From Bacteroidaceae bacterium (GTDB lineage: Bacteria > Bacteroidota > Bacteroidia > Bacteroidales > Bacteroidaceae), in contig JAILDV010000050.1 in the NCBI GenBank assembly GCA_024688885.1, forward strand, positions 62,001-126,000: a stretch of DNA of 64,000 nucleotides. The letters run 5' to 3'. Of the stretch, positions 1-64,000 are shown in pieces. Position numbers and translations under genes: made by a program. Every line of letters starts with the position of its first letter. Position 1 is the first letter of the stretch. Under the pieces are notes generated by a model. The model was not told the DNA's origin. It saw nothing but the letters and a program-made list of their open reading frames with translations, and searched no databases.

Positions 1-667
1 TATCATTCATCGGACTTATTATTTTCGACCACGAATTAGACGAATTTTACGAATTGGAAGAGCCTTGGCGGCTCTTGGGAAACCATCCGGACGGGGCTTT
101 CGCCAAGAAAGCAAATAATCCGTTGAATCGGTTAAATCCGTGGTTAAAAAAATATCTCCGTTCAATCCGCTCAATCGTTCCGCAGGAACTTGTCTTAAAA
201 AACATACCGCCGATGATTCAGCAGAAAAAAATGATGAAAATTGACGTGTTAAAAACTGACCTTCAATGATTTTATTTGACGTGAATCCTCGTCAATATAC
301 ACGTCAATCTAACATCAATAATTCAATTTAAGTTTGACTTCGTCGAGCTGAAGGTTCGCAAGTTTTATTTTTTTGAAGTTAATGAAGTTACCGAAGTGAG
401 CGCTTCGCTGAGTTGACTATGCAAAAGTATAAAAAAAGGCTCAAATATCACGCACTCGCCATCAAGAGAACGTTTTTTTATGCTAAATTACCGGTTAACA
501 TATATATTCCTGTGTTTGCTTTTGGAAAAAACAAAAATTTAACCATGTCAAGAGCATAACCCCCAACCACTTAATGCGGATTTAACCATTTAACACCGAA
601 GCACATTCTGATGTACGATGAGCGATGTACGATGTACGATGGAGATGAATGATGGAGATGAATGATG
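1..667. other. intergenic region with dispersed short repeats
   Basis: No convincing gene. The stretch is made of short repeated phrases typical of this genome: CGAATT-type repeats near 40-55, AATCCG/AATCGG phrases at 117-143, and a segment at 164-209 whose reverse complement recurs at about 7597-7643. A 24-bp block at 326-349 recurs inverted and perfect at 7705-7728. Next to the stop codon of the nuclease gene (601-665) are 7-bp units based on GATGTAC followed by a 12-bp tandem repeat (GGAGATGAATGAT phrase). A 71-codon open frame at 54-269 is built from these repeats and is not called. Confidence 0.6.
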
Positions 668-2818
668 TTAGTTTGATAATTCGCTGACAAAAGCAAACTG
701 CGCATCATATCTTGTTGCTTTTGTCCATTCTTTCTTAGTTGAATTAAGAGCAGATGCATCTAATTCAGCAGATATGTCTATGTCGACTGACAGATACATC
801 CCAGCCGTATTGACATTCTTATATCTATCTGGTTCTACATCATTAGACAAAGCCACCTTACAATCCCCCTTCACGGCATACAAATGTAGACCATTCGTGT
901 TGCGATGATGGAACAGTACATATCCAATCGAAGATATATGATCAAGAATCTCCATTGAATCTCTTGTGTACTTGATGCCAATAGCAAGTTTTCCCGAAGG
1001 AAGGAACGTCTTGCTTTTCGTGTCGTAGTTCTCCATCATCACCATGAGGATCCCCTCTTTATCTGTTGCAGGGATAGAGGATCCTTCTGTCTTCCTTGCC
1101 GCTTCGATGATTGGTTCGGGCTTCTCGCCCAATCGGCAAGGCTTCACGATAAAGAACTTCCTCAAATCAGCCAACAACTGCTCATTATTCTCTTCTGGAT
1201 CATCTTTGTCAAGTGCCAATGAGAAAATGGTGTTGTCGGCAAAAGGCGTATAGGTCTTGCCTAACACTTCTTGGAAATGTGTCTTGAAATACTTTTTCGC
1301 ATCCACACCCGGCTTTGCTGCCATAGCATAGAAGTCGTAGTCATCTTGCAACCAATCCTGAATCTCCTCACGGAACTTGTTGCGAATTTTGAGTTTCCAA
1401 CCTTCTTTCTGTGAAGCGTTGTTTCTGGCATATAATGAAAGGACAAAAAGAAAGTTCACGTCATAGTGGAACAACAGCAGCGTGTCACGGTCAAAGAGGC
1501 GATTCTTGAATTGTTCCTTGCGATGGCGATTGTGCTGCCTATCCGTCTTCTCAATACCATCATTGGCATAATTGTAGGCTTCATCCATTTTTGCAGAAAC
1601 AAAGAAGTTCGGAATGATATTGTAGCCCTCTGTCACATCGTCACGAAGTTGTATGCCCGATTGTGGCTTCTCACCACGATTGAAGATGTCAAGATTCCAT
1701 TGGATGACATTCCGAGCGTAGGTGTACTGCTTATAGATAGATTCTGTGCCAAGCGGATGCCCCATCTTGTAATACTTCGAGTCGCCTATGTAGTATGTCT
1801 GGCTCGTTTCGCTCTCAATAAGGCTTTTGGCAGTAAAGAGGTGGTCAACGATTTTGCCATCCTCTTGCTTCTTGTCCATTCCGTCTGGCAAAGGATTGTC
1901 ACCAATCAGTTCATCAATGATGGCTTCAAAGACGATGTGGAAACTCTTCACCAGCAGATACTCCTTCTTCTCCGTATTGACAAATACCTGTCGGGCTTCG
2001 TCGAAGAAAGCGTAGCAGAGATTCCAAAGTTCCAGTGCCTTGTCGGAGAAATATTTATACTTTATCTGGCGCAAACGAGTGCGTCCATAGCCTTTCAGAT
2101 AAGTTTTGAACTGCACTCCCTTAATGAGTGTGAATTGGCACTTGATGTCTTTGGAAAAGCCGTAAGTGTCGCCAAGATAGTTCAGGATGGAGAAAAAGAT
2201 GACAAGTAACTCTTCGTCAAAGTTGATTTGCCTTCTTTTATTGACAAGCTTCAGATAAATGGGCTGTTCTTCTTGCACCAATGCCGTTTCATGGCTGATG
2301 GTGCGTGTCCAGTTGATTTTGTTGTAGCCCGAATGTAGATTCTTCACGATGAAGAAGAAGAAACTCTGGTTATCCTTATTGAACTGAAACAGCTGCAAAA
2401 TGATGTCAAGATAGGTATTGCTCAACCTTCGGCTTCCCTTGCCTATCTGAGCAATCTTCGTGTGATACACGATGTCGGTGTCATTCTTCTTGTCGTTCTT
2501 ATAGACAACAATGGCACGATAAATCCAAACGGCAAACTTATACAGGAAATCCCGTTCTTGCACCTCCAAGTTCTTGTTCTTGTCGGGAGAGACAATATCT
2601 TCAGGCAGATATTTACCGAAAGCAAGTTCTTGTCCGCATACATCTTTGAGAAGCACCTTCGGAAGAATAAACACGCAGTCCTTCAGCAGGGTATTATAAT
2701 AATACCCCACATAGTGAATAGAGATTTTACCCTCCACGTTCTCCAAGGCATCAATGCCATGAAGAATGTCCTTCACCTTGGCTACGTCGTACTGATATTC
2801 TTCAATGAGGATTCTCAT
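668..2818 (-). CDS. LlaJI-family restriction endonuclease subunit (McrC-like partner)
   Basis: A 716-residue protein, likely the nuclease half of a GTP-dependent restriction enzyme related to LlaJI and to YdjA of the BsuMI system. A PD-(D/E)xK-type core is visible: a helix with E298 (HIVFEAIIDE) followed by YIGDSKYYK around 343-351, giving the D-x-K pair D345/K347. The N-terminal half has no motif I recognise. It is the last gene of a three-gene operon and overlaps the McrB-like gene by 4 bp (ATGA), which suggests translational coupling and a 1:1 complex. The protein is expected to be recruited and activated by the AAA+ subunit to cut unmethylated foreign DNA. The family call rests on the motif and the gene order; the recognition site cannot be read from the sequence. 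Confidence 0.8.
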   Translation of the reverse strand: MRILIEEYQYDVAKVKDILHGIDALENVEGKISIHYVGYYYNTLLKDCVFILPKVLLKDVCGQELAFGKYLPEDIVSPDKNKNLEVQERDFLYKFAVWIYRAIVVYKNDKKNDTDIVYHTKIAQIGKGSRRLSNTYLDIILQLFQFNKDNQSFFFFIVKNLHSGYNKINWTRTISHETALVQEEQPIYLKLVNKRRQINFDEELLVIFFSILNYLGDTYGFSKDIKCQFTLIKGVQFKTYLKGYGRTRLRQIKYKYFSDKALELWNLCYAFFDEARQVFVNTEKKEYLLVKSFHIVFEAIIDELIGDNPLPDGMDKKQEDGKIVDHLFTAKSLIESETSQTYYIGDSKYYKMGHPLGTESIYKQYTYARNVIQWNLDIFNRGEKPQSGIQLRDDVTEGYNIIPNFFVSAKMDEAYNYANDGIEKTDRQHNRHRKEQFKNRLFDRDTLLLFHYDVNFLFVLSLYARNNASQKEGWKLKIRNKFREEIQDWLQDDYDFYAMAAKPGVDAKKYFKTHFQEVLGKTYTPFADNTIFSLALDKDDPEENNEQLLADLRKFFIVKPCRLGEKPEPIIEAARKTEGSSIPATDKEGILMVMMENYDTKSKTFLPSGKLAIGIKYTRDSMEILDHISSIGYVLFHHRNTNGLHLYAVKGDCKVALSNDVEPDRYKNVNTAGMYLSVDIDISAELDASALNSTKKEWTKATRYDAQFAFVSELSN

Positions 2819-4905
2819 TTATAACCAATCTTCAAGTTCAGATTATACTTGTTTGAGATAAGCGGGAGGAAGTTCAACATAACCTTTCCCTTTATACCCT
2901 TTATCACGTAGTAGCCATCAGACTCCACATATGAATATTGGGATTGTTCAATTGCTTCTTCTCGTTCCTTTGTAACCAGAGCACATCCAAGTACATCAAC
3001 TTCCTTTTCTGAAGCAACCGTTTCTGCCTTATCCAAACCTATTTTCTTGAGCACCTGCAAGTATTGAGGGAAACGCTTAATGGCTATTGTCTCATCTTCA
3101 AATTCTACATGCAAAATACGTCTGGAACCTGACTCTGTATCATCAATCACCTCGTCACCGTCATGAACAGAGTCTTCCACTTCGTTCACGCCCAAATTCT
3201 GCAAGAACAGTTCCACCTTATCCTCCACAACCTTTGTTTTGCCATCCATCCCCACAGTATAGAACTTGTTGAACGAAAGCAATGGGTTTTCTGTATCGCT
3301 TGTATCTTTGAACAAATCACCTGCCTCTTCTGCAAAGTCCTTGAATACATCGTTCCAGATGTAGAAGAAGACCTTGCCAACAAAGGTTTCTGCATCAATG
3401 ACGCCATTCTTTGCCTTGCAAAAATAATAGCCAAGTTTTTTGTCTTCAGAATTAGTTGTAAAGCCAATCTTGTTATTGATCTTCTGAACGAACTCCCACC
3501 AGTCATACCGCTTTCCGTTCACTTTAATCTGCCATCCCTTCCCACCGTCTGAAATAGGCATATACAGCCAATCCCAACGTCTCTTAAAGGCTGAGTCAAT
3601 GGGGAACAGCGATTGGTCGCTTGTGTTCATGGTTGCCCAGATGTGCAGATTTCCTGGCAGAATCATCCATTCGCCCGACAACACCTTTTCTGGAATAGCA
3701 GCCTTTTGTTCCTCTGTCAAAGCAGCAAAACCATACTTCTTGTCTGTCTGCAAAAATTTCCGAATATCTTCATCTGGAGATATGGGATAATCAGATAATC
3801 CTGTTTCATCGTTTCTGTCAAGCAATTGGAACAAGTCACCAAAGATTTGGGCACAGTTTCCTCTGTTGATTTCCTCGATAATCAAGAAGAAAGGTTCATC
3901 CTGATTCTTCCATGCTCCCGTATAAGCTTTCAAGAAGGCCTGTGGAACAAACTCATAAACAATCTTCTTCTCCTTTCGTGGTGTCCCATCAGGATTCTCA
4001 ACAGGAACGGCCTTTGTGCCTATCATGGTCATCATTGGCACTTCCGTTGATGTGGGCTTATATGCACCCACAAAGGTGGAGTAATCGCTATCTGGATGGA
4101 AAGTGGTACGCACATTGGGCAAGCCCTTGTCATCTACTTCTCTCTTGATGGTATTGGATTTGCCGGTACCAGGAGCGCCATAGAAGATTTGCTGAAGAGT
4201 AGATGTTTTTTTTAGGGTGTCTTTTAAATTAGTTTTATGTGGGTTTATGCTACTTCCATAAAGTGATATGTAATCTGATTGCATTATGATTACATAATCT
4301 GTTATTTCTAATCCTGCATACAAGGTTTGTACAAATGGTCCACGACTTATCTCACCAGGTGAAGCGACAACGCCACCTTTCTTTGCGTCAATATTGTTTT
4401 TGGTGATCTCTACTCCAATTAAACTAAGCCTTGACTTTAATTCGGATTCCGAATACAAATGGCTTGAAAATGCAATACTCTTTTGTTTTGTATTGAAGCT
4501 ATTGCTTAATACATTCGATGGAATGTTGAATTCTTCGGAGAAAAGTTTTATAATATCTTCATTCGTAACATTATCATCGAATGACTTCCTTCGATAAGCC
4601 CAGACAATTATATCATATATATTAGGAGAAAAATTTCCTTGGTCATTGAAATAGTTATCCCAAATCTTTGAAAAAACAACATATAGTGAACGCCCACTCT
4701 TATAATCCTTCTTAGTTTGAGATAAATTGAAAATGTTCTCAAGAAAGTTAGAAACGATATCCATATCAACTTCATATGGAACAGAGGGCTGGATAAAACT
4801 TTTGCATCCTTTCAGCAACGCCAAATAGCCCCAAGATTTATTTGTCATACAATCCTGGAAACCACTATAAGCGTTCACTACGGTATCAACGGAAAAATAC
4901 TTCAT
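2815..4905 (-). CDS. McrB-like AAA+ GTPase subunit of a restriction system
   Basis: A 696-residue motor/specificity subunit. The AAA+ module has Walker A GAPGTGKS at 243-250, Walker B FFLIIEEINRGN at about 339-350, and the McrB-family sensor segment MNTSDQSLFPIDSAFKRRWDW about 80 residues later, with the arginine-finger RR. The first 230 or so residues are low-GC, unrelated to the motor, and probably form the DNA-recognition domain, as in McrB and LlaJI R1. A family member would bind and hydrolyse GTP, assemble a ring and activate the nuclease encoded downstream. It starts 2 bp after the methyltransferase stop codon and overlaps the nuclease gene by 4 bp, so the three are almost certainly co-transcribed. 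The AT-rich 5' third differs from flanking core genes and suggests horizontal acquisition. Confidence 0.88.
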   Translation of the reverse strand: MKYFSVDTVVNAYSGFQDCMTNKSWGYLALLKGCKSFIQPSVPYEVDMDIVSNFLENIFNLSQTKKDYKSGRSLYVVFSKIWDNYFNDQGNFSPNIYDIIVWAYRRKSFDDNVTNEDIIKLFSEEFNIPSNVLSNSFNTKQKSIAFSSHLYSESELKSRLSLIGVEITKNNIDAKKGGVVASPGEISRGPFVQTLYAGLEITDYVIIMQSDYISLYGSSINPHKTNLKDTLKKTSTLQQIFYGAPGTGKSNTIKREVDDKGLPNVRTTFHPDSDYSTFVGAYKPTSTEVPMMTMIGTKAVPVENPDGTPRKEKKIVYEFVPQAFLKAYTGAWKNQDEPFFLIIEEINRGNCAQIFGDLFQLLDRNDETGLSDYPISPDEDIRKFLQTDKKYGFAALTEEQKAAIPEKVLSGEWMILPGNLHIWATMNTSDQSLFPIDSAFKRRWDWLYMPISDGGKGWQIKVNGKRYDWWEFVQKINNKIGFTTNSEDKKLGYYFCKAKNGVIDAETFVGKVFFYIWNDVFKDFAEEAGDLFKDTSDTENPLLSFNKFYTVGMDGKTKVVEDKVELFLQNLGVNEVEDSVHDGDEVIDDTESGSRRILHVEFEDETIAIKRFPQYLQVLKKIGLDKAETVASEKEVDVLGCALVTKEREEAIEQSQYSYVESDGYYVIKGIKGKVMLNFLPLISNKYNLNLKIGYK

Positions 4906-4907
4906 GG

Positions 4908-5936
4908 CTATTTGTTATTTTCGTAAGTTTTAATCATTTCTTTCATTATCATCTTGATAATTGGAACACTGACAGAATTTCCTAATTGGTGATATGCTTG
5001 TGCATCCGAAACGGGAAATTTGAAATCATCTGGGAATCCCTGTAATCTTTGAGCCTCCAATACAGATAGTTTTCTTCTGATATCCCATAGTTTGGGCGTT
5101 CTATTTGCAATAATGGTTGAAGCATATGTGTCAAGACATGAATAAAACGCTTCCTGTATTTGAGTCTTAGCAACGTCTCCAACATGGAATCTTAAAGAAC
5201 CATCGGGTTTTTGGAAAGAGTATATACCATATTTACCCTTCTTTGTGTGAGGTTCATATTTTGAATTGTCATGTTTCACCCGGTCTCCAGGCTTTGCAAC
5301 AGAAAAGTGATAATCAATCCTGTTCAGTTCGAACTGAGGAAGTCTTAATGAAGGATTATCGTCATTAATGTTGACGATATCTCTTAATGTTGGATGCCCA
5401 CCAACAGGTTGGGGCCATGAGAATTCGACGTTTTTTCTAAAAGCGACACAATACCATCGTTCCCTTTTTTGAGGCAAACCAAAATCAAGAGATGAAAGAA
5501 TCGTCCAATGCGGGAAATATCCTAAAATTTTCAGTTTTTCGATAATAGTGTTCAGTGTTTTTCCATTATCGTGAGATTTTAGCCCCTTTACATTCTCCAA
5601 AAATACCATAGGAGGTTTGTGGTATTCAAGAATCCTACAGATGTCAAAAAACAACGTACCTCTAATCTCGTCATTGAACCCCTGTTTCTCTCCTGCATAA
5701 CTAAATGGTTGGCATGGAAAACCTGCAGCAAGAATGTCGAAGGTAGGTATATCTTTGGCTTCAATTTTCTTTATGTCCCCATGGGGTGTTTCTCCAAAAT
5801 TTGCATGATAAGTTTCTTGTGCGAATTTATCATTATCAGAAGAAAACACGCACTTTACGTTATTATCGTCCATTGCAAGGCGAAAGCCGCCAATTCCACA
5901 AAACAAGTCAATTCCTTTATACTTCTTCTTTGACAT
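4908..5936 (-). CDS. DNA (cytosine-5-)-methyltransferase of the restriction-modification operon
   Basis: A 342-residue m5C methyltransferase with all diagnostic motifs in order: motif I DLFCGIGGFR at 10-19 (SAM binding), motif IV GFPCQPFSYAG with catalytic C75, motif VI ENV at 114-116, motif VIII QKRERWY at 156-162, a target-recognition region of about 110 residues, then LSVLEAQRLQGFP and the motif X segment QLGNSVSVPI. It would protect host sites from the nuclease encoded downstream. LlaJI and BsuMI carry two methyltransferases; only one is seen here. The ATG at 5936 has no purine-rich ribosome-binding site: the preceding bases are the T-run of an intrinsic terminator, so expression should depend on read-through or antitermination of the upstream RNA. 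Confidence 0.93.
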   Translation of the reverse strand: MSKKKYKGIDLFCGIGGFRLAMDDNNVKCVFSSDNDKFAQETYHANFGETPHGDIKKIEAKDIPTFDILAAGFPCQPFSYAGEKQGFNDEIRGTLFFDICRILEYHKPPMVFLENVKGLKSHDNGKTLNTIIEKLKILGYFPHWTILSSLDFGLPQKRERWYCVAFRKNVEFSWPQPVGGHPTLRDIVNINDDNPSLRLPQFELNRIDYHFSVAKPGDRVKHDNSKYEPHTKKGKYGIYSFQKPDGSLRFHVGDVAKTQIQEAFYSCLDTYASTIIANRTPKLWDIRRKLSVLEAQRLQGFPDDFKFPVSDAQAYHQLGNSVSVPIIKMIMKEMIKTYENNK

Positions 5937-5970
5937 GAAAAAGCCCTCTCTTCATTTTTGAAAAGGGGGC
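5937..5970 (-). terminator. intrinsic terminator abutting the methyltransferase start codon
   Basis: Read on the minus strand, GCCCCCTTTTC (5970-5960) pairs with GAAGAGAGGGC (5953-5943) in an 11-position stem with one C-A mismatch and one G-U pair, a 6-nt loop, and a following TTTTT tract (5942-5938). One base later the methyltransferase ATG begins. The 5' arm overlaps CCACGCCC, which is also complementary to GGGCGTGG at 6040-6033, so a competing antiterminator pairing is possible. Confidence 0.7.
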
Positions 5971-6508
5971 GTGGAAGACGATGTGTTTAACCAAGGCTTA
6001 CGACAGCCCACATCAGACAACAACCATTCTGTCCACGCCCTATTGAGCGAGAACATCCTGAGACTTGTCCAACTGATGTGTTTCCTGAGGTCGTAATTCT
6101 GGTTAATCAGCTAAATCAAGGATGCCAAAGACTCTTTATTTCCTTCTACTTCTTATACAATTTTGTTTTAGATGATTACTAACTACACATAAAAAACGTG
6201 GATGCTTACTTCTGCCTGTTTGCTGTTCGAGGCCTACCACAGCCTTTGAGGAAAACAGACAGAGAAACATCCACGTTTGGAGTATGGAAACACCCCGTAA
6301 AGTGTGCGTTGAGGCCATGCGAGCCTCGCTGCACACTACGGAGAGTATATGATACACCCCGTGGCAGTCACCCTGCAATGTTCTTGTCCTCAGTTCGATT
6401 GTGGTAGTTTCGACACAGCCAAAAACAAAGCGTCAGTAACGCCTTTTATTATGTAGTGCTCTGTACATCAGCTGTTCCACGTATAGGGCTGCGCTTGATG
6501 ACAGATGC
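5937..6508 (-). ncRNA. large structured RNA or leader upstream of the restriction-modification operon
   Basis: A region of about 570 nt between a consensus promoter and an intrinsic terminator, with no credible open frame and many complementary arms (plus-strand coordinates). Nested helices of the 3' domain: TTAACCA 5987-5993 with 6100-6106; ACGAC 6000-6004 with 6090-6094; CACATCAG 6009-6016 with 6073-6080. Middle domain: AACGTGGATG 6195-6204 with 6268-6277, enclosing 6212-6221 with 6253-6262 (9 of 10, the tenth a wobble). Then hairpins 6279-6296, 6296-6307 with 6331-6340, 6311-6315 with 6323-6327, and 6340-6360. A hairpin followed by a T-rich tract at 6421-6448 could end a shorter RNA of about 85 nt. 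It does not look like tmRNA, RNase P RNA, SRP RNA or a known riboswitch to me. It is either a stand-alone ncRNA or a cis-acting leader. Confidence 0.6.
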
Positions 6509-6513
6509 AGTTG

Positions 6514-6544
6514 CAAAGTTACGATTAAGTAAGCACAAAACAAA
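6514..6544 (-). promoter_or_regulatory. consensus Bacteroidota promoter for the structured RNA
   Basis: On the minus strand TTTG (6544-6541) is followed after exactly 19 bp by TAACTTTG (6521-6514), matching the primary-sigma consensus of the phylum. Transcription should begin near 6508 and run into the structured region and the methyltransferase gene. No other TAnnTTTG box is seen between here and the ATG at 5936. Confidence 0.75.
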
Positions 6545-6686
6545 ATGAAAGAAACTTTTTTTTCATTTTTACTGTCGAGCACGAGTAACTTCGGCGAAGC
6601 CAACAATGAAAAAAGCGAAGTAAATGAAATTAACCAATTAACTTTAACCTTTGCATGGATAAGTGAGGAGTTAGGAATGAGGGATT

Positions 6687-6765
6687 AGGAAAGATGCGGT
6701 TGAGCGAGTGCAGAGGTCAAACTTGTTTGAACTATGCCGAGCATGAGCATCTTCGGCGAAGCCAA
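6687..6765. repeat. 79-bp dispersed extragenic element, copy 1
   Basis: Begins AGGAAAGATGCGGTTGAGCG and ends CATCTTCGGCGAAGCCAA. It is bounded by AGATGC/GCATCT arms and has a central inverted repeat TCAAACTTGTTTGA. Copy 2 at 7234-7312 differs at about two positions. It looks like a REP-type or MITE-type extragenic palindrome; no coding capacity. Confidence 0.75.
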
Positions 6766-6974
6766 TTAGGAGTTGCCATGCTGGATGTAAGAATTGCGAG
6801 ATAAAAAAATGGAAGAACTATTTGAGTTGACAGTTAACAACTACAAACAACCTACCACCTTACCACTACGAACCTACTATCTTACCACTATCTTACCACT
6901 ACGAACCCAAGGAGCACTAAAGGAGGACTAAAGGAGGACTAAAGGAGGACTAAAGGAACACCAAAGGAGTGCTC

Positions 6975-7089
6975 TATGGGTGAGACCTCGTTGGGTGTAT
7001 GGGTGAGATACAAACACATGTATGGGTGAGACACCGACACCTGTATGGGTGAGATACCTCGATAGCCGTGGGCGAGCAAATGGGAAGCC
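6975..7089. repeat. 23-bp-period array, motif TATGGGTGAGA
   Basis: TATGGGTGAGA begins at 6975, 6998, 7021 and 7044, exactly 23 bp apart, each followed by a 12-bp variable part. A degenerate fifth unit begins at 7067 (CGTGGGCGAGC). The repeat is too short, and period and spacer too constant, for CRISPR. No function is evident. Confidence 0.85.
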
Positions 7090-7233
7090 GCAGGATAGGT
7101 TTAGTGCTAACCCTAATGGAGCACCATGAGTAATATGAAACAGAATTGGATGAAAATGTGTAATGTTGAGAGTTATTCCGAATTAGGAGTTAGGAATTAG
7201 GAACCTTTAGCTCGGCGTAGCCAATTAGGAGTG

Positions 7234-7312
7234 AGGAAAGATGCGGTTGAGCGAGTGCAAAGGTCAAACTTGTTTGAACTATGCCGAGCGTGAGCATCTT
7301 CGGCGAAGCCAA
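7234..7312. repeat. 79-bp dispersed extragenic element, copy 2
   Basis: Same orientation and length as the copy at 6687-6765, with the same terminal and central inverted repeats. The spacing of 547 bp and the different flanks argue for dispersal rather than one tandem duplication. Confidence 0.75.
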
Positions 7313-7765
7313 AAATGATAAATGATAAAGGGGAGCAAACAAAAATCTGTGAAATCTGTGAAATCTGTGAGAAATAAAAAAGCTCACACGGATGGCACAG
7401 ATGACACGGATGGAACGCCTCGCGCGGCGCTGCGCTGCACTAAATGAAAGATGATTTAAATTTAGCAAACTCAAGTTCTTGGGAAGTTAAGCATATGAAA
7501 CTAAAATTTAGATTATTTGGGGTTCACCAGTAAAACCCTGTGTGGGGATTTAGATAAATCCCATAAATCTGCTGAATCAGCTTAATCATCCCAAAGGGGT
7601 ATGTTTTTATATAAACAAGTTCCTGCGGAACGATTGAGCGGATTAAACAGATTTTTGCTTATGGGTAAGCCATGACTCGGATTGATTCTGATTAATCGGA
7701 TTAGAGCTCGACGAAGTCAAACTTAAATCATTTATCATTTAGCGCAACGCCAAACATACCCTTTG

Positions 7766-7949
7766 AGGATACCCCTTACACAGGATTGAGAATACCTCAT
7801 AAGCAGAAGTGAGAATACCTCTTAAGCACGAACGAGTATAGCCTTGACACAGAATCGAGTATATTAGTGACATCGAGCTGAGTATATTAGTGACGCTTGA
7901 TGTTGTATACGAGTGACATTGAAGTGTGTATACGAGTGACGCTGAAAGG
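7766..7949. repeat. eight-unit 23-bp-period degenerate array
   Basis: Eight consecutive 23-bp units start at 7766, 7789, 7812, 7835, 7858, 7881, 7904 and 7927. Neighbouring units are most alike: AGAATACCTC at 7789 and 7812, AGTATATTAGTGAC at 7858 and 7881, TGTATACGAGTGAC at 7904 and 7927. The motif drifts along the array from AGGATACCCC to TGTATACGAG. The period is kept without indels while the sequence diverges. Confidence 0.85.
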
Positions 7950-8174
7950 TGTTGATGAACTACGTGCGCACCGTGCGCATCTCATTTCGTACACCCAGCG
8001 CATAATATTACGTTATTACAGCGCATGTTATTATGCGCTGAGTGCCCGTGATTGATGATACAAGCTATTTCAGCGCAGCGCATTTGTTGATGGAGATTGG
8101 CTACGCCGAGCTAAAGGTTCGTGCAATTCGTAGTTAAAAAAGATTCGTGCAATTGGCCTCGTCGAGCAATAACT

Positions 8175-8735
8175 TCAGAACCTGACTTTCCGTTCAGGAC
8201 CTGAGAATGAGCAGAAGCGGGCTGAGCCGTCGGTGATGTAGAGCACGGCGATGTTGTCGTCGTCTGCCTGATACATGGATTTGAGGCTGGGATTGCGCTC
8301 CAGCATCTCAGTCTTCACAGACAGGGCATCATCGTTCACCAGAGTGCCATTGACACGTATCCACTCACTGCCTGAAGGCTTGAGGGCACAGATTTCGAAC
8401 TTGCCATTGGCTGCCATCTGCTTATACACATCCTTGACTTTACCAGTGATGATATAGAGGCGACCATCAATGATTTCGGACACACCGAAAGGACGCACGT
8501 GAGGCTGGTCACCATCAACTGTGGCGATGAAGAAAGCGTTGCACTCCTTCAGAAAGGCTTGCACCTCTTCCATATTCTGTTGCTTGATTTCCTCACTTAA
8601 CGTATCTGTCGCTTCAACAGCTGTTTCGGGGTTTTCCACTGCCTCTGCGGGCTTGTTGTTGGTGCATGCCATGATGGCGAGCAGCACTGTCGCTGCAAAA
8701 AGAACTTTTAGCTCAAAGAAGTCAATCTTTTTCAT
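8175..8735 (-). CDS. pyridoxamine 5'-phosphate oxidase-like lipoprotein
   Basis: A 186-residue protein taken from the ATG at 8735; the frame is open 48 codons further upstream, but that part lies inside the GH3 gene and reads as low-quality peptide. The N-terminus MKKIDFFELK plus a hydrophobic stretch ending in IMAC gives a lipoprotein signal peptide with lipobox cysteine. The rest is an FMN-binding split barrel of the pyridoxamine-phosphate-oxidase/NimA type (NAFFIATVDGDQPHVRPFGV, LYIITGKVKDVYKQM). Members reduce or bind flavin substrates; the exact reaction is unknown. An exported, lipid-anchored form is less usual than the cytoplasmic ones. It lies 29 bp downstream of a GH3 gene and is probably co-transcribed with it. 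Confidence 0.78.
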   Translation of the reverse strand: MKKIDFFELKVLFAATVLLAIMACTNNKPAEAVENPETAVEATDTLSEEIKQQNMEEVQAFLKECNAFFIATVDGDQPHVRPFGVSEIIDGRLYIITGKVKDVYKQMAANGKFEICALKPSGSEWIRVNGTLVNDDALSVKTEMLERNPSLKSMYQADDDNIAVLYITDGSARFCSFSGPERKVRF

Positions 8736-8764
8736 TGTTATGGTCGGTTGAAGATGATTTTTGA

Positions 8765-11008
8765 TTATTTGATGGTGACAGCCACTGATTTGAGGTCGGC
8801 AGGGTTGCTGGATGGTCCTACCATCACATTGAAGGTGCCTGCACTCACGTTCATGGTGTTGGTGTTGGGGTTCCACCATTCAAAGCTGTTGCGAGGAAGA
8901 GGGATGTCTGCCTTCACAGTCTTGCCGGCTGGCACGACAAATCGCTTATAGGCACGGAGAGTGGCGCGGGGACCATCGGTGTCGCCTTGTTTGTTGAGAT
9001 AGACTTGCACCAGTTCTTCTGTGGCGACTTTGCCCGTGTTGGTGAGGCTGACGCTGACGGTGTTGTTCTTGTAGGTGGGTGCGCCATAACGGACATCGGT
9101 GTAGCTAAGCCCATAACCGAAATACCACAGGGGGGCTTCTGTCATGTAGCGATAGGTGCGCCCTTTCATGGCATAGCTTTCATAGTCGGGCAGCTGGTCG
9201 GTGCTGCGATAGAAGGTGATGGGGAGTTTTCCTGTGGGGTTGACATCGCCATAAAGCACGTCGGCAAGTGCTTCGCCTCCTGCTTCACCTCCATACCATG
9301 CCTGCACGATGGCGTCGCAAGTGGTGGTTTCGGGCACCAATGCCATCGCACTGCCTGAACAATTGACAAACACGAGTTTCTTGCCTGCATCGTGCAGCAT
9401 CTTCAGCATGTCGCGCTGAATCTGCGGCAGTTCGATGCTGGTGCGGTCACCACCACGGAAACCGGGCAGGGTGACGCGCATCTCCTCGCCTTCCACACGG
9501 GGTGAGATGCCTCCCACAAACACGACAACATCGGCATCTTTCACACAGTCGAGCACATCCTTGTCGGTGGTCTTGGTGGCATCGTCTGTCTTGATCTGCA
9601 AAGCCTCATCGTGACCATAATCTCTGGCAGGACCTTCATCGTTTCTCCGTTGAGGGCGTGAAGAGTTCTGCACCAGTTCGCAGGCTTTCATGTAGCCAAT
9701 CACATTGCCTTTCTGCTTCATGCCTTCGAGGATGGTGACGGTGTGGCGAGGGAAACCATTGTAGTTGCCCCACATCATGACGGAGTCGTTGGCATTGGGA
9801 CCTATGACTGCCACCTTGGCTGTTTTGGAGAGAGGCAGGATGTTCTGCTTGTTCTGCAAGAGAACGATGCTCTTGCGGGCTGCATCAAGGGCAATCTGAT
9901 GGTGCTCATCGTTGGCAATGACTTCAGGACCTATCTTTTTCCATGGCACGAGGTCTTCGCTGTCGAAATCGCCCAATTCGAAACGTGCTTTCAGCAGACG
10001 GAGCAGACTCTCGTTAATCTTCTCTTCGGTAATCTTACCTTGTGCCACCGCATCGGTGAGGCTTCGGTAGGTGCTGCCGCACTCCACATCGGTGCCTGCA
10101 AGAACAGCAGTCGCCACGGCAGACTCCTTGGAGTCGGATGTGCCGTGGTTGTTCTTGTTGAAGAAGTCGTTGATTGCCCAGCAGTCGCTGGTGACGAGTC
10201 CCTTGAACCCCCACTCCTTGCGCAGGATGTCATTAAGCAGACGGGAATTGCCGCAACAGGGTTCGCCATCAAAACGGTGATAGGCGCACATCACTTCCTG
10301 CACATCACCCTCCTGCACCAATGCCTTGAAGGCTGGCATGTAGGTCTCCCACAAGTCGCGCTCGGGAAGCATTTCAAGGTTGAAGCTGTGACGGTTGTAT
10401 TCGGGACCACTGTGCACCGCAAAGTGCTTGGCACATGCCAACAACTTACGATACTGTCCCTTGCTGCCATATTCGATGCCCTCGTCACCTTGTGCTCCTT
10501 GCAATCCACGCACAACGGCAAGTCCCATCTTGGTGGTGAGATAAGGGTCTTCACCATAGGTTTCCTGTCCACGCCCCCAACGAGGGTCACGGAAGATGTT
10601 GATGTTGGGTGTCCAGAAGGAGAGGCACTGATATTGCCTGATGCGCCCATTCTGACGGGCTATGTTGTTCTTGGCACGTGCTTCATCGCTGGCAGCAGAA
10701 AAGGCTCGTTCCACCAATGCGTCATCCCAAGTGGCAGCGAGTCCCATAGTGATGGGATAGACCGTCGCCGTGCCGCTACGACCAATGCCGTGCAGGGCTT
10801 CGTTCCACCAGTTGAAGGCAGGGATGCCGAGGCGGTCGATGGCTGGAGAGGTGTGTTCCATCAGTTGTGCCTTCTCTTGGAGAGAGAGGCGACTCAACAG
10901 GTCTTTGGCTCTTGCTTCAGCAGAAAGATTGGGGTCTTTGTAAGGTTGAGCAAAGGTATTGAAAACAGCTGCGCAACAACAAACGAGGGTAAGGATTTTC
11001 TTTGTCAT
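8765..11008 (-). CDS. secreted glycoside hydrolase family 3, probable beta-xylosidase/beta-glucosidase
   Basis: A 747-residue GH3 enzyme with a cleavable signal peptide (residues 1-20, ending FNTFA). The GH3 N-terminal barrel carries DPRWGRGQETYGEDPYL (141-157), AKHFAVHSGP (193-202) and the nucleophile segment VTSDCW with D275. A GH3 C-terminal domain and a fibronectin-III-like domain follow. The NWWNEALHG motif (66-74) and CAYHRFDGEPCCGN are typical of the xylosidase/arabinofuranosidase side of the family, so xylo-oligosaccharides are the likely substrate; this is inference. It would act in the periplasm or at the surface. A -7 box TACATTTG lies at 11042-11035. It is followed by the small lipoprotein gene. 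Confidence 0.88.
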   Translation of the reverse strand: MTKKILTLVCCCAAVFNTFAQPYKDPNLSAEARAKDLLSRLSLQEKAQLMEHTSPAIDRLGIPAFNWWNEALHGIGRSGTATVYPITMGLAATWDDALVERAFSAASDEARAKNNIARQNGRIRQYQCLSFWTPNINIFRDPRWGRGQETYGEDPYLTTKMGLAVVRGLQGAQGDEGIEYGSKGQYRKLLACAKHFAVHSGPEYNRHSFNLEMLPERDLWETYMPAFKALVQEGDVQEVMCAYHRFDGEPCCGNSRLLNDILRKEWGFKGLVTSDCWAINDFFNKNNHGTSDSKESAVATAVLAGTDVECGSTYRSLTDAVAQGKITEEKINESLLRLLKARFELGDFDSEDLVPWKKIGPEVIANDEHHQIALDAARKSIVLLQNKQNILPLSKTAKVAVIGPNANDSVMMWGNYNGFPRHTVTILEGMKQKGNVIGYMKACELVQNSSRPQRRNDEGPARDYGHDEALQIKTDDATKTTDKDVLDCVKDADVVVFVGGISPRVEGEEMRVTLPGFRGGDRTSIELPQIQRDMLKMLHDAGKKLVFVNCSGSAMALVPETTTCDAIVQAWYGGEAGGEALADVLYGDVNPTGKLPITFYRSTDQLPDYESYAMKGRTYRYMTEAPLWYFGYGLSYTDVRYGAPTYKNNTVSVSLTNTGKVATEELVQVYLNKQGDTDGPRATLRAYKRFVVPAGKTVKADIPLPRNSFEWWNPNTNTMNVSAGTFNVMVGPSSNPADLKSVAVTIK

Positions 11009-11126
11009 ATTGTTTGATCTTGAGTTTATGCCTACAAATGTACGACCTTTTTCCTTATGTGCCTATTGTTTTAGAAGAAAAAACAAAAACAAATGAAAAA
11101 AAGTTTTCGTTTTCGATAATTTGGTG

Positions 11127-11134
11127 TATCTTTG
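11127..11134 (+). promoter_or_regulatory. promoter -7 box upstream of fumarase gene
   Basis: TATCTTTG matches TAnnTTTG and is followed by GCA, as in most promoters here. The -33 region (11103-11109) reads GTTTTCG rather than perfect TTTG. It leaves a 5' untranslated region of about 65 nt before the ATG at 11208. Confidence 0.6.
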
Positions 11135-11207
11135 CATCCACTATTCATAAACAACCAGCCCCAATTGGGCGGAACTTTGATAACAGAACTATTTTAATCT
11201 AACATTT

Positions 11208-12860
11208 ATGGCTCAATCACCAGAATTTAAGTATGCTCCTATGTTCCAGGTGGGCAAGGACAAGACAGAATATCGATTGCTCACGAAAGAGGGCATCTCT
11301 GTCAGCGAGTTTGAAGGCAAGGAAATCGTGAAGGTGTCACCAGAGGCACTGACGCTGTTAGCTCAACAGGCGTTCCACGACGTGGAGTTCATGCTTCGCC
11401 GCGAGCACAATGAGCAGGTGGCAAAAATACTGCGCGATCCAGAAGCAAGCGAGAACGACAAGTATGTGGCACTGCAGTTCCTGCGCAATGCAGAGACGGC
11501 TGCCAAGGGTGTTCTTCCTTTCTGTCAGGACACTGGCACTGCCATCATTCATGGTGAGAAGGGACAGCAGGTGTGGACAGGTTTTGAAGATGAGGAAGCA
11601 CTCTCTCGTGGTGTGTTCAACACTTACACGCAGGATAATCTCCGATACTCTCAGAACGCTCCATTGAACATGTATGACGAGGTGAACACGAAGTGCAACC
11701 TGCCAGCCCAAATTGACATTGAGGCTACGGAAGGTGCTGAATATCGTTTTGTGATGGTGGCAAAGGGTGGTGGTTCTGCCAACAAGACCTACTTCTACCC
11801 CATGACGAAGGCGACCATCCAGAACGAGGGCACATTGCTCCCATTCTTGGTGGAAGAGATGAAGCATCTGGGTACAGCTGCCTGTCCTCCTTATCACATC
11901 GCTTTCGTGATTGGCGGCACATCGGCAGAGAAGAACTTGCTGACCGTGAAGCTGGCAAGCATCAAATATTATGATTCACTGCCCACAACGGGTGACGAGA
12001 CAGGTCGTGCCTTCCGCGATGTGGATTTGGAACAGAAGTTGCTGAAGGAAGCCTACAAGATTGGTCTTGGCGCACAGTTTGGCGGTAAATATCTGGCACA
12101 CGACATCCGCGTGATTCGTCTGCCTCGTCATGGTGCCAGCTGTCCTATCGGTATGGGTGTCAGCTGTTCTGCCGACCGCAACATCAAGGCAAAGATTAAC
12201 AAGGACGGTGTATGGCTGGAGGTGATGGACAGCAATCCAACTGAACTGATTCCTGAGGAGTACCGTCGTCCAGGAGAAGGCACGAAGGGCATTGAGATTG
12301 ACCTGAACAAGGGCATTGATGCTGTGAGAGCCGAACTGACCAAATATCCTGTATCCACCCGTGTGAACCTGAAGGGCACCATCATCGTGGCTCGTGACAT
12401 CGCCCATGCAAAACTGAAGGCGCGTCTCGATGCAGGAGAGGGTATGCCTCAGTATTTCAAGGACTATCCTGTGTTGTATGCAGGACCTGCCAAGACACCA
12501 GAAGGTTATCCTTGTGGTTCGATGGGTCCCACCACTGCCAACCGCATGGATCCATACGTGGATGAGTTCCAAGAGAACGGAGCATCGTTGGTGATGATAG
12601 CCAAGGGTAACCGCACGCAACAGGTGACAGATGCCTGCAAGAAGCATGGCGGCTTCTATCTCGGCACTATCGGTGGTGTGGCTGCTGTGTTGTCACAATC
12701 AAGCATCAAGAGCATCGAGTGTGTGGAGTATCCAGAATTGGGCATGGAAGCCATCTGGAAGATTGAAGTGGAGGACTTCCCAGCCTTCATCCTTGTGGAC
12801 GACAAGGGCAACGACTTCTTCAAGCAGTTGAAGCCCTGCGCAGGATGCACGATTCTCTAA
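11208..12860 (+). CDS. fumB: class I fumarate hydratase
   Basis: A 550-residue iron-sulfur fumarase that interconverts fumarate and malate. Cysteines in conserved positions, likely ligands of the [4Fe-4S] cluster, are C106 in LPFCQDTG, the cysteine of TAACPPYH, and one in the [11 protein letters not shown] segment. Length and start ([13 protein letters not shown]) match the two-domain class I enzymes. In Bacteroidales the enzyme typically runs in the reductive branch that makes succinate from malate and fumarate. It is monocistronic here, with its own promoter at 11127, and is followed at once by a repeat element. The symbol fumB rather than fumA is a convention; the sequence does not separate the two. 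Confidence 0.93.
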
Positions 12861-12867
12861 AATACAT

Positions 12868-12971
12868 CAGTGAAAAGTGAAAAGTGAAAAATCTGAGTAA
12901 CTTTTATCACAAGAAAGACAAGAAACAAAGGTAACTTAGATTTTTCACTCTTCACTTTTCACTTTTAACTG
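12868..12971. repeat. MITE-like inverted repeat built of GTGAAAA heptamers
   Basis: Left arm CAGTGAAAAGTGAAAAGTG continues to AATCTGAGTAAC; the right arm is its near-complement, GTAACTTAGATTTTTCAC to TTTTAACTG. The arms are largely made of the 7-bp unit GTGAAAA/TTTTCAC. The whole 104 bp could fold into one hairpin. A related element lies at about 60708-60798. The right end is 6 bp from the ATG of the next small gene. Confidence 0.8.
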
Positions 12972-12976
12972 AACAA

Positions 12977-13255
12977 ATGCGTTGGTTTGAACCCAATCTA
13001 CAGAAACTGCTGATGGAAGCGGGCAAGGAAGGCCTACGCATAAGTCATATCGTTCGCAACATCTGCAACATGGAGCCGCAACTCTTTGGCGAGCAGCACC
13101 CCTACGACGAGGCATGGAAAGAGATTTACCAGTTCCTTCGAGGGGAAAGCAAGAAAGCCGATTCACCCTACTGCTATGTAGTGGGCAAGCGGGGGCACTT
13201 CTTCTTCGATTGCACCAAAGTGGCTGAAGACTCGCAAATGACCTTGGAATTTTGA
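12977..13255 (+). CDS. small hypothetical protein between two inverted-repeat elements
   Basis: A 92-residue cytoplasmic protein (MRWFEPNLQKLLMEAG) that I do not recognise. It has no signal peptide or membrane segment. The N-terminal half looks helical (LRISHIVRNICNMEPQLFG, DEAWKEIYQFL); the C-terminal part YCYVVGKRGHFFFDCTKV is more strand-like. Codon use resembles neighbouring genes, and it lies between fumarase and frr with repeat elements on both sides (12868-12971 and 13266-13419). Its ATG is only 6 bp from the left element, so its promoter and leader are either inside that element or upstream of it. Confidence 0.6.
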   Translation: MRWFEPNLQKLLMEAGKEGLRISHIVRNICNMEPQLFGEQHPYDEAWKEIYQFLRGESKKADSPYCYVVGKRGHFFFDCTKVAEDSQMTLEF

Positions 13256-13265
13256 AATAAAGAGG

Positions 13266-13419
13266 CCCTCTCCCCAACCCTCCCCCGTAATGGGAAGGGA
13301 GACCATGCGGGATGTAAGGGAAAATGAGAAGAAATATATTATTAACTTTAACAATACCCTCGTTGGAACCTCGCCGAATGGCACTCCCTCCCCATTACGG
13401 GGGAGGGTTGGGGAGAGGG
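13266..13419. repeat. 36-bp terminal inverted repeat element upstream of frr
   Basis: CCCTCTCCCCAACCCTCCCC onward to GGGAG at 13266-13301 is matched by its reverse complement at 13384-13419, 35 of 36 positions. Eighty-two bases lie between the arms. The right arm ends 13 bp before the frr start codon, so it forms part of the frr leader. This looks like a non-coding MITE. Confidence 0.85.
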
Positions 13420-13432
13420 TCTATATTTAATA

Positions 13433-13993
13433 ATGGAAGACGTAAAGAAGTATTTAGAAGAAGCTGAGGAGAAAATGGAGTTTGCAGCTATGCATCTCGA
13501 AGAAGCCCTCAGTCGTATCCGCGCAGGACGCGCCAACGTGCACATCCTTGACGAAATACGCGTGGAATCGTACGGAAGCATGGTGCCACTCAGCAATGTG
13601 GCATCGCTCAACACGCCTGATGCACGCAGCATCGCCATCAAGCCATGGGAGAAATCTATGCTCAAGGTGATTGAGAAGGCCATCATCGATTCATCTGTGG
13701 GCATCATGCCGGAGAACAATGGTGAGATTATCCGTCTCGGTATCCCTGCACTGACAGAGGAACGTCGTAAGGAACTGACCAAGCAATGTTCGAAAGAGGC
13801 TGAAACTGCCAAGGTGAGTGTGCGCAATGCACGCCGTGATGCCATCGAGAAGCTGAAGAAGTCCATCAAGACCGGCACTCCAGAGGATATGGAGAAGGAC
13901 TATGAGGACAAGGTGCAGAAGTCGCATGACAAGTACATCAAGAAGCTTGATGGCATGCTCGATGCAAAGAACAAAGAGATCATGACGGTATAA
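13433..13993 (+). CDS. frr: ribosome recycling factor
   Basis: A 186-residue RRF that, with EF-G, splits the post-termination ribosome. Full length, with the family features EALSRIRAGRANVHILDEIRV near the start and PALTEERRKELTKQ in the middle, and a long three-helix-bundle composition. The ATG at 13433 gives the expected N-terminus (MEDVKKYLEEAE). Its stop codon overlaps the rsgA start by one base (TAATG), so frr and rsgA are translationally coupled, both acting on the ribosome. Upstream sequence is taken up by the 36-bp inverted-repeat element. Confidence 0.96.
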   Translation: MEDVKKYLEEAEEKMEFAAMHLEEALSRIRAGRANVHILDEIRVESYGSMVPLSNVASLNTPDARSIAIKPWEKSMLKVIEKAIIDSSVGIMPENNGEIIRLGIPALTEERRKELTKQCSKEAETAKVSVRNARRDAIEKLKKSIKTGTPEDMEKDYEDKVQKSHDKYIKKLDGMLDAKNKEIMTV

Positions 13994-14946
13994 TGCACGG
14001 ACTCGTCATCAGAAACACTGGGTATAGCTATACCGTCAAATCAGATGCGGGAGAGGTCTTTGACTGCAAGGTCAAGGGCAACTTCCGCATTCGTGGTATT
14101 CGCACCACCAATCCTGTGGCAATAGGTGACAAGGTTACTTTTACACCTCAAGAGGTGGATGGCGATATTGAGCAAGCCAAGCAGGGTCTTATCACAGAAC
14201 TGGATGACCGTAAGAACTACATCATCCGCAAATCGACCAACCTCTCCAAACAGTCACACATCATCGCCGCCAATGTGGACATGTGTTTCCTCATCGTGAC
14301 GATTCAACAACCAGAAACACCTCTGCAATTCATTGACAGATTCCTGGCAAGTGCTGAGGCATACAGTGTACCTGTCACCCTTGTCTTCAACAAAGTTGAC
14401 CTCATCGACGATGAGTGGAAGGACTATTTGGATGGTGTGGTGAACCTTTACGAGACAGTGGGTTATCCGTGCCGTTGCATCTCTGCCAAAACAGGTGAAG
14501 GCGTGGAGGCACTGCGTTCAGAACTGAAGGGGAAAATCACACTCTTCTCAGGCAATAGCGGCGTGGGCAAATCAACCCTCATCAATGCACTTCTACCCCA
14601 CCTCAACCTGCGCACCAGCGAAATCAGCGATGCCTACAACACGGGCAAGCACACCACCACCTTTTCCGAGATGTATGAAACGGAAGGGGACGGATACGTC
14701 ATCGACACGCCCGGCATCAAAGGTTTCGGCACCTTCAACATGAAAAAGGAGGAGGTGAGCCACTACTTCAAGGAGATATTCCGTTTCTCTGCCGACTGCC
14801 GTTTCAACAACTGCACCCACACGCACGAGCCTCATTGTGCCGTGAGAGAGGCAGTGGAACGACACGATATCGCTGAAAGCCGCTACAACTCCTATCTTTC
14901 CATGCTCGAAGATGAAAAAGAAGACAAATACCGCCCAGCCTACTAA
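13993..14946 (+). CDS. rsgA: ribosome small-subunit-dependent GTPase A
   Basis: A 317-residue circularly permuted GTPase that assists late maturation of the 30S subunit. Domain order: N-terminal OB fold (about 1-75); permuted G motifs with G4 NKVD at 133-136, G5 SAK at 164-166, P-loop GNSGVGKST at 187-195 and G3 DTPG at 238-241; and a C-terminal zinc knuckle with C269, C274, H276 and C282 (CRFNNCTHTHEPHC). The start overlaps the frr stop by one base, and the TPR lipoprotein-type gene follows one base after its stop. Confidence 0.96.
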   Translation: MHGLVIRNTGYSYTVKSDAGEVFDCKVKGNFRIRGIRTTNPVAIGDKVTFTPQEVDGDIEQAKQGLITELDDRKNYIIRKSTNLSKQSHIIAANVDMCFLIVTIQQPETPLQFIDRFLASAEAYSVPVTLVFNKVDLIDDEWKDYLDGVVNLYETVGYPCRCISAKTGEGVEALRSELKGKITLFSGNSGVGKSTLINALLPHLNLRTSEISDAYNTGKHTTTFSEMYETEGDGYVIDTPGIKGFGTFNMKKEEVSHYFKEIFRFSADCRFNNCTHTHEPHCAVREAVERHDIAESRYNSYLSMLEDEKEDKYRPAY

Positions 14947-14947
14947 A

Positions 14948-15775
14948 ATGAAAAAGATTCTTGCATTTATAGTTTTTTGTTTTTCGTTTTTCATTTCCTG
15001 GGCACAGGCATCATCTTACGAATCCTATATCGAGCAAGGACTTGCCGCTGCACAGGAGCAGCGTTACGACGAAGCCATCGAAAGTTTCCGTCAGGCACTC
15101 AAGACCTCTCCGGATGATATACGCAATGCCCTCGCATATGCCAATATCGCTCACATACAAGAACTCAAGGGAGAACAAATGAAGGCAATCGACAGCTACG
15201 ACATGGCACTTGGCATCGCTCCGCTCAATGTTCCCATTCTCAAGGCACAAGGCGACCTCTACATGTCATTGGGCAACCAAAGCAAGGCACTGCTTGACTA
15301 CTCCAAGATATTAGAAGTGGCACCTAACAATACCGATGCATTGCTCGCACGTGCCTATATCTACCAACAGCAGCGCGACTACTCAAATGCCAAGACAGAC
15401 TATGATCGGCTGCTGACAATCCAGCCAGACCACTATGCCGCATTGCTGGGTGTCGCCATTCTTTTCCAAAACACCAACAAACCACAGGAAGCCATCAGGC
15501 GACTCACCCTCCTCATCGACCAGCACCCTGACAAGGCAGAACTATATTCTGTACGTGCCGAGATTGAAGCAGAAGCCAAACAATCCGAACTTGCCATCAT
15601 GGATTTGGACAAAGCTATCTCGCTGGAACCAGAGAACAAGAACATGATTCTCACCCGTGCTTACCTTCATCTGAAAGAGGGTCACAAGCATCTTGCCAAA
15701 CAAGACTTTCAACATGCCATCCAGCTTGGTGTTCCACAAGGGCAGTTGAAAGAGGAACTCAAACAATGCAAGTAA
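14948..15775 (+). CDS. secreted tetratricopeptide-repeat protein
   Basis: A 275-residue protein from the ATG at 14948; the frame extends 12 codons upstream into rsgA but only the inner start gives a signal peptide (MKKILAFIVFCFSFFISWAQ). After cleavage it is almost entirely TPR units of 34 residues: YEQRYDEAIESFRQAL-like first repeat, then QMKAIDSYDMAL, QSKALLDYSKIL, YSNAKTDYDRLL, PQEAIRRLTLLI, SELAIMDLDKAI and HLAKQDFQHAI, about seven in all. It is probably a periplasmic scaffold; no specific partner can be named. It is the third gene of the frr-rsgA operon by spacing. Confidence 0.8.
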   Translation: MKKILAFIVFCFSFFISWAQASSYESYIEQGLAAAQEQRYDEAIESFRQALKTSPDDIRNALAYANIAHIQELKGEQMKAIDSYDMALGIAPLNVPILKAQGDLYMSLGNQSKALLDYSKILEVAPNNTDALLARAYIYQQQRDYSNAKTDYDRLLTIQPDHYAALLGVAILFQNTNKPQEAIRRLTLLIDQHPDKAELYSVRAEIEAEAKQSELAIMDLDKAISLEPENKNMILTRAYLHLKEGHKHLAKQDFQHAIQLGVPQGQLKEELKQCK

Positions 15776-15853
15776 CCGAAAGGACATACATCAATATGCT
15801 TCTTTGAGCATGATACAATAACAAACACAACCAATACAACAAATTTTTTCCTT

Positions 15854-18172
15854 ATGAAGAAAACAATCTTTACTGCCTTCGCAATTCTTCTTGGGAGCAT
15901 CAGCACACTCACTGCCCAAGTGAAATTGCAAACCAACAACATCGACGAAGTCCTCAAGACCATGACGCTTGAAGAGAAAGCCATGCTGGTAGTGGGTGGC
16001 AACCGTCAGATTGAGTCATCAACGAACAATGGCATGATTGGTGGTCACGCTCAACGTGTGCCAGGAGCAGCTGGCATGACACAAGCGATTCCACGTCTCG
16101 GCATCCCTTCTTCTGTCCTCACCGATGGTCCTGCTGGAGTAAGAATCAATCCACGACGTGACAACGACACCAACACCTATTTCTGCACAGGATTCCCTGT
16201 AGGCACTGCACTCGCCTGCACTTGGAACACCCAACTCGTTGAGGAAGTGGGTAAGTGCATCGGTAACGAAGTGCTTGAATATGGCTGCGACGTTCTGTTG
16301 GCACCAGGCATGAACATTCACCGTTCTCCTCTCTGCGGACGTAACTTTGAATACTATTCAGAAGACCCCATCGTGACGGGCAAGATTGCCGCCGCTTACG
16401 TGAGAGGCGTGCAGAGTCAGGGAGTGGGCACTTCGGTCAAGCATTTTGCTGGCAATTCTCAGGAAACCAACCGCATGGGAGTGGATGAAGTGATGTCGCA
16501 ACGTGCCCTCCGTGAAATCTATCTGAAAGGTTTCGAAATCGCTGTGCGAGAAGCTGCACCTTGGACCATCATGTCTTCTTACAACCGTCTGAATGGTCCC
16601 TTCACTCAAGAGAACGGTGAACTGCTCACCACCATTCTGCGTGACGAGTGGGGCTTCGACGGTATCGTGATGACAGACTGGACAGGACTGCGCAACACAG
16701 CCGCCCAGATTCAGGCTGGCAACGACTTGATGGAACCTGGAGCTGAATCGCAAATCAAGGACATCATTGACAAAGTGAAGAGCGGAGCACTGGCAGAGAA
16801 AGACCTTGACATCTGTGTGAAGCGCATCCTTCAGTATCTCGTCAAAACCCCTGCCTTCCGAGCTTACAAATACTCCAACAAACCAGACTTGCTGGCACAT
16901 GCAGCCGTCACCCGCAGCAGTGCGACGGAGGGTATGGTGCTGCTCAAGAACGAAGGTGGAGCACTCCCCATGAAGAATGCCAAGACGGTGTCTGTATTTG
17001 GCGTCACCTCCTATGACTTCATTGCTGGTGGCAGTGGATCGGGCGATGTGAACAAGGCACACACCATCGACCTCATGCAAGGTCTTACAGAAGCAGGATT
17101 ACAAGTGAACACCAAACTGGCAAATCTCTATAAGAGCTATCAGACCTATCAGCAGAGCATTACGGCAGCAGGTCCTGCACGAGGCGGCTGGTTCTGGGGA
17201 AAGGCTGTGCTTCCAGAGATGGCAGTAAGCCGCACTATTGTTGACGTTCAGGCACAAGAATCAGACCTCGCCATCATCACAATCGGACGACAAGCTGGTG
17301 AAGGTTCTGACCGCAAGGAAGAAGGTGACTTCACCCTCACCGATGTAGAGCAGCAGCTCATAGCAGATGTGTGCAACGCTTTCCACCTTGCCAAAAAGCC
17401 TGTGGTGGTGGTGCTCAACATGGGTAACGTGCTTGAAACAGCATCGTGGAAAGGAAAGCCTGATGCCATCCTTTTGGCTTGGCAACCAGGACAAGAGGGT
17501 GGTTATTCTGTGGCTGACGTACTGACCGGCAAGGCAAATCCTTCCGGCAAGCTCACCATGACTTGGCCCAACACACTTCTTGACCTCCCCTCCAGTGCTA
17601 ATTTCCCCAACGTGCGTCCTGTCAACAACAATATGCGGATGCGCGGTGGCAACAACAAGGTAGAGTTCCAAGACTACACCAAACACATGGAAGGCATCAA
17701 TGTGGGCTATCGCTATTTCACCACTGCTGACAAGTCTGTCTCCTACCCCTTCGGTTTCGGACTCAGTTACACGACCTTCTCTTACAGCAAACCTGTTGTG
17801 AAGGCAACCAAGGACGGGCTTACAGCTTCCATCACCGTGACCAATACAGGCAATGTGGCAGGTAAGGAAGTAGTGCAACTCTATGTCAGTGCCCCTGCAG
17901 GAGGTCTTGACAAGCCAGCGCGTGAGTTGAAGGCTTTTGCCAAGACAAAGGAACTGCAACCCAAGCAGAGTGAGACACTCACCATGAAAGTTTCACTCTA
18001 CGACCTCGCTTCTTACAACGAAGCCACGCAGAGTTGGGAATCAGCTCCTGGCAAATACACCATCGGCTTTGGTGCCAATGTGGAGGATATCCGTGCCACT
18101 GCTCCTTACAGCCTCTCCAAACAGTATTCGGTGAAGTGTCATGATGTGATGAAACCCAGCATGGAACTATAA
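15854..18172 (+). CDS. secreted glycoside hydrolase family 3, probable beta-glucosidase
   Basis: A 772-residue GH3 enzyme with a signal peptide (residues 1-21, ending STLTAQ). The barrel domain contains the substrate-binding loop LTDGPAGVR (89-97), GRNFEYYSEDP (162-172), SVKHFAGNSQETNR (194-207) and the nucleophile MTDW with D275. The second domain includes the RKEEGDFTLT loop, a common site of the acid/base residue in GH3 (E in GSDRKEEGDF), and a fibronectin-III-like domain ends the protein. It resembles the thermostable beta-glucosidase B branch more than the xylosidase at 8765-11008, with which it shares only fold-level similarity. The likely role is trimming gluco-oligosaccharides in the periplasm. 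It seems monocistronic. Confidence 0.88.
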   Translation: MKKTIFTAFAILLGSISTLTAQVKLQTNNIDEVLKTMTLEEKAMLVVGGNRQIESSTNNGMIGGHAQRVPGAAGMTQAIPRLGIPSSVLTDGPAGVRINPRRDNDTNTYFCTGFPVGTALACTWNTQLVEEVGKCIGNEVLEYGCDVLLAPGMNIHRSPLCGRNFEYYSEDPIVTGKIAAAYVRGVQSQGVGTSVKHFAGNSQETNRMGVDEVMSQRALREIYLKGFEIAVREAAPWTIMSSYNRLNGPFTQENGELLTTILRDEWGFDGIVMTDWTGLRNTAAQIQAGNDLMEPGAESQIKDIIDKVKSGALAEKDLDICVKRILQYLVKTPAFRAYKYSNKPDLLAHAAVTRSSATEGMVLLKNEGGALPMKNAKTVSVFGVTSYDFIAGGSGSGDVNKAHTIDLMQGLTEAGLQVNTKLANLYKSYQTYQQSITAAGPARGGWFWGKAVLPEMAVSRTIVDVQAQESDLAIITIGRQAGEGSDRKEEGDFTLTDVEQQLIADVCNAFHLAKKPVVVVLNMGNVLETASWKGKPDAILLAWQPGQEGGYSVADVLTGKANPSGKLTMTWPNTLLDLPSSANFPNVRPVNNNMRMRGGNNKVEFQDYTKHMEGINVGYRYFTTADKSVSYPFGFGLSYTTFSYSKPVVKATKDGLTASITVTNTGNVAGKEVVQLYVSAPAGGLDKPARELKAFAKTKELQPKQSETLTMKVSLYDLASYNEATQSWESAPGKYTIGFGANVEDIRATAPYSLSKQYSVKCHDVMKPSMEL

Positions 18173-18217
18173 TTTCACACGCTAAAAGACAATTTTCAGA
18201 AAAAAAGCCCCATTTGT

Positions 18218-18248
18218 TTTGTACTTTCCATCATTTGTGCTACCTTTG
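18218..18248 (+). promoter_or_regulatory. promoter of tRNA-Asn
   Basis: TTTG at 18218-18221 and TACCTTTG at 18241-18248, spaced by exactly 19 bp. The predicted start of transcription, near 18255, lies about 15 nt upstream of the mature tRNA. Confidence 0.75.
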
Positions 18249-18269
18249 CAGTGTCTTTCAGTTAGACCT

Positions 18270-18343
18270 GCTTCAGTAGCTCAGTTGGTTAGAGCACATG
18301 ACTGTTAATCATGGGGTCGTTGGTTCAAGCCCATCCTGAAGCG
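18270..18343 (+). tRNA. tRNA-Asn (anticodon GTT)
   Basis: A 74-nt cloverleaf. Acceptor arms GCTTCAG (18270-18276) and CTGAAGC (18336-18342) pair fully, with discriminator G at 18343. The D-arm contains TAGCTCAGTTGGTTAGAGC. The anticodon stem CATGA/TCATG encloses loop CTGTTAA with anticodon GTT. The T-loop GGTTCAAGCCC is canonical. CCA is not encoded. Confidence 0.97.
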
Positions 18344-18345
18344 CA

Positions 18346-18395
18346 AAAGAAAGAGCCCTGTTGTTTCCACAGGACTCTTTCTTCTTTTTTCCAGA
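18346..18395. terminator. bidirectional terminator between tRNA-Asn and the DUF4954 gene
   Basis: GAAAGAG-C-CCTGT pairs with ACAGG-A-CTCTTTC around a short loop, flanked by an A-rich run on the left and a T-run on the right. It can serve both the tRNA (plus) and the convergent DUF4954 gene (minus). Confidence 0.75.
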
Positions 18396-18400
18396 TAGCC

Positions 18401-20197
18401 TTACTGAATACTTTCCAAGAAATCGCGGAGCTGTTCAGCATCCACATCTCCCATCTGATATTCCTTCTCAGCATCATCCTTGACCATCTTGAGCCACAGG
18501 GAATAGGCTTCCTCCGCTTCCTGCATCCAATGGTCACGGTCGATGAAGAGGCTGTCGCCACAGTTCTGCATAATGAAGTTGGCATAAGCCTGCTCATTCT
18601 GGTTATAATCCCTATGAATCTGCGAGAGAATCTCCTTCAAATCATCCACTGTGCTGATTACACCATTCTCCAAATCACGCACCACGCCATCAAGCTCACT
18701 CTTCGGAGCCAGCAATCCCATCATGTCCACCCAACGTCCACCATTGCTCTCTTCGGTGTCGGCAGTGTTGTTCTGGAAACAACGGTAAAGGAAGAGCTTG
18801 AGCACCAAATCATAATACTGGATGCCTTTCAGCAAGGAGGCACGTTTCATCTTACAGCCATGATAAGTGAACACCTCTGTATTCTCAGGGTTTTTCTTCA
18901 AGAGGTCTTCAAGGATGGTCTTGCCATCGAGGACAGACTGCACGATGTAAGGATTGGGGAAGGCAAAATTGATGATGTCATTACGCGAACTGAGCGGGCG
19001 CTTATCGCGTTTCGGCCATTTGCCCACATCGCGCCATGTGCCCACGGTGCGAATGTTGATGCCCGGTACCAGTGCCGTCTCACGTCCTTCGGCAATGACA
19101 TAACTGAAGGGGAGTTTCTGCACCTGCGGGTGGTTCTGCACCTTACCCATCACCATGGAGAAACTGCCAATATGGGCAGGCCAAAGAATGTGACTGCCCG
19201 AAGCCGTCTTGCTACCGCGGTCAAGTGTGCCCCAATGGATAGGACCCATTTTGTAGGCATGGTTACTTTGGTTGGTGCCCGAACCGGCATTATAGAAAGA
19301 GAAGGCGCCACCAATGAGGAGGGTGCTCTTGTGGTGACTCGTGGCGAAAGGACCACAGAAGGCTGCACAAGACTCGCCATTGTCCATATAGCTATTGGCA
19401 AAGAAGACGCTCGCCTCGGAAGAGAAGCCTTTACCTATATGCACCGACTCACCGACAAAGCTGCAATACACCTTTGCACCATCAATGACACTGGCACCAG
19501 CTGCCACGATGCTGTCTTCGATGATGACATCAGAGCCAATGAGCGTGCCTGCATCGTCAGTGCTGAGAATCGTGCAATTGGTCAGTTTGCAGCTGCCCTG
19601 CACTTCACACCCCTCGCCAATGCGCACATTATTCATCTCCTTCACGCCCACTACACGCGAACCAGCCCCAATGTGGGGAGTTGACAATTGACCGTTGGCA
19701 GTTGACGATTGAGAGTTTTGGATTGAGAGTTTAGCCAACTCTTTCGTCTTGGGGAAATTCACCATCAACCATGCCAATTGTGCCGTCAGCCCCTCGCAAA
19801 TAATGATGTTGGCATCACCTCCCTCATTCAGCACTGAAATCTCCGTGCCATTACCGAAGGTGCTGTCCTCCTGATTCGTGATGATGCCAATGTTTGACAC
19901 ATAGCAACGGTCACCAATCTGTGTATTGGAGATGTAGCCACGCACATTCTCCACCAGACAGTCGTCGCCAATAATCACATTGCGCAACGTGGCATTCCGC
20001 ACACAGCAACGGCGACGGAAACCCTCTTCCACTTCCACCGAACCACCCAAACCGCCAATTTCCACATGGCCATAGAGCAGAACGTTCGTCATTTGCGAAG
20101 GCACAAAAGCCTCATCCACCAAGATGTCGGTCCAATCATCTGCCCAACATCCACGCTCTTCCAACTGAGCGATTTCATTTACTGTCAGTTCTCTCAT
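18401..20197 (-). CDS. DUF4954 family protein with left-handed beta-helix (hexapeptide) repeats
   Basis: A 598-residue protein of the DUF4954 family found in Bacteroidota. The first 330 residues carry many hexapeptide-repeat turns (NVIIGDDCLVENVRGYISNTQIGDRCYVSN; VIIEDSIVAAGASVIDGAKVYCSF), as in sugar-nucleotide acyltransferases and pyrophosphorylases. The C-terminal 250 residues are mostly helical and unlike any catalytic domain I know. A nucleotide-sugar or acyltransferase role is possible but unproven. It overlaps hflX by 4 bp. Residues about 155-172 (LSIQNSQSSTANGQLST) are encoded by degenerate 7-bp repeats inserted in frame between two helix turns. Confidence 0.8.
   Translation of the reverse strand: MRELTVNEIAQLEERGCWADDWTDILVDEAFVPSQMTNVLLYGHVEIGGLGGSVEVEEGFRRRCCVRNATLRNVIIGDDCLVENVRGYISNTQIGDRCYVSNIGIITNQEDSTFGNGTEISVLNEGGDANIIICEGLTAQLAWLMVNFPKTKELAKLSIQNSQSSTANGQLSTPHIGAGSRVVGVKEMNNVRIGEGCEVQGSCKLTNCTILSTDDAGTLIGSDVIIEDSIVAAGASVIDGAKVYCSFVGESVHIGKGFSSEASVFFANSYMDNGESCAAFCGPFATSHHKSTLLIGGAFSFYNAGSGTNQSNHAYKMGPIHWGTLDRGSKTASGSHILWPAHIGSFSMVMGKVQNHPQVQKLPFSYVIAEGRETALVPGINIRTVGTWRDVGKWPKRDKRPLSSRNDIINFAFPNPYIVQSVLDGKTILEDLLKKNPENTEVFTYHGCKMKRASLLKGIQYYDLVLKLFLYRCFQNNTADTEESNGGRWVDMMGLLAPKSELDGVVRDLENGVISTVDDLKEILSQIHRDYNQNEQAYANFIMQNCGDSLFIDRDHWMQEAEEAYSLWLKMVKDDAEKEYQMGDVDAEQLRDFLESIQ
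19678..19737 (-). repeat. in-frame heptanucleotide repeat inside the DUF4954 gene
   Basis: On the minus strand successive 7-bp units read CTCAATC, CAAAACT, CTCAATC, GTCAACT, GCCAACG, GTCAATT, GTCAACT. They are the same family as the CTGTCAA repeats in prmC and the glycosyltransferase at 33040. The encoded peptide is Ser/Gln/Asn/Thr-rich and interrupts the hexapeptide helix. Confidence 0.75.
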
Positions 20198-21435
20198 TCT
20201 ATTTCTCCGTTTGTGTTATAGTTGTCATACAAGAAGTCGTTGTAAGGGTACTTCTGCACATGCAGTTCACGCACCCGTTTGTAGAGCAGTTCCCTGAACT
20301 CATCCATGTTCTCCCGTTCTTTTGCCGAGATGAAGAAGCAGTTCTCGTTCAGCTTCGCCATCCACGTCTTCATCAGTTCATCCAACGGGATATTTTCCTT
20401 TGTGCGGGGAGTCAGGTCATCCGCCTCCTTCTCCACCCAGGTGTAGGCATCAATCTTGTTGAACACAATCATCTGTGGTTTGTCAGCACATCCGAGGTCG
20501 CCCAATGTCTTGTCCACCACTTGTATCTGCTCCTCAAAATCAGGGTGACTGATATCCACCACATGCAGCAGCAGGTCAGCCTCCCTCACCTCGTCCAGCG
20601 TACTCTTGAACGACTCCACCAAATCGGTGGGCAGTTTACGGATGAAGCCCACCGTGTCCGACAAAAGGAAAGGAAGGTTCTCGATGATGACCTTCCGCAC
20701 CGTCGTGTCCAGCGTGGCAAAAAGCTTATTCTCCGCAAAGATGTCACTCTTCGACAGCAAGTTCATCAGCGTGGACTTTCCCACATTCGTATAACCCACC
20801 AATGCCACACGGATGAGCCTTCCACGGTTCTTCCGCTGAGTGGTCTTCTGCTGGTCAATCTCGACCAAACGCTGTTTCAAGAGGGAGATGCGATGACGGA
20901 TGATACGTTGGTCCATCTCCAGCTGCGTCTCACCCGGACCACGAAGTCCCACGCTACCACCTCTCTGACGTTCCAAGTGTGTCCACAATCGCGTCAGTCG
21001 GGGCAGCATATAGCGATACTGCGCCAGCTCCACCTGCGTCTTAGCCGCCGCCGTCTGGGCACGCATGGCAAAGATGTCGAGGATGAGACTGGTGCGGTCC
21101 AATATCTTCACCTGCAAAGCCTTCTCAATGTTCCTGATTTGTTTGGCAGACAACTCATCATCGAAAATGACCATCCCTACAGGGTCTTCCTCATCGTCTT
21201 TCTGCTTGATGAACGCAGCAATCTCCTCCAACTTTCCACTGCCAATGTAAGTGATGCTGCTCGGACCATTCACTCGTTGGGTGAACCGTCGAATCACCTT
21301 CGCACCAGCCGTCTCCGCCAAGAACTCCAGCTCGTTCAAATATTCCGTTGTCTTCCGTTCGTTCTGCTGAGGCGTGATGAGACCCACAATGACCGCAGTC
21401 TCCACTTTCGTCTCAGATATGATAAACTCTTTCAT
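20194..21435 (-). CDS. hflX: GTPase HflX
   Basis: A 413-residue ribosome-associated GTPase that splits stalled or heat-damaged 70S ribosomes. It has the HflX N-terminal domain with GSGKLEEI at 66-73, the glycine-rich linker GLRGPGETQLEMD at 163-175 preceded by a coiled coil, then the G domain with GYTNVGKST (214-222), DTVGFIRKLP (260-269) and NKID. The ATG at 21435 sits 19 bp from a minus-strand -7 box (TATCTTTG, 21462-21455). It overlaps the downstream DUF4954 gene by 4 bp. The promoter region is shared with a heptamer-bounded element that separates it from the divergent glycosyltransferase gene. Confidence 0.95.
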   Translation of the reverse strand: MKEFIISETKVETAVIVGLITPQQNERKTTEYLNELEFLAETAGAKVIRRFTQRVNGPSSITYIGSGKLEEIAAFIKQKDDEEDPVGMVIFDDELSAKQIRNIEKALQVKILDRTSLILDIFAMRAQTAAAKTQVELAQYRYMLPRLTRLWTHLERQRGGSVGLRGPGETQLEMDQRIIRHRISLLKQRLVEIDQQKTTQRKNRGRLIRVALVGYTNVGKSTLMNLLSKSDIFAENKLFATLDTTVRKVIIENLPFLLSDTVGFIRKLPTDLVESFKSTLDEVREADLLLHVVDISHPDFEEQIQVVDKTLGDLGCADKPQMIVFNKIDAYTWVEKEADDLTPRTKENIPLDELMKTWMAKLNENCFFISAKERENMDEFRELLYKRVRELHVQKYPYNDFLYDNYNTNGEIE

Positions 21436-21470
21436 ACAAGTTTTTATTTGGTTGCAAAGATAGTTATTTT

Positions 21471-21575
21471 AATTAGGAATTAGGAATTAGGAATTAGGAA
21501 TTGTTACTTTTTCAACGAAAAAACACCCTGAATCGCAAATAATTCCTAATTCCTAATTCCTAATTCCTAATTCTT
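21471..21575. repeat. heptamer-bounded element between divergent promoters, copy 1
   Basis: Four units of AATTAGG on the left (21471-21498) and at least four of AATTCCT on the right (21541-21575) bracket a core (TTGTTACTTTTTCAACG to GCAAATAATTCC). A minus-strand -7 box (21455-21462, hflX) and a plus-strand -7 box (21579-21586, GT4) flank it. Copy 2 lies at 35006-35110 in the same setting. The -33 regions of both promoters fall inside the heptamer arms. Confidence 0.85.
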
Positions 21576-21578
21576 CCC

Positions 21579-21586
21579 TACCTTTG
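21579..21586 (+). promoter_or_regulatory. promoter -7 box for the GT4 gene
   Basis: TACCTTTG followed by GCA. The predicted -33 position (about 21555) falls in AATTCCT repeats and lacks TTTG. The start codon at 21602 leaves a leader of about 10 nt. Confidence 0.6.
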
Positions 21587-21601
21587 CACCCGATTTGAAT
21601 A

Positions 21602-22843
21602 ATGAGAGTCCTAATCGTCAACACATCTGAACGCGTCGGAGGTGCAGCCATTGCCGCCAATCGCCTCATGGAAGCCTTGAAAAAGAACGGAGTCAAGGTG
21701 AAGATGCTTGTGCGCGACAAGCAGACTGACCACCTCACCGTCCTGCCTGTAGGGAACGGCTGGATGCAACCCCTCAAGTTTGTCTGGGAACGGCTATGCA
21801 TCTTCATTGCCAACAACTTCAGCCGAAAGAACCTCTTTCAGGTGGACATCGCCAACACAGGCACCGACATCACCCGGCTCACCGAGTTTCAGAGGGCAGA
21901 CGTCATCCACCTGCATTGGATCAACCAAGGATTCCTTTCCCTGTCCGACATCAGCCACATCTTCCAGTCGGGCAAGCGGGTGGTCATCACCATGCACGAC
22001 CAATGGTATTTCACAGGCATCTGCCACTATTCGGGCGACTGTCAGAAATACACAAGCCTATGCCACGACTGCCCACTGATGAGCGGCAGCCTCTGGGACG
22101 ACCTCGCCAAAAGGGTGTTCCTGCAAAAGGAGAAAATATATGGCACCGCCTCCCTCACATTTGTCGGGTGCAGTCAGTGGATGGCAGACTTAGCCAAGAC
22201 CTCACGGCTCACTCAGGGACACAAGGTGGTCAGCATACCCAATGCCATCAACACCGAGCGCTTCCTTCCCATGGACAAGGCAGAAGCACGTCGAGCCTTC
22301 CGTTTGCCACAAGACAAGCAGCTGCTCCTCTTTGGCTGTCAACGCATCACCGACGAGCGCAAGGGATTCACACTGCTGGTCGAGGCTCTCCAGCTCATCA
22401 AGAAGACACATCCCGACGTAGCTCAAGCCACAGAAGTGGTGGTGGTGGGAGGTCAGGCAGAGTACGTGCGCAAACAGGTGCCCTTCGACATCATTCCCGT
22501 CAACTACGTCAGCGACCCCCAACGCATGGTCATGCTCTACAATGCCGTGAATGTTTATGTCACCCCCTCGCTGCAGGACAACCTGCCCAACACCATCATG
22601 GAAGCTCTGGCATGCGGCACACCCTGTGTCGGATTCAACGTGGGAGGCATCCCCGAAATGATTGACCACAAGAAGAACGGCTACGTGGCGACCTATAAAG
22701 ACGCACAAGACCTTGCCGACGGCATCCTCTGGACACTCGCCACCGACCATCCCACATTGAGTCGGCAGGCACGCAACAAGGTGATGACCACCTACAGCGA
22801 AAATGCCGTGGCACGAAAATACATGGATGTCTATGAAAATTAG
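21602..22843 (+). CDS. glycosyltransferase family 4
   Basis: A 413-residue retaining glycosyltransferase of the GT-B fold. The N-terminal half begins MRVLIVNTSERVGGAAIAANRL, with the glycine-rich acceptor loop; the C-terminal half holds LLFGCQRITDERKGFTLLVEAL and the donor-binding segment SLQDNLPNTIMEALACGTPCVGFNVGGIPEMI with the E-x7-E type motif. The donor sugar cannot be told. A small helical insert YFTGICHYSGDCQKYTSLCHDC contains several Cys/His residues, common in this GT4 subgroup. Its stop overlaps the next GT2 gene by 11 bp, so both probably extend the same surface glycan. Confidence 0.88.
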   Translation: MRVLIVNTSERVGGAAIAANRLMEALKKNGVKVKMLVRDKQTDHLTVLPVGNGWMQPLKFVWERLCIFIANNFSRKNLFQVDIANTGTDITRLTEFQRADVIHLHWINQGFLSLSDISHIFQSGKRVVITMHDQWYFTGICHYSGDCQKYTSLCHDCPLMSGSLWDDLAKRVFLQKEKIYGTASLTFVGCSQWMADLAKTSRLTQGHKVVSIPNAINTERFLPMDKAEARRAFRLPQDKQLLLFGCQRITDERKGFTLLVEALQLIKKTHPDVAQATEVVVVGGQAEYVRKQVPFDIIPVNYVSDPQRMVMLYNAVNVYVTPSLQDNLPNTIMEALACGTPCVGFNVGGIPEMIDHKKNGYVATYKDAQDLADGILWTLATDHPTLSRQARNKVMTTYSENAVARKYMDVYEN

Positions 22844-23576
22844 CATCATCACCGTCACATACAACGCCGAAGCCACCATCGGGCGCACCATGGAGAGCGT
22901 GGCGCAACAAACCCATCCCGACGTCGAACACATCATCATCGATGGAGCTTCCACCGACAGGACCTTGGACATTGCCCGCCGCTATCCCCATGCCATCATC
23001 TGCAGCGAACCCGACCATGGACTCTACGACGCCATGAACAAAGGGCTGAAGAAAGCCACAGGCGACTACCTCTGCTTCCTGAATGCAGGCGACAAACTGC
23101 ACAGCAAGGACACACTGGCACACATCGCCGCCTCACTCCCATCCCCCCAACACGGGAACGGAGTGGCAATACTGTATGGCGACACCCATATCGTTGACAA
23201 CGAAGGCAACTTCCTGCGCCGTCGGCGTCTGACACCACCCGAGCACCTCACATGGCGCTCCTTCCGGCAAGGCATGCTCGTCTGCCATCAAGCCTTCTAC
23301 ATCAACCGTCAGCTTGCACCCCTCTACGACACGCACTATCGGTTCTCCGCAGACTTCGACTGGTGCATCCGCTGCATGAAAGAAGGAGAGCGCCTCGGCA
23401 TGGAAAATCTATTCATCAAGGAACCCCTTGCCGACTACCTCAACGAGGGCATGACCACTGCCCATCGGCGAGCCTCCCTCAACGAACGATTCAGGATAAT
23501 GGCAAAGCACTATGGGCTTGTGCCAACAATTATACAACACATTTGGTTTATATTCAGAGTATTAGTTAAAAAGTAA
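22833..23576 (+). CDS. glycosyltransferase family 2 (WcaA-like)
   Basis: A 247-residue GT-A enzyme taken from the ATG at 22833 (MKISIITVTYNAEATI); the frame opens 10 codons earlier but that start lies well inside the previous gene and lacks family similarity. Motifs are HIIIDGASTDRT (nucleotide binding), SEPDHGLYDAMNKGLKKATGDYLCFLNAGD with the DXD-equivalent NAGD, and FSADFDWCIR in the acceptor half. The EPDxGxYDAMNKG signature marks the WcaA/colanic-acid-like branch. It overlaps the GT4 stop codon (ATGAAAATTAG) and is followed 7 bp later by the SulP gene. Confidence 0.88.
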   Translation: MKISIITVTYNAEATIGRTMESVAQQTHPDVEHIIIDGASTDRTLDIARRYPHAIICSEPDHGLYDAMNKGLKKATGDYLCFLNAGDKLHSKDTLAHIAASLPSPQHGNGVAILYGDTHIVDNEGNFLRRRRLTPPEHLTWRSFRQGMLVCHQAFYINRQLAPLYDTHYRFSADFDWCIRCMKEGERLGMENLFIKEPLADYLNEGMTTAHRRASLNERFRIMAKHYGLVPTIIQHIWFIFRVLVKK

Positions 23577-23583
23577 AAAGAGC

Positions 23584-25263
23584 ATGAAGAGATTTCGTCC
23601 CTCCAAACCAGAGTTGGTTTATGCACTCAAAAATTACAACAAGAAGAAATTTACAGCCGACTTAATGGCTGGAATCATCGTGGGCATCGTTGCACTTCCC
23701 TTGGCCATCGCTTTTGGCATTGCATCAGGTGTGTCACCCGAAAAAGGTATTCTCACAGCCATCATAGCAGGTTTCGCCATCAGCGCATTCGGTGGCAGTC
23801 GTGTACAAATAGGCGGACCCACAGGTGCCTTCATCATCATCATCTATGGCATTATCCAGCAGTACGGACTCACAGGGCTTGCCATTGCCACAGTTCTGGC
23901 AGGACTCTTCCTCATCTTGCTCGGAGTGTTGCGCCTCGGCACCATCATCCGCTACATTCCCTACCCCATCATCGTAGGTTTCACGAGTGGTATTGCACTG
24001 ACCATCTTCTCCACCCAGGTAAAAGACTTGCTCGGTCTCCACATTGAGGGAGCTGTGCCTGCTGACTTCATCGAGAAATGGGTATGCTACATACAGAACT
24101 TCTCCACCATCGACCTTGCCACAGCCATCGTCGGTGTCTTATCCGTGGTCATCATAGCCTGCACCCCTTTCATCAGCAAGAAAGTGCCTGGTTCGCTCAT
24201 CGCCATCATCGCCATGACCGTCGCAGGCATCATCATGACGAACTACTTCGGCATCCATGTCGACACCATCGGAGACAGGTTCGAAATCAACCCCTCCCTG
24301 CCAGAAGCAGATGTCCCCTAGCTGAATTGGGACAACATCAAGGGTTTGCTCTCACCAGCACTCACCATAGCAGTGCTCGGTGCCATTGAGAGTCTGCTCT
24401 CCGCCACAGTGGCAGATGGTATCATTGGACACAAGCACGACTCCAATCAGGAACTCATTGGTCAGGGCATTGCCAACGTGCTCAGCCCCATCTTCGGAGG
24501 CATCCCAGCCACAGGTGCCATCGCCCGCACCATGACCAACATCAACAATGGCGGTAAGACTCCTGTTGCCGGCATCATTCATGCCGTGGTGCTGCTCCTC
24601 ATATACTTTTTCCTGATGCCTTATGCTAAATATATCCCAATGGCTTGTTTGGCAGGAGTGCTTGTAGTGGTCAGCTACAACATGAGCGGCTGGCGCACCA
24701 TCCGTGAGATGATGCACAACCCCAAGAGTGACATCTTTGTACTTTGGCTCACTTTCGGGCTCACCGTCATTTTCGACTTGACCATTGCCATCGAAGTGGG
24801 CTTGATGCTGGCATGCCTCCTCTGCATGCGTCGTATGGCAGAGACCACCCAAGTGAGTGTGCTCACCGACGATGACGAGATAGACCCCACTGCAGAGACC
24901 GACTTGGCAGAGAATCCCAACATTGAGCACTTGGCGATTCCCGAGAATGTGGAAGTGTATGAAATCAATGGCCCTTATTTCTTCGGTATAGCCAACAAGT
25001 TCGAAGAGGTGATGGTGCGCATGAAAGAACGTCCGCAAGTACGTATCATCCGTATGCGCAAGGTGCCCTTCATCGATTCTACAGGCATGCACAACCTGAC
25101 CAATCTCATCGAGATGTCGAAAAAAGAAGGTATCAAGATTATCCTTTCGGGTGTCAACGATTATGTACGTAGTGTTCTTGTCAAAAATGGCTTCAACGAA
25201 CTCATTGGCGAAGAGAACATTTGCCCGAATATCAATGTTGCTCTCGAGAAATCCAAGCAATAG
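23584..25263 (+). pseudogene. SulP-family anion transporter with STAS domain, interrupted by an in-frame TAG
   Basis: Two consecutive parts in the same frame read as one SulP transporter of 559 codons. Part 1 (23584-24321, 245 residues) has the SulP start ADLMAGIIVGIVALPLAIAFGIASGV and GGPTGAFIIIIYGI. A TAG stop at 24319-24321 follows DVP; the frame continues at once with LNWDNIKGLLSPALTIAVLGA, more membrane segments, and a C-terminal STAS domain (VEVYEINGPYFFGIANKF; VPFIDSTGMHNLTNLI). No indel is needed. Without read-through the product lacks the second half of the transport domain and STAS. A single-base change (for example GAG to TAG), a sequencing error or suppression could explain it. 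The substrate is sulfate, bicarbonate or another anion. Confidence 0.85.
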
Positions 25264-25326
25264 TCATCCACACTGCTCCTTTTTTGTTCATTTTTAGTCA
25301 TTTCCTCATTTTTTTTGAGGAAAGGC

Positions 25327-25357
25327 TTGTTTGTGTAGCAAATAATTCATACCTTTG
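25327..25357 (+). promoter_or_regulatory. promoter of the 1350-residue secreted protein
   Basis: TTG at 25327-25329 and TACCTTTG at 25350-25357 with 20 bp between. The 5' leader to the ATG at 25507 is about 140 nt and AT-rich. It contains no long hairpin that I could identify. Confidence 0.6.
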
Positions 25358-25506
25358 TCACCTAAAATTATGCCATCTCTCTTGCGTGAGAGTTGGTTTC
25401 AGAGACTAACTAATAACGACTTCATCCTATTTATACATTATTAATAATAAGGGAAACGAGTCAAATGTTTAACTAATCTTTTATATTAATTAATTACTAA
25501 CTCATT

Positions 25507-28500
25507 ATGAAAAAATCAGTACTTCTTTTTGCAAGTTTATTGCTTGCAGCGGTGAGTGCTATTGCACAACCCGCGAAGCCTGAGGTAACCTACACTGACT
25601 GGGCATCTGTAGAAGAAAAAGCTGAAATCTACCTCTACAATGTGGAGGCAGGTATGTTTCTTTCTGCCGGCAGTGCATGGGGAACCCGTGCTTCCCTAGT
25701 TGGCACAAAAGACAAGAGCACCTACAATGACTTGATTATGGGGGCAGGAGAATTTAAGGGAAACAAGTGGTTTATTGCTGCTGCACAAGACCAGCGAGAT
25801 GGTAAAGCCTGCTACATGTTCGAAAACAAGAGCGGGAAAAACTATCTAACCGCAGACAACAAAGACGGCATTTGGGTGGATGGTGACACCGGTCGTCCTT
25901 ATGACGGATGGTACATCGCCAAAGACAATGGCGACAAGACCTTCCAGTTGGGTTACATGCTGAGAACCGAGAAAAAAGACGAGGCTGGTAACGTCATCAA
26001 AGAAGGTGAGCAAACTGTATATGAGTACTCTTCCATGGGTATCTTCGGCGTACAAAAATTCGACGAAGGAAACCTTGACACCTATCTTGACGAAAGTACA
26101 GCTTACAGCACATGGGCTATCGTCAGCGCTTCTGAGTATGATGAAAAACTGCCAGCTTTCAAACTCTACTACATTGCTGAAGGCTTGAAGAAATTAGTTG
26201 CTGATGCCAAGGAGCTCGGCATTGAAGCAGATTTCTCTTCCTACGAAGCTTTGCTCGTCAAAGAAGGTGTTACTTACGATGAAATCAAGACTGCCATTGA
26301 CAAGTTCTCTCCAACTGTTAACTTCGGCAAGGTGATTGCAGATGCCAAGAAGGCTGATCCTGCACGTGACTGGTCTAAGTATGAAGCCATTTATGCAGAC
26401 CCAGCATCAACTAATGAAATTTTCACTGCAAACACGAACCTTATCAATGCATTCTTGGCATTGAAGAAGGCTATTGACGATGCAAAGGCATTGGATGCTG
26501 CTCACAGCTATAAAACTGCAGAAGATCTCTATGCCAGCGATGAATCCAAGCAGGCAGACATTGAAGCAGAAACCGCTCGTGTCAACGCATTCGCTTCTCT
26601 GAAGAAGAAGCTTGACGAGGCAACAGAAGGCTATCCCGCTGTTGATTTCGGAGAGGCAAAGGCTGTCTATGACAACATCGCTTCAACTGCTGCTCAATGC
26701 GCCGAAGCAGAAAAGAAGATTGATGCTCTTAAGGCAGATTACGACATCAAGAACGCGACAGTGGACAAACCAGGTGACATCACCAGCCTGTTGACGAATG
26801 TGGATGGTAAATCTATTACTGATTGGACTCGCACCTTCACAGGCGAAGGCACCGTGGGTGACTTTGCATGCAACACATGGTCTGTCGAAGCTAACAACGG
26901 AGCCGATGGCACCAACATGGTCGTTAACTTCCTTCAGGTTTGGAAAGGCAAGGGAAACACCCTTTCCGACCAGAAATTCCAACGCAACACGGTCAAAGTG
27001 GCACCTGGTGCATACAAGATTACTGGTAACATCCGTATCTATAACGAAAGTGGTGCTGAATTCATGAAGGGAGCTTATCTCTTTGGTAATGTGAGCCGAA
27101 ACAGTTTGTTCGCCAACGAAGATGAGGCTCAGACTAATGCGATAGAAGGTGCCAAATACAACACCTACAACAATATGCTCAACTACTGGAAGGACGGCTT
27201 TGAAACATACGCAATTGTTCCAGAAGATGGTACACTGACTCTCGGTGTGATGATTGAAGGCGCAAATTACAACTGGGTATCTGCAAAGGATTTCCACGTT
27301 TACTACATGGGCAACTCTTATGAGTCTCTCGACTTCGTTCGTAACAACTCAGACATGTTTGCAAAGCCATTCCCAGAAGAGACTATTGCCATGAAGCAGC
27401 TTTTGGATGATTACAACAATGCCATCCCTAACTACGGCAAAGCAAAGAATGCTGAAGAACTCCTTGACGTTGTACAGAAACTCGTTTCGCTGTCTGATAG
27501 TGTTCAAGCCAACGCTAATGCATACAAGGCATATAAAGACAAGGTGGATGAGTTGAAGAAAGGAATTGATGACGGCACAATTGACCTCGTAGGCGATGAT
27601 GCAGACATTCTTTTCGATTACATCGATGATCTGGGCGAAGAAATTGGTCCTGACGATGAAGCTTCTATTGATTTAGGCTTTAAGAATGGTTATTCTGCTT
27701 ACATCCTCGCCAACCGCTTATTGAAGACTGAGGAAATCAAAACTGAGCTTGAATTCCTCAACAAGCTCTACGAAACAGCTATGCGCACTTCCATCAAGAA
27801 TGGCTCTGATCTCACAGAGTTACTCGCGAACCCAGACTTCTCCACTAATGACTGGACAGGTTGGACTAAAGAAGCTGCCGCAGGTGGTAATGTTGCCGTA
27901 GGAGACAAGTGTGCAGAAGCATGGAACAATTCTGCATTCGACATCTATCAGGAGCAAGAAGGTCTTCCTGACGGTTTGTATGAGATTTCTGTACAAGGTT
28001 TCTATCGCTACAAACGTGGCAATCCCGCTTTCCAGGCTTATAAGGAACAGAGCAATGAATTTGTGAAGGAAGGTGGCTCTCCATGCTTTGTATACATGAA
28101 CACAATGACCACTCCATTTACCAACGTGTTTGGTGAAGAGAATAAAGGACAGGAGTTCTATGGTAGTACTAACTATGACACATACACCTATGGTGAAGGT
28201 GAGAGTGCTATCACTGAATACTACCCCAATGGTATGAGTTCTGCAGCCGTAGCATTCGATGCTGGTATGTATACCCAAACAGCATACGGTCTGGTACTGG
28301 ATGGAGAAAAGATGCGTGTCGGAGTGAAAGGATCTTCCAATCAAGAGGGCGACTCATGGGTCATCTTCGACAACTTTAAATTGACTTATCGTGCTAAGGA
28401 TCCAGAAGTTGCTCAGAAGGTGCTCTCCATCAAGGCTGAAGAACTTAAGAACCTCATTGAGAATTCAGAAAGTAGCATGACAGACCAAACCCTTCAGGAT

Positions 28501-29559
28501 GCACAATACGCATTGAGCGAGGCACAAAAAACAGATTTGAGCCCTGCTGCCAAGTATGAGGTATTGATTGAAACAAATGCCGCTTATAACGCAGCTAAGA
28601 AGAATGTCGAGCTGGTGTCAGCTTACAAGGCCGCAGAAAAGGCATACTTCGATATTTGCACTGCATTTGAGGATATAGATCCCGATTTGCAGGCTGCTAT
28701 TTGGGAAGAAGTCGGTGAGATGGACGAGGAACTTGCAGGTGATGCATATATGGATTTGAATAATGAAGAGCTGGATGATTTGACCGTTAGAGTGAAGGCC
28801 TTGACTGATAAAGTGAATGCAGCTAAAGCAGACGCTGAGATGAAGAAGGTCAAGGAAGAAATGGCATCTGCTTCAGACGATGACCCATACGATGCAACAG
28901 GCTTCATTGTGAACCCAGACTTGAGTATTGGCAAGGCTGATGGTTGGACTGTAATGGCTCTGGGACAGAACAACGGATACCAAGACAACAACACTTACAC
29001 GAATGGTGATGTTTCTCTGAACCAATTTATCGAGTGTTGGAGATCGGGTGCAATATTGGACGATGGTACTATCGAACAAACTACTTCCGCTACTCTCCCA
29101 GCAGGTACCTACACTCTCGGTGCAGATATCAATGCTAAGTGGCAACCAGATGCAACTGTTGCAATCGAGGGACTCGTCCTCTTTGTCAGCGATGCTGAAG
29201 GCAAGACTAACTCTACGTTGCTTGACACTCAGGATGCTTCTCCAAAGCATTTCGATGTGACATTCAAGTTGGATAAAGAATCTGTTATTACTCTTGGTGT
29301 AATGGCTAAGTCTACTAACGCTAACTGGTTGGCAGCAGACAACTTCAAACTCACGTACTATGGTACAGCCAGCGCGAAGGAAGAATCTGGCGATGCAGGT
29401 GATGCCAATGCTATCGAAGGTGTTGAGGAAGCAGCTCCAGCAGCTAAGACTATCGTAGCTATCTACAACGCAGCTGGTGCTCAGATCAGCACTCTCCAGC
29501 CAGGTATCAACATCGTGAAGTACGCTGACGGAACTACTAAGAAGATCTTTAAGAAATAA
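25507..29559 (+). CDS. large secreted modular protein with C-terminal sorting-like tail
   Basis: A 1350-residue exported protein. Residues 1-20 form a signal peptide (MKKSVLLFASLLL to AIAQ). Three beta-rich modules with a galactose-binding or CBM-like look begin near DITSLLTNVDGKSITDW, DLTELLANPDFSTNDWTGW and DATGFIVNPDLSIGKADGW, each ending in a DNFKLTYYG-type strand. They are joined by charged helical stretches rich in Ala, Lys, Glu and Asp (ADAKKADPARDWSKYEAIY; AKADAEMKKVKEEMA), probably rod-like bundles. The end, VAIYNAAGAQISTLQPGINI to KKIFKK, resembles the last strands of a type IX sorting domain. No catalytic motif is visible. A glycan-binding or surface-structural role is inferred. 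A paralogue lies at 50906-54427. Confidence 0.75.
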   Translation: MKKSVLLFASLLLAAVSAIAQPAKPEVTYTDWASVEEKAEIYLYNVEAGMFLSAGSAWGTRASLVGTKDKSTYNDLIMGAGEFKGNKWFIAAAQDQRDGKACYMFENKSGKNYLTADNKDGIWVDGDTGRPYDGWYIAKDNGDKTFQLGYMLRTEKKDEAGNVIKEGEQTVYEYSSMGIFGVQKFDEGNLDTYLDESTAYSTWAIVSASEYDEKLPAFKLYYIAEGLKKLVADAKELGIEADFSSYEALLVKEGVTYDEIKTAIDKFSPTVNFGKVIADAKKADPARDWSKYEAIYADPASTNEIFTANTNLINAFLALKKAIDDAKALDAAHSYKTAEDLYASDESKQADIEAETARVNAFASLKKKLDEATEGYPAVDFGEAKAVYDNIASTAAQCAEAEKKIDALKADYDIKNATVDKPGDITSLLTNVDGKSITDWTRTFTGEGTVGDFACNTWSVEANNGADGTNMVVNFLQVWKGKGNTLSDQKFQRNTVKVAPGAYKITGNIRIYNESGAEFMKGAYLFGNVSRNSLFANEDEAQTNAIEGAKYNTYNNMLNYWKDGFETYAIVPEDGTLTLGVMIEGANYNWVSAKDFHVYYMGNSYESLDFVRNNSDMFAKPFPEETIAMKQLLDDYNNAIPNYGKAKNAEELLDVVQKLVSLSDSVQANANAYKAYKDKVDELKKGIDDGTIDLVGDDADILFDYIDDLGEEIGPDDEASIDLGFKNGYSAYILANRLLKTEEIKTELEFLNKLYETAMRTSIKNGSDLTELLANPDFSTNDWTGWTKEAAAGGNVAVGDKCAEAWNNSAFDIYQEQEGLPDGLYEISVQGFYRYKRGNPAFQAYKEQSNEFVKEGGSPCFVYMNTMTTPFTNVFGEENKGQEFYGSTNYDTYTYGEGESAITEYYPNGMSSAAVAFDAGMYTQTAYGLVLDGEKMRVGVKGSSNQEGDSWVIFDNFKLTYRAKDPEVAQKVLSIKAEELKNLIENSESSMTDQTLQDAQYALSEAQKTDLSPAAKYEVLIETNAAYNAAKKNVELVSAYKAAEKAYFDICTAFEDIDPDLQAAIWEEVGEMDEELAGDAYMDLNNEELDDLTVRVKALTDKVNAAKADAEMKKVKEEMASASDDDPYDATGFIVNPDLSIGKADGWTVMALGQNNGYQDNNTYTNGDVSLNQFIECWRSGAILDDGTIEQTTSATLPAGTYTLGADINAKWQPDATVAIEGLVLFVSDAEGKTNSTLLDTQDASPKHFDVTFKLDKESVITLGVMAKSTNANWLAADNFKLTYYGTASAKEESGDAGDANAIEGVEEAAPAAKTIVAIYNAAGAQISTLQPGINIVKYADGTTKKIFKK

Positions 29560-29593
29560 GCTGACGAACAGTCAATAACTGACACACTATAAG

Positions 29594-29630
29594 AAAGTGG
29601 CGGGCTTCATGATGGAGCTCGCCACTTTTG
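29594..29630 (+). terminator. intrinsic terminator after the 1350-residue protein gene
   Basis: AAAGTGGCG and CGCCACTTT pair around an inner GCTTC/GGAGC helix, followed by a short T-run (TTTT). Confidence 0.8.
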
Positions 29631-29739
29631 GGACTCACCAGTATGATCGCGAGACTATCTTGCTGATTAGTTGGATACAAAAAACAAATATTTAACCTTT
29701 TAACCATTTAACTTTAACCTTTGCGTTTTCGTCTCCCCC

Positions 29740-29831
29740 ACTCGCGCATGCAAGTGTTCCCCACAAACGAGTGTAAGTCTTGCTAACAAACGAACGTAAG
29801 TCTTGCCCACAAACGAGTTGCAAATCGTAGA
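29740..29831. repeat. 23-bp-period array, motif ACAAACGA
   Basis: Units start at 29740, 29763, 29786 and 29809. The middle two share ACAAACGA, GTAAGTCTTGC at fixed positions; the outer two are more diverged. Immediately downstream a different motif, GTAGAATATTCTCGTTTTT, occurs at 29828 and 29858 and degenerate at 29886 (spacing 28-30). Confidence 0.8.
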
Positions 29832-29894
29832 ATATTCTCGTTTTTGGGGTAAAAATGTAGAATATTCTCGTTTTTCCCGATTTTCGTAGAATAT

Positions 29895-29926
29895 TTTGGT
29901 TATAACTCTTTCTTGACGTAACTTTG
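29895..29926 (+). promoter_or_regulatory. distal prmC promoter
   Basis: TTTG at 29895-29898 and TAACTTTG at 29919-29926, 20 bp apart. It would give a leader of about 77 nt before the prmC ATG at 30009. Confidence 0.6.
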
Positions 29927-29972
29927 CAGAAAAAAGGAAATCACCCGTATAACCCTGTTTTGTGCCTATTCT

Positions 29973-30004
29973 TTTGGTGGAACAGAAGAAAAGATGTACT
30001 TTTG
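29973..30004 (+). promoter_or_regulatory. proximal prmC promoter, near-leaderless
   Basis: TTTG at 29973-29976 and TACTTTTG at 29997-30004, 20 bp apart. The ATG used for prmC is at 30009, only 5 nt after the -7 box, so transcription from this promoter would start at or within a few bases of the start codon. The upstream in-frame ATG at 29994 overlaps the box and is not credible. Confidence 0.6.
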
Positions 30005-30008
30005 CAGT

Positions 30009-30920
30009 ATGAAGAGCTTGTATCTGGACATCAAGTCGCTACTGACTGAGAGACAAATGGATGAAGGCGAGGCAAAAGCCATCGCCCTTCTGCTCTTGGA
30101 GAAGGTGTGCGGCATGACAACCACGGAGGTGCTGATGAATGCACCAAAAGGGGAAGCCCATCGGCAAGTACTGATTCAAATGGCTGAACGGGTGGCAAAG
30201 GGAGAGCCTGTGCAGTATGTGTTGGGCGAGGCGGATTTCTGCGGCATGTCCATTAAGGTGAGACCAGGAGTGCTCATCCCCCGAAAGGAAACGGAAGAAC
30301 TGGTCAATTGGATAGTGGAAAGCCTTCACCCTAACAATCAACTGTCAACTGTCAATTGTCAATTGTCAACTATCAACTGTCAACTGTCAACTGTCAACTG
30401 TCAACTTTTAGACATCGGCACAGGCAGTGGATGCATTGCAGTAGCTTTGGCAAAGAAGCTGGAGAATGCTGAGGTGGAAGCATGGGACATAAGTGAGGAG
30501 GCACTACAAATAGCCAAAGAGAACGCGGAAAGGAATGGAGTAAACGTGAAGATGAAGAAAGTGGATATACTTTCAGCTCTCAACCCTCAACTCTCAACTC
30601 TCAACTATTATGACCTCATTGTCAGCAACCCTCCCTACATCTGTGAAGAAGAGAAAGAGGAGATGGAAGGGAATGTGCTGGAGCATGAGCCCTCTTTAGC
30701 CCTGTTCGTGCCCGACAAGGATCCTTTGCTCTTCTACAGGAGGATTGCGGATTTAGGATGTTCGATGCTGGCAAAGGATGGGATGCTCTTTTTTGAGATT
30801 AACCGCAGGTTTGGCAAGGAGGTGGTGAAAATGCTGCAGGAGATGGGATACCGAGATGTGGAGTTGCGGCAGGACATGTTTGGCAACGACCGCATGTTGA
30901 AAGCAATAAAGCCACAATAA
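30009..30920 (+). CDS. prmC: peptide chain release factor N5-glutamine methyltransferase
   Basis: A 303-residue SAM-dependent enzyme that methylates the GGQ glutamine of release factors. Family features: helical N-terminal domain with GEPVQYVLGEADFCGM (65-80) and VLIPRKETEELV (88-99), motif I LLDIGTGSGCIA starting at about 133, and the catalytic NPPY in SNPPYICEEE. Between the linker and motif I three heptads (NNQLSTVNCQLSTINC to NCQL, residues 109-133) are encoded by nine 7-bp CTGTCAA-type units, and a second insertion (NPQLSTLNY) by four CTCTCAA units lies before the NPPY strand. Both insertions fall in loops and leave the catalytic motifs intact. Start chosen at 30009 because of the promoter. 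Confidence 0.92.
   Translation: MKSLYLDIKSLLTERQMDEGEAKAIALLLLEKVCGMTTTEVLMNAPKGEAHRQVLIQMAERVAKGEPVQYVLGEADFCGMSIKVRPGVLIPRKETEELVNWIVESLHPNNQLSTVNCQLSTINCQLSTVNCQLLDIGTGSGCIAVALAKKLENAEVEAWDISEEALQIAKENAERNGVNVKMKKVDILSALNPQLSTLNYYDLIVSNPPYICEEEKEEMEGNVLEHEPSLALFVPDKDPLLFYRRIADLGCSMLAKDGMLFFEINRRFGKEVVKMLQEMGYRDVELRQDMFGNDRMLKAIKPQ
30342..30404 (+). repeat. nine CTGTCAA-type heptamers inside prmC
   Basis: Nine consecutive 7-bp units (CTGTCAA, with TTGTCAA and CTATCAA variants) encode three copies of the heptapeptide QLSTVNC/QLSTINC. Nine units equal 63 bp, a multiple of three, so the frame is kept. A second short run of four units (CTCTCAA) lies at 30577-30604. Confidence 0.9.
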
Positions 30921-30936
30921 TTTCGTTATAGATAGT

Positions 30937-32973
30937 ATGAAAAAGTTCCTTCTCTACATATTATTCTGTCTGGCAGGCATCGAATGCTTGCACGCCGATG
31001 ATTGGAAAATCTATGCGTCTTATCACAATGCCACTCAGGCGGTGAAGGCGGACGCTCGCATCTTTGTGCTTGCTAATGGCGACCTCTACAGTTACGACAC
31101 GGAAGACCAGACGGTGGAACTCTATGACAAAACGAATGTGCTGAGCGACTTCGGCATTGCACACATTGCTTTTTCTGCCTCCACGAATCAGTTGGTTGCC
31201 TTGTATGATAATGGCAACATCGACCTCATCGGCATGGATGAAACGAGATGGAACATGCCCGACCTGAAGATGAAGGCGTTGAGCGACAAGACCATCAACG
31301 AGCTGAAGGTGGTGGGCAGCGAGGCGCTCATCAGTCTCAATGCGGGTGTGGCGCTGCTGAATCTGACGAAGGGGTATTTCGTGGATTTTTACACGTTCGA
31401 TGGCAAGGTGACCAACGCGACCATTGTGGGGAAGAAAATCTATGTGAAGACTGCGACGGATGTGTTGGAGGGTGACCGCAGCCTCAATTTGTTAGACGTG
31501 AACAACTGGAAAAAGGTGGCAAGCGATGCAGTCGCCTTCGGACAGACGGACGAGGAAAGGAAGAACGAGGCGGCATTGTTGGAGAAAGTCAAGAATATTG
31601 TCCCCAACTCCCCTGTCAGAAATTGGTCATACAAGCTGAACATGGTGGGCAATCGTCTGTTGGTGGCAGGGGGTAATTTCTACTATCCCGAGGTGGAGTA
31701 TGCGGGCACGGCGATGAAGTATGAGGATGGGGAATGGAGTGCCTTTGACGAGGAGGATGCCATCAAACTGGTGGGAGAGGCTGTTTACCAAAATGTGACG
31801 GATGTGGTGCAAGACCCCAACGATGCGGAGCACCATTGGCTGGGCACGAAGCGCAGTGGCATTTATGAGTTCAAGAACTATCGGTTGGTGAACCGCTACA
31901 GCTTTGACAACTCCCCGTTGACGAGCATCTTGCCAAACAACAAGCATGCCGACAGGTATGTACGTGTCACTGCCCTCAACTATGACAAGGACGGCAATCT
32001 GTGGATGTGCAATAACGAATGTGACACCATCGTGCGCATTCTGAAGAAGGATGGCTCTTGGAAGAGTTACTACTATCAGGAGGTTGCCACGAAACCGACA
32101 TGGGACCACACTTATTTTGACAGGCGCGGATGGGCATGGCTCAATTCGAGAAGAACCTCTTCTAATGGCGAATCGGGATTGCTGGTCATTGACACGAAGG
32201 GCACCATCGACACGGATAAGGATGACCAGCATCGCTATGTCTCCACGTTCCAAAACCAGAACGGGGAGAGCTACACACCCGACCTCTATTATTGTGTGAA
32301 GGAAGACCTGAACGGAGAGCTATGGATGGGATGTACGAAGGGGATTTTCATGACCACCACTCCAGAAGAGGTCTTCAAGAGCACTTTCACTTTCACTCAA
32401 CCCGTTGTGCCAAGAAATGACGGTTCAGGGTTGGGCGACTACCTGCTGAACGGCATCCCCGTCAAGTGCATCGTCATGGATGGCGGCAACCGCAAGTGGG
32501 TGGGAACGGTGAACAATGGCGTGTATCTGCTCAGTGCCAATGGCATGGAAACCATTGAGCATTTCACCACGGGAAACAGTCCTCTCATCAGCGATGAAAT
32601 CAACGATATTGCCATTGATGGCGAGACTGGCGAGGTGTTCATTGCCACCAGCAAGGGGCTTTGTTCCTATCATGGCGATGCCACCGACCCCGCCCAATCG
32701 ATGAGTTCGAGCAAACTGAAGGTCTTTCCCAACCCCGTACGTCCCGAGTATCAGGGGAACGTGCACATCACGGGGCTGATGTACAACTCGGAAGTGAAGA
32801 TTGTGAGCGCTGCTGGCAAGCTGGTCACGGAGGGTAAGAGCGTGGGTGGCGAATTCTCATGGGACTGCTGCCTGCCAAATGGCAGACGAGCGGGTTCTGG
32901 CATCTACTATGCGCTCTGCACCGATGAAGACGGCAAGAATGGTGCCGTGGCAAAAATCCTCATCATACATTAA
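30937..32973 (+). CDS. porZ: PorZ-like type IX secretion system protein
   Basis: A 678-residue exported protein resembling PorZ, the surface beta-propeller protein that helps the type IX sortase attach cargo to anionic lipopolysaccharide. Signal peptide at 1-20 (MKKFLLYILFCLAGI). The mature start DDWKIYASYHNATQAVKADARIFVLANGDLYSYD and the phrase LSDFGIAHIAFSASTNQLVALYDNGNIDLIG are characteristic of the PorZ N-terminal propeller. More propeller strands follow (YENVTDVVQDPND-type; NGVYLLSANGMETIEHFTTGNSPLISDEINDIAIDGETGEVFIATSKGLCSY). The end, KVFPNPVRPEYQG to GAVAKILIIH, is a type IX C-terminal domain. It lies 16 bp after prmC. PorZ is named from family recall; another two-propeller T9SS substrate is the alternative. 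Confidence 0.75.
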   Translation: MKKFLLYILFCLAGIECLHADDWKIYASYHNATQAVKADARIFVLANGDLYSYDTEDQTVELYDKTNVLSDFGIAHIAFSASTNQLVALYDNGNIDLIGMDETRWNMPDLKMKALSDKTINELKVVGSEALISLNAGVALLNLTKGYFVDFYTFDGKVTNATIVGKKIYVKTATDVLEGDRSLNLLDVNNWKKVASDAVAFGQTDEERKNEAALLEKVKNIVPNSPVRNWSYKLNMVGNRLLVAGGNFYYPEVEYAGTAMKYEDGEWSAFDEEDAIKLVGEAVYQNVTDVVQDPNDAEHHWLGTKRSGIYEFKNYRLVNRYSFDNSPLTSILPNNKHADRYVRVTALNYDKDGNLWMCNNECDTIVRILKKDGSWKSYYYQEVATKPTWDHTYFDRRGWAWLNSRRTSSNGESGLLVIDTKGTIDTDKDDQHRYVSTFQNQNGESYTPDLYYCVKEDLNGELWMGCTKGIFMTTTPEEVFKSTFTFTQPVVPRNDGSGLGDYLLNGIPVKCIVMDGGNRKWVGTVNNGVYLLSANGMETIEHFTTGNSPLISDEINDIAIDGETGEVFIATSKGLCSYHGDATDPAQSMSSSKLKVFPNPVRPEYQGNVHITGLMYNSEVKIVSAAGKLVTEGKSVGGEFSWDCCLPNGRRAGSGIYYALCTDEDGKNGAVAKILIIH

Positions 32974-33002
32974 TGCGCTACGCCACATGAAGTAATCGAA
33001 GC

Positions 33003-33179
33003 CAATTAGGAATTAGGAATGAGGAATTAGGAATGAGGAATGGAATCTGTCAACTGTCAACTGTCAACTGTCAACTATCAACTGTCAACTGTCAACTGTC
33101 AACTATCAACTGTCAACTGTCAACTGTCACCTGTCAACTGTCAACTGTCAACTGTCAACTGTCAACTATCAATTGTCAT
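33003..33179 (+). repeat. heptamer tract forming the leader and N-terminus of a glycosyltransferase gene
   Basis: Units AATTAGG/AATGAGG (33003-33039) supply the leader, and the ATG at 33040 follows them. From 33047, eighteen units of CTGTCAA (with CTATCAA and CTGTCAC variants) plus one TTGTCAT run to 33179, where the first catalytic strand begins. All three forward frames of a CTGTCAA tract are open and encode the same heptapeptide, so only the unit count decides which frame enters the enzyme. Confidence 0.9.
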
Positions 33180-34053
33180 TCCCGTCTATTGTGTGGAAGA
33201 CACGCTCGACCGATGTCTGAAAAGCATCGTCAGCCAGTCGTACGCCAACTATGAGGTCATCTTGGTGGATGACGGTTCGCCTGACCGTTGCCCTGCCATG
33301 TGTGATGACTGGGCAGGACGAGATGCAAGAATCCGTGTGATTCATAAGGCGCACGGAGGACTGAGCGATGCACGGAATGCGGGCATTGACGCGGCAAGGG
33401 GACAATGGTTGGCTTTCATCGATTCGGACGACGAGCTGGGTGAGGGCACTTTGGAACAGGTGATGCCGATGGTGGAGAGCTATGACATCGTGGAGTTCCC
33501 TTTCTATCGGGCTTATGGCAGTGAACGGCAATCGCTGGTCTCTTTCGAACCAACGGTCTATGAGGACATGGAAACATACTGGCTAAAAGGGCTGGCATAC
33601 GAACACACCTACGTCTGGAACAAGATTTACAGGAAAAGCCTCTTTGATCATGTGCGTTTCCCGAAGGGGAAAGTGTTTGAGGACATGCACACCCTGCCAC
33701 TGCTGTTGCAGCAGGCACGTTGCATTGCCACCACCGACAAGGGGGTGTATTTCTACCACTGGAACAACAAGGGCATCACTGCCACTGCCGACGGATTGGC
33801 ATTGGAAAGTCTGCTGAAAGCGCATCTGCAGGTCGGATGGATGGACGACCGTTGCTACATGCGTGTGCTGAACATCCAGATTGCTGTGTATGAACGGTTG
33901 AGAAAAGAGATTCTCCTGCCCTATCGCCCCGTTCACATCGGAACAAAGGGTTTAAGACCTGCTGAAAGGGTGAAAGCTGTGCTGCTCAGGGTGTTGGGTG
34001 TGAAGGGTGTATGTGAATTGTTCTACACATTACATAAGATAGCCCTTGTATAG
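33040..34053 (+). CDS. glycosyltransferase family 2 with repeat-encoded N-terminus
   Basis: A 337-residue GT-A enzyme whose first 45 or so residues are repeats of QLSTVNC encoded by heptamers; the enzyme proper begins at LSIVIPVYCVEDTLDRCLKSI. Motifs: EVILVDDGSPDRCPAMCDDWA, HGGLSDARNAGIDAARGQWLAFIDSDDEL with the DXD (DSDD), and FEDMHTLPLLLQQA further on. Family members normally start a few residues before the LSIVIPVY strand, so the original start seems replaced by the repeat tract. It ends 31 bp inside the 3' end of the convergent GT2 gene. The product probably works on the same glycan as the GT2 enzymes next to it. Confidence 0.85.
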   Translation: MESVNCQLSTVNYQLSTVNCQLSTVNCQLSPVNCQLSTVNCQLSIVIPVYCVEDTLDRCLKSIVSQSYANYEVILVDDGSPDRCPAMCDDWAGRDARIRVIHKAHGGLSDARNAGIDAARGQWLAFIDSDDELGEGTLEQVMPMVESYDIVEFPFYRAYGSERQSLVSFEPTVYEDMETYWLKGLAYEHTYVWNKIYRKSLFDHVRFPKGKVFEDMHTLPLLLQQARCIATTDKGVYFYHWNNKGITATADGLALESLLKAHLQVGWMDDRCYMRVLNIQIAVYERLRKEILLPYRPVHIGTKGLRPAERVKAVLLRVLGVKGVCELFYTLHKIALV

Positions 34054-34964
34054 GCATTGAACAGAATGTGTTTCCACTCACTGTGCCAACGGAGTGGGAA
34101 ATAGCCAAGTTCACGCATGGCACCCACAATCTCCTTTTGAAATGGTCGGGTATGCCTCTGGCGAAGCAGCAAGCGCAACATGTCCACTGCCAGATAGTCG
34201 AGTTTATACTGCATGCAAGCTCCCCATTCGGAGTCTGATTGTGCCATACCATCCAGCCGACCAAGCACCTTCACGAGGTCACGAAGTTTCTGTTGCTGCT
34301 TGTGTACATCGGTCGTTGTGGTGATGCTCTCGGCATGCAGCAGACGCTCGTACCAATCCACATTCAGTGCCATGAATGAGGATGCCTGCACGAATGCCCT
34401 CACCGTGAAGTCTTCATCCTCATGATAGATGCCCTCGGTGAAGTGCACATTTTCCTGTTCGAGAAATGCCCTTCTGAAGAAATAAGCCACCGCACACGGC
34501 ATGAGATTGCGACCTTGCATGAAGGTGCGGGCGGGTACATAAAGGTGATTATAGGGAGGCACATAGCGTCGGTAGGGCATCCGTTTGCCTGCACCATCCA
34601 CCTGCAAGATATTCACGCCCACAATGTCTATATCCTGACCGCCAAGCACATCAACTGGTGGTTGCGCCGCATAAATATGGTCATCGGCATCGACGAAACA
34701 CACATATTTCCCCTTGGCACATCGCAAACCAGCATTGCGGGCTGCGCTCAATCCTCGGTTTTCCTGAGAAAGCACCACCACCTCGGCATGAGTCTTCTGG
34801 TAGTTTGCCAGCAACTCAGCCGTTCCATCCGTGGAGCCATCATCCACGACGATGACTTCATATCCATGTCCCCGCATAGTCAAACGACCAATGCTGTCGA
34901 GACATTCGCGAAGGTAAGGCTCGGCATTGTAAGCGGGTATGATGAAAGACAGGAGGATGCTCAT
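34023..34964 (-). CDS. glycosyltransferase family 2
   Basis: A 313-residue GT-A enzyme starting at the ATG at 34964 (MSILLSFIIPAYNAEPYLRE). An ATG nine codons upstream overlaps the -7 box (TACCTTTG, 34996-34989) and is rejected. Motifs: YEVIVVDDGSTDGTAELL, ENRGLSAARNAGLRCAKGKYVCFVDADDHI with DXD (DADD), and IYHEDEDFTVRAF in the acceptor region, all typical of capsule/LPS-type transferases. It is divergent from the GT2 gene at 35140 and convergent with the one at 33040; the last 31 bp overlap the latter on the opposite strand. Confidence 0.88.
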   Translation of the reverse strand: MSILLSFIIPAYNAEPYLRECLDSIGRLTMRGHGYEVIVVDDGSTDGTAELLANYQKTHAEVVVLSQENRGLSAARNAGLRCAKGKYVCFVDADDHIYAAQPPVDVLGGQDIDIVGVNILQVDGAGKRMPYRRYVPPYNHLYVPARTFMQGRNLMPCAVAYFFRRAFLEQENVHFTEGIYHEDEDFTVRAFVQASSFMALNVDWYERLLHAESITTTTDVHKQQQKLRDLVKVLGRLDGMAQSDSEWGACMQYKLDYLAVDMLRLLLRQRHTRPFQKEIVGAMRELGYFPLRWHSEWKHILFNAYTRAILCNV

Positions 34965-35005
34965 GTAAGGTGCTGATATATGTCGCGACAAAGGTAGGGA
35001 AAATT

Positions 35006-35110
35006 CATGAGGAATTAGGAATTAGGAATGAGGAATTGTCACTTTTTCAGTAAAAAAACACGTTGAACAGCAAATAATTCCTAATTCCTAATTCCTAATT
35101 CCTAATTCCT
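35006..35110. repeat. heptamer-bounded element between divergent promoters, copy 2
   Basis: AATTAGG/AATGAGG units on the left, AATTCCT units on the right, and a core (TTGTCACTTTTTCAGT to GCAAATAATTCC) that matches copy 1 at 21471-21575 at about four of five positions. Again a minus-strand -7 box (34989-34996) and a plus-strand -7 box (35114-35121) flank it; box-to-box distance is 118 bp versus 117 bp in copy 1. Confidence 0.85.
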
Positions 35111-35113
35111 CTT

Positions 35114-35121
35114 TATCTTTG
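35114..35121 (+). promoter_or_regulatory. promoter -7 box of the acyl-transfer/glycosyltransferase operon
   Basis: TATCTTTG followed by GCA directly beside the heptamer element. The -33 position falls in AATTCCT repeats and lacks TTTG. It decides the start of the next gene at 35140, since the earlier in-frame ATG at 35119 overlaps the box. Confidence 0.6.
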
Positions 35122-35139
35122 CATAACAAAAACAAATGT

Positions 35140-36030
35140 ATGCTCTCCATCCTCATTCCGACACGCGACTACACCTGCTATCAGCTGGTGGCTGACCTGC
35201 ACGCTCAGGCGGAGGAGTTGTGCATTCCCTACGAGATTCTGGTGGCAGAGGATGGAAGCCGTTCGCAGGTGAGCATCATCGCCAATCATAAGATGACGGA
35301 ACTGAGCCATTGCCGCCATATTGTCAACAAGGACAATATGGGTCCTGCCAATATACGGAATCAGTTGGCAAGAGAAGCAAGGTTCAGCTGGATTCTCTTT
35401 ATCGACTGCGATGCCAAGGTGGAGAAGGCGGATTTCCTTGCCACTTATTATCAGCAAATGGGGAAGGCAGATGTTGTGGCGGGAGGATTGTTGCACCAGC
35501 AGGAAAACCACGACCCCCACCGTTCCTTACGCTTCAAATATGAGAAAGAGGCTGACCTCCATCGCAGTGCGGCAGAACGGAATCTGAACCCTTATGACAA
35601 GTTCACCCCCTTCAACGTCATGATGCGCCGTTCCACGTTCCTTTGCATTCTTTTTGATAAAGACTGTCGCGAATATGGTTATGAAGATGCCCTCTTCGGT
35701 GTGGAACTGAAGAAGCGTGGCATCAGCATCCTGCATATTGACAACCCACTCATTCACATGGGTTTGGACACCAACGAGCGGTTCATTGAAAAAACCGAGC
35801 AAGCGCTGCGCACACTGAAAATGTTAGGTGAAAGGATGGAAAAGCACAGCCATGTAGGGAGAACTTACCTGAAGTTTCAGCGGTTTCGTGCCACATGGCT
35901 GCTTCAATGCACCTACAAAGCCTTTGGCTCCGCGATTCGCCGCAATCTTCTCTCCCCTCACCCTTCTCTCTTCCTCTTCTCCTTTTATAAACTCTGCTAC
36001 TACAGCCAGTTGAAATTAGTTGACAGTTGA
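35140..36030 (+). CDS. glycosyltransferase family 2, first gene of the acyl-transfer operon
   Basis: A 296-residue GT-A enzyme starting at 35140 (MLSILIPTRDYTCYQLV). Motifs: YEILVAEDGSRSQVSI, NKDNMGPANIRNQLAREARFSWILFIDCDAKVEKADF with DXD (DCDA), and YGYEDALFGVELKKRG near the acceptor site. The C-terminal 50 residues are hydrophobic and basic, perhaps a membrane-contact helix. It overlaps the following FkbH-like gene only by its alternative start; the chosen start at 36041 leaves 10 bp. It is probably co-transcribed with the whole 36041-40444 cassette. Confidence 0.87.
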   Translation: MLSILIPTRDYTCYQLVADLHAQAEELCIPYEILVAEDGSRSQVSIIANHKMTELSHCRHIVNKDNMGPANIRNQLAREARFSWILFIDCDAKVEKADFLATYYQQMGKADVVAGGLLHQQENHDPHRSLRFKYEKEADLHRSAAERNLNPYDKFTPFNVMMRRSTFLCILFDKDCREYGYEDALFGVELKKRGISILHIDNPLIHMGLDTNERFIEKTEQALRTLKMLGERMEKHSHVGRTYLKFQRFRATWLLQCTYKAFGSAIRRNLLSPHPSLFLFSFYKLCYYSQLKLVDS

Positions 36031-36040
36031 ATTCACTGAA

Positions 36041-37768
36041 ATGAAAGACTACCAGACATTGAAACGGAACCTGAAAAAGGATTTGAGCACACTGAGAAAG
36101 TGCAAAGTGGCGTTGTTGGGTGACAGCGCCACACAGATGTTGGCGACTGCCATCAAAGGGGAAGGAGTGGAGCGAGGTGTCTGCATTGATTTATGGGAGG
36201 CTGAGTACAATCAAGTGGAGCGACAAGTGATGGACAGAACGAGTTTGCTCTACACCCAAGATTTGCAATACACGATTGTGTTTCAGTCCACACACAAGGG
36301 AATGGAACAACATGCCTTGCTGAAAGAGGAAGAAAAGGCGAAATGGGCAGAAGAACGTCTGTCATTCGTCAGAAACTTGTGTGAAAACAGCAAGACACAC
36401 ATTATCTATTATAACTATCCCGAAATAGAGGACACGGTGTTCGGGTCTTATGCCAACAAGGTGGAAACATCTTTCACCTACCAAGTCAGGAAACTCAACT
36501 ACCAGTTGATGCAACTTTCGCAAGAGTGCAAGAATCTGTTTATCTGCGACTTAGCTGGGATACAAAACAAGATGGGGCGCGACCAGTTGTTCGACTCTGC
36601 CGTATACATCAACACCGAATTGCTACTCAGTCTGGATGCCTTGCCCATTGTGGCAAGTCGAACGCTCGACATCATCTGCGCCATTGAGGGGAAAGGAAAG
36701 AAATGCCTGATACTAGACCTCGACAACACCTTGTGGGGTGGCATTGTAGGTGATGATGGTTGGGAAGGAATACAGATTGGGCACGGATTGGGCATCGGAA
36801 AAGCGTTCACTGAATTTCAGGAATGGGTGAAAAAACTGAAAGAGCGGGGCATCATCATTGCTATATGTTCAAAAAACGATGAAGAAAAGGCAAAAGAACC
36901 ATTCTTGAAAAACCCTGAAATGGTCTTGAAGCTGGAAGACATTGCCGTGTTTATTGCTAACTGGAAAAATAAGGCTGAAAACATTCAAGAGATTCAGCAC
37001 ATACTGAACATCGGATTCGATTCGATGGTGTTTCTTGACGACAACCCCTTCGAAAGAAACATGGTAAGAGAGCATCTGCCCGAGGTGACGGTGCCCGAAC
37101 TGCCTGACGACCCGGGTCTTTATCTCGAATACCTCTATTCGCTCAACCTGTTTGAGACTGCCTCTTACAGCACAGCTGACCAAGACCGCACAAGGCAGTA
37201 TCAGGCACAAGCACAAAGAGCCACTGCTTCCCAAACCTTCACCGATGAAAAGGCTTTTCTGAAAAGCCTCAACATGACGAGTGTGGTGAGAGGGTTCGAC
37301 AAGTTCAACACACCCCGCGTGGCACAACTTTCGCAACGAAGCAACCAATTCAATTTGAGAACCATACGCTACACGGAAGCCAAAATCACGGAGATAGCCC
37401 AGAGCGATGCCTACATGCCTTTCAGCTTCACGTTGGATGACAAGTTCGGTGACAATGGCCTCATCGGGGTCATCATCCTACAGAAGCAAGGAAAAGACAC
37501 ACTCTTTGTGGACACATGGTTCATGTCGTGCCGTGTACTGAACAGAGGGATGGAAGACTTTATGCTGAACACCATCGTGGATGCCGCGAAACGAGCAGGC
37601 TACAAACATCTCATCGGGGAATATCTTCCCACCCCGAAGAATCAAATGGTGGCAAAACACTATGACAGATTAGGGTTCACCCCCATCAAGCGGGAAACGG
37701 TCCAACAATACATACTGGACGTCGCTGGTTATCAGCCACGTGAATGCTATATTCATTCAACTGTCTGA
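36041..37768 (+). CDS. FkbH-like HAD-superfamily acyl/glyceryl loading enzyme
   Basis: A 575-residue protein from the ATG at 36041. N-terminal SGNH-like segment with LLGDSATQML (25-34), then a HAD-IIIC domain with the FkbH signature ILDLDNTLWGGIVGDDG (224-240) and FLDDNPFERNMVREHLPEV, and a GNAT-like C-terminal domain (DNGLIGVIIL; FMSCRVLNRGMEDFMLNTIVDAAKRAG). FkbH enzymes take 1,3-bisphosphoglycerate, dephosphorylate it and load a glyceryl group on an acyl carrier protein. The ACP encoded 40 bp downstream is the natural partner. The acyl group here is inferred from family chemistry, not proven. Confidence 0.85.
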   Translation: MKDYQTLKRNLKKDLSTLRKCKVALLGDSATQMLATAIKGEGVERGVCIDLWEAEYNQVERQVMDRTSLLYTQDLQYTIVFQSTHKGMEQHALLKEEEKAKWAEERLSFVRNLCENSKTHIIYYNYPEIEDTVFGSYANKVETSFTYQVRKLNYQLMQLSQECKNLFICDLAGIQNKMGRDQLFDSAVYINTELLLSLDALPIVASRTLDIICAIEGKGKKCLILDLDNTLWGGIVGDDGWEGIQIGHGLGIGKAFTEFQEWVKKLKERGIIIAICSKNDEEKAKEPFLKNPEMVLKLEDIAVFIANWKNKAENIQEIQHILNIGFDSMVFLDDNPFERNMVREHLPEVTVPELPDDPGLYLEYLYSLNLFETASYSTADQDRTRQYQAQAQRATASQTFTDEKAFLKSLNMTSVVRGFDKFNTPRVAQLSQRSNQFNLRTIRYTEAKITEIAQSDAYMPFSFTLDDKFGDNGLIGVIILQKQGKDTLFVDTWFMSCRVLNRGMEDFMLNTIVDAAKRAGYKHLIGEYLPTPKNQMVAKHYDRLGFTPIKRETVQQYILDVAGYQPRECYIHSTV

Positions 37769-37808
37769 AGTTACGACGTCAAACTTAATTATATTCATAT
37801 AAAAAGAC

Positions 37809-38048
37809 ATGGAAAAAACTGACATACTGAAACAAGTACAAGACATCTTTCGAGACATTCTGGACGACAAAAACATCATTTTGTCCGATGCAAGCACGGC
37901 TGAAGACATTGAGGATTGGGATTCGTTGACCCACATTCAACTGATTAAGGCCATCGAAAAGAACTTCTCCATCCGCTTCACCAGCCGCGAGATTCTGTCA
38001 TGGAACAATGTCGGTGAAATGCTTGACTGCATCAAGAGTAAGCTCTAA
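37809..38048 (+). CDS. acyl carrier protein
   Basis: A 79-residue ACP. The phosphopantetheine attachment site is the serine of WDSLTHIQLI (D-S-L) at about residue 40. It has the expected four-helix pattern and acidic character. It lies between an FkbH-like enzyme and an MBOAT acyltransferase, so it is a dedicated carrier for that pathway rather than the fatty-acid synthase ACP. A phosphopantetheinyl transferase from elsewhere in the genome is needed to activate it. Confidence 0.92.
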   Translation: MEKTDILKQVQDIFRDILDDKNIILSDASTAEDIEDWDSLTHIQLIKAIEKNFSIRFTSREILSWNNVGEMLDCIKSKL

Positions 38049-38053
38049 TCAAT

Positions 38054-39529
38054 ATGGAGATCAATTCTACAGGATTCCTCTTGTTCTTCATCGTCGTTTT
38101 CTTGGTCTATTATATTCCTTTGAAAAACAGCGCGAAAGAACAGAATCTCTGGCTGCTGCTGTGCAGTTACATCTCTTTAGCCATCATCGATTGGCGAGTG
38201 GTGCCGCTGTTGATAGGTGCCACCAGCCTTTTCTATGGGTTGGGGCTCTGGATTGACCGCTACAACCATAGAGATGAACGGAAAGCTGAATGGCTGACCA
38301 CAGCAGGTGTCATTGCAGGTGTGGGCATTCTGGTGTATTTCAAGTATCTTGGCTTCCTCGTCGAAGCATCCATGCAGTTCCTGCAGCATCTCGGTTGGCA
38401 AGTGTCGCCCCTCACCCTCAACATCATGATGCCTGTTGGCGTCAGTTTCTTCACATTCAAACTCATCAGTTACATCGTTGAGATACATCGTTGCCACATG
38501 CCCCCGTGCCGTGATTTTGTAGCGTTTGCCACCTACATTGCCTTCTTTCCCACCTTTTTGTCTGGTCCCATCGACCGTCCCAAACCCTTCCTCAGCCAAC
38601 TTCAGACAGCACGTTCCTTCACCTACCCTTCCGTAGAGAACCAAGCGGTGGACGGACTCCGTCAGATTCTGTGGGGACTCTTTAAGAAGGTGGTGGTGGC
38701 TGATTCATTCCTCCGATTCATCGAGGTGGGGTGGAGCAAGACCGATGAATGCACCCCCATGGCGTTGCTACTCGTCTTCCTCATCCATCCTGTACAACTG
38801 TACGCTGACTTTTCCGGTTATACTGACATGGCGATTGGCGTGGGCAAGATGCTGGGCATTCATGTGGCGAAGAACTTCAACTATCCCTTTTTTGCCCAAA
38901 ACATGGCTGACTATTGGCGCCGTTGGCACATGTCACTCACCTCATGGCTGACCGACTATGTGTTCATGCCACTCAACATCCGATTTCGCGATTGGAACAA
39001 TGCAGGCATCATCCTTGCATGCATGATCAACATGTTGGTGGTCGGCATCTGGCATGGAGCCAACTGGACCTACGCCTTGTTTGGTCTTTATCATGGCCTC
39101 CTGTTCATTCCCCTGATTCTCAACGGCACCTTTGCATCGAAGAAAAAAGTCAAGTTTGAAGGCTACATTCCCCCCTTGGGGTATGTGGGCAAGATGCTTC
39201 TGACCTATCTGCTTGTCGCTGGCGGACTGCTGATTTTCCGTGCCGACTCCATCACAAGCCTGTTGCACTTCATCCGCAACCTCGCCTTTGGAGTCTCCCC
39301 GCTCTGCGATGTCTCTTTGGATGCGAATCAGTTCCCCTTGGCGACCTTCCTCTTCACCCTGCTCATGTTGACGGCAGAATGGGTGGCGATGCACAAAAAG
39401 AAGGAATACGCCCTGCAACTATCCACCGAATGGAAAACGTGGGTGCGTTACACGGCTTATATGGCACTTGTGCTGCTCTATCTACTGAAGGTTGGCGGTG
39501 CCCACCAGTTCATCTATGCACAGTTTTAA
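38054..39529 (+). CDS. MBOAT family membrane-bound O-acyltransferase
   Basis: A 491-residue polytopic membrane protein with about ten hydrophobic segments. The DltB/AlgI-type signature is present: FMPVGVSFFTFKLISYIVEIHR-like segment, YADFSGYTDMAIGVGKMLGI, FAQNMADYWRRWHMSLTSWLTDYVFMPL and the conserved histidine of MLVVGIWHGANWTYALFGLYHG. Such enzymes take an acyl group from a cytoplasmic thioester carrier and pass it across the membrane to an extracytoplasmic acceptor. It starts 5 bp after the ACP gene and is followed 3 bp later by an SGNH-like gene, the usual partner that completes transfer to a polysaccharide. Confidence 0.92.
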   Translation: MEINSTGFLLFFIVVFLVYYIPLKNSAKEQNLWLLLCSYISLAIIDWRVVPLLIGATSLFYGLGLWIDRYNHRDERKAEWLTTAGVIAGVGILVYFKYLGFLVEASMQFLQHLGWQVSPLTLNIMMPVGVSFFTFKLISYIVEIHRCHMPPCRDFVAFATYIAFFPTFLSGPIDRPKPFLSQLQTARSFTYPSVENQAVDGLRQILWGLFKKVVVADSFLRFIEVGWSKTDECTPMALLLVFLIHPVQLYADFSGYTDMAIGVGKMLGIHVAKNFNYPFFAQNMADYWRRWHMSLTSWLTDYVFMPLNIRFRDWNNAGIILACMINMLVVGIWHGANWTYALFGLYHGLLFIPLILNGTFASKKKVKFEGYIPPLGYVGKMLLTYLLVAGGLLIFRADSITSLLHFIRNLAFGVSPLCDVSLDANQFPLATFLFTLLMLTAEWVAMHKKKEYALQLSTEWKTWVRYTAYMALVLLYLLKVGGAHQFIYAQF

Positions 39530-39532
39530 GAC

Positions 39533-40444
39533 ATGAAGCGTTATCTACTGAAATTATCTTTATTCTCACTCCCCTGGCTCATTCTGTTAGTCCTTGCGGA
39601 GATATACGTGGAGAGTCTTCCCAACATCTCCCGCGACAAGCACCAATGGATGCTGAAACATGCTTCCACGGTGGAGACGCTGGTCTTGGGACATAGCCAC
39701 ACACTCTACGGCATCCGTCCTGACAGACTGGGCAAGCATGCCTTCTCCTTAGCCCAGCAGTCGCAAACCTACCGATATGACGCCTATTTGTTGACGCACT
39801 ATCCGCTCACCCGACTGAAAACCATCATCCTTCCCTTCAATTACAGTTCCTTGTGGGAAGACTTTGAGCACCAGCCCAACGAGCAGTTTCAAGCCATGCG
39901 CTATCGCATCTACATGGACTGCGACATCCATCCCCGTCTGAGTTGGTATGGGTTCGAAATCATGTCGATGCCTTTGGTAAGAGAAAAACTGAAAAGTCTC
40001 TTCACTCCCAGCCAGAACCATTGGGACAGTCTCGGATGGGCGACAGAATACACGAAAGAGGCTCGGGCTGCAGAATGGGACAATGGCAAAGTAAGGGCAG
40101 AGAGCAACACCTACACCGACACCACACTGGTCACGCTCAACGAGACCTTCCTCAGAACGATTTTTGAGGAATGCCGAAGTCGTCACATCAGCATCATCCT
40201 GCTGAACACCCCCGTTTCCCCGACGTTCAGAAGATGGGAGTCGAAAAGGCAGAAAGACATCAACCGGCAGGTGTTGGAACGGCTACTGGATGCCTATCCC
40301 GAGGTGGACTATCTTGACCTCGAGGCTGACGTCCGATTTGGCGATGCCGATTTCTACGATGGTGACCATCTGAACACAGAGGGTGCCAACAAACTCACGG
40401 ACATCGTGAGGCAATTTCTATCTCATCTCCAGAAAGAACGGTGA
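39533..40444 (+). CDS. membrane-anchored SGNH-like acyl-transfer partner
   Basis: A 303-residue protein with one N-terminal hydrophobic helix (LFSLPWLILLVLAEIYV) and a periplasmic domain. It has the motif LVLGHSHTLYGIRPDRLG where SGNH enzymes carry GDS, and a C-terminal DGDHLNTEGANKL, matching the catalytic D-x-x-H block. The canonical nucleophile segment is changed to GHSH, as in AlgX/AlgJ-like or DUF1574-like proteins partnered with MBOATs. It likely receives the acyl group from the MBOAT and transfers it to a surface polymer. Its last 50 bp overlap the convergent C10 protease gene. Confidence 0.72.
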   Translation: MKRYLLKLSLFSLPWLILLVLAEIYVESLPNISRDKHQWMLKHASTVETLVLGHSHTLYGIRPDRLGKHAFSLAQQSQTYRYDAYLLTHYPLTRLKTIILPFNYSSLWEDFEHQPNEQFQAMRYRIYMDCDIHPRLSWYGFEIMSMPLVREKLKSLFTPSQNHWDSLGWATEYTKEARAAEWDNGKVRAESNTYTDTTLVTLNETFLRTIFEECRSRHISIILLNTPVSPTFRRWESKRQKDINRQVLERLLDAYPEVDYLDLEADVRFGDADFYDGDHLNTEGANKLTDIVRQFLSHLQKER

Positions 40445-42059
40445 TGATAATCTCTTCGGACAGTGGGAGTTCGCACATAACATCAGCAAAAAGGTTGGAT
40501 TCGTAGCGGATATGCAACCGGTAGCATCCAAGGCGAGGCAGATAGAGGCGACTCTTATGGAAACTTCTTGTACTCACTTCATCCTTCTCCATGGTAATCC
40601 CTTGCCGTTGCAGATAGAAGGTTTTTGAGGGGTCATCCACGCTTTCCAACACCAGATAGAGACGTCCAACCATTTCGGCATTGTGATTCTTGAGCGTCAA
40701 ACTGTATCCTGGATTCGTGTTATGTATCATGAAGTCAGGGAAATCATAATCCTCCAACGTCAGATACGCATAAGAGGCGGTGTCGCTACTAAGCGTCACT
40801 TCCTTCCCTTGCACATGAGCAAGCAAGTAGTTAGGAGTGCCTGTCGAGGTGCGAGCTTCACGCCATTCCTTTCCTCCTTCAAGGGCATTGTCACGATACA
40901 TCGGCACCATCGTATAGACCCCGTCTTTCACTTTAGTTGGGATGGAAAGATGTAACGTATCAGTGTAGGTCGTGTCTTCGACTTCTTCCAATTCAAATTG
41001 CCGTTGATAAGTATAAAGTGGACATACCACTTCATCTCCATATTTCAGCATGATGGCAACAGAATCGTCCAGCAGATTCCACCCCACATTGGAGAGGTCA
41101 TGCACTGTGACATCCACCTTGTTTCGAGGATAGACAGGAAGAACTTCCTCCTTTTCCCTCACTGCACTAATATACTGAAAGGCAAAGTTGTGCCGTTCAA
41201 CACCCATAGCTTCGACATGATTAGAAGGCATTAAGCCTATGGTAAACATTTGAAGGTAGTTCATCCCATTTTCAGGGCTATCCTTATAGTACCACGTGGG
41301 TTGGTCTGCAACCATATAAGGAAGATAAGTCCACCCGTCCCCATCGTTGTCCGGATTACCCAAATGCACATGAAACCAGTCGTTTTCGTCATATCCGTCT
41401 ATGACAAAGGCATGACCTCCGTTATTAGTGTATCCTGAAACCAACACAGGGCGACCTGCCGCCAACTCCTTCTTCAACATCAGAGTGATTTCTTCCAACG
41501 AGTAGAAATCTCGGAAGAGCATCTGTGTGCCTTTATCATAACCAAAATGATTCACCATCGCCATAGGCTGATAGATGGAACGTGCCCCGCTCGATTCTGC
41601 CCCGTAAGTCATGTTGACAGCGATGCCACAATCACTGCTGAGCAGCGCGATGGCATCCCCCTGAGCCGGTGTGTATTCCCCCTCCCTGTAAACATCCATC
41701 ATGTTCTGCCAGTCATAGGTGTGTTCTGCAAAATTTGACGAAAGGCTTTGTCCACACCCCTTCACATCCACATATTCATGAGAGCCAGTTCCCATCCTTG
41801 GCCACTCCCAATAGCGCATCACCTGTGTCATGGCTGTCGCCACACAACCCACCACACATCGGTTCCCCTGAGCGTCCAGCGGACACATATTATTAAATGG
41901 AGCGTATTGCGACCATACATCCGTGAGCAGTGGCTCCACACGCTGCGGCAGTGCCTGCTCCTCCACATAGTAACGGCTGAAACTACGTATCAGACGCTGA
42001 GCAGACACGGTTTGTACAATAAGCAGCAATAATAATATGTCGAAAAGACGTTTCAGCAT
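40395..42059 (-). CDS. C10 family (streptopain/interpain-like) cysteine protease
   Basis: A 554-residue secreted protease from the ATG at 42059; an upstream TTG start is not needed. Signal peptide at about 1-20 (MLKRLFDILLLLLIVQTVSA). The catalytic domain follows within 20 residues: PLLTDVWSQYAPFNNMCP, then C72 in CVVGCVATAMTQVMRYW, and H216 in NNGGHAFVIDGYDENDWFHVHLG. Streptopain and interpain A carry a pro-domain of over 100 residues before this point; here it is absent. A C-terminal region of about 290 residues is beta-rich and resembles no domain I know. It ends 50 bp inside the convergent SGNH gene. Confidence 0.85.
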   Translation of the reverse strand: MLKRLFDILLLLLIVQTVSAQRLIRSFSRYYVEEQALPQRVEPLLTDVWSQYAPFNNMCPLDAQGNRCVVGCVATAMTQVMRYWEWPRMGTGSHEYVDVKGCGQSLSSNFAEHTYDWQNMMDVYREGEYTPAQGDAIALLSSDCGIAVNMTYGAESSGARSIYQPMAMVNHFGYDKGTQMLFRDFYSLEEITLMLKKELAAGRPVLVSGYTNNGGHAFVIDGYDENDWFHVHLGNPDNDGDGWTYLPYMVADQPTWYYKDSPENGMNYLQMFTIGLMPSNHVEAMGVERHNFAFQYISAVREKEEVLPVYPRNKVDVTVHDLSNVGWNLLDDSVAIMLKYGDEVVCPLYTYQRQFELEEVEDTTYTDTLHLSIPTKVKDGVYTMVPMYRDNALEGGKEWREARTSTGTPNYLLAHVQGKEVTLSSDTASYAYLTLEDYDFPDFMIHNTNPGYSLTLKNHNAEMVGRLYLVLESVDDPSKTFYLQRQGITMEKDEVSTRSFHKSRLYLPRLGCYRLHIRYESNLFADVMCELPLSEEIIITVLSGDEIEIASRCP

Positions 42060-42207
42060 CTTGAGAGTTGACAATTGATAGTTTAGGGTTTAGAGTTTTA
42101 GACAGTTGACAATTGACAGTTGAGGGTTGAGGGTTTAGAGTTTAGAGATTCAATTCCTCATTCCTAATTCCTCATTCCTAATTGTACATCGTTCATCGTA
42201 CATAAAA
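42060..42207. repeat. heptamer-rich spacer between murF-alr and the protease gene
   Basis: Units GTTGACA/ATTGATA, TTTAGGG/TTTAGAG, GGGTTGA and AATTCCT/CATTCCT, then CATCGTT/CATCGTA, all 7 bp long, follow one another with little unique sequence. No clear promoter is visible for the protease gene. Confidence 0.7.
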
Positions 42208-44778
42208 TTATTCTTGAACATAAATTCGTTGAACTCTGTTGCTGATGCCTGTCAGCACCTCATATGGAATGGTGCCGAGGGCATCGCTGAGCACGGTGAC
42301 GGGCAGGTGGTCACCAAAGATTTCCACTTGGTCACCCTCCTTGCAGTCAATGTCAGTCACGTCAAGCATGCAGACGTCCATACAGATGTTGCCCACATAG
42401 TCGGCTTTCTGACCATTCACCAGACAATAGCAGCCACGGTTGCCGAGATGGCGGTTGAGACCGTCGGCATAACCTATCGGTATGGCTGCAATGCGGCTGT
42501 CACGTTCCAGAACGGTGCGGCGCGAATAACCGATGCTGTCACCCTTAGGCACATCACGAATCTGAAGAATGGTGGTCTTCAGCGTCGCCACATTATTCAA
42601 TATATGGTTGTTGCGGGCATTGATACCGTAAAGTCCCAATCCCAGACGCACCATGTCCAAATGATATTCGGGGAAATGCTCAATACCTGCGGAATTGCAG
42701 ATATGACGGATAATCTTATGGGAATAAGCAGCCTGCAACTGACGGCTGGCTTGGTCGAAGAGGTCAAACTGACGATGAGAGAAAGCATCGAACTCATCAC
42801 CGTCGCTTCCCACGAAGTGGCTGAACACCGAACATGGCACCAATGCCGACTGCCTGCTCAACCGTTCAATCAAGCGGGGCATGTCCTTTTCGGGATTGAA
42901 GCCCAATCGGTGCATGCCCGTGTCGAGCTTGATGTGGATGGGGAAGTTGGTGATACCCTCCTTTTCGGCAGCATAGATGAGTTGCTCCAGCAGGTCGAAA
43001 CTGAACACCTCAGGTTCAAGGCTATAATCGAACAGCATCTTGAACGAGGTGGTTTCTGGGTTCATAATCATGATGTTGGCTGTAATGCCTGCCTCACGCA
43101 AATCCGCCCCCTCGTCAGCCACTGCCACAGCAAGATAATCCACCCCGTTGTCCTGCAACGTCTTGCTCGTTTCCAACGAACCCACACCATAACCACTTGC
43201 TTTCACCATGCACACCATCTTCGTCTCAGGTTTCATGAAACGGCGATAATAGCGCACATTGTTGACGAGGGCATTGAGATTCACCTCTAAGATGGTCTGG
43301 TGCACTTTCAGCGTCAGAAGGTCGCTCACCTTATCGAAACGGAACTGACGGGCACCCTTGATGAGCACAAACTCATTGCGCAGCTGTTCAAACACCTCAC
43401 TGCGGATGAGCGCATCAGTGGTGTGGAACATATAGTGCTCCATTGGGAAATACCCCTCACAAGCCATCAGTTCCTCGCCCACCCCAATCACTTTCTCAAT
43501 ACCGCGAGAGGCAGCCATCTGTGCCACACGCGAATAAAGGCTTCGGGGTGATTCTCCACTCTGAAGAATATCGCTGAGAATCAAGGTGCGATGCTGTTTC
43601 TTCGTTTCCGGACGGCGGCTCATGAAATCGAGGGCAATGTCCAACGACTGCACGTCAGAGTTATAGGAATCGTTGATGAGCGTACATCCATTCTTTCCGT
43701 CCTTCACTTCCAGACGCATCGCCACAGGTTCCAAACGGCTCATACGCTCACATAAGACAGAGAGCCTCTCTGCCCTACGGGCATCTCCCCCGTGAAAGGG
43801 GATACCATCCGGATGGTTCATCCCCCCTTGGGGGGACAAGAGGGGGGCTTTCTCTACCGCCAGCACAGTAGAAAAACACGTGATAGAGTTTTCGATGGAG
43901 GCATCATCAATGAAAGGAATAGTGTATTGCCCCACTTGTCCTTGATATTCAAAATGGATGGTTGCACGATGATTGTCTTTTTCCACCTGACGCACCTGCA
44001 ACCTCACACGTTTCACCTCCTCAGGCAAGGTTTCAGCACACTGCAAGATGGAGGCATCCCCCGAGTTGAGAACCAATGTCTTGCATCCCTTGAAAAGCTG
44101 CATCTTCTCAGCACACTTGATGCCATAACTCATAAAATTCTCCTGATGCGCTGCTCCCAAGTTGGTCATGACACCAATGGTGGGTTTCACGATGCGTTCC
44201 AGTTTTGCCATCTCTCCAGGTTGTGAGATACCTGCCTCAATGATGGCGAGGTCATGATGAGGATTGATGAGCCATACACTCAAGGGCACTCCCACCTGAC
44301 TGTTATAACTACGTGGTGAACGGCACACATTGAAATCGGGCGAAAGCAGCTGATACAGCCACTCCTTCACCGTTGTCTTACCATTCGAGCCCGTGATGCC
44401 GATCACTGGAATGTTCAACTTGCTGCGATGATAAGCCGCCAAGTTCTGCAAAGCCTGCAAAGGAGACTTCACCACAAGGAAATTGCAAAATCCCTTCCCT
44501 TCCTCCCCCCAAGGGGAAGTGTTGCCATCCGGATGGTTCATCCCCCCTTGGGGGGACAAGAGGGGGGCCTCCTCCACCACAAAGTTGCGCACACCTCGAC
44601 GGTACAACTCATCTATATACTTATGTCCATCGTTCTTCTCTGTCCGCAAAGCAAAGAAGAGCGTCTCCTCTGGAAAGCAAAGGCTTCGGCTGTCAATCAA
44701 CAGCCAATTGATTTTTGCCTCTATTGTTCCTTTTCTCTCTGCGCCAATCACTTGCGCAATTTCATCAATCGTGTACAT
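42208..44778 (-). CDS. murF-alr: bifunctional MurF ligase-alanine racemase
   Basis: An 856-residue fusion. The MurF half joins UDP-MurNAc-tripeptide to D-Ala-D-Ala; it has the ATP loop GITGSNGKTT at 127-136 and the Mur signature NDSYNSDVQSLDIALDFM. The alanine racemase half (from about residue 490) supplies D-alanine and has the PLP lysine K526 in MVKASGYGVG, then LDTGMHRLGF, LGLGLYGINARN and IPIGYADGLNRHLGNRGC. The fusion is characteristic of Bacteroidota. Two in-frame palindromic insertions occur in MurF: residues about 71-97 and about 309-335, sharing APLLSPQGGMNHPDG. The start at 44778 gives the normal MYTIDEIAQVIGA. Confidence 0.93.
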   Translation of the reverse strand: MYTIDEIAQVIGAERKGTIEAKINWLLIDSRSLCFPEETLFFALRTEKNDGHKYIDELYRRGVRNFVVEEAPLLSPQGGMNHPDGNTSPWGEEGKGFCNFLVVKSPLQALQNLAAYHRSKLNIPVIGITGSNGKTTVKEWLYQLLSPDFNVCRSPRSYNSQVGVPLSVWLINPHHDLAIIEAGISQPGEMAKLERIVKPTIGVMTNLGAAHQENFMSYGIKCAEKMQLFKGCKTLVLNSGDASILQCAETLPEEVKRVRLQVRQVEKDNHRATIHFEYQGQVGQYTIPFIDDASIENSITCFSTVLAVEKAPLLSPQGGMNHPDGIPFHGGDARRAERLSVLCERMSRLEPVAMRLEVKDGKNGCTLINDSYNSDVQSLDIALDFMSRRPETKKQHRTLILSDILQSGESPRSLYSRVAQMAASRGIEKVIGVGEELMACEGYFPMEHYMFHTTDALIRSEVFEQLRNEFVLIKGARQFRFDKVSDLLTLKVHQTILEVNLNALVNNVRYYRRFMKPETKMVCMVKASGYGVGSLETSKTLQDNGVDYLAVAVADEGADLREAGITANIMIMNPETTSFKMLFDYSLEPEVFSFDLLEQLIYAAEKEGITNFPIHIKLDTGMHRLGFNPEKDMPRLIERLSRQSALVPCSVFSHFVGSDGDEFDAFSHRQFDLFDQASRQLQAAYSHKIIRHICNSAGIEHFPEYHLDMVRLGLGLYGINARNNHILNNVATLKTTILQIRDVPKGDSIGYSRRTVLERDSRIAAIPIGYADGLNRHLGNRGCYCLVNGQKADYVGNICMDVCMLDVTDIDCKEGDQVEIFGDHLPVTVLSDALGTIPYEVLTGISNRVQRIYVQE
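43786..43851 (-). repeat. palindromic protein-insertion element in murF-alr, copy 2
   Basis: The 44-bp block CCATCCGGATGG to GAGGGGGGC at 43805-43848 is identical to that at 44525-44568. It contains two perfect palindromes, CATCCGGATG and CCCCCCTTGGGGGG. To the left a third imperfect palindrome (CTCCCCC to GGGGA) is shared in outline. The element codes for APLLSPQGGMNHPDG plus a variable tail. Confidence 0.9.
44505..44570 (-). repeat. palindromic protein-insertion element in murF-alr, copy 1
   Basis: Same 44-bp core and same reading frame as the copy at 43786-43851, inserted between the N-terminal domain (ending FVVEE) and FLVVKSPLQAL of MurF. It encodes APLLSPQGGMNHPDGNTSPWGEEG. Confidence 0.9.
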
Positions 44779-44805
44779 CTTTTCTGAAAACTTAAATCTT
44801 CACTC

Positions 44806-45783
44806 TCAATTATCAATGATAGTTCGATGCTGACCCTTTCGCCACTCTTTCGTTGCCTTCGCCACCACATCTTTGGTTTTATTGTCAAAGTAAGTGTCTT
44901 GGAACCGTTGCCAGATATACTCTACAGCCTGCGTTGAAGGATGAATCATATCATCGGCATAGAAGCGATAGTCACGCAGTTCATCCATCATGATTTCGTA
45001 AGAAGGGAAATAGCTGCATTTACTATTGGGCAACTGACCATTGACTATTTCATCCACAGCTTGAAGCAGAATCCCCTTTGAAATCTGGTTCACATGATAG
45101 CCGTCGCGCTTATGGCGGATAGGGCTGACCGTAAAGATGACCTTCAAATTCGGGTTCACACTTTCCAGCAATTGCAGGAGCATCTGCCATTGGTCAACGA
45201 TGTCGTAGGCGTTCAGGCGTTCGCGCACAAAAAGGTTGTCCGGCTGTTTATGGCAGTTGGCAACCAGCATGCCCGTCTCCTTCAACCGATAAATGATGGC
45301 TGTTCCCAACGTGACAATCAGCACATCGGCACCACGCAAAAAATTCGCCACCTCATGTGTGGTACGGTTGATTCGTGCCACCAGTTCCGCAAGGTCAGCG
45401 GAAGAGAAACTGCTGTGATGCATCCACGAGTGCCAGAGACTTGCTTCCGTATCCTCAAAAACGATGTCGTCGAGGTCGACCAACCGATGTCGACGACGTC
45501 GGTCAACCGATGTCGACGACGTCGGCAAAGAGGCTTCGACAGCGGGGGATTCATAGGAACGAGGTAAAGCCACTTCTTTTTCGCTCAGTGCCCTTAAAAG
45601 GCTGGCGGCGATGCTGGCTGGATTGTAGAGGGTGCCAAAAGGATTGACCATTGCGTCAAAGCCTCCTCGCACCATCTTCTCCCCGATTTCATCGGCAAAG
45701 CACGACCCGACCAGCAGCACTTTCGCGCCGGCGTTCATTTTCCATTCGGATTCAGGAATGTCTATGCGGGTCAGCAAATCCAC
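44806..45783 (-). CDS. GSCFA domain protein with 23-bp repeat insertion
   Basis: A 325-residue cytoplasmic protein of the GSCFA family (SGNH-hydrolase-like fold), named for VGSCFADEIG seen at 26-35. Further family segments are NPFGTLYNPASIA, LWHSWMHHSSF, LIVTLGTAIIY, FTVSPIRHKRDGYHVNQISKG and DDMIHPSTQAVEYIW, the last carrying the D-x-x-H type block. The molecular function is not established. Residues about 86-109 (SLPTSSTSVDRRRRHRLVDL) are encoded by three 23-bp units at 45459-45527 and have no counterpart in the family as I know it. It follows a lipoprotein gene by 14 bp and precedes murF-alr by 27 bp. Confidence 0.85.
   Translation of the reverse strand: MDLLTRIDIPESEWKMNAGAKVLLVGSCFADEIGEKMVRGGFDAMVNPFGTLYNPASIAASLLRALSEKEVALPRSYESPAVEASLPTSSTSVDRRRRHRLVDLDDIVFEDTEASLWHSWMHHSSFSSADLAELVARINRTTHEVANFLRGADVLIVTLGTAIIYRLKETGMLVANCHKQPDNLFVRERLNAYDIVDQWQMLLQLLESVNPNLKVIFTVSPIRHKRDGYHVNQISKGILLQAVDEIVNGQLPNSKCSYFPSYEIMMDELRDYRFYADDMIHPSTQAVEYIWQRFQDTYFDNKTKDVVAKATKEWRKGQHRTIIDN
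45459..45527 (-). repeat. three 23-bp units inside the GSCFA gene
   Basis: On the plus strand units begin at 45459, 45482 and 45505. The last two share ACCGATGTCGACGACGTCGG; the first is a diverged copy (ACGATGTCGTCGAGGTCG). The period is exactly 23 bp, as in the intergenic arrays. The 69 bp in total keep the reading frame. Confidence 0.85.
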
Positions 45784-45797
45784 GTTCTGTTCCTTTC

Positions 45798-46394
45798 TTA
45801 GTCACCAAAGAAGGAGAATTCCTCTTTCGTGCCATCAGCTTTCGTGAAAGCACCTTGGTAAGATTCGCCTCCATGCACGAGTTCACCCTCTGCATCATAG
45901 TCGCATGAGCAGAAATAATTGCCCTCATAACGTCCTACAAACGCTTTGGTTGACGGGTCGTAGGCATCGACCACCAGAGGTCCGCCAAACTCTTCGCAGT
46001 AACCACCATCTTCAGTCTTTTCCTTGGTCGAATCGGTCTGTTCATAACTCACGAGACGGAGAACGTAAATGGTTTCATCTTCCCCTATACCGCTATGAAC
46101 GAATCGGCTTTCATCACCTTCGAGAATAAACATCTTGTAAGAGCCATCCTCCATGAAACCAGCTGGCAGCCAAGTGGAGAGTTTTCCTTTGGGGGCAGGC
46201 GCATTATCCAACGTGCTGGGTAATTCAGAGGAAACGGGGACGGAAACGGAATCAGCATTCACGGCAACCGAATCGCTGTCATTTAGGGCTTCTGTTTGGA
46301 TCTTTGCTATCTCCTTGCAAGAAGTGGTACCGCCGAGAATCAAGGTGACAGAAGTTGCTGCAAGCAACATCAAAAAACTCTTCTTCATATTCAT
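45798..46394 (-). CDS. hypothetical lipoprotein
   Basis: A 198-residue exported lipoprotein of unknown function. Signal peptide (MNMKKSFLMLLAATSVTLIL) with the lipid-modified cysteine in GGTTSCKE, then an acidic Ser/Asp/Val linker (about 30-55) and a small beta-rich domain (WLPAGFMEDGSYKMFILEGDESRFVHSG; AFVGRYEGNYFCSCDYDAEGELVHGG). A minus-strand -7 box TACCTTTG lies at 46430-46423. It is divergent from gpmI and sits 14 bp upstream of the GSCFA gene, probably in one transcript with it and murF-alr. I do not recognise the family. Confidence 0.75.
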   Translation of the reverse strand: MNMKKSFLMLLAATSVTLILGGTTSCKEIAKIQTEALNDSDSVAVNADSVSVPVSSELPSTLDNAPAPKGKLSTWLPAGFMEDGSYKMFILEGDESRFVHSGIGEDETIYVLRLVSYEQTDSTKEKTEDGGYCEEFGGPLVVDAYDPSTKAFVGRYEGNYFCSCDYDAEGELVHGGESYQGAFTKADGTKEEFSFFGD

Positions 46395-46473
46395 ATTTAA
46401 TATTTTAGGTGTTCAATGGCTACAAAGGTACGTTTTTTTTGTCATTCACTCTTCACTTTTCGTTCAAAAGTCG

Positions 46474-46481
46474 TAACTTTG
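46474..46481 (+). promoter_or_regulatory. promoter -7 box of gpmI
   Basis: TAACTTTG followed by GCA. The -33 region falls in the phrase CACTCTTCACTTTT, of the same family as the GTGAAAA repeat elements, and lacks TTTG. It gives a leader of about 60 nt. Confidence 0.6.
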
Positions 46482-46545
46482 CAGCCGCAAAGTGTGTGAA
46501 CACACTGTCTTTTTGATTTCAATAAACTAAAAACATACGAACATT

Positions 46546-48081
46546 ATGGCTAAGAAAGCACTTTTGATGATTCTCGACGGTTGGGGAATCGGTGACAAAG
46601 GTAAGGGTGACGTGATTTACCAGACACCCACCCCTTACATGGACTATCTGAACGCAAACTATCCTCACTCTGAGTTGCAGGCATCAGGCGAGAACGTGGG
46701 TCTCCCCGATGGACAGATGGGTAATTCAGAGGTGGGACACCTCAATATCGGTGCTGGACGCATCGTCTATCAGGATTTGGTGAAGATTAACCGCGCCTGT
46801 GCGGACAACTCCATCTTGGAGAACCCCGAAATCAAGTCAGCTTACAGCTATGCTAAGGAGAACGGCAAGAGCGTTCACCTGATGGGCTTGACGTCAACAG
46901 GCGGTGTTCACTCTGCATTCAATCATATCCTGAAACTCATTGACATCGCCAAGGTGTATGGCATTGAGAACTGCTATGTACACTGTTTCATGGACGGTCG
47001 TGACACCGACCCGAAGTCGGGTAAGGGTTTCATTGCAGACCTGCAGAAGCACATTGACGAGGTGGGCGTGGGTGCCATCGCCTCCATCATCGGTCGTTTT
47101 TATGCAATGGACCGCGACAAGCGTTGGGACCGCATCAAGGTGGCTTACGACCAGCTCGTACACGGCAAAGGACGTGAAGTGGCTGACATGGTGGAAGGTG
47201 TGCAGTCTTGCTACGACACTCACACCGAGGAGCACAAGAACACCGACGAGTTCATGGAGCCGCTCATCAACTGCAACGTGGATGGTCGCATCAAGGAAGG
47301 TGACGTGGTCATCTTCTTCAACTACCGCAACGACCGCGCGAAGGAGTTGACTATCGTGCTGACTCAGAAGGACATGGAAGAACAGGGCATGAAGACCATC
47401 CCTGGTTTGCAATATTACTGCATGACTCCTTATGATGCATCTTTCACAGGCGTTCACATCCTCTTCCCCAAGGAGAACGTGGAGAACACCCTCGGCGAAT
47501 ATATCGCATCAAAGGGTCTCAAGCAGTTGCATACAGCTGAAACAGAGAAATATGCACACGTGACCTTCTTCTTCAATGGTGGCCGCGAAGAACCTTTTGA
47601 GGGTGAAGACCGCATCTTGGTGAACTCTCCCAAAGTGCCCACTTATGACATGAAGCCGGAGATGTCTGCCTACGAGGTGAAGGACAAACTGGTGGAAGCC
47701 ATCAAGACCAACAAATACGACTGGATTGTGGTGAACTTCGCTAATGGTGATATGGTGGGTCACACTGGTGTATATACTGCCATCGAGGCTGCTGTGAAGG
47801 CGATTGACCAGTGCGTGAACGAGGTGGTGGAAACTGCCAAGAGCATGGATTATGAAACCATCATAATTGCCGACCACGGAAACGCTGACAACGCCCTCAA
47901 TTCAGACGGCACTCCTAACACTGCACACTCGCTCAATGCCGTTCCATTTATCTATGTGACGGAGAACAAGAATGCAAAGGTTCAGAATGGTGTCTTGGCA
48001 GACGTGGCTCCTTCCATCCTCCACATCATGGGTTTGGAACAACCCAAGGAAATGACAGGCAAGTGCCTCATTAACGACTAA
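46546..48081 (+). CDS. gpmI: 2,3-bisphosphoglycerate-independent phosphoglycerate mutase
   Basis: A 511-residue glycolytic enzyme that interconverts 3- and 2-phosphoglycerate, of the alkaline-phosphatase superfamily with two metal ions. Typical segments: [10 protein letters not shown] (6-15), [14 protein letters not shown] with the phosphoserine nucleophile (about residue 63), [30 protein letters not shown], and the metal-binding DHGNAD near the C-terminus. Full length, with its own promoter at 46474. The DUF5686 gene starts 4 bp after the stop, an odd pairing that may be simple read-through. Confidence 0.96.
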
Positions 48082-48085
48082 AATC

Positions 48086-50635
48086 ATGCACAAACTATCC
48101 CTTTTCTTGATACTTGCCCTTTGTGCCATCGGTGCAAGGGCGCAGTTCTATGGCAAAGTGGTCGATGCCAGCAATGGCGAACCCATCCCCTTTGCCACCG
48201 CCAAGTATATCGGCACATCGGAAGGACGCGCGTCCGACATTGACGGTAACTTCGTCCTGCCGATCCTCAGCAATTACAACAAGTTTGAAGTGTCGTTCTT
48301 GGGCTATAAGCCTGTGACAGTGACGGTGAACCGTGCACAATCGGAGATTCACAGCACTATCAAACTCTACCCGGAGGATTTCCTGCTGAACGAGGTGGTG
48401 GTGAAGAAGTCGAAGATTAAGTACAGCCGCAAGAACAACCCCGCAGTGGACCTCATGCGCAAGGTGATTGCCAACAAAAAACTGAGTGACATCAAGGAAA
48501 AGGATTTCTACCATTTTGACAAATACGAGAAGAAAACCTTCTCCTACAACGACGTGGAGAAGAGTTCCATCGCTGAAGTCTGCCCTGAGACAGGTAAACT
48601 GATCATCCCCATCATGGTGAATGAGACCTCTTCGGAGGAGAATTACCGCAAGGACCCTAAGGCTGTGAAGACCACCATCAACGCCAAGCGCAGCGACGGT
48701 TTCCAGTCGATGCTGTCATCAGGCGACATGCTCACCACTTACGTGAAGGACATCTTCACCGACGTGGACATCTACAAGGACAATGTGCGTCTGCTCCAGC
48801 ATCCGTTCATCAGTCCTATCTCCACCAACGAGGCAATCGGCTTCTACCATTATTATATACAAGACACCATCATGTTGGACGATGAGCGTTGCATCGATGT
48901 GGCTTTCTTGCCGAACAACACGCAGGACTTCGGTTTCTCAGGACATCTCTTCATCACGGATGACAACCTGAATCAGGTGAAGCGTGCCGTGCTGAACATC
49001 CCCAACAACTCAGGTGTGAACTTCGTCGAGAACCTGCTGGTCATCCAGGATTTCATGACTTTGCCTACAGGTGAGCGTGTCATCAAGGTCGATAACATGG
49101 TGGTGGAGTTGAGCGGTCTCTATGGCGCCATCAAGTTCCAGTGCCAACGCTACTCCACTTACAGCAACTACAACTTTGACCCCATCACGGACAAGAAGGC
49201 TTTCAAGTCGCCTCAAATAGACCGTGTAATGGCTGATGCCGAACTGAAAGACTCCACTTACTGGGCTTCCATCCGCCCTATCCCATTGACCAACACCGAA
49301 AGCAACCTTGGCAAGTCGGTGGATAAGATAAACGAAGACCTTGGCGGTTTCTGGAAATTCCTTCTCACAGCTGTGGTCGAGAACTCTATCGAGTTGACTC
49401 CAAAGCCCAACAAAATTGACTTCATCCCGCTCAATGCCATCGTGTCGCACAACGATGTGGATGGCTGGCGCTATCAGGCAAGCCTGCAAACCACTGGTAA
49501 CCTGTCTCCCCACTTCTTCGTGAGGGGTTATGGTGCCTACGGAACAAAGGACAAGAAGTGGAAATACAAGGGTGAACTGGAATATTCTTTCAACAAGAAG
49601 AAGTACATGGCACATGAGTTCCCCCGCCGCAGCATTATTGCCACCTATATGTACGACGACATGTCGCCGGTGGACAAGTTCTCGGGTACGTCAAAGGACA
49701 ACGTGTACAGTTCGTTCAAGACCAGCAAGGTCGATCAGATGATGTATGTGAACGACATGAAACTGAAGTTCAACTACGAAACCAACAACTACATCACTTG
49801 GACAGCGACCCTCGACCACTCGAAGCTGACGCCAACTGGCAAACTCGTCTATCTGCGTAACTGTGATTACAACAACGGCATTGAGACCATCGTGCCTCAC
49901 ATCAAGACTTCCGACATCAAACTCGGTTTCCGCTATGCTCCACGCGAGACATTTATCAACAGTAAGCAGCAGCGTCTCCACATCAATAAGGACGCTCCTA
50001 TCTTCACGCTGGAACACACTATCGGTATGGATGGCTTCTTGGGTGGACAATACAACTACAATGTCACCGAAGCCACCATCTTCAAGAAATTCTGGTTGCC
50101 TGGTGCATGTGGTTCCATCGAGGCATATCTGAAAGGTGGTCACCAATGGAACAAAGTTCCTTTCCCGATGCTCTTCACCCCTCAATCCAACCTCTCCTAC
50201 TTCGTTCAGTTTGACAGTTGGTCGTTCAACATGCTTCGTAACATGGAGTTCCTTAACGACAGCTATGCCTCACTGTTCATCAACTGGAGCTTTGATGGAA
50301 AGATTCTCAACCGCATCCCGCTGTTGAAGAAGATGAAACTGCGTGAATACATCGGTTTCAAGATGCTCTACGGGCACCTCTCTGACAGGAATAACCCCTT
50401 CGTGAAGACGGATGACAACGAACTCTTTGTCTTCCCAACGCGAGACAGACACCAGACAACATTCGTCATGGATGATACACCTTACATGGAACTCTCTGTC
50501 GGCATCAGCAACATCTTTAAGGTGCTTACCGTACAGTATGTACGTCGCCTTAACTACAACAATATGCCAGACATCTATGGAGGTGACAAACTGAAAAAGA
50601 ACGGAATCCGCTTTGCGGTGGACTTCAAGTTCTAA
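48086..50635 (+). CDS. DUF5686 outer-membrane protein with carboxypeptidase-like N-terminal domain
   Basis: An 849-residue outer-membrane protein. Signal peptide (MHKLSLFLILALCAIGARAQ), then a carboxypeptidase regulatory-like (CarboxypepD_reg) domain: GKVVDASNGEPIPFATAKYIGTSEG, IDGNFVLPI, VSFLGYKPVTVTV. DUF5686 follows (NPAVDLMRKVIANKKLSD), and the last 350 residues alternate as expected for a TonB-receptor-like or OmpA-like barrel, ending in the aromatic strand GIRFAVDFKF. No plug domain or TonB box is seen. The function is unknown; such proteins occur widely in Bacteroidota outer membranes. It lies 4 bp after gpmI and has a strong terminator. Confidence 0.85.
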   Translation: MHKLSLFLILALCAIGARAQFYGKVVDASNGEPIPFATAKYIGTSEGRASDIDGNFVLPILSNYNKFEVSFLGYKPVTVTVNRAQSEIHSTIKLYPEDFLLNEVVVKKSKIKYSRKNNPAVDLMRKVIANKKLSDIKEKDFYHFDKYEKKTFSYNDVEKSSIAEVCPETGKLIIPIMVNETSSEENYRKDPKAVKTTINAKRSDGFQSMLSSGDMLTTYVKDIFTDVDIYKDNVRLLQHPFISPISTNEAIGFYHYYIQDTIMLDDERCIDVAFLPNNTQDFGFSGHLFITDDNLNQVKRAVLNIPNNSGVNFVENLLVIQDFMTLPTGERVIKVDNMVVELSGLYGAIKFQCQRYSTYSNYNFDPITDKKAFKSPQIDRVMADAELKDSTYWASIRPIPLTNTESNLGKSVDKINEDLGGFWKFLLTAVVENSIELTPKPNKIDFIPLNAIVSHNDVDGWRYQASLQTTGNLSPHFFVRGYGAYGTKDKKWKYKGELEYSFNKKKYMAHEFPRRSIIATYMYDDMSPVDKFSGTSKDNVYSSFKTSKVDQMMYVNDMKLKFNYETNNYITWTATLDHSKLTPTGKLVYLRNCDYNNGIETIVPHIKTSDIKLGFRYAPRETFINSKQQRLHINKDAPIFTLEHTIGMDGFLGGQYNYNVTEATIFKKFWLPGACGSIEAYLKGGHQWNKVPFPMLFTPQSNLSYFVQFDSWSFNMLRNMEFLNDSYASLFINWSFDGKILNRIPLLKKMKLREYIGFKMLYGHLSDRNNPFVKTDDNELFVFPTRDRHQTTFVMDDTPYMELSVGISNIFKVLTVQYVRRLNYNNMPDIYGGDKLKKNGIRFAVDFKF

Positions 50636-50668
50636 TTTGCAACATAAATAGATATTTCAGGAAACAAA

Positions 50669-50703
50669 AGCGGGAAGGTATCATTCACCTTCCCGCTTTT
50701 CTA
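50669..50703 (+). terminator. intrinsic terminator after the DUF5686 gene
   Basis: AAAGCGGGAAGGT pairs perfectly with ACCTTCCCGCTTT around a 7-nt loop, then TTTT/CT. A 13-bp perfect stem. Confidence 0.9.
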
Positions 50704-50905
50704 AAATATTTGTATCAAAATCTAAAATTTGTGTTACATCAGTTATACATTTTTAACAAGAATATACCGAACTTTGCCCCGAATACTTACCGTCTGATTT
50801 TCCCTTATATTATATGGGTGACAGACAACCACAAACCCAAACAAGAAAGTTTTACCAAAACTATTAATAATTTATCAACTTTTTTACTAATTAAAACTAT
50901 TTGTT

Positions 50906-53900
50906 ATGAGAAAAATCTACACTTTGCTTCTGGCATTGGTAGCTTCAATGACTGCCTTTGCACAGAATCCTGACCCATCAAAATGGGAAAAGGGACAAAA
51001 TGTGATTGCTGATCTCGGCATGAAGGATGTAGATCCAACACAGCCTTGGACAACAAAGAGCAATGGCGGATCTGCAGGCAAAGAAGGCAACTATGGCGAA
51101 TACTGGAAGGGTGTTGGTCAGAAGTTCTTCTTCGATTACATTGACCAAAACGATGCCATGTATGGTGACCACGAAAAGGGTAGCACCTGTATGGGTTACT
51201 ATGGTGACGGTCACGTGACGGATGACAATCCAGATGTGTATCAGATAGTGAAGCTTCCTGCTGGTTACTACACCATTAGAGTACAAGCTTGCTATCGTGA
51301 TGCCAGCGGTCAGCAGACTACTGACTGTTTCAATGCTTGGAAGAAAGGTCAGAGCAAGAAGAATGCTTGGGCGTATGCAGAGGAGTATGCTGACGAGGCA
51401 AGTGCCATTGCTGGTGATGAGCCTGTAAGCACATTCAAGACAGCGATTCGCCACATCTTCGACGTCAAGTGCCCTGAAAGCCTGTGCTCTTGGACTCCTA
51501 ACGGTGACGACTGGAGAAACGACGGTAGTTTCGTGGTGATTGAACAAGAGACGAACGCCAGAGGTAAGTTGGTGGACGTGGAGAAGACTTACTACTATCC
51601 AAGAAGTATCATTGGTGCAAGCTATTTCTTCCAGAAGGATTACTATTGGAACGAGTTCAAGATTTTGCTGGAGAACGATGCGTATGTACGTATTGGCTAC
51701 CGCAAGACTGACTACGTGACAGAGGACTGGCTGGCTCTGAGTGAGTGGCAGATTATCTACAATGATGGTTACACTACTGAAGCTCAGGTGGATTTTGCTT
51801 CTACAGAGTTTGATAATGAAAGCGCCGAGCTGGAGCAGTGGAAGGAACAATTCACAAATGCTGAGTTCGATGGTTTCGACAAGTCATTCACATCTGTGAT
51901 TTCTGACAAGATTGACGACGACATCCAGATTGCCGCTATGACATACGAATCGGTGACAGGTCAGGATCTGTTGAACTTCATCGCTGACCTCAAGCAGAAG
52001 AACCTTGACTATGAAGAGCTGTACCAGTATCTTGGTCACCTCTCTTTCGTGTTGGCAAAGTCTAAGTCTTTGATTGAAAGCACAGACTATCCAGGTAAGG
52101 CTGCTTTCCAAACTGCGTTCAATAATATTCTGAATAAGATTAACACTTGCTCAACTGCCGACTTTGAGGAGACTACTCCTTACGACTTCTGCATGAAGTA
52201 CTTCAACGAGCTGGCTGATGCACGTGGTGACTACCTCGAAACGCAGGAGGCTGACGAGAATGGCGCCAAGGACTTCTCTGCTGTGATCAACCACCCATGG
52301 TTCGTAAACGACGGCGTTGAGATTGTCAAGGACGAAGAGGGCAATTATTCCATCAACGAGGGAACTTGGCTGAATGCTGTTGGTGGCGGTGACGGTAACT
52401 ATACTGACAAGCTGAAATATACGCAGGATGATGTTGAAATGAATCGTACGGAGATTGCTTCTGACGTGACTATCGTGCTGAACGATGAGAATGTGAAGAA
52501 CCAGTGGTTCCAGCGCATCCGTTATGAGGGCAAGACAAATGGTCTCTATATGTACTATGATGACAGAGGTCTTATCGGTGCTGCCGACACTTGGCACGCA
52601 GGTCTCTTCACCAGCGGTTCTATGGATGTATGTCAGAACATCGTCGGTCTTCCTTCTGGTTACTACAGCCTGAAGGCGCTCATCCGCGGATGGGGTGACG
52701 GTAACGGCAATTTCCACAACATCTTCATGGAGAACACCAATGGTGACGTGATGAAGTCACCTATGGGTACTGCTGGCGATGATTCTGGTTGGCAGGAACT
52801 CACAACGGGTATCATCCACGTGAGTGACCGTCAGCTCCTGATTGGTGGTCAGTCTGATTACAATGCTCACTATACTGGTTTCCGTCTCCTCTTCTACGGT
52901 GAGGAACCTCCTGTGGAGAACTTGATTAAGCAGGAAATCGCAGAGGTGAAGACTGCTGCTGAATCGCTCACTTTTGAGGGTGACAAGACGAAGGTGGCTG
53001 GTCTCGTTGACAAGTGCAAGGCTCCTTACACCATTGAAAACTTCGAGGAGTACAGAGGTTATCTGGATGAAGCACGTAAGTACATCAATGCCGCTACCAA
53101 GGAGTATGATAATCTCAAGGCTATTGACACTTATGCAGAAGCTACCAGTGGTGCTGGCAATTACGCTGCTGATGTAAATGCCATCATCGCACCTGCTCAG
53201 GAGGCTGTTTTGACTCTGGGTGAGAACGCCGCTGACACTTACAAGGACATTGATGCAGCAAACAAGCTCGCTGAGAAGTATAGAGATTATATTAAGGTGT
53301 TTGTTGAGGCAAGCAATCTCGGTGACGCATCTCTCAACACAACGCTCGCTAATCAGAAGAGTGAACTTGCTGCTGCTGTTTCGACAACCAAGACACTCGA
53401 CAAGTTCATGGAAAGTCTGAATACACCTATGAACATCGACAAGATGAAGAAACTGGGTGCTGCAAGTGCAACGGAGGCTGCTCCTGTTGACCTTACTTCA
53501 ATGCTCGTGAACCCAAGCTTCGACATGCATCAGGTGGATGGTGAATGGGTTGAGATTCTCAAAGTGGATGGTGAACCTTGGGAAAGAGGTTACGGTGATG
53601 GTTGGCAAGGTCTTGGCATCAACACGTATGACCAGACTATGCAACTCTCTCGCGGACACTGCGAACTCTGGAACTCTGGCACAGGTGAATTCTATCAGGA
53701 ACTCGTAGGTATGCCTGCTGGTAAGTATGAAATTAGCTGCCTGGCTGTTTACCGTGATGTAGACATTTCTGAGGAATCTGTGAATAAGTACGAAACTGAG
53801 GGCGAAAGCCACAATGCTGAAATCTATGCCAAGACTCAGACGAGCGAGGCTTCTAACTACATCAAGGCTCAGGCAAGCCTCAAGGGTTCTGCTGACAGCT

Positions 53901-54427
53901 TCACTGAAGTGGTGAGAGGTTATGAAGTCGACGAAGAGACCAATCAGCCTTATGTAACCAAGGTAACAGTGCTTGGTCCTGAGGAAAACGTTGAAAAGTA
54001 TGGTCAATTGGTTACTGAAACGGAAGGTTGGACTCACGTTGAAGTGGATGCAGAGGACAGAAGCCCATTTGATAAGATTGTCAATGGCAGTTACTATCCA
54101 AACTCTTTGTACGGTATCTACCAGTGGTTTGTGAAGTCTCCTGAGAAGGTGAAGAACACTGTCACCATCGAGGTGAAGAACGGTGAGACACTCAGACTTG
54201 GTCTCCGCAAGCCAGAATCTGTTTCAAATGACTGCCTTACTTTCGACAGCTTCACAATCTCATACCTCTCTGGTGATGTATTCTCAGAGGTTGCCACTGG
54301 CATCGAGACTGTGAACAACGAGCAGCCAGCAGAGAAGGTGCTTTACAACACAGCTGGTCAGATTGTTGACGACTCTTACAAGGGCATCGTCATCGACAGC
54401 GAGGGTAACAAGTACCTCAAGAAGTAA
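50906..54427 (+). CDS. second large secreted modular protein with sorting-like tail
   Basis: A 1173-residue exported protein with signal peptide (MRKIYTLLLALVASMTAFAQ). Beta-rich modules begin near NVIADLGMKDVDPTQPW, in the middle at AVINHPWFVNDGVEIV and at DLTSMLVNPSFDMHQVDGEW; the last shares the pattern VNPSFD-YQELVGMPAGKYEISCLAVYR with the module NPDFS-YQEQEGLPDGLYEISVQGFYR of the protein at 25507-29559. Helical linkers rich in Ala, Lys and Glu separate them. The tail (KVLYNTAGQIVDDSYKGIVI to KYLKK) again looks like a shortened type IX sorting signal. No catalytic motif is seen. A glycan-binding or surface-layer role is inferred. The 5' leader of 200 nt is AT-rich without a clear promoter. 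Confidence 0.75.
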   Translation: MRKIYTLLLALVASMTAFAQNPDPSKWEKGQNVIADLGMKDVDPTQPWTTKSNGGSAGKEGNYGEYWKGVGQKFFFDYIDQNDAMYGDHEKGSTCMGYYGDGHVTDDNPDVYQIVKLPAGYYTIRVQACYRDASGQQTTDCFNAWKKGQSKKNAWAYAEEYADEASAIAGDEPVSTFKTAIRHIFDVKCPESLCSWTPNGDDWRNDGSFVVIEQETNARGKLVDVEKTYYYPRSIIGASYFFQKDYYWNEFKILLENDAYVRIGYRKTDYVTEDWLALSEWQIIYNDGYTTEAQVDFASTEFDNESAELEQWKEQFTNAEFDGFDKSFTSVISDKIDDDIQIAAMTYESVTGQDLLNFIADLKQKNLDYEELYQYLGHLSFVLAKSKSLIESTDYPGKAAFQTAFNNILNKINTCSTADFEETTPYDFCMKYFNELADARGDYLETQEADENGAKDFSAVINHPWFVNDGVEIVKDEEGNYSINEGTWLNAVGGGDGNYTDKLKYTQDDVEMNRTEIASDVTIVLNDENVKNQWFQRIRYEGKTNGLYMYYDDRGLIGAADTWHAGLFTSGSMDVCQNIVGLPSGYYSLKALIRGWGDGNGNFHNIFMENTNGDVMKSPMGTAGDDSGWQELTTGIIHVSDRQLLIGGQSDYNAHYTGFRLLFYGEEPPVENLIKQEIAEVKTAAESLTFEGDKTKVAGLVDKCKAPYTIENFEEYRGYLDEARKYINAATKEYDNLKAIDTYAEATSGAGNYAADVNAIIAPAQEAVLTLGENAADTYKDIDAANKLAEKYRDYIKVFVEASNLGDASLNTTLANQKSELAAAVSTTKTLDKFMESLNTPMNIDKMKKLGAASATEAAPVDLTSMLVNPSFDMHQVDGEWVEILKVDGEPWERGYGDGWQGLGINTYDQTMQLSRGHCELWNSGTGEFYQELVGMPAGKYEISCLAVYRDVDISEESVNKYETEGESHNAEIYAKTQTSEASNYIKAQASLKGSADSFTEVVRGYEVDEETNQPYVTKVTVLGPEENVEKYGQLVTETEGWTHVEVDAEDRSPFDKIVNGSYYPNSLYGIYQWFVKSPEKVKNTVTIEVKNGETLRLGLRKPESVSNDCLTFDSFTISYLSGDVFSEVATGIETVNNEQPAEKVLYNTAGQIVDDSYKGIVIDSEGNKYLKK

Positions 54428-54454
54428 TATCTGAAAGAACAATACTGAAAAGCG

Positions 54455-54486
54455 AGGGTGCGGTCAACCGCACCCTCGCTTTTTAT
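54455..54486 (+). terminator. intrinsic terminator after the 1173-residue protein gene
   Basis: AAGCGAGGGTGCGG pairs with CCGCACCCTCGCTT around TCAA, followed by TTTTATT. Next to it lie TTTATCA heptamers (54485-54520). Confidence 0.92.
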
Positions 54487-54532
54487 TTATCATTTATCAA
54501 TTGTCGTTTATCATTTAGCGAAGCGCAAGCGC

Positions 54533-56977
54533 TCATCTCTTCCTCATCTTCTGCCGACCACCATTCTTTCTTTCCCGCTTTGGCGCCTTGCCTGTATGCT
54601 TGGAACCGCGCTTGGGGGAGTTCTGAACAAAAGGTTCGTAAAAGACGGGAGAATTGGTGTAGATGGAAGACTCGTGAGAGACAAGCTCGTAGTCGAGTTG
54701 CTTACGGAAGAGGTCGGCATGTGCCACCTTGATGCGGATGGGGTCACCGAGAGAGAAACGGTGGTGCGTCTGACGACCGACGAGACAATAGTTCTTGTCG
54801 TCGAAGTCGAAAGCCTCATCTCCCAAGAATCGCACAGCGATGAGTCCTTCACAATGGTTCTCATCAATCTCTGCATACACACCAAACTCATTCACGCCAC
54901 TGATGTGTGCATCGAATTCCTGTCCGAGTTTGTCACTCATGAACTCCACCTGCTTGTACTTGATGCTGGCACGTTCGGCACTGGCAGCCAACTGCTCCAT
55001 TTGTGAGGAGTGTTCGCAGAGATTTTCATATTTCTTCTGGCTTGCCGAAGCCCCACCCTGCTCGTAACGTGTGAGCAGACGGTGCACCATCAGGTCGGGA
55101 TAGCGTCGGATGGGCGAAGTGAAGTGGGTGTAATACTTGAAGCCCAAACCATAGTGCCCTATATTATAAGTTGAATAGACGGCTTTCTGCATAGCACGTA
55201 ACGATGCCATCTCAATCAGGTTCTGCACACGGTTGCCCTGCACATCCCTGAGCAGTTTGTTCAGGCTGTGTGCCACATCCTCCTTCTTGCCTTGTGTCAG
55301 GAGTTGGAAACCGAAACGTGATGCCATACCAGCAAGGTTATCGAGTTTGTTGATGTCGGGCATATCATGGATACGATAGGGAAGCGTCTTCGGCTTCTTT
55401 TCCAATCCGATACTCTCAGCCACCGCCTTGTTGGCAAGCAACATGAATTCCTCCACCAGTTTGTTGGCATCTTTGGCATGTTTGAAATAGACACGGATGG
55501 GTTTCCCCTTTTCATCAATTTCAAAGCGGGGCTCTTCACGGTCAAAGTCGATGGAACCCTCCTTGAAACGCTGGTCACGCAAGAGATGAGCCATACGATT
55601 GAGCGTGATGAGCAGGTCGGCATACTCACCCTGACGATGGTCGGCAGGAACAGGTGTGACAGGAATCTTGGCAGGGTCAATCGGTGCAAGATTGTCACGG
55701 AAAGCATTGAGTTCCGTGTCTGGCAACACCTCCTGTGCAGGAATGGGCTGCGTTGGTTGAATCTTTCCTTCACGAATCAGTTCACATTCCCGCGCCTCAC
55801 CATTCTGTTCTAGCAGGTACTGAACCTCCTCATAAGTGTAACGTCGGCAACTCTTGATGACCGTATGCTTAATGCGACGGCTCAGCACCTCCGCCTCCTC
55901 ATTCATCTCGAAGATGACAGAGAAGGTGAGCTTCTCCTCATTAGGTCTGAGCGAACAAAGCATGTTGCAGAGGTGCTCGGGCAACATCGGGATGGTACGG
56001 TCAACCAGATAGATGGAAGTGGCACGTTGCTGTGCCTCTTGGTCAATCACCGAACCTTCCAACACATAGTGACTCACATCAGCGATATGCACACCCACTT
56101 CCCATAGTCCCTTCTTCAACTGTTTGATGGAAATGGCATCGTCGAAGTCTTTAGCATCACGCGGGTCAATGGTGATGGTGAAGGTATCGCGAAAATCTTC
56201 ACGTTGGCTCAGTTCTTCAGCCGTAATACCTACATCCAACTGGTTGGCAGCGGCTTCCACTTTCTCTGGATACTTGTAAGGCAAGCCAAACTCTGCAAGG
56301 ATGGCATGCATCTCAGTGTTGTTGTCGCCCTCATCCCCAAGCACGTCAATCACCTCACCAATCGGGTTGCGAGCCCCCATCGGCCAATCCGTGACTTTCA
56401 CCACCACTTTCTGTCCATTCTTGGCACCTTTCAACTTCTCCACAGGAATGATGATGTCGCTCTGCAAGATTCCCGTCGGCACCGAAAGGAATGCCACACT
56501 ATGCTGTACATCCAAAGTACCGACAAAAGGCTTCTCGCGACGTTTCACAATCTCAATTACCTCGCCATGCAACTTGTGGTTGCCATATTTCTTGGCATGA
56601 ATGCCCACCTTGACACGGTCGCCAGGCAGCGCATGATGCGTGTCTTCATCATAGATGGAGATGCCCATGCCGTCGTCGGTATCAACATAGTTGCGTCCGC
56701 CTGATGTACGGTTGAAAGTTCCCTCCACCACATGGGCGGTGCCACGAAAAATCAGGTTTCCATCGCGGTTCTTCACGATGTCTCCTTCCTCATGCATCTC
56801 GTTCAGAATATCCACACAAAGCATGCGCAACGGGTGCTTTGTCAACCCCATTTCGCTGAACACATTCTTCAGCGTGAGTGATCTTCCTTGGTTCCGGCTC
56901 AGGTAGTCACTCAACATGTCTCTCATTTCACGCTTGTTGATACTGGACTTGACCAGCCTTGATTCTTTCTTTGACAT
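54533..56977 (-). CDS. rnr: ribonuclease R
   Basis: An 814-residue 3'-5' exoribonuclease that degrades structured RNA. The start is taken at 56977 (MSKKESRLVKSSINKREM), since the ATG at 57001 lies within the -7 box TAACTTTG (57006-56999). Domain order: N-terminal helix-turn-helix and cold-shock domains (FRGTAHVVEGTFNRTSGGRNYVDTD), RNB catalytic domain with DPRDAKDFDDAISI (the four-Asp metal site), HFTSPIRRYPDLMVHRLL near its end, then an S1 domain (FDAHISGVNEFGVYAEI) and a very basic tail. It is divergently transcribed from the epimerase gene. Confidence 0.93.
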   Translation of the reverse strand: MSKKESRLVKSSINKREMRDMLSDYLSRNQGRSLTLKNVFSEMGLTKHPLRMLCVDILNEMHEEGDIVKNRDGNLIFRGTAHVVEGTFNRTSGGRNYVDTDDGMGISIYDEDTHHALPGDRVKVGIHAKKYGNHKLHGEVIEIVKRREKPFVGTLDVQHSVAFLSVPTGILQSDIIIPVEKLKGAKNGQKVVVKVTDWPMGARNPIGEVIDVLGDEGDNNTEMHAILAEFGLPYKYPEKVEAAANQLDVGITAEELSQREDFRDTFTITIDPRDAKDFDDAISIKQLKKGLWEVGVHIADVSHYVLEGSVIDQEAQQRATSIYLVDRTIPMLPEHLCNMLCSLRPNEEKLTFSVIFEMNEEAEVLSRRIKHTVIKSCRRYTYEEVQYLLEQNGEARECELIREGKIQPTQPIPAQEVLPDTELNAFRDNLAPIDPAKIPVTPVPADHRQGEYADLLITLNRMAHLLRDQRFKEGSIDFDREEPRFEIDEKGKPIRVYFKHAKDANKLVEEFMLLANKAVAESIGLEKKPKTLPYRIHDMPDINKLDNLAGMASRFGFQLLTQGKKEDVAHSLNKLLRDVQGNRVQNLIEMASLRAMQKAVYSTYNIGHYGLGFKYYTHFTSPIRRYPDLMVHRLLTRYEQGGASASQKKYENLCEHSSQMEQLAASAERASIKYKQVEFMSDKLGQEFDAHISGVNEFGVYAEIDENHCEGLIAVRFLGDEAFDFDDKNYCLVGRQTHHRFSLGDPIRIKVAHADLFRKQLDYELVSHESSIYTNSPVFYEPFVQNSPKRGSKHTGKAPKRERKNGGRQKMRKR

Positions 56978-57038
56978 AGGCAACAATGATTTTGTGCACA
57001 AAGTTACAACTTTTCCTCCATAAAATAATATTTTTCCG

Positions 57039-57046
57039 TAAATTTG
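57039..57046 (+). promoter_or_regulatory. promoter -7 box of the epimerase operon
   Basis: TAAATTTG followed by GCA, 20 bp from the ATG at 57067. The divergent rnr -7 box lies at 57006-56999, so the two promoters share only about 30 bp. Confidence 0.55.
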
Positions 57047-57066
57047 CAGCCAAATTGATAAAAAGC

Positions 57067-58107
57067 ATGAAGATTCTGATTACTGGAGCAAGCGGTTTCA
57101 TCGGAAGTTTCCTTTGTGAAGAAGGATTAAAACGGGGCATGGAAACATGGGCTGGCATGCGGGCACATTCCAGTCGCCGATGGCTGACAGACGAGCGGTT
57201 GAAGTTCGCCACACTCGACATGACCGATGCCATCAAACTCCGGGAACAACTCACCGCCTACAAGGAAACTGTGAGCAAGTGGGACATCATTATTCATGCG
57301 GCTGGTGCAACAAAGTGTTTGAAACGGGAGGACTTTGACCTGCACAATTTTCAATGCACAAAGAACCTGGTGAACACGCTCGACGAATTGGACATGTTGC
57401 CCGAACAGTTCCTGTATGTAAGTAGCCTCAGCGTGTTAGGTCCTATCCGTGAAGAACAGAATGCTGATGGCACCTACAACGACATGGTGGCTTCCGACCA
57501 GCCAAAACCCAATACGGCATACGGAGAGAGCAAAGTGAAAAGCGAGGCGTTTCTTGCTGAAAAAAGCCTTGCTTCCAAGGGGAAGTTCCACTACACCATT
57601 TTCCGTCCCACAGGCGTGTATGGTCCTCGCGAAAAGGACTATTTCATGATGGCGAAATCCATCAAGCAGCACGTCGATTTTGCAGTGGGCTACAAAAAGC
57701 AGGTCATCACGTTTGTGTATGTGCGCGACCTCGTGGGAGCCATTTTCGCTGCAATCGGAAAGAACGATGTGGCAGATGGGAAGGCGTATTTTGTCAGCGA
57801 TGGCTGCAATTACGATAGTCGTGCCTTCAGCGACCTCATTCAGAAGGAGTTGAATGTTAAGAACGTTCTGCACATCAAGGCTCCATTGTGGCTGTTAAAA
57901 GTAATTTCTGTGGTGGCTGAAGACTTTTCAAAACTGACGAAGAAACCCAGCACCTTGAATGGCGACAAATACCGCATCATGCGCCAACGCAACTGGCAGT
58001 GCGACATCGCCCCATTGAAGAAAGACCTCGGTTTCACCCCTGAATGGCAACTGGAACGAGGAGTGAAAGAATGTATGAACTGGTACAAAGAGAACAAATG
58101 GATATAA
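57067..58107 (+). CDS. NAD-dependent epimerase/dehydratase (extended SDR)
   Basis: A 346-residue extended short-chain dehydrogenase from the ATG at 57067; earlier in-frame starts lie upstream of the promoter box. Rossmann motif ILITGASGFIGSFL at 3-16, then the catalytic Y-x-x-x-K in NTAYGESKVKSE preceded by the serine region YVSSLSVLG, and the substrate-binding FRPTGVYGPREKDYF. The substrate is a nucleotide sugar or a sterol-like or isoprenoid compound; not decidable. It overlaps the PAP2-like gene by 10 bp (ATGGATATAA), so the two probably act in one pathway, for instance on a phospholipid or a lipid-linked sugar. Confidence 0.88.
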   Translation: MKILITGASGFIGSFLCEEGLKRGMETWAGMRAHSSRRWLTDERLKFATLDMTDAIKLREQLTAYKETVSKWDIIIHAAGATKCLKREDFDLHNFQCTKNLVNTLDELDMLPEQFLYVSSLSVLGPIREEQNADGTYNDMVASDQPKPNTAYGESKVKSEAFLAEKSLASKGKFHYTIFRPTGVYGPREKDYFMMAKSIKQHVDFAVGYKKQVITFVYVRDLVGAIFAAIGKNDVADGKAYFVSDGCNYDSRAFSDLIQKELNVKNVLHIKAPLWLLKVISVVAEDFSKLTKKPSTLNGDKYRIMRQRNWQCDIAPLKKDLGFTPEWQLERGVKECMNWYKENKWI

Positions 58108-59072
58108 AGAACAAATACTTCAAGAAAAACTACGAAAAAGGGTTGTGGAGCATGGAAAGCATTACGCTGATTTACATGCTGTTCACCACTATCCTCATTG
58201 GCATCTATTGGAAGAATCTTTCCGACCCGACGAGCATGATTGTCACACGTGTCATCATGCTTGCAGCAATAGCAGGCATGTACGGCATCTATCGTTGGTA
58301 TCCTTGCCGTGCCTTACGCATCTTGCGTGTCTTTCCTCCCCTGCTCGGCTTGATATTCTGGTATCCGGAGACCTACGACTTCTGTTCACAACTTCCCTAT
58401 CTTGACCACATCTTCGCAGGAATCGACCAGACACTCTTTGGTTGCCAACCAGCCCTTGTGTTCAACACCATTGTGACCAGCACTTTCTGGAGCGAAGCCT
58501 TCAACATGGGCTATTATGCCTATTACTATATGATGGGTGCTACCCTCATCTTCTATCTGCTTTGCCGCTATCCAGAGGCTGACAAGGCGGGATTTGTGTT
58601 CCTTGCCTCCTTCTTCCTCTTCTACGTAATTTACGAGTTCCTGCCCGTAGCAGGACCCCAATACTACTTCAAGGCGGTGGGTGTGGAAACAGCCGATTCG
58701 GGTGTCTTCCCTGCTGTCGGCTATTACTTTCAAACCCACACGGAGATGCTGATGCCCGAAATCAAGGGCATCTTCAGCCAACTCGTCCTGGGCGCACAGG
58801 AGGTGGGCGAACGACCCACTGCCGCATTCCCCAGCAGTCATGTGGGCATGAGTACGGTTACGATGCTGTTGGCGTGGAAAGCAAAGAACAAGTGGCTTTT
58901 CTGGCTCATGATGCCTTTGTATCTGCTGCTATGTTGCGCAACGGTCTATATACAGGCACATTACCTCATCGACTCCATCTGTGGATTCTTCGCAGCGGTG
59001 CTTTTCTTCTGGCTGACCAGTCAGATGTATGACCGCATCCACTCTCGCCGCATGGCAAATAGTAAATTGTAA
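58098..59072 (+). CDS. PAP2-superfamily membrane phosphatase/phosphotransferase
   Basis: A 324-residue integral membrane protein with six or more hydrophobic segments, starting at 58098 (MDIKNKYFKKNYEKGLW). The catalytic blocks are ERPTAAFPSSHVGMS (P-S-x-H) and IQAHYLIDSICG (H-x3-D). The third block of ordinary PAP2 enzymes, S-R before H-x5, lacks its arginine here (CATVYIQAHYLID). That pattern resembles AUR1/inositol-phosphorylceramide synthase-like members more than plain phosphatases, so a headgroup transferase for sphingolipids is possible. It is coupled to the upstream epimerase gene. Confidence 0.78.
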   Translation: MDIKNKYFKKNYEKGLWSMESITLIYMLFTTILIGIYWKNLSDPTSMIVTRVIMLAAIAGMYGIYRWYPCRALRILRVFPPLLGLIFWYPETYDFCSQLPYLDHIFAGIDQTLFGCQPALVFNTIVTSTFWSEAFNMGYYAYYYMMGATLIFYLLCRYPEADKAGFVFLASFFLFYVIYEFLPVAGPQYYFKAVGVETADSGVFPAVGYYFQTHTEMLMPEIKGIFSQLVLGAQEVGERPTAAFPSSHVGMSTVTMLLAWKAKNKWLFWLMMPLYLLLCCATVYIQAHYLIDSICGFFAAVLFFWLTSQMYDRIHSRRMANSKL

Positions 59073-59096
59073 ATTGTCAAATTGTAAATTACCAAA

Positions 59097-59870
59097 ATGA
59101 CGATCATCTATCCATCCCCCATATTCGGTCCCGTTCATAGTCGCCGTCTCGGCATATCGCTGGGCATCAACCTCTTGCCCGGTGATGGTAAGTGCTGCTC
59201 TTTTGACTGCATCTATTGTGAGTGCGGTTTCAATCACGATTTCGTGCCTAAGCAGAAAATGCCCACACGGGAAGAAGTGCGGGAAGCGCTTGAGAATCAA
59301 CTTATCAAGATGAAAGACGAAGGGACAGCCCCCGATGTGCTGACCTTTGCAGGGAATGGTGAACCAACTCTTCACCCTCACTTCCCTGAAATCATCGAAG
59401 ACACCCTGACTCTCCGTCACCAATACTTCCCCAATGCCAAGGTGAGCGTCTTGACCAATGGCACCCAAATCCTGCGCCTAGCGGTGTTTGATGCCTTATG
59501 CAAGGTGGACAACAACATCTGCAAACTCGACACCATCTCACCTGACTATATTGCGCTCATCGACCGCCCCAACGGCAACTACGATGTGCTGAAAATCATC
59601 GAAGGGCTGAAGAGATTCGGCAATCGCTGCGTGATCCAGACAATGTTCATGAAGGGCGAATACGAAGGGAAGTCGGTTGACAACACGAGCGAGGCATTTG
59701 TGCAACCCTGGCTTCAAACCATTCAGGCAATACAGCCACGCGAAGTGATGATTTATACCATTGACCGAGAAACTCCTGCCCATCAACTGAAGAAAGCATC
59801 GCCAGAAGAACTGGATGCCATCGGCGAACAAGTACGAAAACTGGGCTTAGCTTGCTCCGTCGCCTATTAA
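59097..59870 (+). CDS. radical SAM protein
   Basis: A 257-residue radical SAM enzyme with the 4Fe-4S motif C34-x3-C38-x2-C41 (CSFDCIYC) and the SAM-binding FAGNGEPTLHPHF, followed by KVSVLTNG and MLKIIEGLKRFGNRCVIQTMF-type strands. It begins with PSPIFGPVHSRRLGISLGINLLP, characteristic of a conserved radical SAM group in bacteria and archaea whose substrate is not settled. It has no C-terminal extra cluster. The start at 59097 follows TAAATTG heptamers (59062-59090). It is followed by palindromic repeats and the sirtuin gene. Confidence 0.85.
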   Translation: MTIIYPSPIFGPVHSRRLGISLGINLLPGDGKCCSFDCIYCECGFNHDFVPKQKMPTREEVREALENQLIKMKDEGTAPDVLTFAGNGEPTLHPHFPEIIEDTLTLRHQYFPNAKVSVLTNGTQILRLAVFDALCKVDNNICKLDTISPDYIALIDRPNGNYDVLKIIEGLKRFGNRCVIQTMFMKGEYEGKSVDNTSEAFVQPWLQTIQAIQPREVMIYTIDRETPAHQLKKASPEELDAIGEQVRKLGLACSVAY

Positions 59871-59904
59871 GCAACATCCTCCTCGAGGAGGCTTCCATCT
59901 CCTC

Positions 59905-59975
59905 AAAAGGGGTGAGACTCTCACCTATGTCATAGGTCAGACTCTCACCTACCCCATAGGTGAGAGTCTCATCCC
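59905..59975. repeat. palindromic tandem repeat downstream of the radical SAM gene
   Basis: GGTGAGACTCTCACC at 59911-59925 is a perfect 15-bp palindrome. A second (GGTCAGACTCTCACC) follows 24 bp later and a third half (GGTGAGAGTCTCATCC) closes the unit. The GGGTGAGA phrase also forms the core of the 23-bp array at 6975-7089. Confidence 0.75.
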
Positions 59976-60004
59976 TTTTATGATAAAGAAAACAACATTG
60001 AAGC

Positions 60005-60709
60005 ATGAAAAACTTAGTATTCCTTACCGGTGCGGGCATGTCGGCTGAGAGCGGCATCAGCACCTTCCGCGACAGCGGTGGCCTCTGGGAACAGTATCCC
60101 GTAGAGGCAGTGGCAAGCATCCAAGGCTACGAACGTGACCCGGAACTGGTGCAGAAGTTTTACAACGAGCGCCGCCAGCAACTGAGCAGCGTGATGCCCA
60201 ACGAAGGTCATAAACTGGTGGCAAGCCTTGAGGACAAGTTCAATGTAACAGTCATCACACAGAATGTTGACAATCTGCACGAACGTGCTGGTTCAAAGAA
60301 CATTATCCACCTGCACGGAGAACTGATGAAAGCCACTTCCTCACGTGACCCTAACAATCCGAACTGCATCGTCACCTTGCCCGAAGACAACCCCGTTATC
60401 AAGATGGGCGACAAGGCGAAAGACGGCAGTCAGCTTCGTCCTTTCATCGTATGGTTTGGCGAAAGCGTACCCATGATTGAACCCGCCATCGAAAAGGTGA
60501 GAGAAGCAGATATCCTCGTCATCATCGGCACCTCGCTCAATGTTTATCCCGCTGCCGGATTGCTGAATTATGCCAATGGGCATTGCAAAATATATCTCAT
60601 CGATCCCAAAGAAGTACCTTACAACCCAAGCCTGGGCATTCATCACATCATGAAGGGAGCCAGCGAGGGGATGAAAGAGTTGTGCAGGCTGTTGGAAGAG
60701 GAGAAGTAA
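60005..60709 (+). CDS. cobB: Sir2-family NAD-dependent protein deacylase
   Basis: A 234-residue sirtuin that removes acyl groups from lysine using NAD. Motifs: GAGMSAESGISTFRDSGGLW (9-28), TQNVDNLHERAG with the NAD-contact N-D, catalytic histidine in HLHGELM, RPFIVWFGES and GTSLNVYPAAGL. Y-x-x-R in KFYNERRQQ (about 53-62) matches class III (SIRT5-like) enzymes that prefer succinyl or malonyl groups. The four zinc-binding cysteines usual between HLHG and RPFIVWFGE are missing; the segment SSRDPNNPNCIVTLPED has one cysteine. It is followed directly by a GTGAAAA-type inverted repeat. Confidence 0.9.
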   Translation: MKNLVFLTGAGMSAESGISTFRDSGGLWEQYPVEAVASIQGYERDPELVQKFYNERRQQLSSVMPNEGHKLVASLEDKFNVTVITQNVDNLHERAGSKNIIHLHGELMKATSSRDPNNPNCIVTLPEDNPVIKMGDKAKDGSQLRPFIVWFGESVPMIEPAIEKVREADILVIIGTSLNVYPAAGLLNYANGHCKIYLIDPKEVPYNPSLGIHHIMKGASEGMKELCRLLEEEK

Positions 60710-60798
60710 AAAGTGAAGAGTGAAAAATCCAAGTTACTTGCCATCCAGATGATTGGATACTTAGATTTTTCACTCTTCACTCTTCACTTTTCACTTTA
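60708..60798. repeat. GTGAAAA-type inverted-repeat element after cobB
   Basis: AAAGTGAAGAGTGAAAAATCC is matched by GATTTTTCACTCTTCAC and further TTTTCAC units. It is related in arms and in TAAC/GTTAC-like inner bases to the element at 12868-12971. It begins at the cobB stop codon. Confidence 0.75.
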
Positions 60799-60867
60799 AT
60801 ACATCCTAATATAGCATAAAATCCGTTAAAATCGGGCGTAACGCTTCGCTAATGCAAAAATTGTTCG

Positions 60868-60875
60868 TAATTTTG
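60868..60875 (+). promoter_or_regulatory. promoter -7 box of the DUF6242-bamA operon
   Basis: TAATTTTG followed by GCA; the ATG at 60907 leaves a leader of about 27 nt. The -33 region is not consensus. Confidence 0.55.
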
Positions 60876-60906
60876 CACCGTTTTGTATATTGGCTTATTG
60901 CGAACA

Positions 60907-62262
60907 ATGAAGAATTTAGATAAAAAGCATACGTTCAAGAGCATGACCGTGCTGATGATTATCGTGTTTACACTCGTGTCATGCATGGGAAGCGATAATG
61001 TTGAAACCACACCCGAATGTGCCATTACAGCCTTCTCAGTCAGCAGCATCACCAGCGATGTCAAGACCAAGAAGTATGATCAATATGGTCACGCTTCTGA
61101 CACACTCGTTTCAAGAACGATATACGGCAGTCAGATTTTCTTTAACATCGACCAACTGAACGGCCATATCTACACCGTCGATTCATTGCCTAACTGGGTA
61201 GACTTGTCAAAAGTGATAGCAAACGTCAATGCACAGGGAAATGTCTATTACAAGTTGCAGGAGAACGACGAACTCTACTATCCGTTGAATTCAGGTTCGA
61301 CAATCATCGACTTCAACAAAACTGTGGAGTTGTTGTGTGAATCGACGGACAAACTTTCCAAAAGAATTTACAAGGTGGACATCTATAAGCATGTGGGATA
61401 TACCGACACGCTGGAATGGGAAGCCACCACTTCCGACCTTACCATCACAGGAGCCAGCAAAGCGTTCCATGTTGACGGCAAAGTCTTTGTTTTTGCCCAG
61501 AACGACCATCATCAACCTGTCGTGACCATTGCCGCTGCTGATGATGCCTCCCAATGGAGCACACCGAAAACAATCCCTGTGGACAACAGTTCCATAGTGC
61601 TTTTCAACCACAACTTCTATGGTTTGGGCGACGACGGCTACATCTACCGTTCCAATCCCGCACAACAAGCCGCCACATGGACAAAGGCCTCCAATCAATC
61701 AGTGGAGCGTCTGTTGGCAGCTGATGCATACTACCTCTATGCTTACGATGGCACATCCATCATCGGCTCATCCGACCTCAGCACGTGGACAGTAGACAAG
61801 GCGGGTGACTTGGACATGCTGCCAGAAACATCCATCAACGCCATCACCTATCCTTCCGGCACGAACTCCAATCTGCAGATGGTGGTGATGACCGGAATCT
61901 CAAGTCAGAACAGCAAAAACGGGGTGACATGGTGCAAGAGTTCCACATTGGACACGAGCACCAACCTGCCTTGGGCTTACATACAAGTGACTCCTGACAA
62001 CACCTACGGAATGCCACACCTCGATTACCCCAGCGTGACCTACTATAACGGAGCGCTGTATGCCATCGGAGTGGAGAAGGATGCTTACGCCGAACTGTAC
62101 CGTTCAGACGACAATGGCATCACGTGGCATCCTCAATCGGAGAAATACCCCACGCCACAAGACCTGAAACCAGTCAATGGTGTAGCCAGCATCGTAGCAG
62201 TGGGCAAAGATCTGTGGATTATCCAAGAAAACGGCAAGGTATGGCAAGGCTCTATACAATAA
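60907..62262 (+). CDS. DUF6242 lipoprotein
   Basis: A 451-residue exported lipoprotein; the start is at 60907 (MKNLDKKHTF), since the upstream ATG adds nothing. The signal segment MTVLMIIVFTLVSC ends in the lipobox cysteine. The domain begins CAITAFSVSSITSD and continues with several W/S-rich beta-propeller-like repeats (WSTPKTIPVDNSSIVLFNHNFYGLGDDGYIYRS; ATWTKASNQSVERLLAADAYYLYAYDGTSII; NGITWHPQSEKYPTPQDLKPV). It belongs to DUF6242, function unknown. It is the first gene of an operon with a DUF6089 protein, uppS and bamA, suggesting an envelope role. Its end overlaps the next gene by 22 bp. Confidence 0.85.
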   Translation: MKNLDKKHTFKSMTVLMIIVFTLVSCMGSDNVETTPECAITAFSVSSITSDVKTKKYDQYGHASDTLVSRTIYGSQIFFNIDQLNGHIYTVDSLPNWVDLSKVIANVNAQGNVYYKLQENDELYYPLNSGSTIIDFNKTVELLCESTDKLSKRIYKVDIYKHVGYTDTLEWEATTSDLTITGASKAFHVDGKVFVFAQNDHHQPVVTIAAADDASQWSTPKTIPVDNSSIVLFNHNFYGLGDDGYIYRSNPAQQAATWTKASNQSVERLLAADAYYLYAYDGTSIIGSSDLSTWTVDKAGDLDMLPETSINAITYPSGTNSNLQMVVMTGISSQNSKNGVTWCKSSTLDTSTNLPWAYIQVTPDNTYGMPHLDYPSVTYYNGALYAIGVEKDAYAELYRSDDNGITWHPQSEKYPTPQDLKPVNGVASIVAVGKDLWIIQENGKVWQGSIQ

Positions 62263-62903
62263 TTGCGACCATCCTCCTCGCCGTGAATGTCCATGCGCAA
62301 GAATTGGAATATGCATTGGAGCTCGGCGCAATGGGCGGTTCCGGTTTCTATATGGGTGACGCCAACACCAACGGCTTCTACAAGAATGTGACGATGGCTG
62401 GCGGATTGATGGGGCGATACAACATCAACCCACGCATGGCGCTCAAATTTGACCTCGGCTTCGGAAGCGTGAAGGGCAATGCCAGCAAGGGCAAGAACAA
62501 GTTCCCCGAAAAGACGGGACAGAAATGGGACTTCAACAACTCGTTGGTTGACGTAGGTTGCCAATACGAACTCAACTTCTGGGGCTATGGCACTGGAACA
62601 GGATTCAAAGGCAGCAAGCGACTCTCACCATACATCCAAATGGGCTTGGGATTCACCTACGGCAACAAGGAACTGACCATGAACATTCCCGTTGGATTTG
62701 GTATCAAATACAAGTTCAAGCCACGCTGGAATGTGGGCATCGACTGGTCCATGCGCTTCTCCATGAGCGACAAACTGGACGGCATCGAGGATCCCTACAA
62801 AGTCAAGAGCGGGTTCTTGAAGAATAAGGACAGCTACTCTTGGACGATGGTGTACATCTCCTACGACCTTTGTCCAAAGTACAGAAAATGTAACAACGAT
62901 TAA
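62241..62903 (+). CDS. DUF6089 outer-membrane beta-barrel protein
   Basis: A 220-residue protein from the ATG at 62241 (MARLYTIIATILLAVNVHAQ), which gives a clean signal peptide. The mature part is an eight-stranded-type barrel (LEYALELGAMGGSGFYMGDAN; MALKFDLGFGSVKGNASKG; YIQMGLGFTYGNKELTMNIPVG; WNVGIDWSMRFSMSDKLDG). It belongs to DUF6089, regularly found just upstream of uppS and bamA in Bacteroidales. An accessory role in outer-membrane assembly is inferred only from that neighbourhood. It overlaps the previous gene by 22 bp and lies 12 bp before uppS. Confidence 0.85.
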   Translation: MARLYTIIATILLAVNVHAQELEYALELGAMGGSGFYMGDANTNGFYKNVTMAGGLMGRYNINPRMALKFDLGFGSVKGNASKGKNKFPEKTGQKWDFNNSLVDVGCQYELNFWGYGTGTGFKGSKRLSPYIQMGLGFTYGNKELTMNIPVGFGIKYKFKPRWNVGIDWSMRFSMSDKLDGIEDPYKVKSGFLKNKDSYSWTMVYISYDLCPKYRKCNND

Positions 62904-62915
62904 GACATCATAATC

Positions 62916-63656
62916 ATGTATAAAGAGCAAATAGATATGACCCGATTGCCACGCCACATTGCCATCATTATGGATGGTAACGGACGATGGGCAAAAGCGC
63001 AAGGCAAAGAACGCACCTTTGGTCACCAGGAAGGGGCTGAACGTGTGCATGACATCATGACCGAAGCCGTCAAATTGGGCATTGACTATCTCACTCTCTA
63101 TACATTCTCCACTGAAAACTGGAATCGCCCTGAAGAAGAGGTGGCAGCTTTGATGGCATTGCTGCTTAAGCACTTGGAAGAGGAGCTCTTCATGAAGAAC
63201 AACGCCCGCTTCCGCGTGATTGGCGACACTCAACGACTGCCAAAAACCGTACAGGAAGCTTGCGCCTATCTGGAGCAACGCACCAGCAACAACACTGGCA
63301 CCTGCATGGTGCTGGCACTCAGCTACTCTTCGAAATGGGAACTCACCCAAGCAGTGAAGCAAATTGCCACGAAAGTGAAGGAAGGAACACTCAACGCGGA
63401 GGACATCTGCGAAGAGACTATCAACCAGCACCTTGCCACCAACTTTATGCCCGACCCGGAACTGATGATTCGCACCGGTGGTGAGGAGAGACTGAGCAAC
63501 TACCTACTGTGGCAGTGTGCCTACTCCGAGTTCTACTTCACGGAAACCTACTGGCCAGACTTCCATGAGGAAGACTTCTGCAAGGCGATTGTAGACTATC
63601 AGGGGCGCCAACGCCGTTTCGGCAAGACTGGCGAACAAGTGACTGAGAATAAATAA
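62916..63656 (+). CDS. uppS: isoprenyl transferase (undecaprenyl diphosphate synthase)
   Basis: A 246-residue cis-prenyltransferase making the C55 carrier for peptidoglycan and surface glycans. Motifs: [17 protein letters not shown] with the catalytic Asp-Gly-Asn and arginine (about 14-30), then [13 protein letters not shown], and the C-terminal [27 protein letters not shown]. The [14 protein letters not shown] start is short and normal. It lies between a DUF6089 gene and bamA. Confidence 0.96.
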
Positions 63657-63678
63657 CGATATACATTATATAATATAC

Positions 63679-64000
63679 ATGAGGATTTTAAGATTCATCA
63701 TACTCACATCCGTCTTTCTTCTTTCTTCGTTTGTGACCCTCAAGGCACAAGTGCAGACAGAACCAAACGTCGTGTACGGACAAGAGAAGAAGTACGAGAT
63801 TGGAGGAATCGCTGTGGAAGGTGTCACAAACTACGACGACTACATACTCATCGGACTTTCAGGACTCACCGTTGGCGAGATGATTTCCGTACCTGGCGAT
63901 GAAATCACGGCTGCAGTCAAGAGATATTGGAAACAAGGACTCTTCTCTTCTGTGAAAATTGCGGCAGACAGTATCGTGGATGGAAAGGTCTATCTGAAAA
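63679..64000 (+). CDS. bamA: outer-membrane assembly factor BamA (partial, cut by window end)
   Basis: The first 107 codons of bamA. The signal peptide begins MRILRFIILTSVFLLSSFV and ends near LKAQ; the first POTRA domain starts at KKYEIGGIAVEGVTNYDDYILIGLSGLTVGE, with AVKRYWKQGLFSSVKI typical of POTRA helix and strand. It inserts barrel proteins into the outer membrane. It starts 22 bp after uppS, and the POTRA/barrel remainder lies outside the window. TamA-like proteins are the alternative; gene order favours BamA. Confidence 0.88.
   Translation, partial: MRILRFIILTSVFLLSSFVTLKAQVQTEPNVVYGQEKKYEIGGIAVEGVTNYDDYILIGLSGLTVGEMISVPGDEITAAVKRYWKQGLFSSVKIAADSIVDGKVYLK

Follow-up and report, generated by a model that had tools for sequence, protein, structure and literature searches.

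A candidate class of large leader RNAs with competing conserved pairings, present as two tandem copies before a restriction-modification operon of a Bacteroidaceae bacterium

Riboswitches and trp-type attenuators lie in 5' leaders and place a terminator-like hairpin before the first gene. The leader RNA described here resembles them in both respects, and its pairings x:y, y:z and z:y' compete in the same 1:2, 2:3, 3:4 order, but it is much larger (266 nt plus flanks), occurs as tandem paralogous copies, has no Rfam match and precedes genes without a metabolic theme. ROOL, GOLLD, OLE and other large bacterial noncoding RNAs are likewise large, ornate and structured; the leader RNA differs from them in being tied, in most loci, to the start of a downstream gene, with a promoter and the pairing segment y'. 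Restriction-modification operons are also controlled by C-proteins, and methyltransferase and restriction genes would be targets of the leader RNA as well, but here the presumed regulator is an RNA leader instead of a protein, and its class also precedes non-restriction genes. Leader RNA elements before bacterial accessory operons are known from the LoaP/dfn, epsC (EAR) and UpxY systems. In contrast to these, several targets of the leader RNA are single genes; none of the loci searched matched epsC (EAR) at the Rfam gathering score, and the leader RNA also occurs in genomes without a UpxY-model match above the NusG level. In addition, dfn is a small hairpin according to passages of PMC12691694, whereas the leader RNA is large. 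We consider it probable that the locus analysed holds two tandem members of a leader-RNA class that stands at the 5' end of Bacteroidales accessory genes and forms a predicted two-fold on/off switch.

The window, i.e. the whole stretch of DNA analysed, comprises 64,000 nt. On its minus strand we recovered the promoter, the gene-free region of about 570 nt and the T-run before an ATG that an earlier note on this DNA had pointed out. The T-run (5942-5938) is one base off the methyltransferase ATG at 5936, and the span from promoter to ATG contains only two ORFs of 60 aa or more, one of 80 aa with a TTG start and one of 69 aa with a GTG start on the other strand. The promoter and the operon that follows the leader are:

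6514..6544, minus strand: leader promoter, TTTG (6541-6544), a 19-nt spacer and TAACTTTG (6514-6521), by sequence inspection; TAnnTTTG recurs upstream of relatives
4908..5936, minus strand: C5 DNA methyltransferase, first gene 3' of the leaders (Pfam DNA_methylase, E 1.2e-90; PADLOC MTase_II)
2815..4905, minus strand: AAA-domain restriction subunit (Pfam AAA_5, E 1.3e-5; PADLOC REase_II, E 3.9e-40)
668..2818, minus strand: third operon gene, 716 aa, no family match in Pfam or PADLOC; its product may be a LlaJI/McrC-like partner

Repeated sequences were also seen in this part of the window. A promoter-like stretch at 6511-6544 was found again at five other sites of the genome (31-34 bp, 88-94% identity), an intergenic 90-bp segment is duplicated at 6676-6765 and 7223-7312 (93% identity), and the long intergenic stretch upstream also holds 11-bp tandem repeats (6898-6980) and 23-bp repeats (6975-7057).

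The earlier note had read the gene-free stretch as one large structured leader RNA. That it is large and structured was borne out, as the fold beats shuffled sequences and covariation is strong, but the single RNA had to be given up: alignment A3 and model R2 indicate that, as judged by sequence comparison, the stretch of about 570 nt is two tandem homologous RNAs, RNA-1 and RNA-2. Similarly, the arm pairs spelled out in that note were all located by script, but they do not belong to one structure, since AACGTGGATG lies in RNA-1 and the other three in RNA-2. The minimum free energy of the whole stretch was -202.9 kcal/mol (z -5.9), equalled by none of 100 dinucleotide shuffles, and that of RNA-2 folded alone was -64.2 kcal/mol (z -2.9), equalled by 2 of 200. 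The parts of the two RNAs are:

6192..6457, minus strand: RNA-1 core (class I), 266 nt (alignment A1 of 34 copies, covariation; 257 bits with covariance model R1, of which the window copy is itself a part)
6182..6457, minus strand: RNA-1 closing stem P1, 6444-6457 (ACTACATAATAAAA) with 6182-6196 (TTTTTTATGTGTAGT) (permuted-partner energies)
6222..6419, minus strand: RNA-1 long-range helices PA (6411-6419/6222-6229), PB (CTACCAC 6401-6407/GTGGTAG 6234-6240) and PC (6387-6391/6248-6252) (A1 covariation)
6195..6277, minus strand: RNA-1 hairpin y:z, AACGTGGATG 6268-6277 with CATCCACGTT 6195-6204, followed by a T-run (A1 covariation)
about 5938..6135, minus strand: RNA-2 (class II), homologue of RNA-1 (alignment A3 of 27 copies, model R2)
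5987..6106, minus strand: RNA-2 helices PA (6100-6106/5987-5993), PB (6090-6096/5998-6004) and PC (6073-6080/6009-6016) (A3 covariation); the arms located by script are TTAACCA 6100-6106 with TGGTTAA 5987-5993 and (A)CACATCAG 6073-6081 with CTGATGTG 6009-6016
6052..6126, minus strand: RNA-2 helix X1:X1' (6120-6126 with 6052-6058), 98.9% of cells paired, 0 pairs changed on both sides
6036..6049, minus strand: RNA-2 hairpin x:y, CGCTC 6045-6049 with GGGCG 6036-6040, the first part of y (predicted fold)
5967..6040, minus strand: RNA-2 y:z, the antiterminator of the earlier note, GGGCGTGGA 6032-6040 with TCCACGCCC 5967-5975 (98.8% of cells paired in 27 copies)
5938..5970, minus strand: RNA-2 z:y' terminator-like hairpin (y' 5944-5953) with a T-run at 5938-5942 (-15.2 kcal/mol; conserved, with one-sided G-U changes)

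The order of the parts in RNA-2 matches that in RNA-1. A search of 49 loci with model R2, built from RNA-2 alone, also found core positions of the RNA-1 type in 8, namely L067 (E 2.6e-7), L060, L059, L051 (partial, E 0.0022) and the short class-III copies L243, L245, L247 and L248, and missed the RNA-1-type core in the other 41, suggesting a homology that is distant yet well above chance.

Covariation, proposed in the earlier note as a check on the arms, was assessed by RNAalifold and pair counting, and most arms passed. Alignment A1 holds 34 of 44 near-full-length distinct nhmmer hits, all partial hits being excluded; left out were L069, a near-duplicate of L068, and nine weak copies (L065, L074, L064, L071, L073, L083, L099, L098 and L088). 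Alignment A3 holds 27 of 28 RNA-2 copies, L206 being cut by a contig end. In RNA-1, 29 of 43 named pairs had changed on both sides, with a covariation score of 0.426 against 0.063-0.105 for slid structures; in RNA-2, 13 of 37 named pairs had done so and 99.4% of the cells were paired. Both structures beat 500 of 500 shuffles and far exceeded the slid controls, although kinship among loci inflates covariation figures, the permutation and shuffle controls leave relatedness in, and slid controls favour a structure derived from the same sequences. Specifically, both-sided changes were counted in 18 of 19 pairs of RNA-1 PA-PC (80-93% of cells paired per helix), 5 of 7 pairs of RNA-1 y:z (98.3% paired) and 13 of 21 pairs of RNA-2 PA-PC (99.5-100% paired). 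For P1, the energy with its own partner over 120 loci was -7.96, against -6.74 (sd 0.16) with permuted partners, and none of 2000 permutations was as good. In RNA-2 y:z, by contrast with most arms, no pair changed on both sides in 27 copies; GGGCGTGGA/TCCACGCCC is too invariant to be informative, and the class-II x:y and y:z, being near-invariant, give no covariation support. One helix of the RNAalifold drawing, in which a U-rich strand of RNA-1 (A1 columns 36-43) pairs with columns 277-285, was dropped because it showed no both-sided change and a nearer partner was seen by eye.

The RNA has homologues across the order Bacteroidales and scarcely any outside it. BLAST with the 573-nt stretch gave matches in 29 of 45 genomes of the genus, often to the first 330 nt only and several per genome, and R1, the covariance model built from A1 (266-nt core), matched 42 of the 45, with up to 17 matches in one genome. 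Larger searches, in which few candidates per genome were scored so that presence and copy numbers are lower bounds, gave R1 matches in at least 197 of 301 genomes of the family (at least 22 of 30 genera), at least 38 of 295 genomes of the order (at least 29 of 184 genera) and at least 4 of 296 genomes of a phylum sample, including the own genome and three with weak matches (E 3.5e-5 to 7e-4, R1 E-values being rough). The own genome holds two further members, L217 (C49:118333-118592) and L218 (C23:34933-35165), and 54 named contigs with an exact motif match came mostly from ruminant-gut Prevotella and other Bacteroidales assemblies. Phage or plasmid origin was rejected, with no blastn match and no exact pattern match in viral contigs.

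A known Rfam family was rejected as well. At gathering scores, the search against Rfam 15 that the earlier note had suggested returned only one tRNA (18270-18343) for the whole window, and only tRNA and rRNA for 28 loci with relatives (15 + 13); L257, searched alongside these 28, is not an RNA locus. Matches over the window RNA to mir-368 (E 0.0012) and PyrG_leader (E 0.21) fell far below gathering scores. The likeness in length to ROOL-type RNAs that the earlier note saw was not backed by a match to any of 4227 Rfam families, a set that may or may not include the ROOL model. No description of the leader RNA was found in the open literature searched, supplementary tables, which may list unnamed motifs, lying outside that search. 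Judged from the sequences, the RNA appears to represent a new class of large leader RNAs in which two conserved pairings compete, and the window holds two members.

We read 120 loci, chosen by hand for diversity from many more matches; ten sense-strand matches, either cut or duplicating other loci, were excluded. A TAnnTTTG motif was present 20-120 nt 5' of the core in 100 of 119 loci and absent there in 19, compared with 7/119, 9/119 and 5/118 for the three windows used as controls. Among genes of 100 aa or more, the first one downstream was co-oriented in 111 of 114 loci and opposed in 3; six loci had none. A first gene was called in 107 loci. Its start codon was 50-110 nt past the core in 56 of them and 230-360 nt past it in 28 others, and in 25 of these 28 a second RNA lies in between, a strong RNA-2 copy in 17 and a weak match to R2 in 8 (E 9.7e-6 to 1e-3 or better). 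In 23 of the 26 RNA-2 loci where a gene is in view, an in-frame ATG begins no more than 3 nt from the end of the module; the RNA-2 of L050 has no T-run. That the element is an RNA, placed in cis and conserved, is well supported. We consider it unlikely that it acts in trans, as a free-standing RNA of about 330 nt that has its own terminator and lies upstream of the genes by chance: RNA-1 does end in a hairpin and T-run and has its ends paired by P1, as in stable noncoding RNAs, and there are several copies per genome, but the clustered spacing to the ATG, the near-uniform gene orientation and the co-varying partner y' between RNA and ATG speak against it. Some members are arranged differently. 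In L226, the RNA copy adjoins a convergent rRNA operon and is followed by no evident protein gene; in L168 (6711-6980) and L170, a common small ORF of 90/88 aa (MAKYSHDSHITTVEG.../MAKYTQDSHITTVEE...) lies between core and methyltransferase; and in L044:4991-5034 and L075:6040-6001, short-leader forms with the first hairpin motif, lacking the core, are directly 5' of a gene, encoding an apparently RhuM-like protein and a protein like the SNDQGRAYEF restriction-operon proteins of L045/L047, respectively.

The genes behind the leaders are diverse, and their proportions reflect the choice of loci, which was biased to strong, Prevotella-type matches. A single BLAST-linked cluster of C5 methyltransferases accounted for 43 of the 107 first genes, and other DNA-modification genes were of the HsdM/N6 (5), MmeI-type (2), D12 (2), TdeIII (2), N6_N4 (1) and DndC (1) kinds, so that, as judged from scanned representatives per cluster, 56 of 107 belong to restriction-modification or related DNA modification. 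The remaining first genes included Acyl_transf_3, MBOAT, hexapeptide transferases, a GDSL lipase, a glycosyltransferase, CotH, an outer-membrane barrel, VWA, HxsD and a serine recombinase. Of 26 genes behind RNA-2, 24 were of the C5 cluster and that of L067 was a D12/PADLOC methyltransferase; in L168, the gene was judged by its N-terminus only. In L217, in the own genome, the RNA lies 72 nt 5' of a gene matching the PADLOC candidate defence gene PDC-S31. Pfam, run on 48 of the 107 first genes, found no match for 13, and no reverse transcriptase or IscB gene, as a retron or IscB guide RNA would call for, was among these 48 proteins. The Pfam- and PADLOC-scanned genes have no common metabolic theme pointing to one metabolite or ligand. 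The leader is therefore not specific to LlaJI/BsuMI-type restriction systems, with which the earlier note had associated it, because the family is order-wide and the downstream genes are diverse.

Two of the downstream genes, L225:4347-5102 and L065:4023-5696, match the UpxY model below cut-off, and we therefore considered whether the RNA is a recruitment site for a NusG paralogue of the UpxY/LoaP type, the polymerase then ignoring downstream terminators; in passages of a review (PMC7819879), UpxY of B. fragilis is described as acting on 5' leaders. This reading is quite unlikely. Among the 38 genomes of the order sample that carry the RNA, which may be incomplete, at least 13 had no UpxY-model match better than E 3.7e-20, taken as the ordinary NusG level (twelve genomes), or none at all (one), so UpxY is unlikely to be required, and several target units are a single short gene. 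Dependence on UpxY, for which a paralogue in every carrier genome would be expected, was thus rejected on the UpxY-model search.

The leader is also portable. Between the window and L037, a different chromosomal site in another genome, identity was about 80% at the promoter end and about 95% across both RNAs to approximately codon 4, then fell to about 45%, so that closely matching leaders precede two distinct methyltransferases. Similarly, L040 and L043 are alike over 6 kb upstream and RNA-1 and diverge directly after, into a methyltransferase and a serine recombinase, respectively. RNA and cargo were also common to different flanks, in L037/L039, L040/window, L041/L050 and L055/L058/L060. 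The same RNA with different cargo, and the same RNA and cargo with different flanks, show that leader and cargo both reassort. At the sdhB-mutS site, a MutS N-terminus within 1.5 kb of sdhB was seen in 0 of 30 loci, a search with no positive control, as in the insert-bearing locus it was also just out of view.

Such movement, in which RNA and cargo are found together at different sites and cargo is swapped behind the same RNA, would also fit a DNA-level recombination or mobility site, such as an attC-like folded end, whose palindromy mimics RNA covariation, and the element is near-palindromic, for which reason R1 also matches the opposite strand. However, across the helices G-U cells numbered 151 and A-C cells 26, an excess suggesting that the transcribed strand, not a DNA palindrome, is under selection, although it is weakest in RNA-1 PA-PC (31 versus 19, plus 68 other mismatches). 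A purely DNA-level palindrome was rejected on these counts, and with the promoter and ATG geometry they make a mobility site very unlikely. Within the leader-RNA reading, it is possible that the Bacteroidales have an RNA-based means of their own for controlling newly acquired genes, in which a ready-made bistable leader of about 270-330 nt either moves together with defence and surface-modification genes or captures them, so that all come to answer to a single signal. In restriction systems, a second copy, specific to methyltransferases and stacked behind the first, would then make a two-lock switch whose terminator ends at the methyltransferase start codon.

The segment z has two possible partners: y, with which it forms hairpin 2, and y', located between the RNA and the ATG. 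In the 56 of 107 loci with a start codon 50-110 nt past the core, pairing of z with its own y' gave -15.5 kcal/mol, against -12.3 (sd 0.38) for permuted partners, and none of 2000 permutations equalled it. For example, z and y' are CAGACTCCCG/CGGGAGTCTG in L237, TGGCT/AGCCA in L249 and GCTCCC/GGGAGC in L059; by eye, no clear y' was found in some loci, e.g. L062, L235 and L248. The mutual exclusion of GGGCGTGGA/TCCACGCCC and the terminator hairpin, postulated earlier for the window, therefore recurs in the family, in the co-varying z and y' of the 56 loci and in the 5 of 7 pairs of RNA-1 y:z. A static structured 5' UTR, stabilising the mRNA or tuning translation with no switching, would agree with the very stable fold and the lack of a ligand theme but is most improbable, since z co-varies with two mutually exclusive partners that a static fold would not need.

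The switch reading is further consistent with minimum-energy, pseudoknot-free folds predicted for growing RNA-2 prefixes, which contained x:y and PA-PC before z, y:z once z was out, and x:y, PA-PC and the terminator at full length. As in riboswitches, a conserved core seems to be joined to a mutually exclusive expression platform, but the downstream genes are not tied to one metabolite; as in intrinsic attenuators, RNA-2 has in z:y' a G+C-rich hairpin with a T-run and in y:z a competing hairpin. We infer that the downstream gene is switched, and in the following direction. In the ON state of RNA-2, y:z pairing would hold z off y', and transcription would proceed into the methyltransferase gene. 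In the OFF state, y would pair with x and PA, PB and PC would zip into a long rod, freeing z, which would then form the z:y' terminator with its T-run touching the start codon. In many other members, y' is shortly 5' of the ATG with no T-run after it, and z:y' may act on translation. The balance could be tipped by a metabolite, a protein or transcription speed, as candidate signals. Since PA-PC and y:z share no bases, they might coexist as a pseudoknot, and only x:y, y:z and z:y' are strictly exclusive. In the window, RNA-1 has no recognisable y' by eye, making its own switching doubtful, and its T-run is perhaps no terminator, as it can base-pair with the 5' end within P1.

Should this reading hold, a single class of RNA would govern how many restriction systems, acyltransferases and further accessory genes are expressed in one order, Bacteroidales, whose members are abundant in gut and rumen. 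This would account for the transfer of a methyltransferase-nuclease pair to a new host with its control already in place. It would also offer a directly testable regulon, i.e. every gene behind the leader RNA, and a large RNA fold of a new kind for structure determination. For an RNA discovered from sequence alone, the two-state design and its co-varying competitors are unusually clear.

Between the two copies in the window, we noted by eye that z of RNA-1 (6195-6204, AAGCATCC) could pair with X1' of RNA-2 (6052-6058, GGATGTT), a possible cross-talk between the tandem RNAs.
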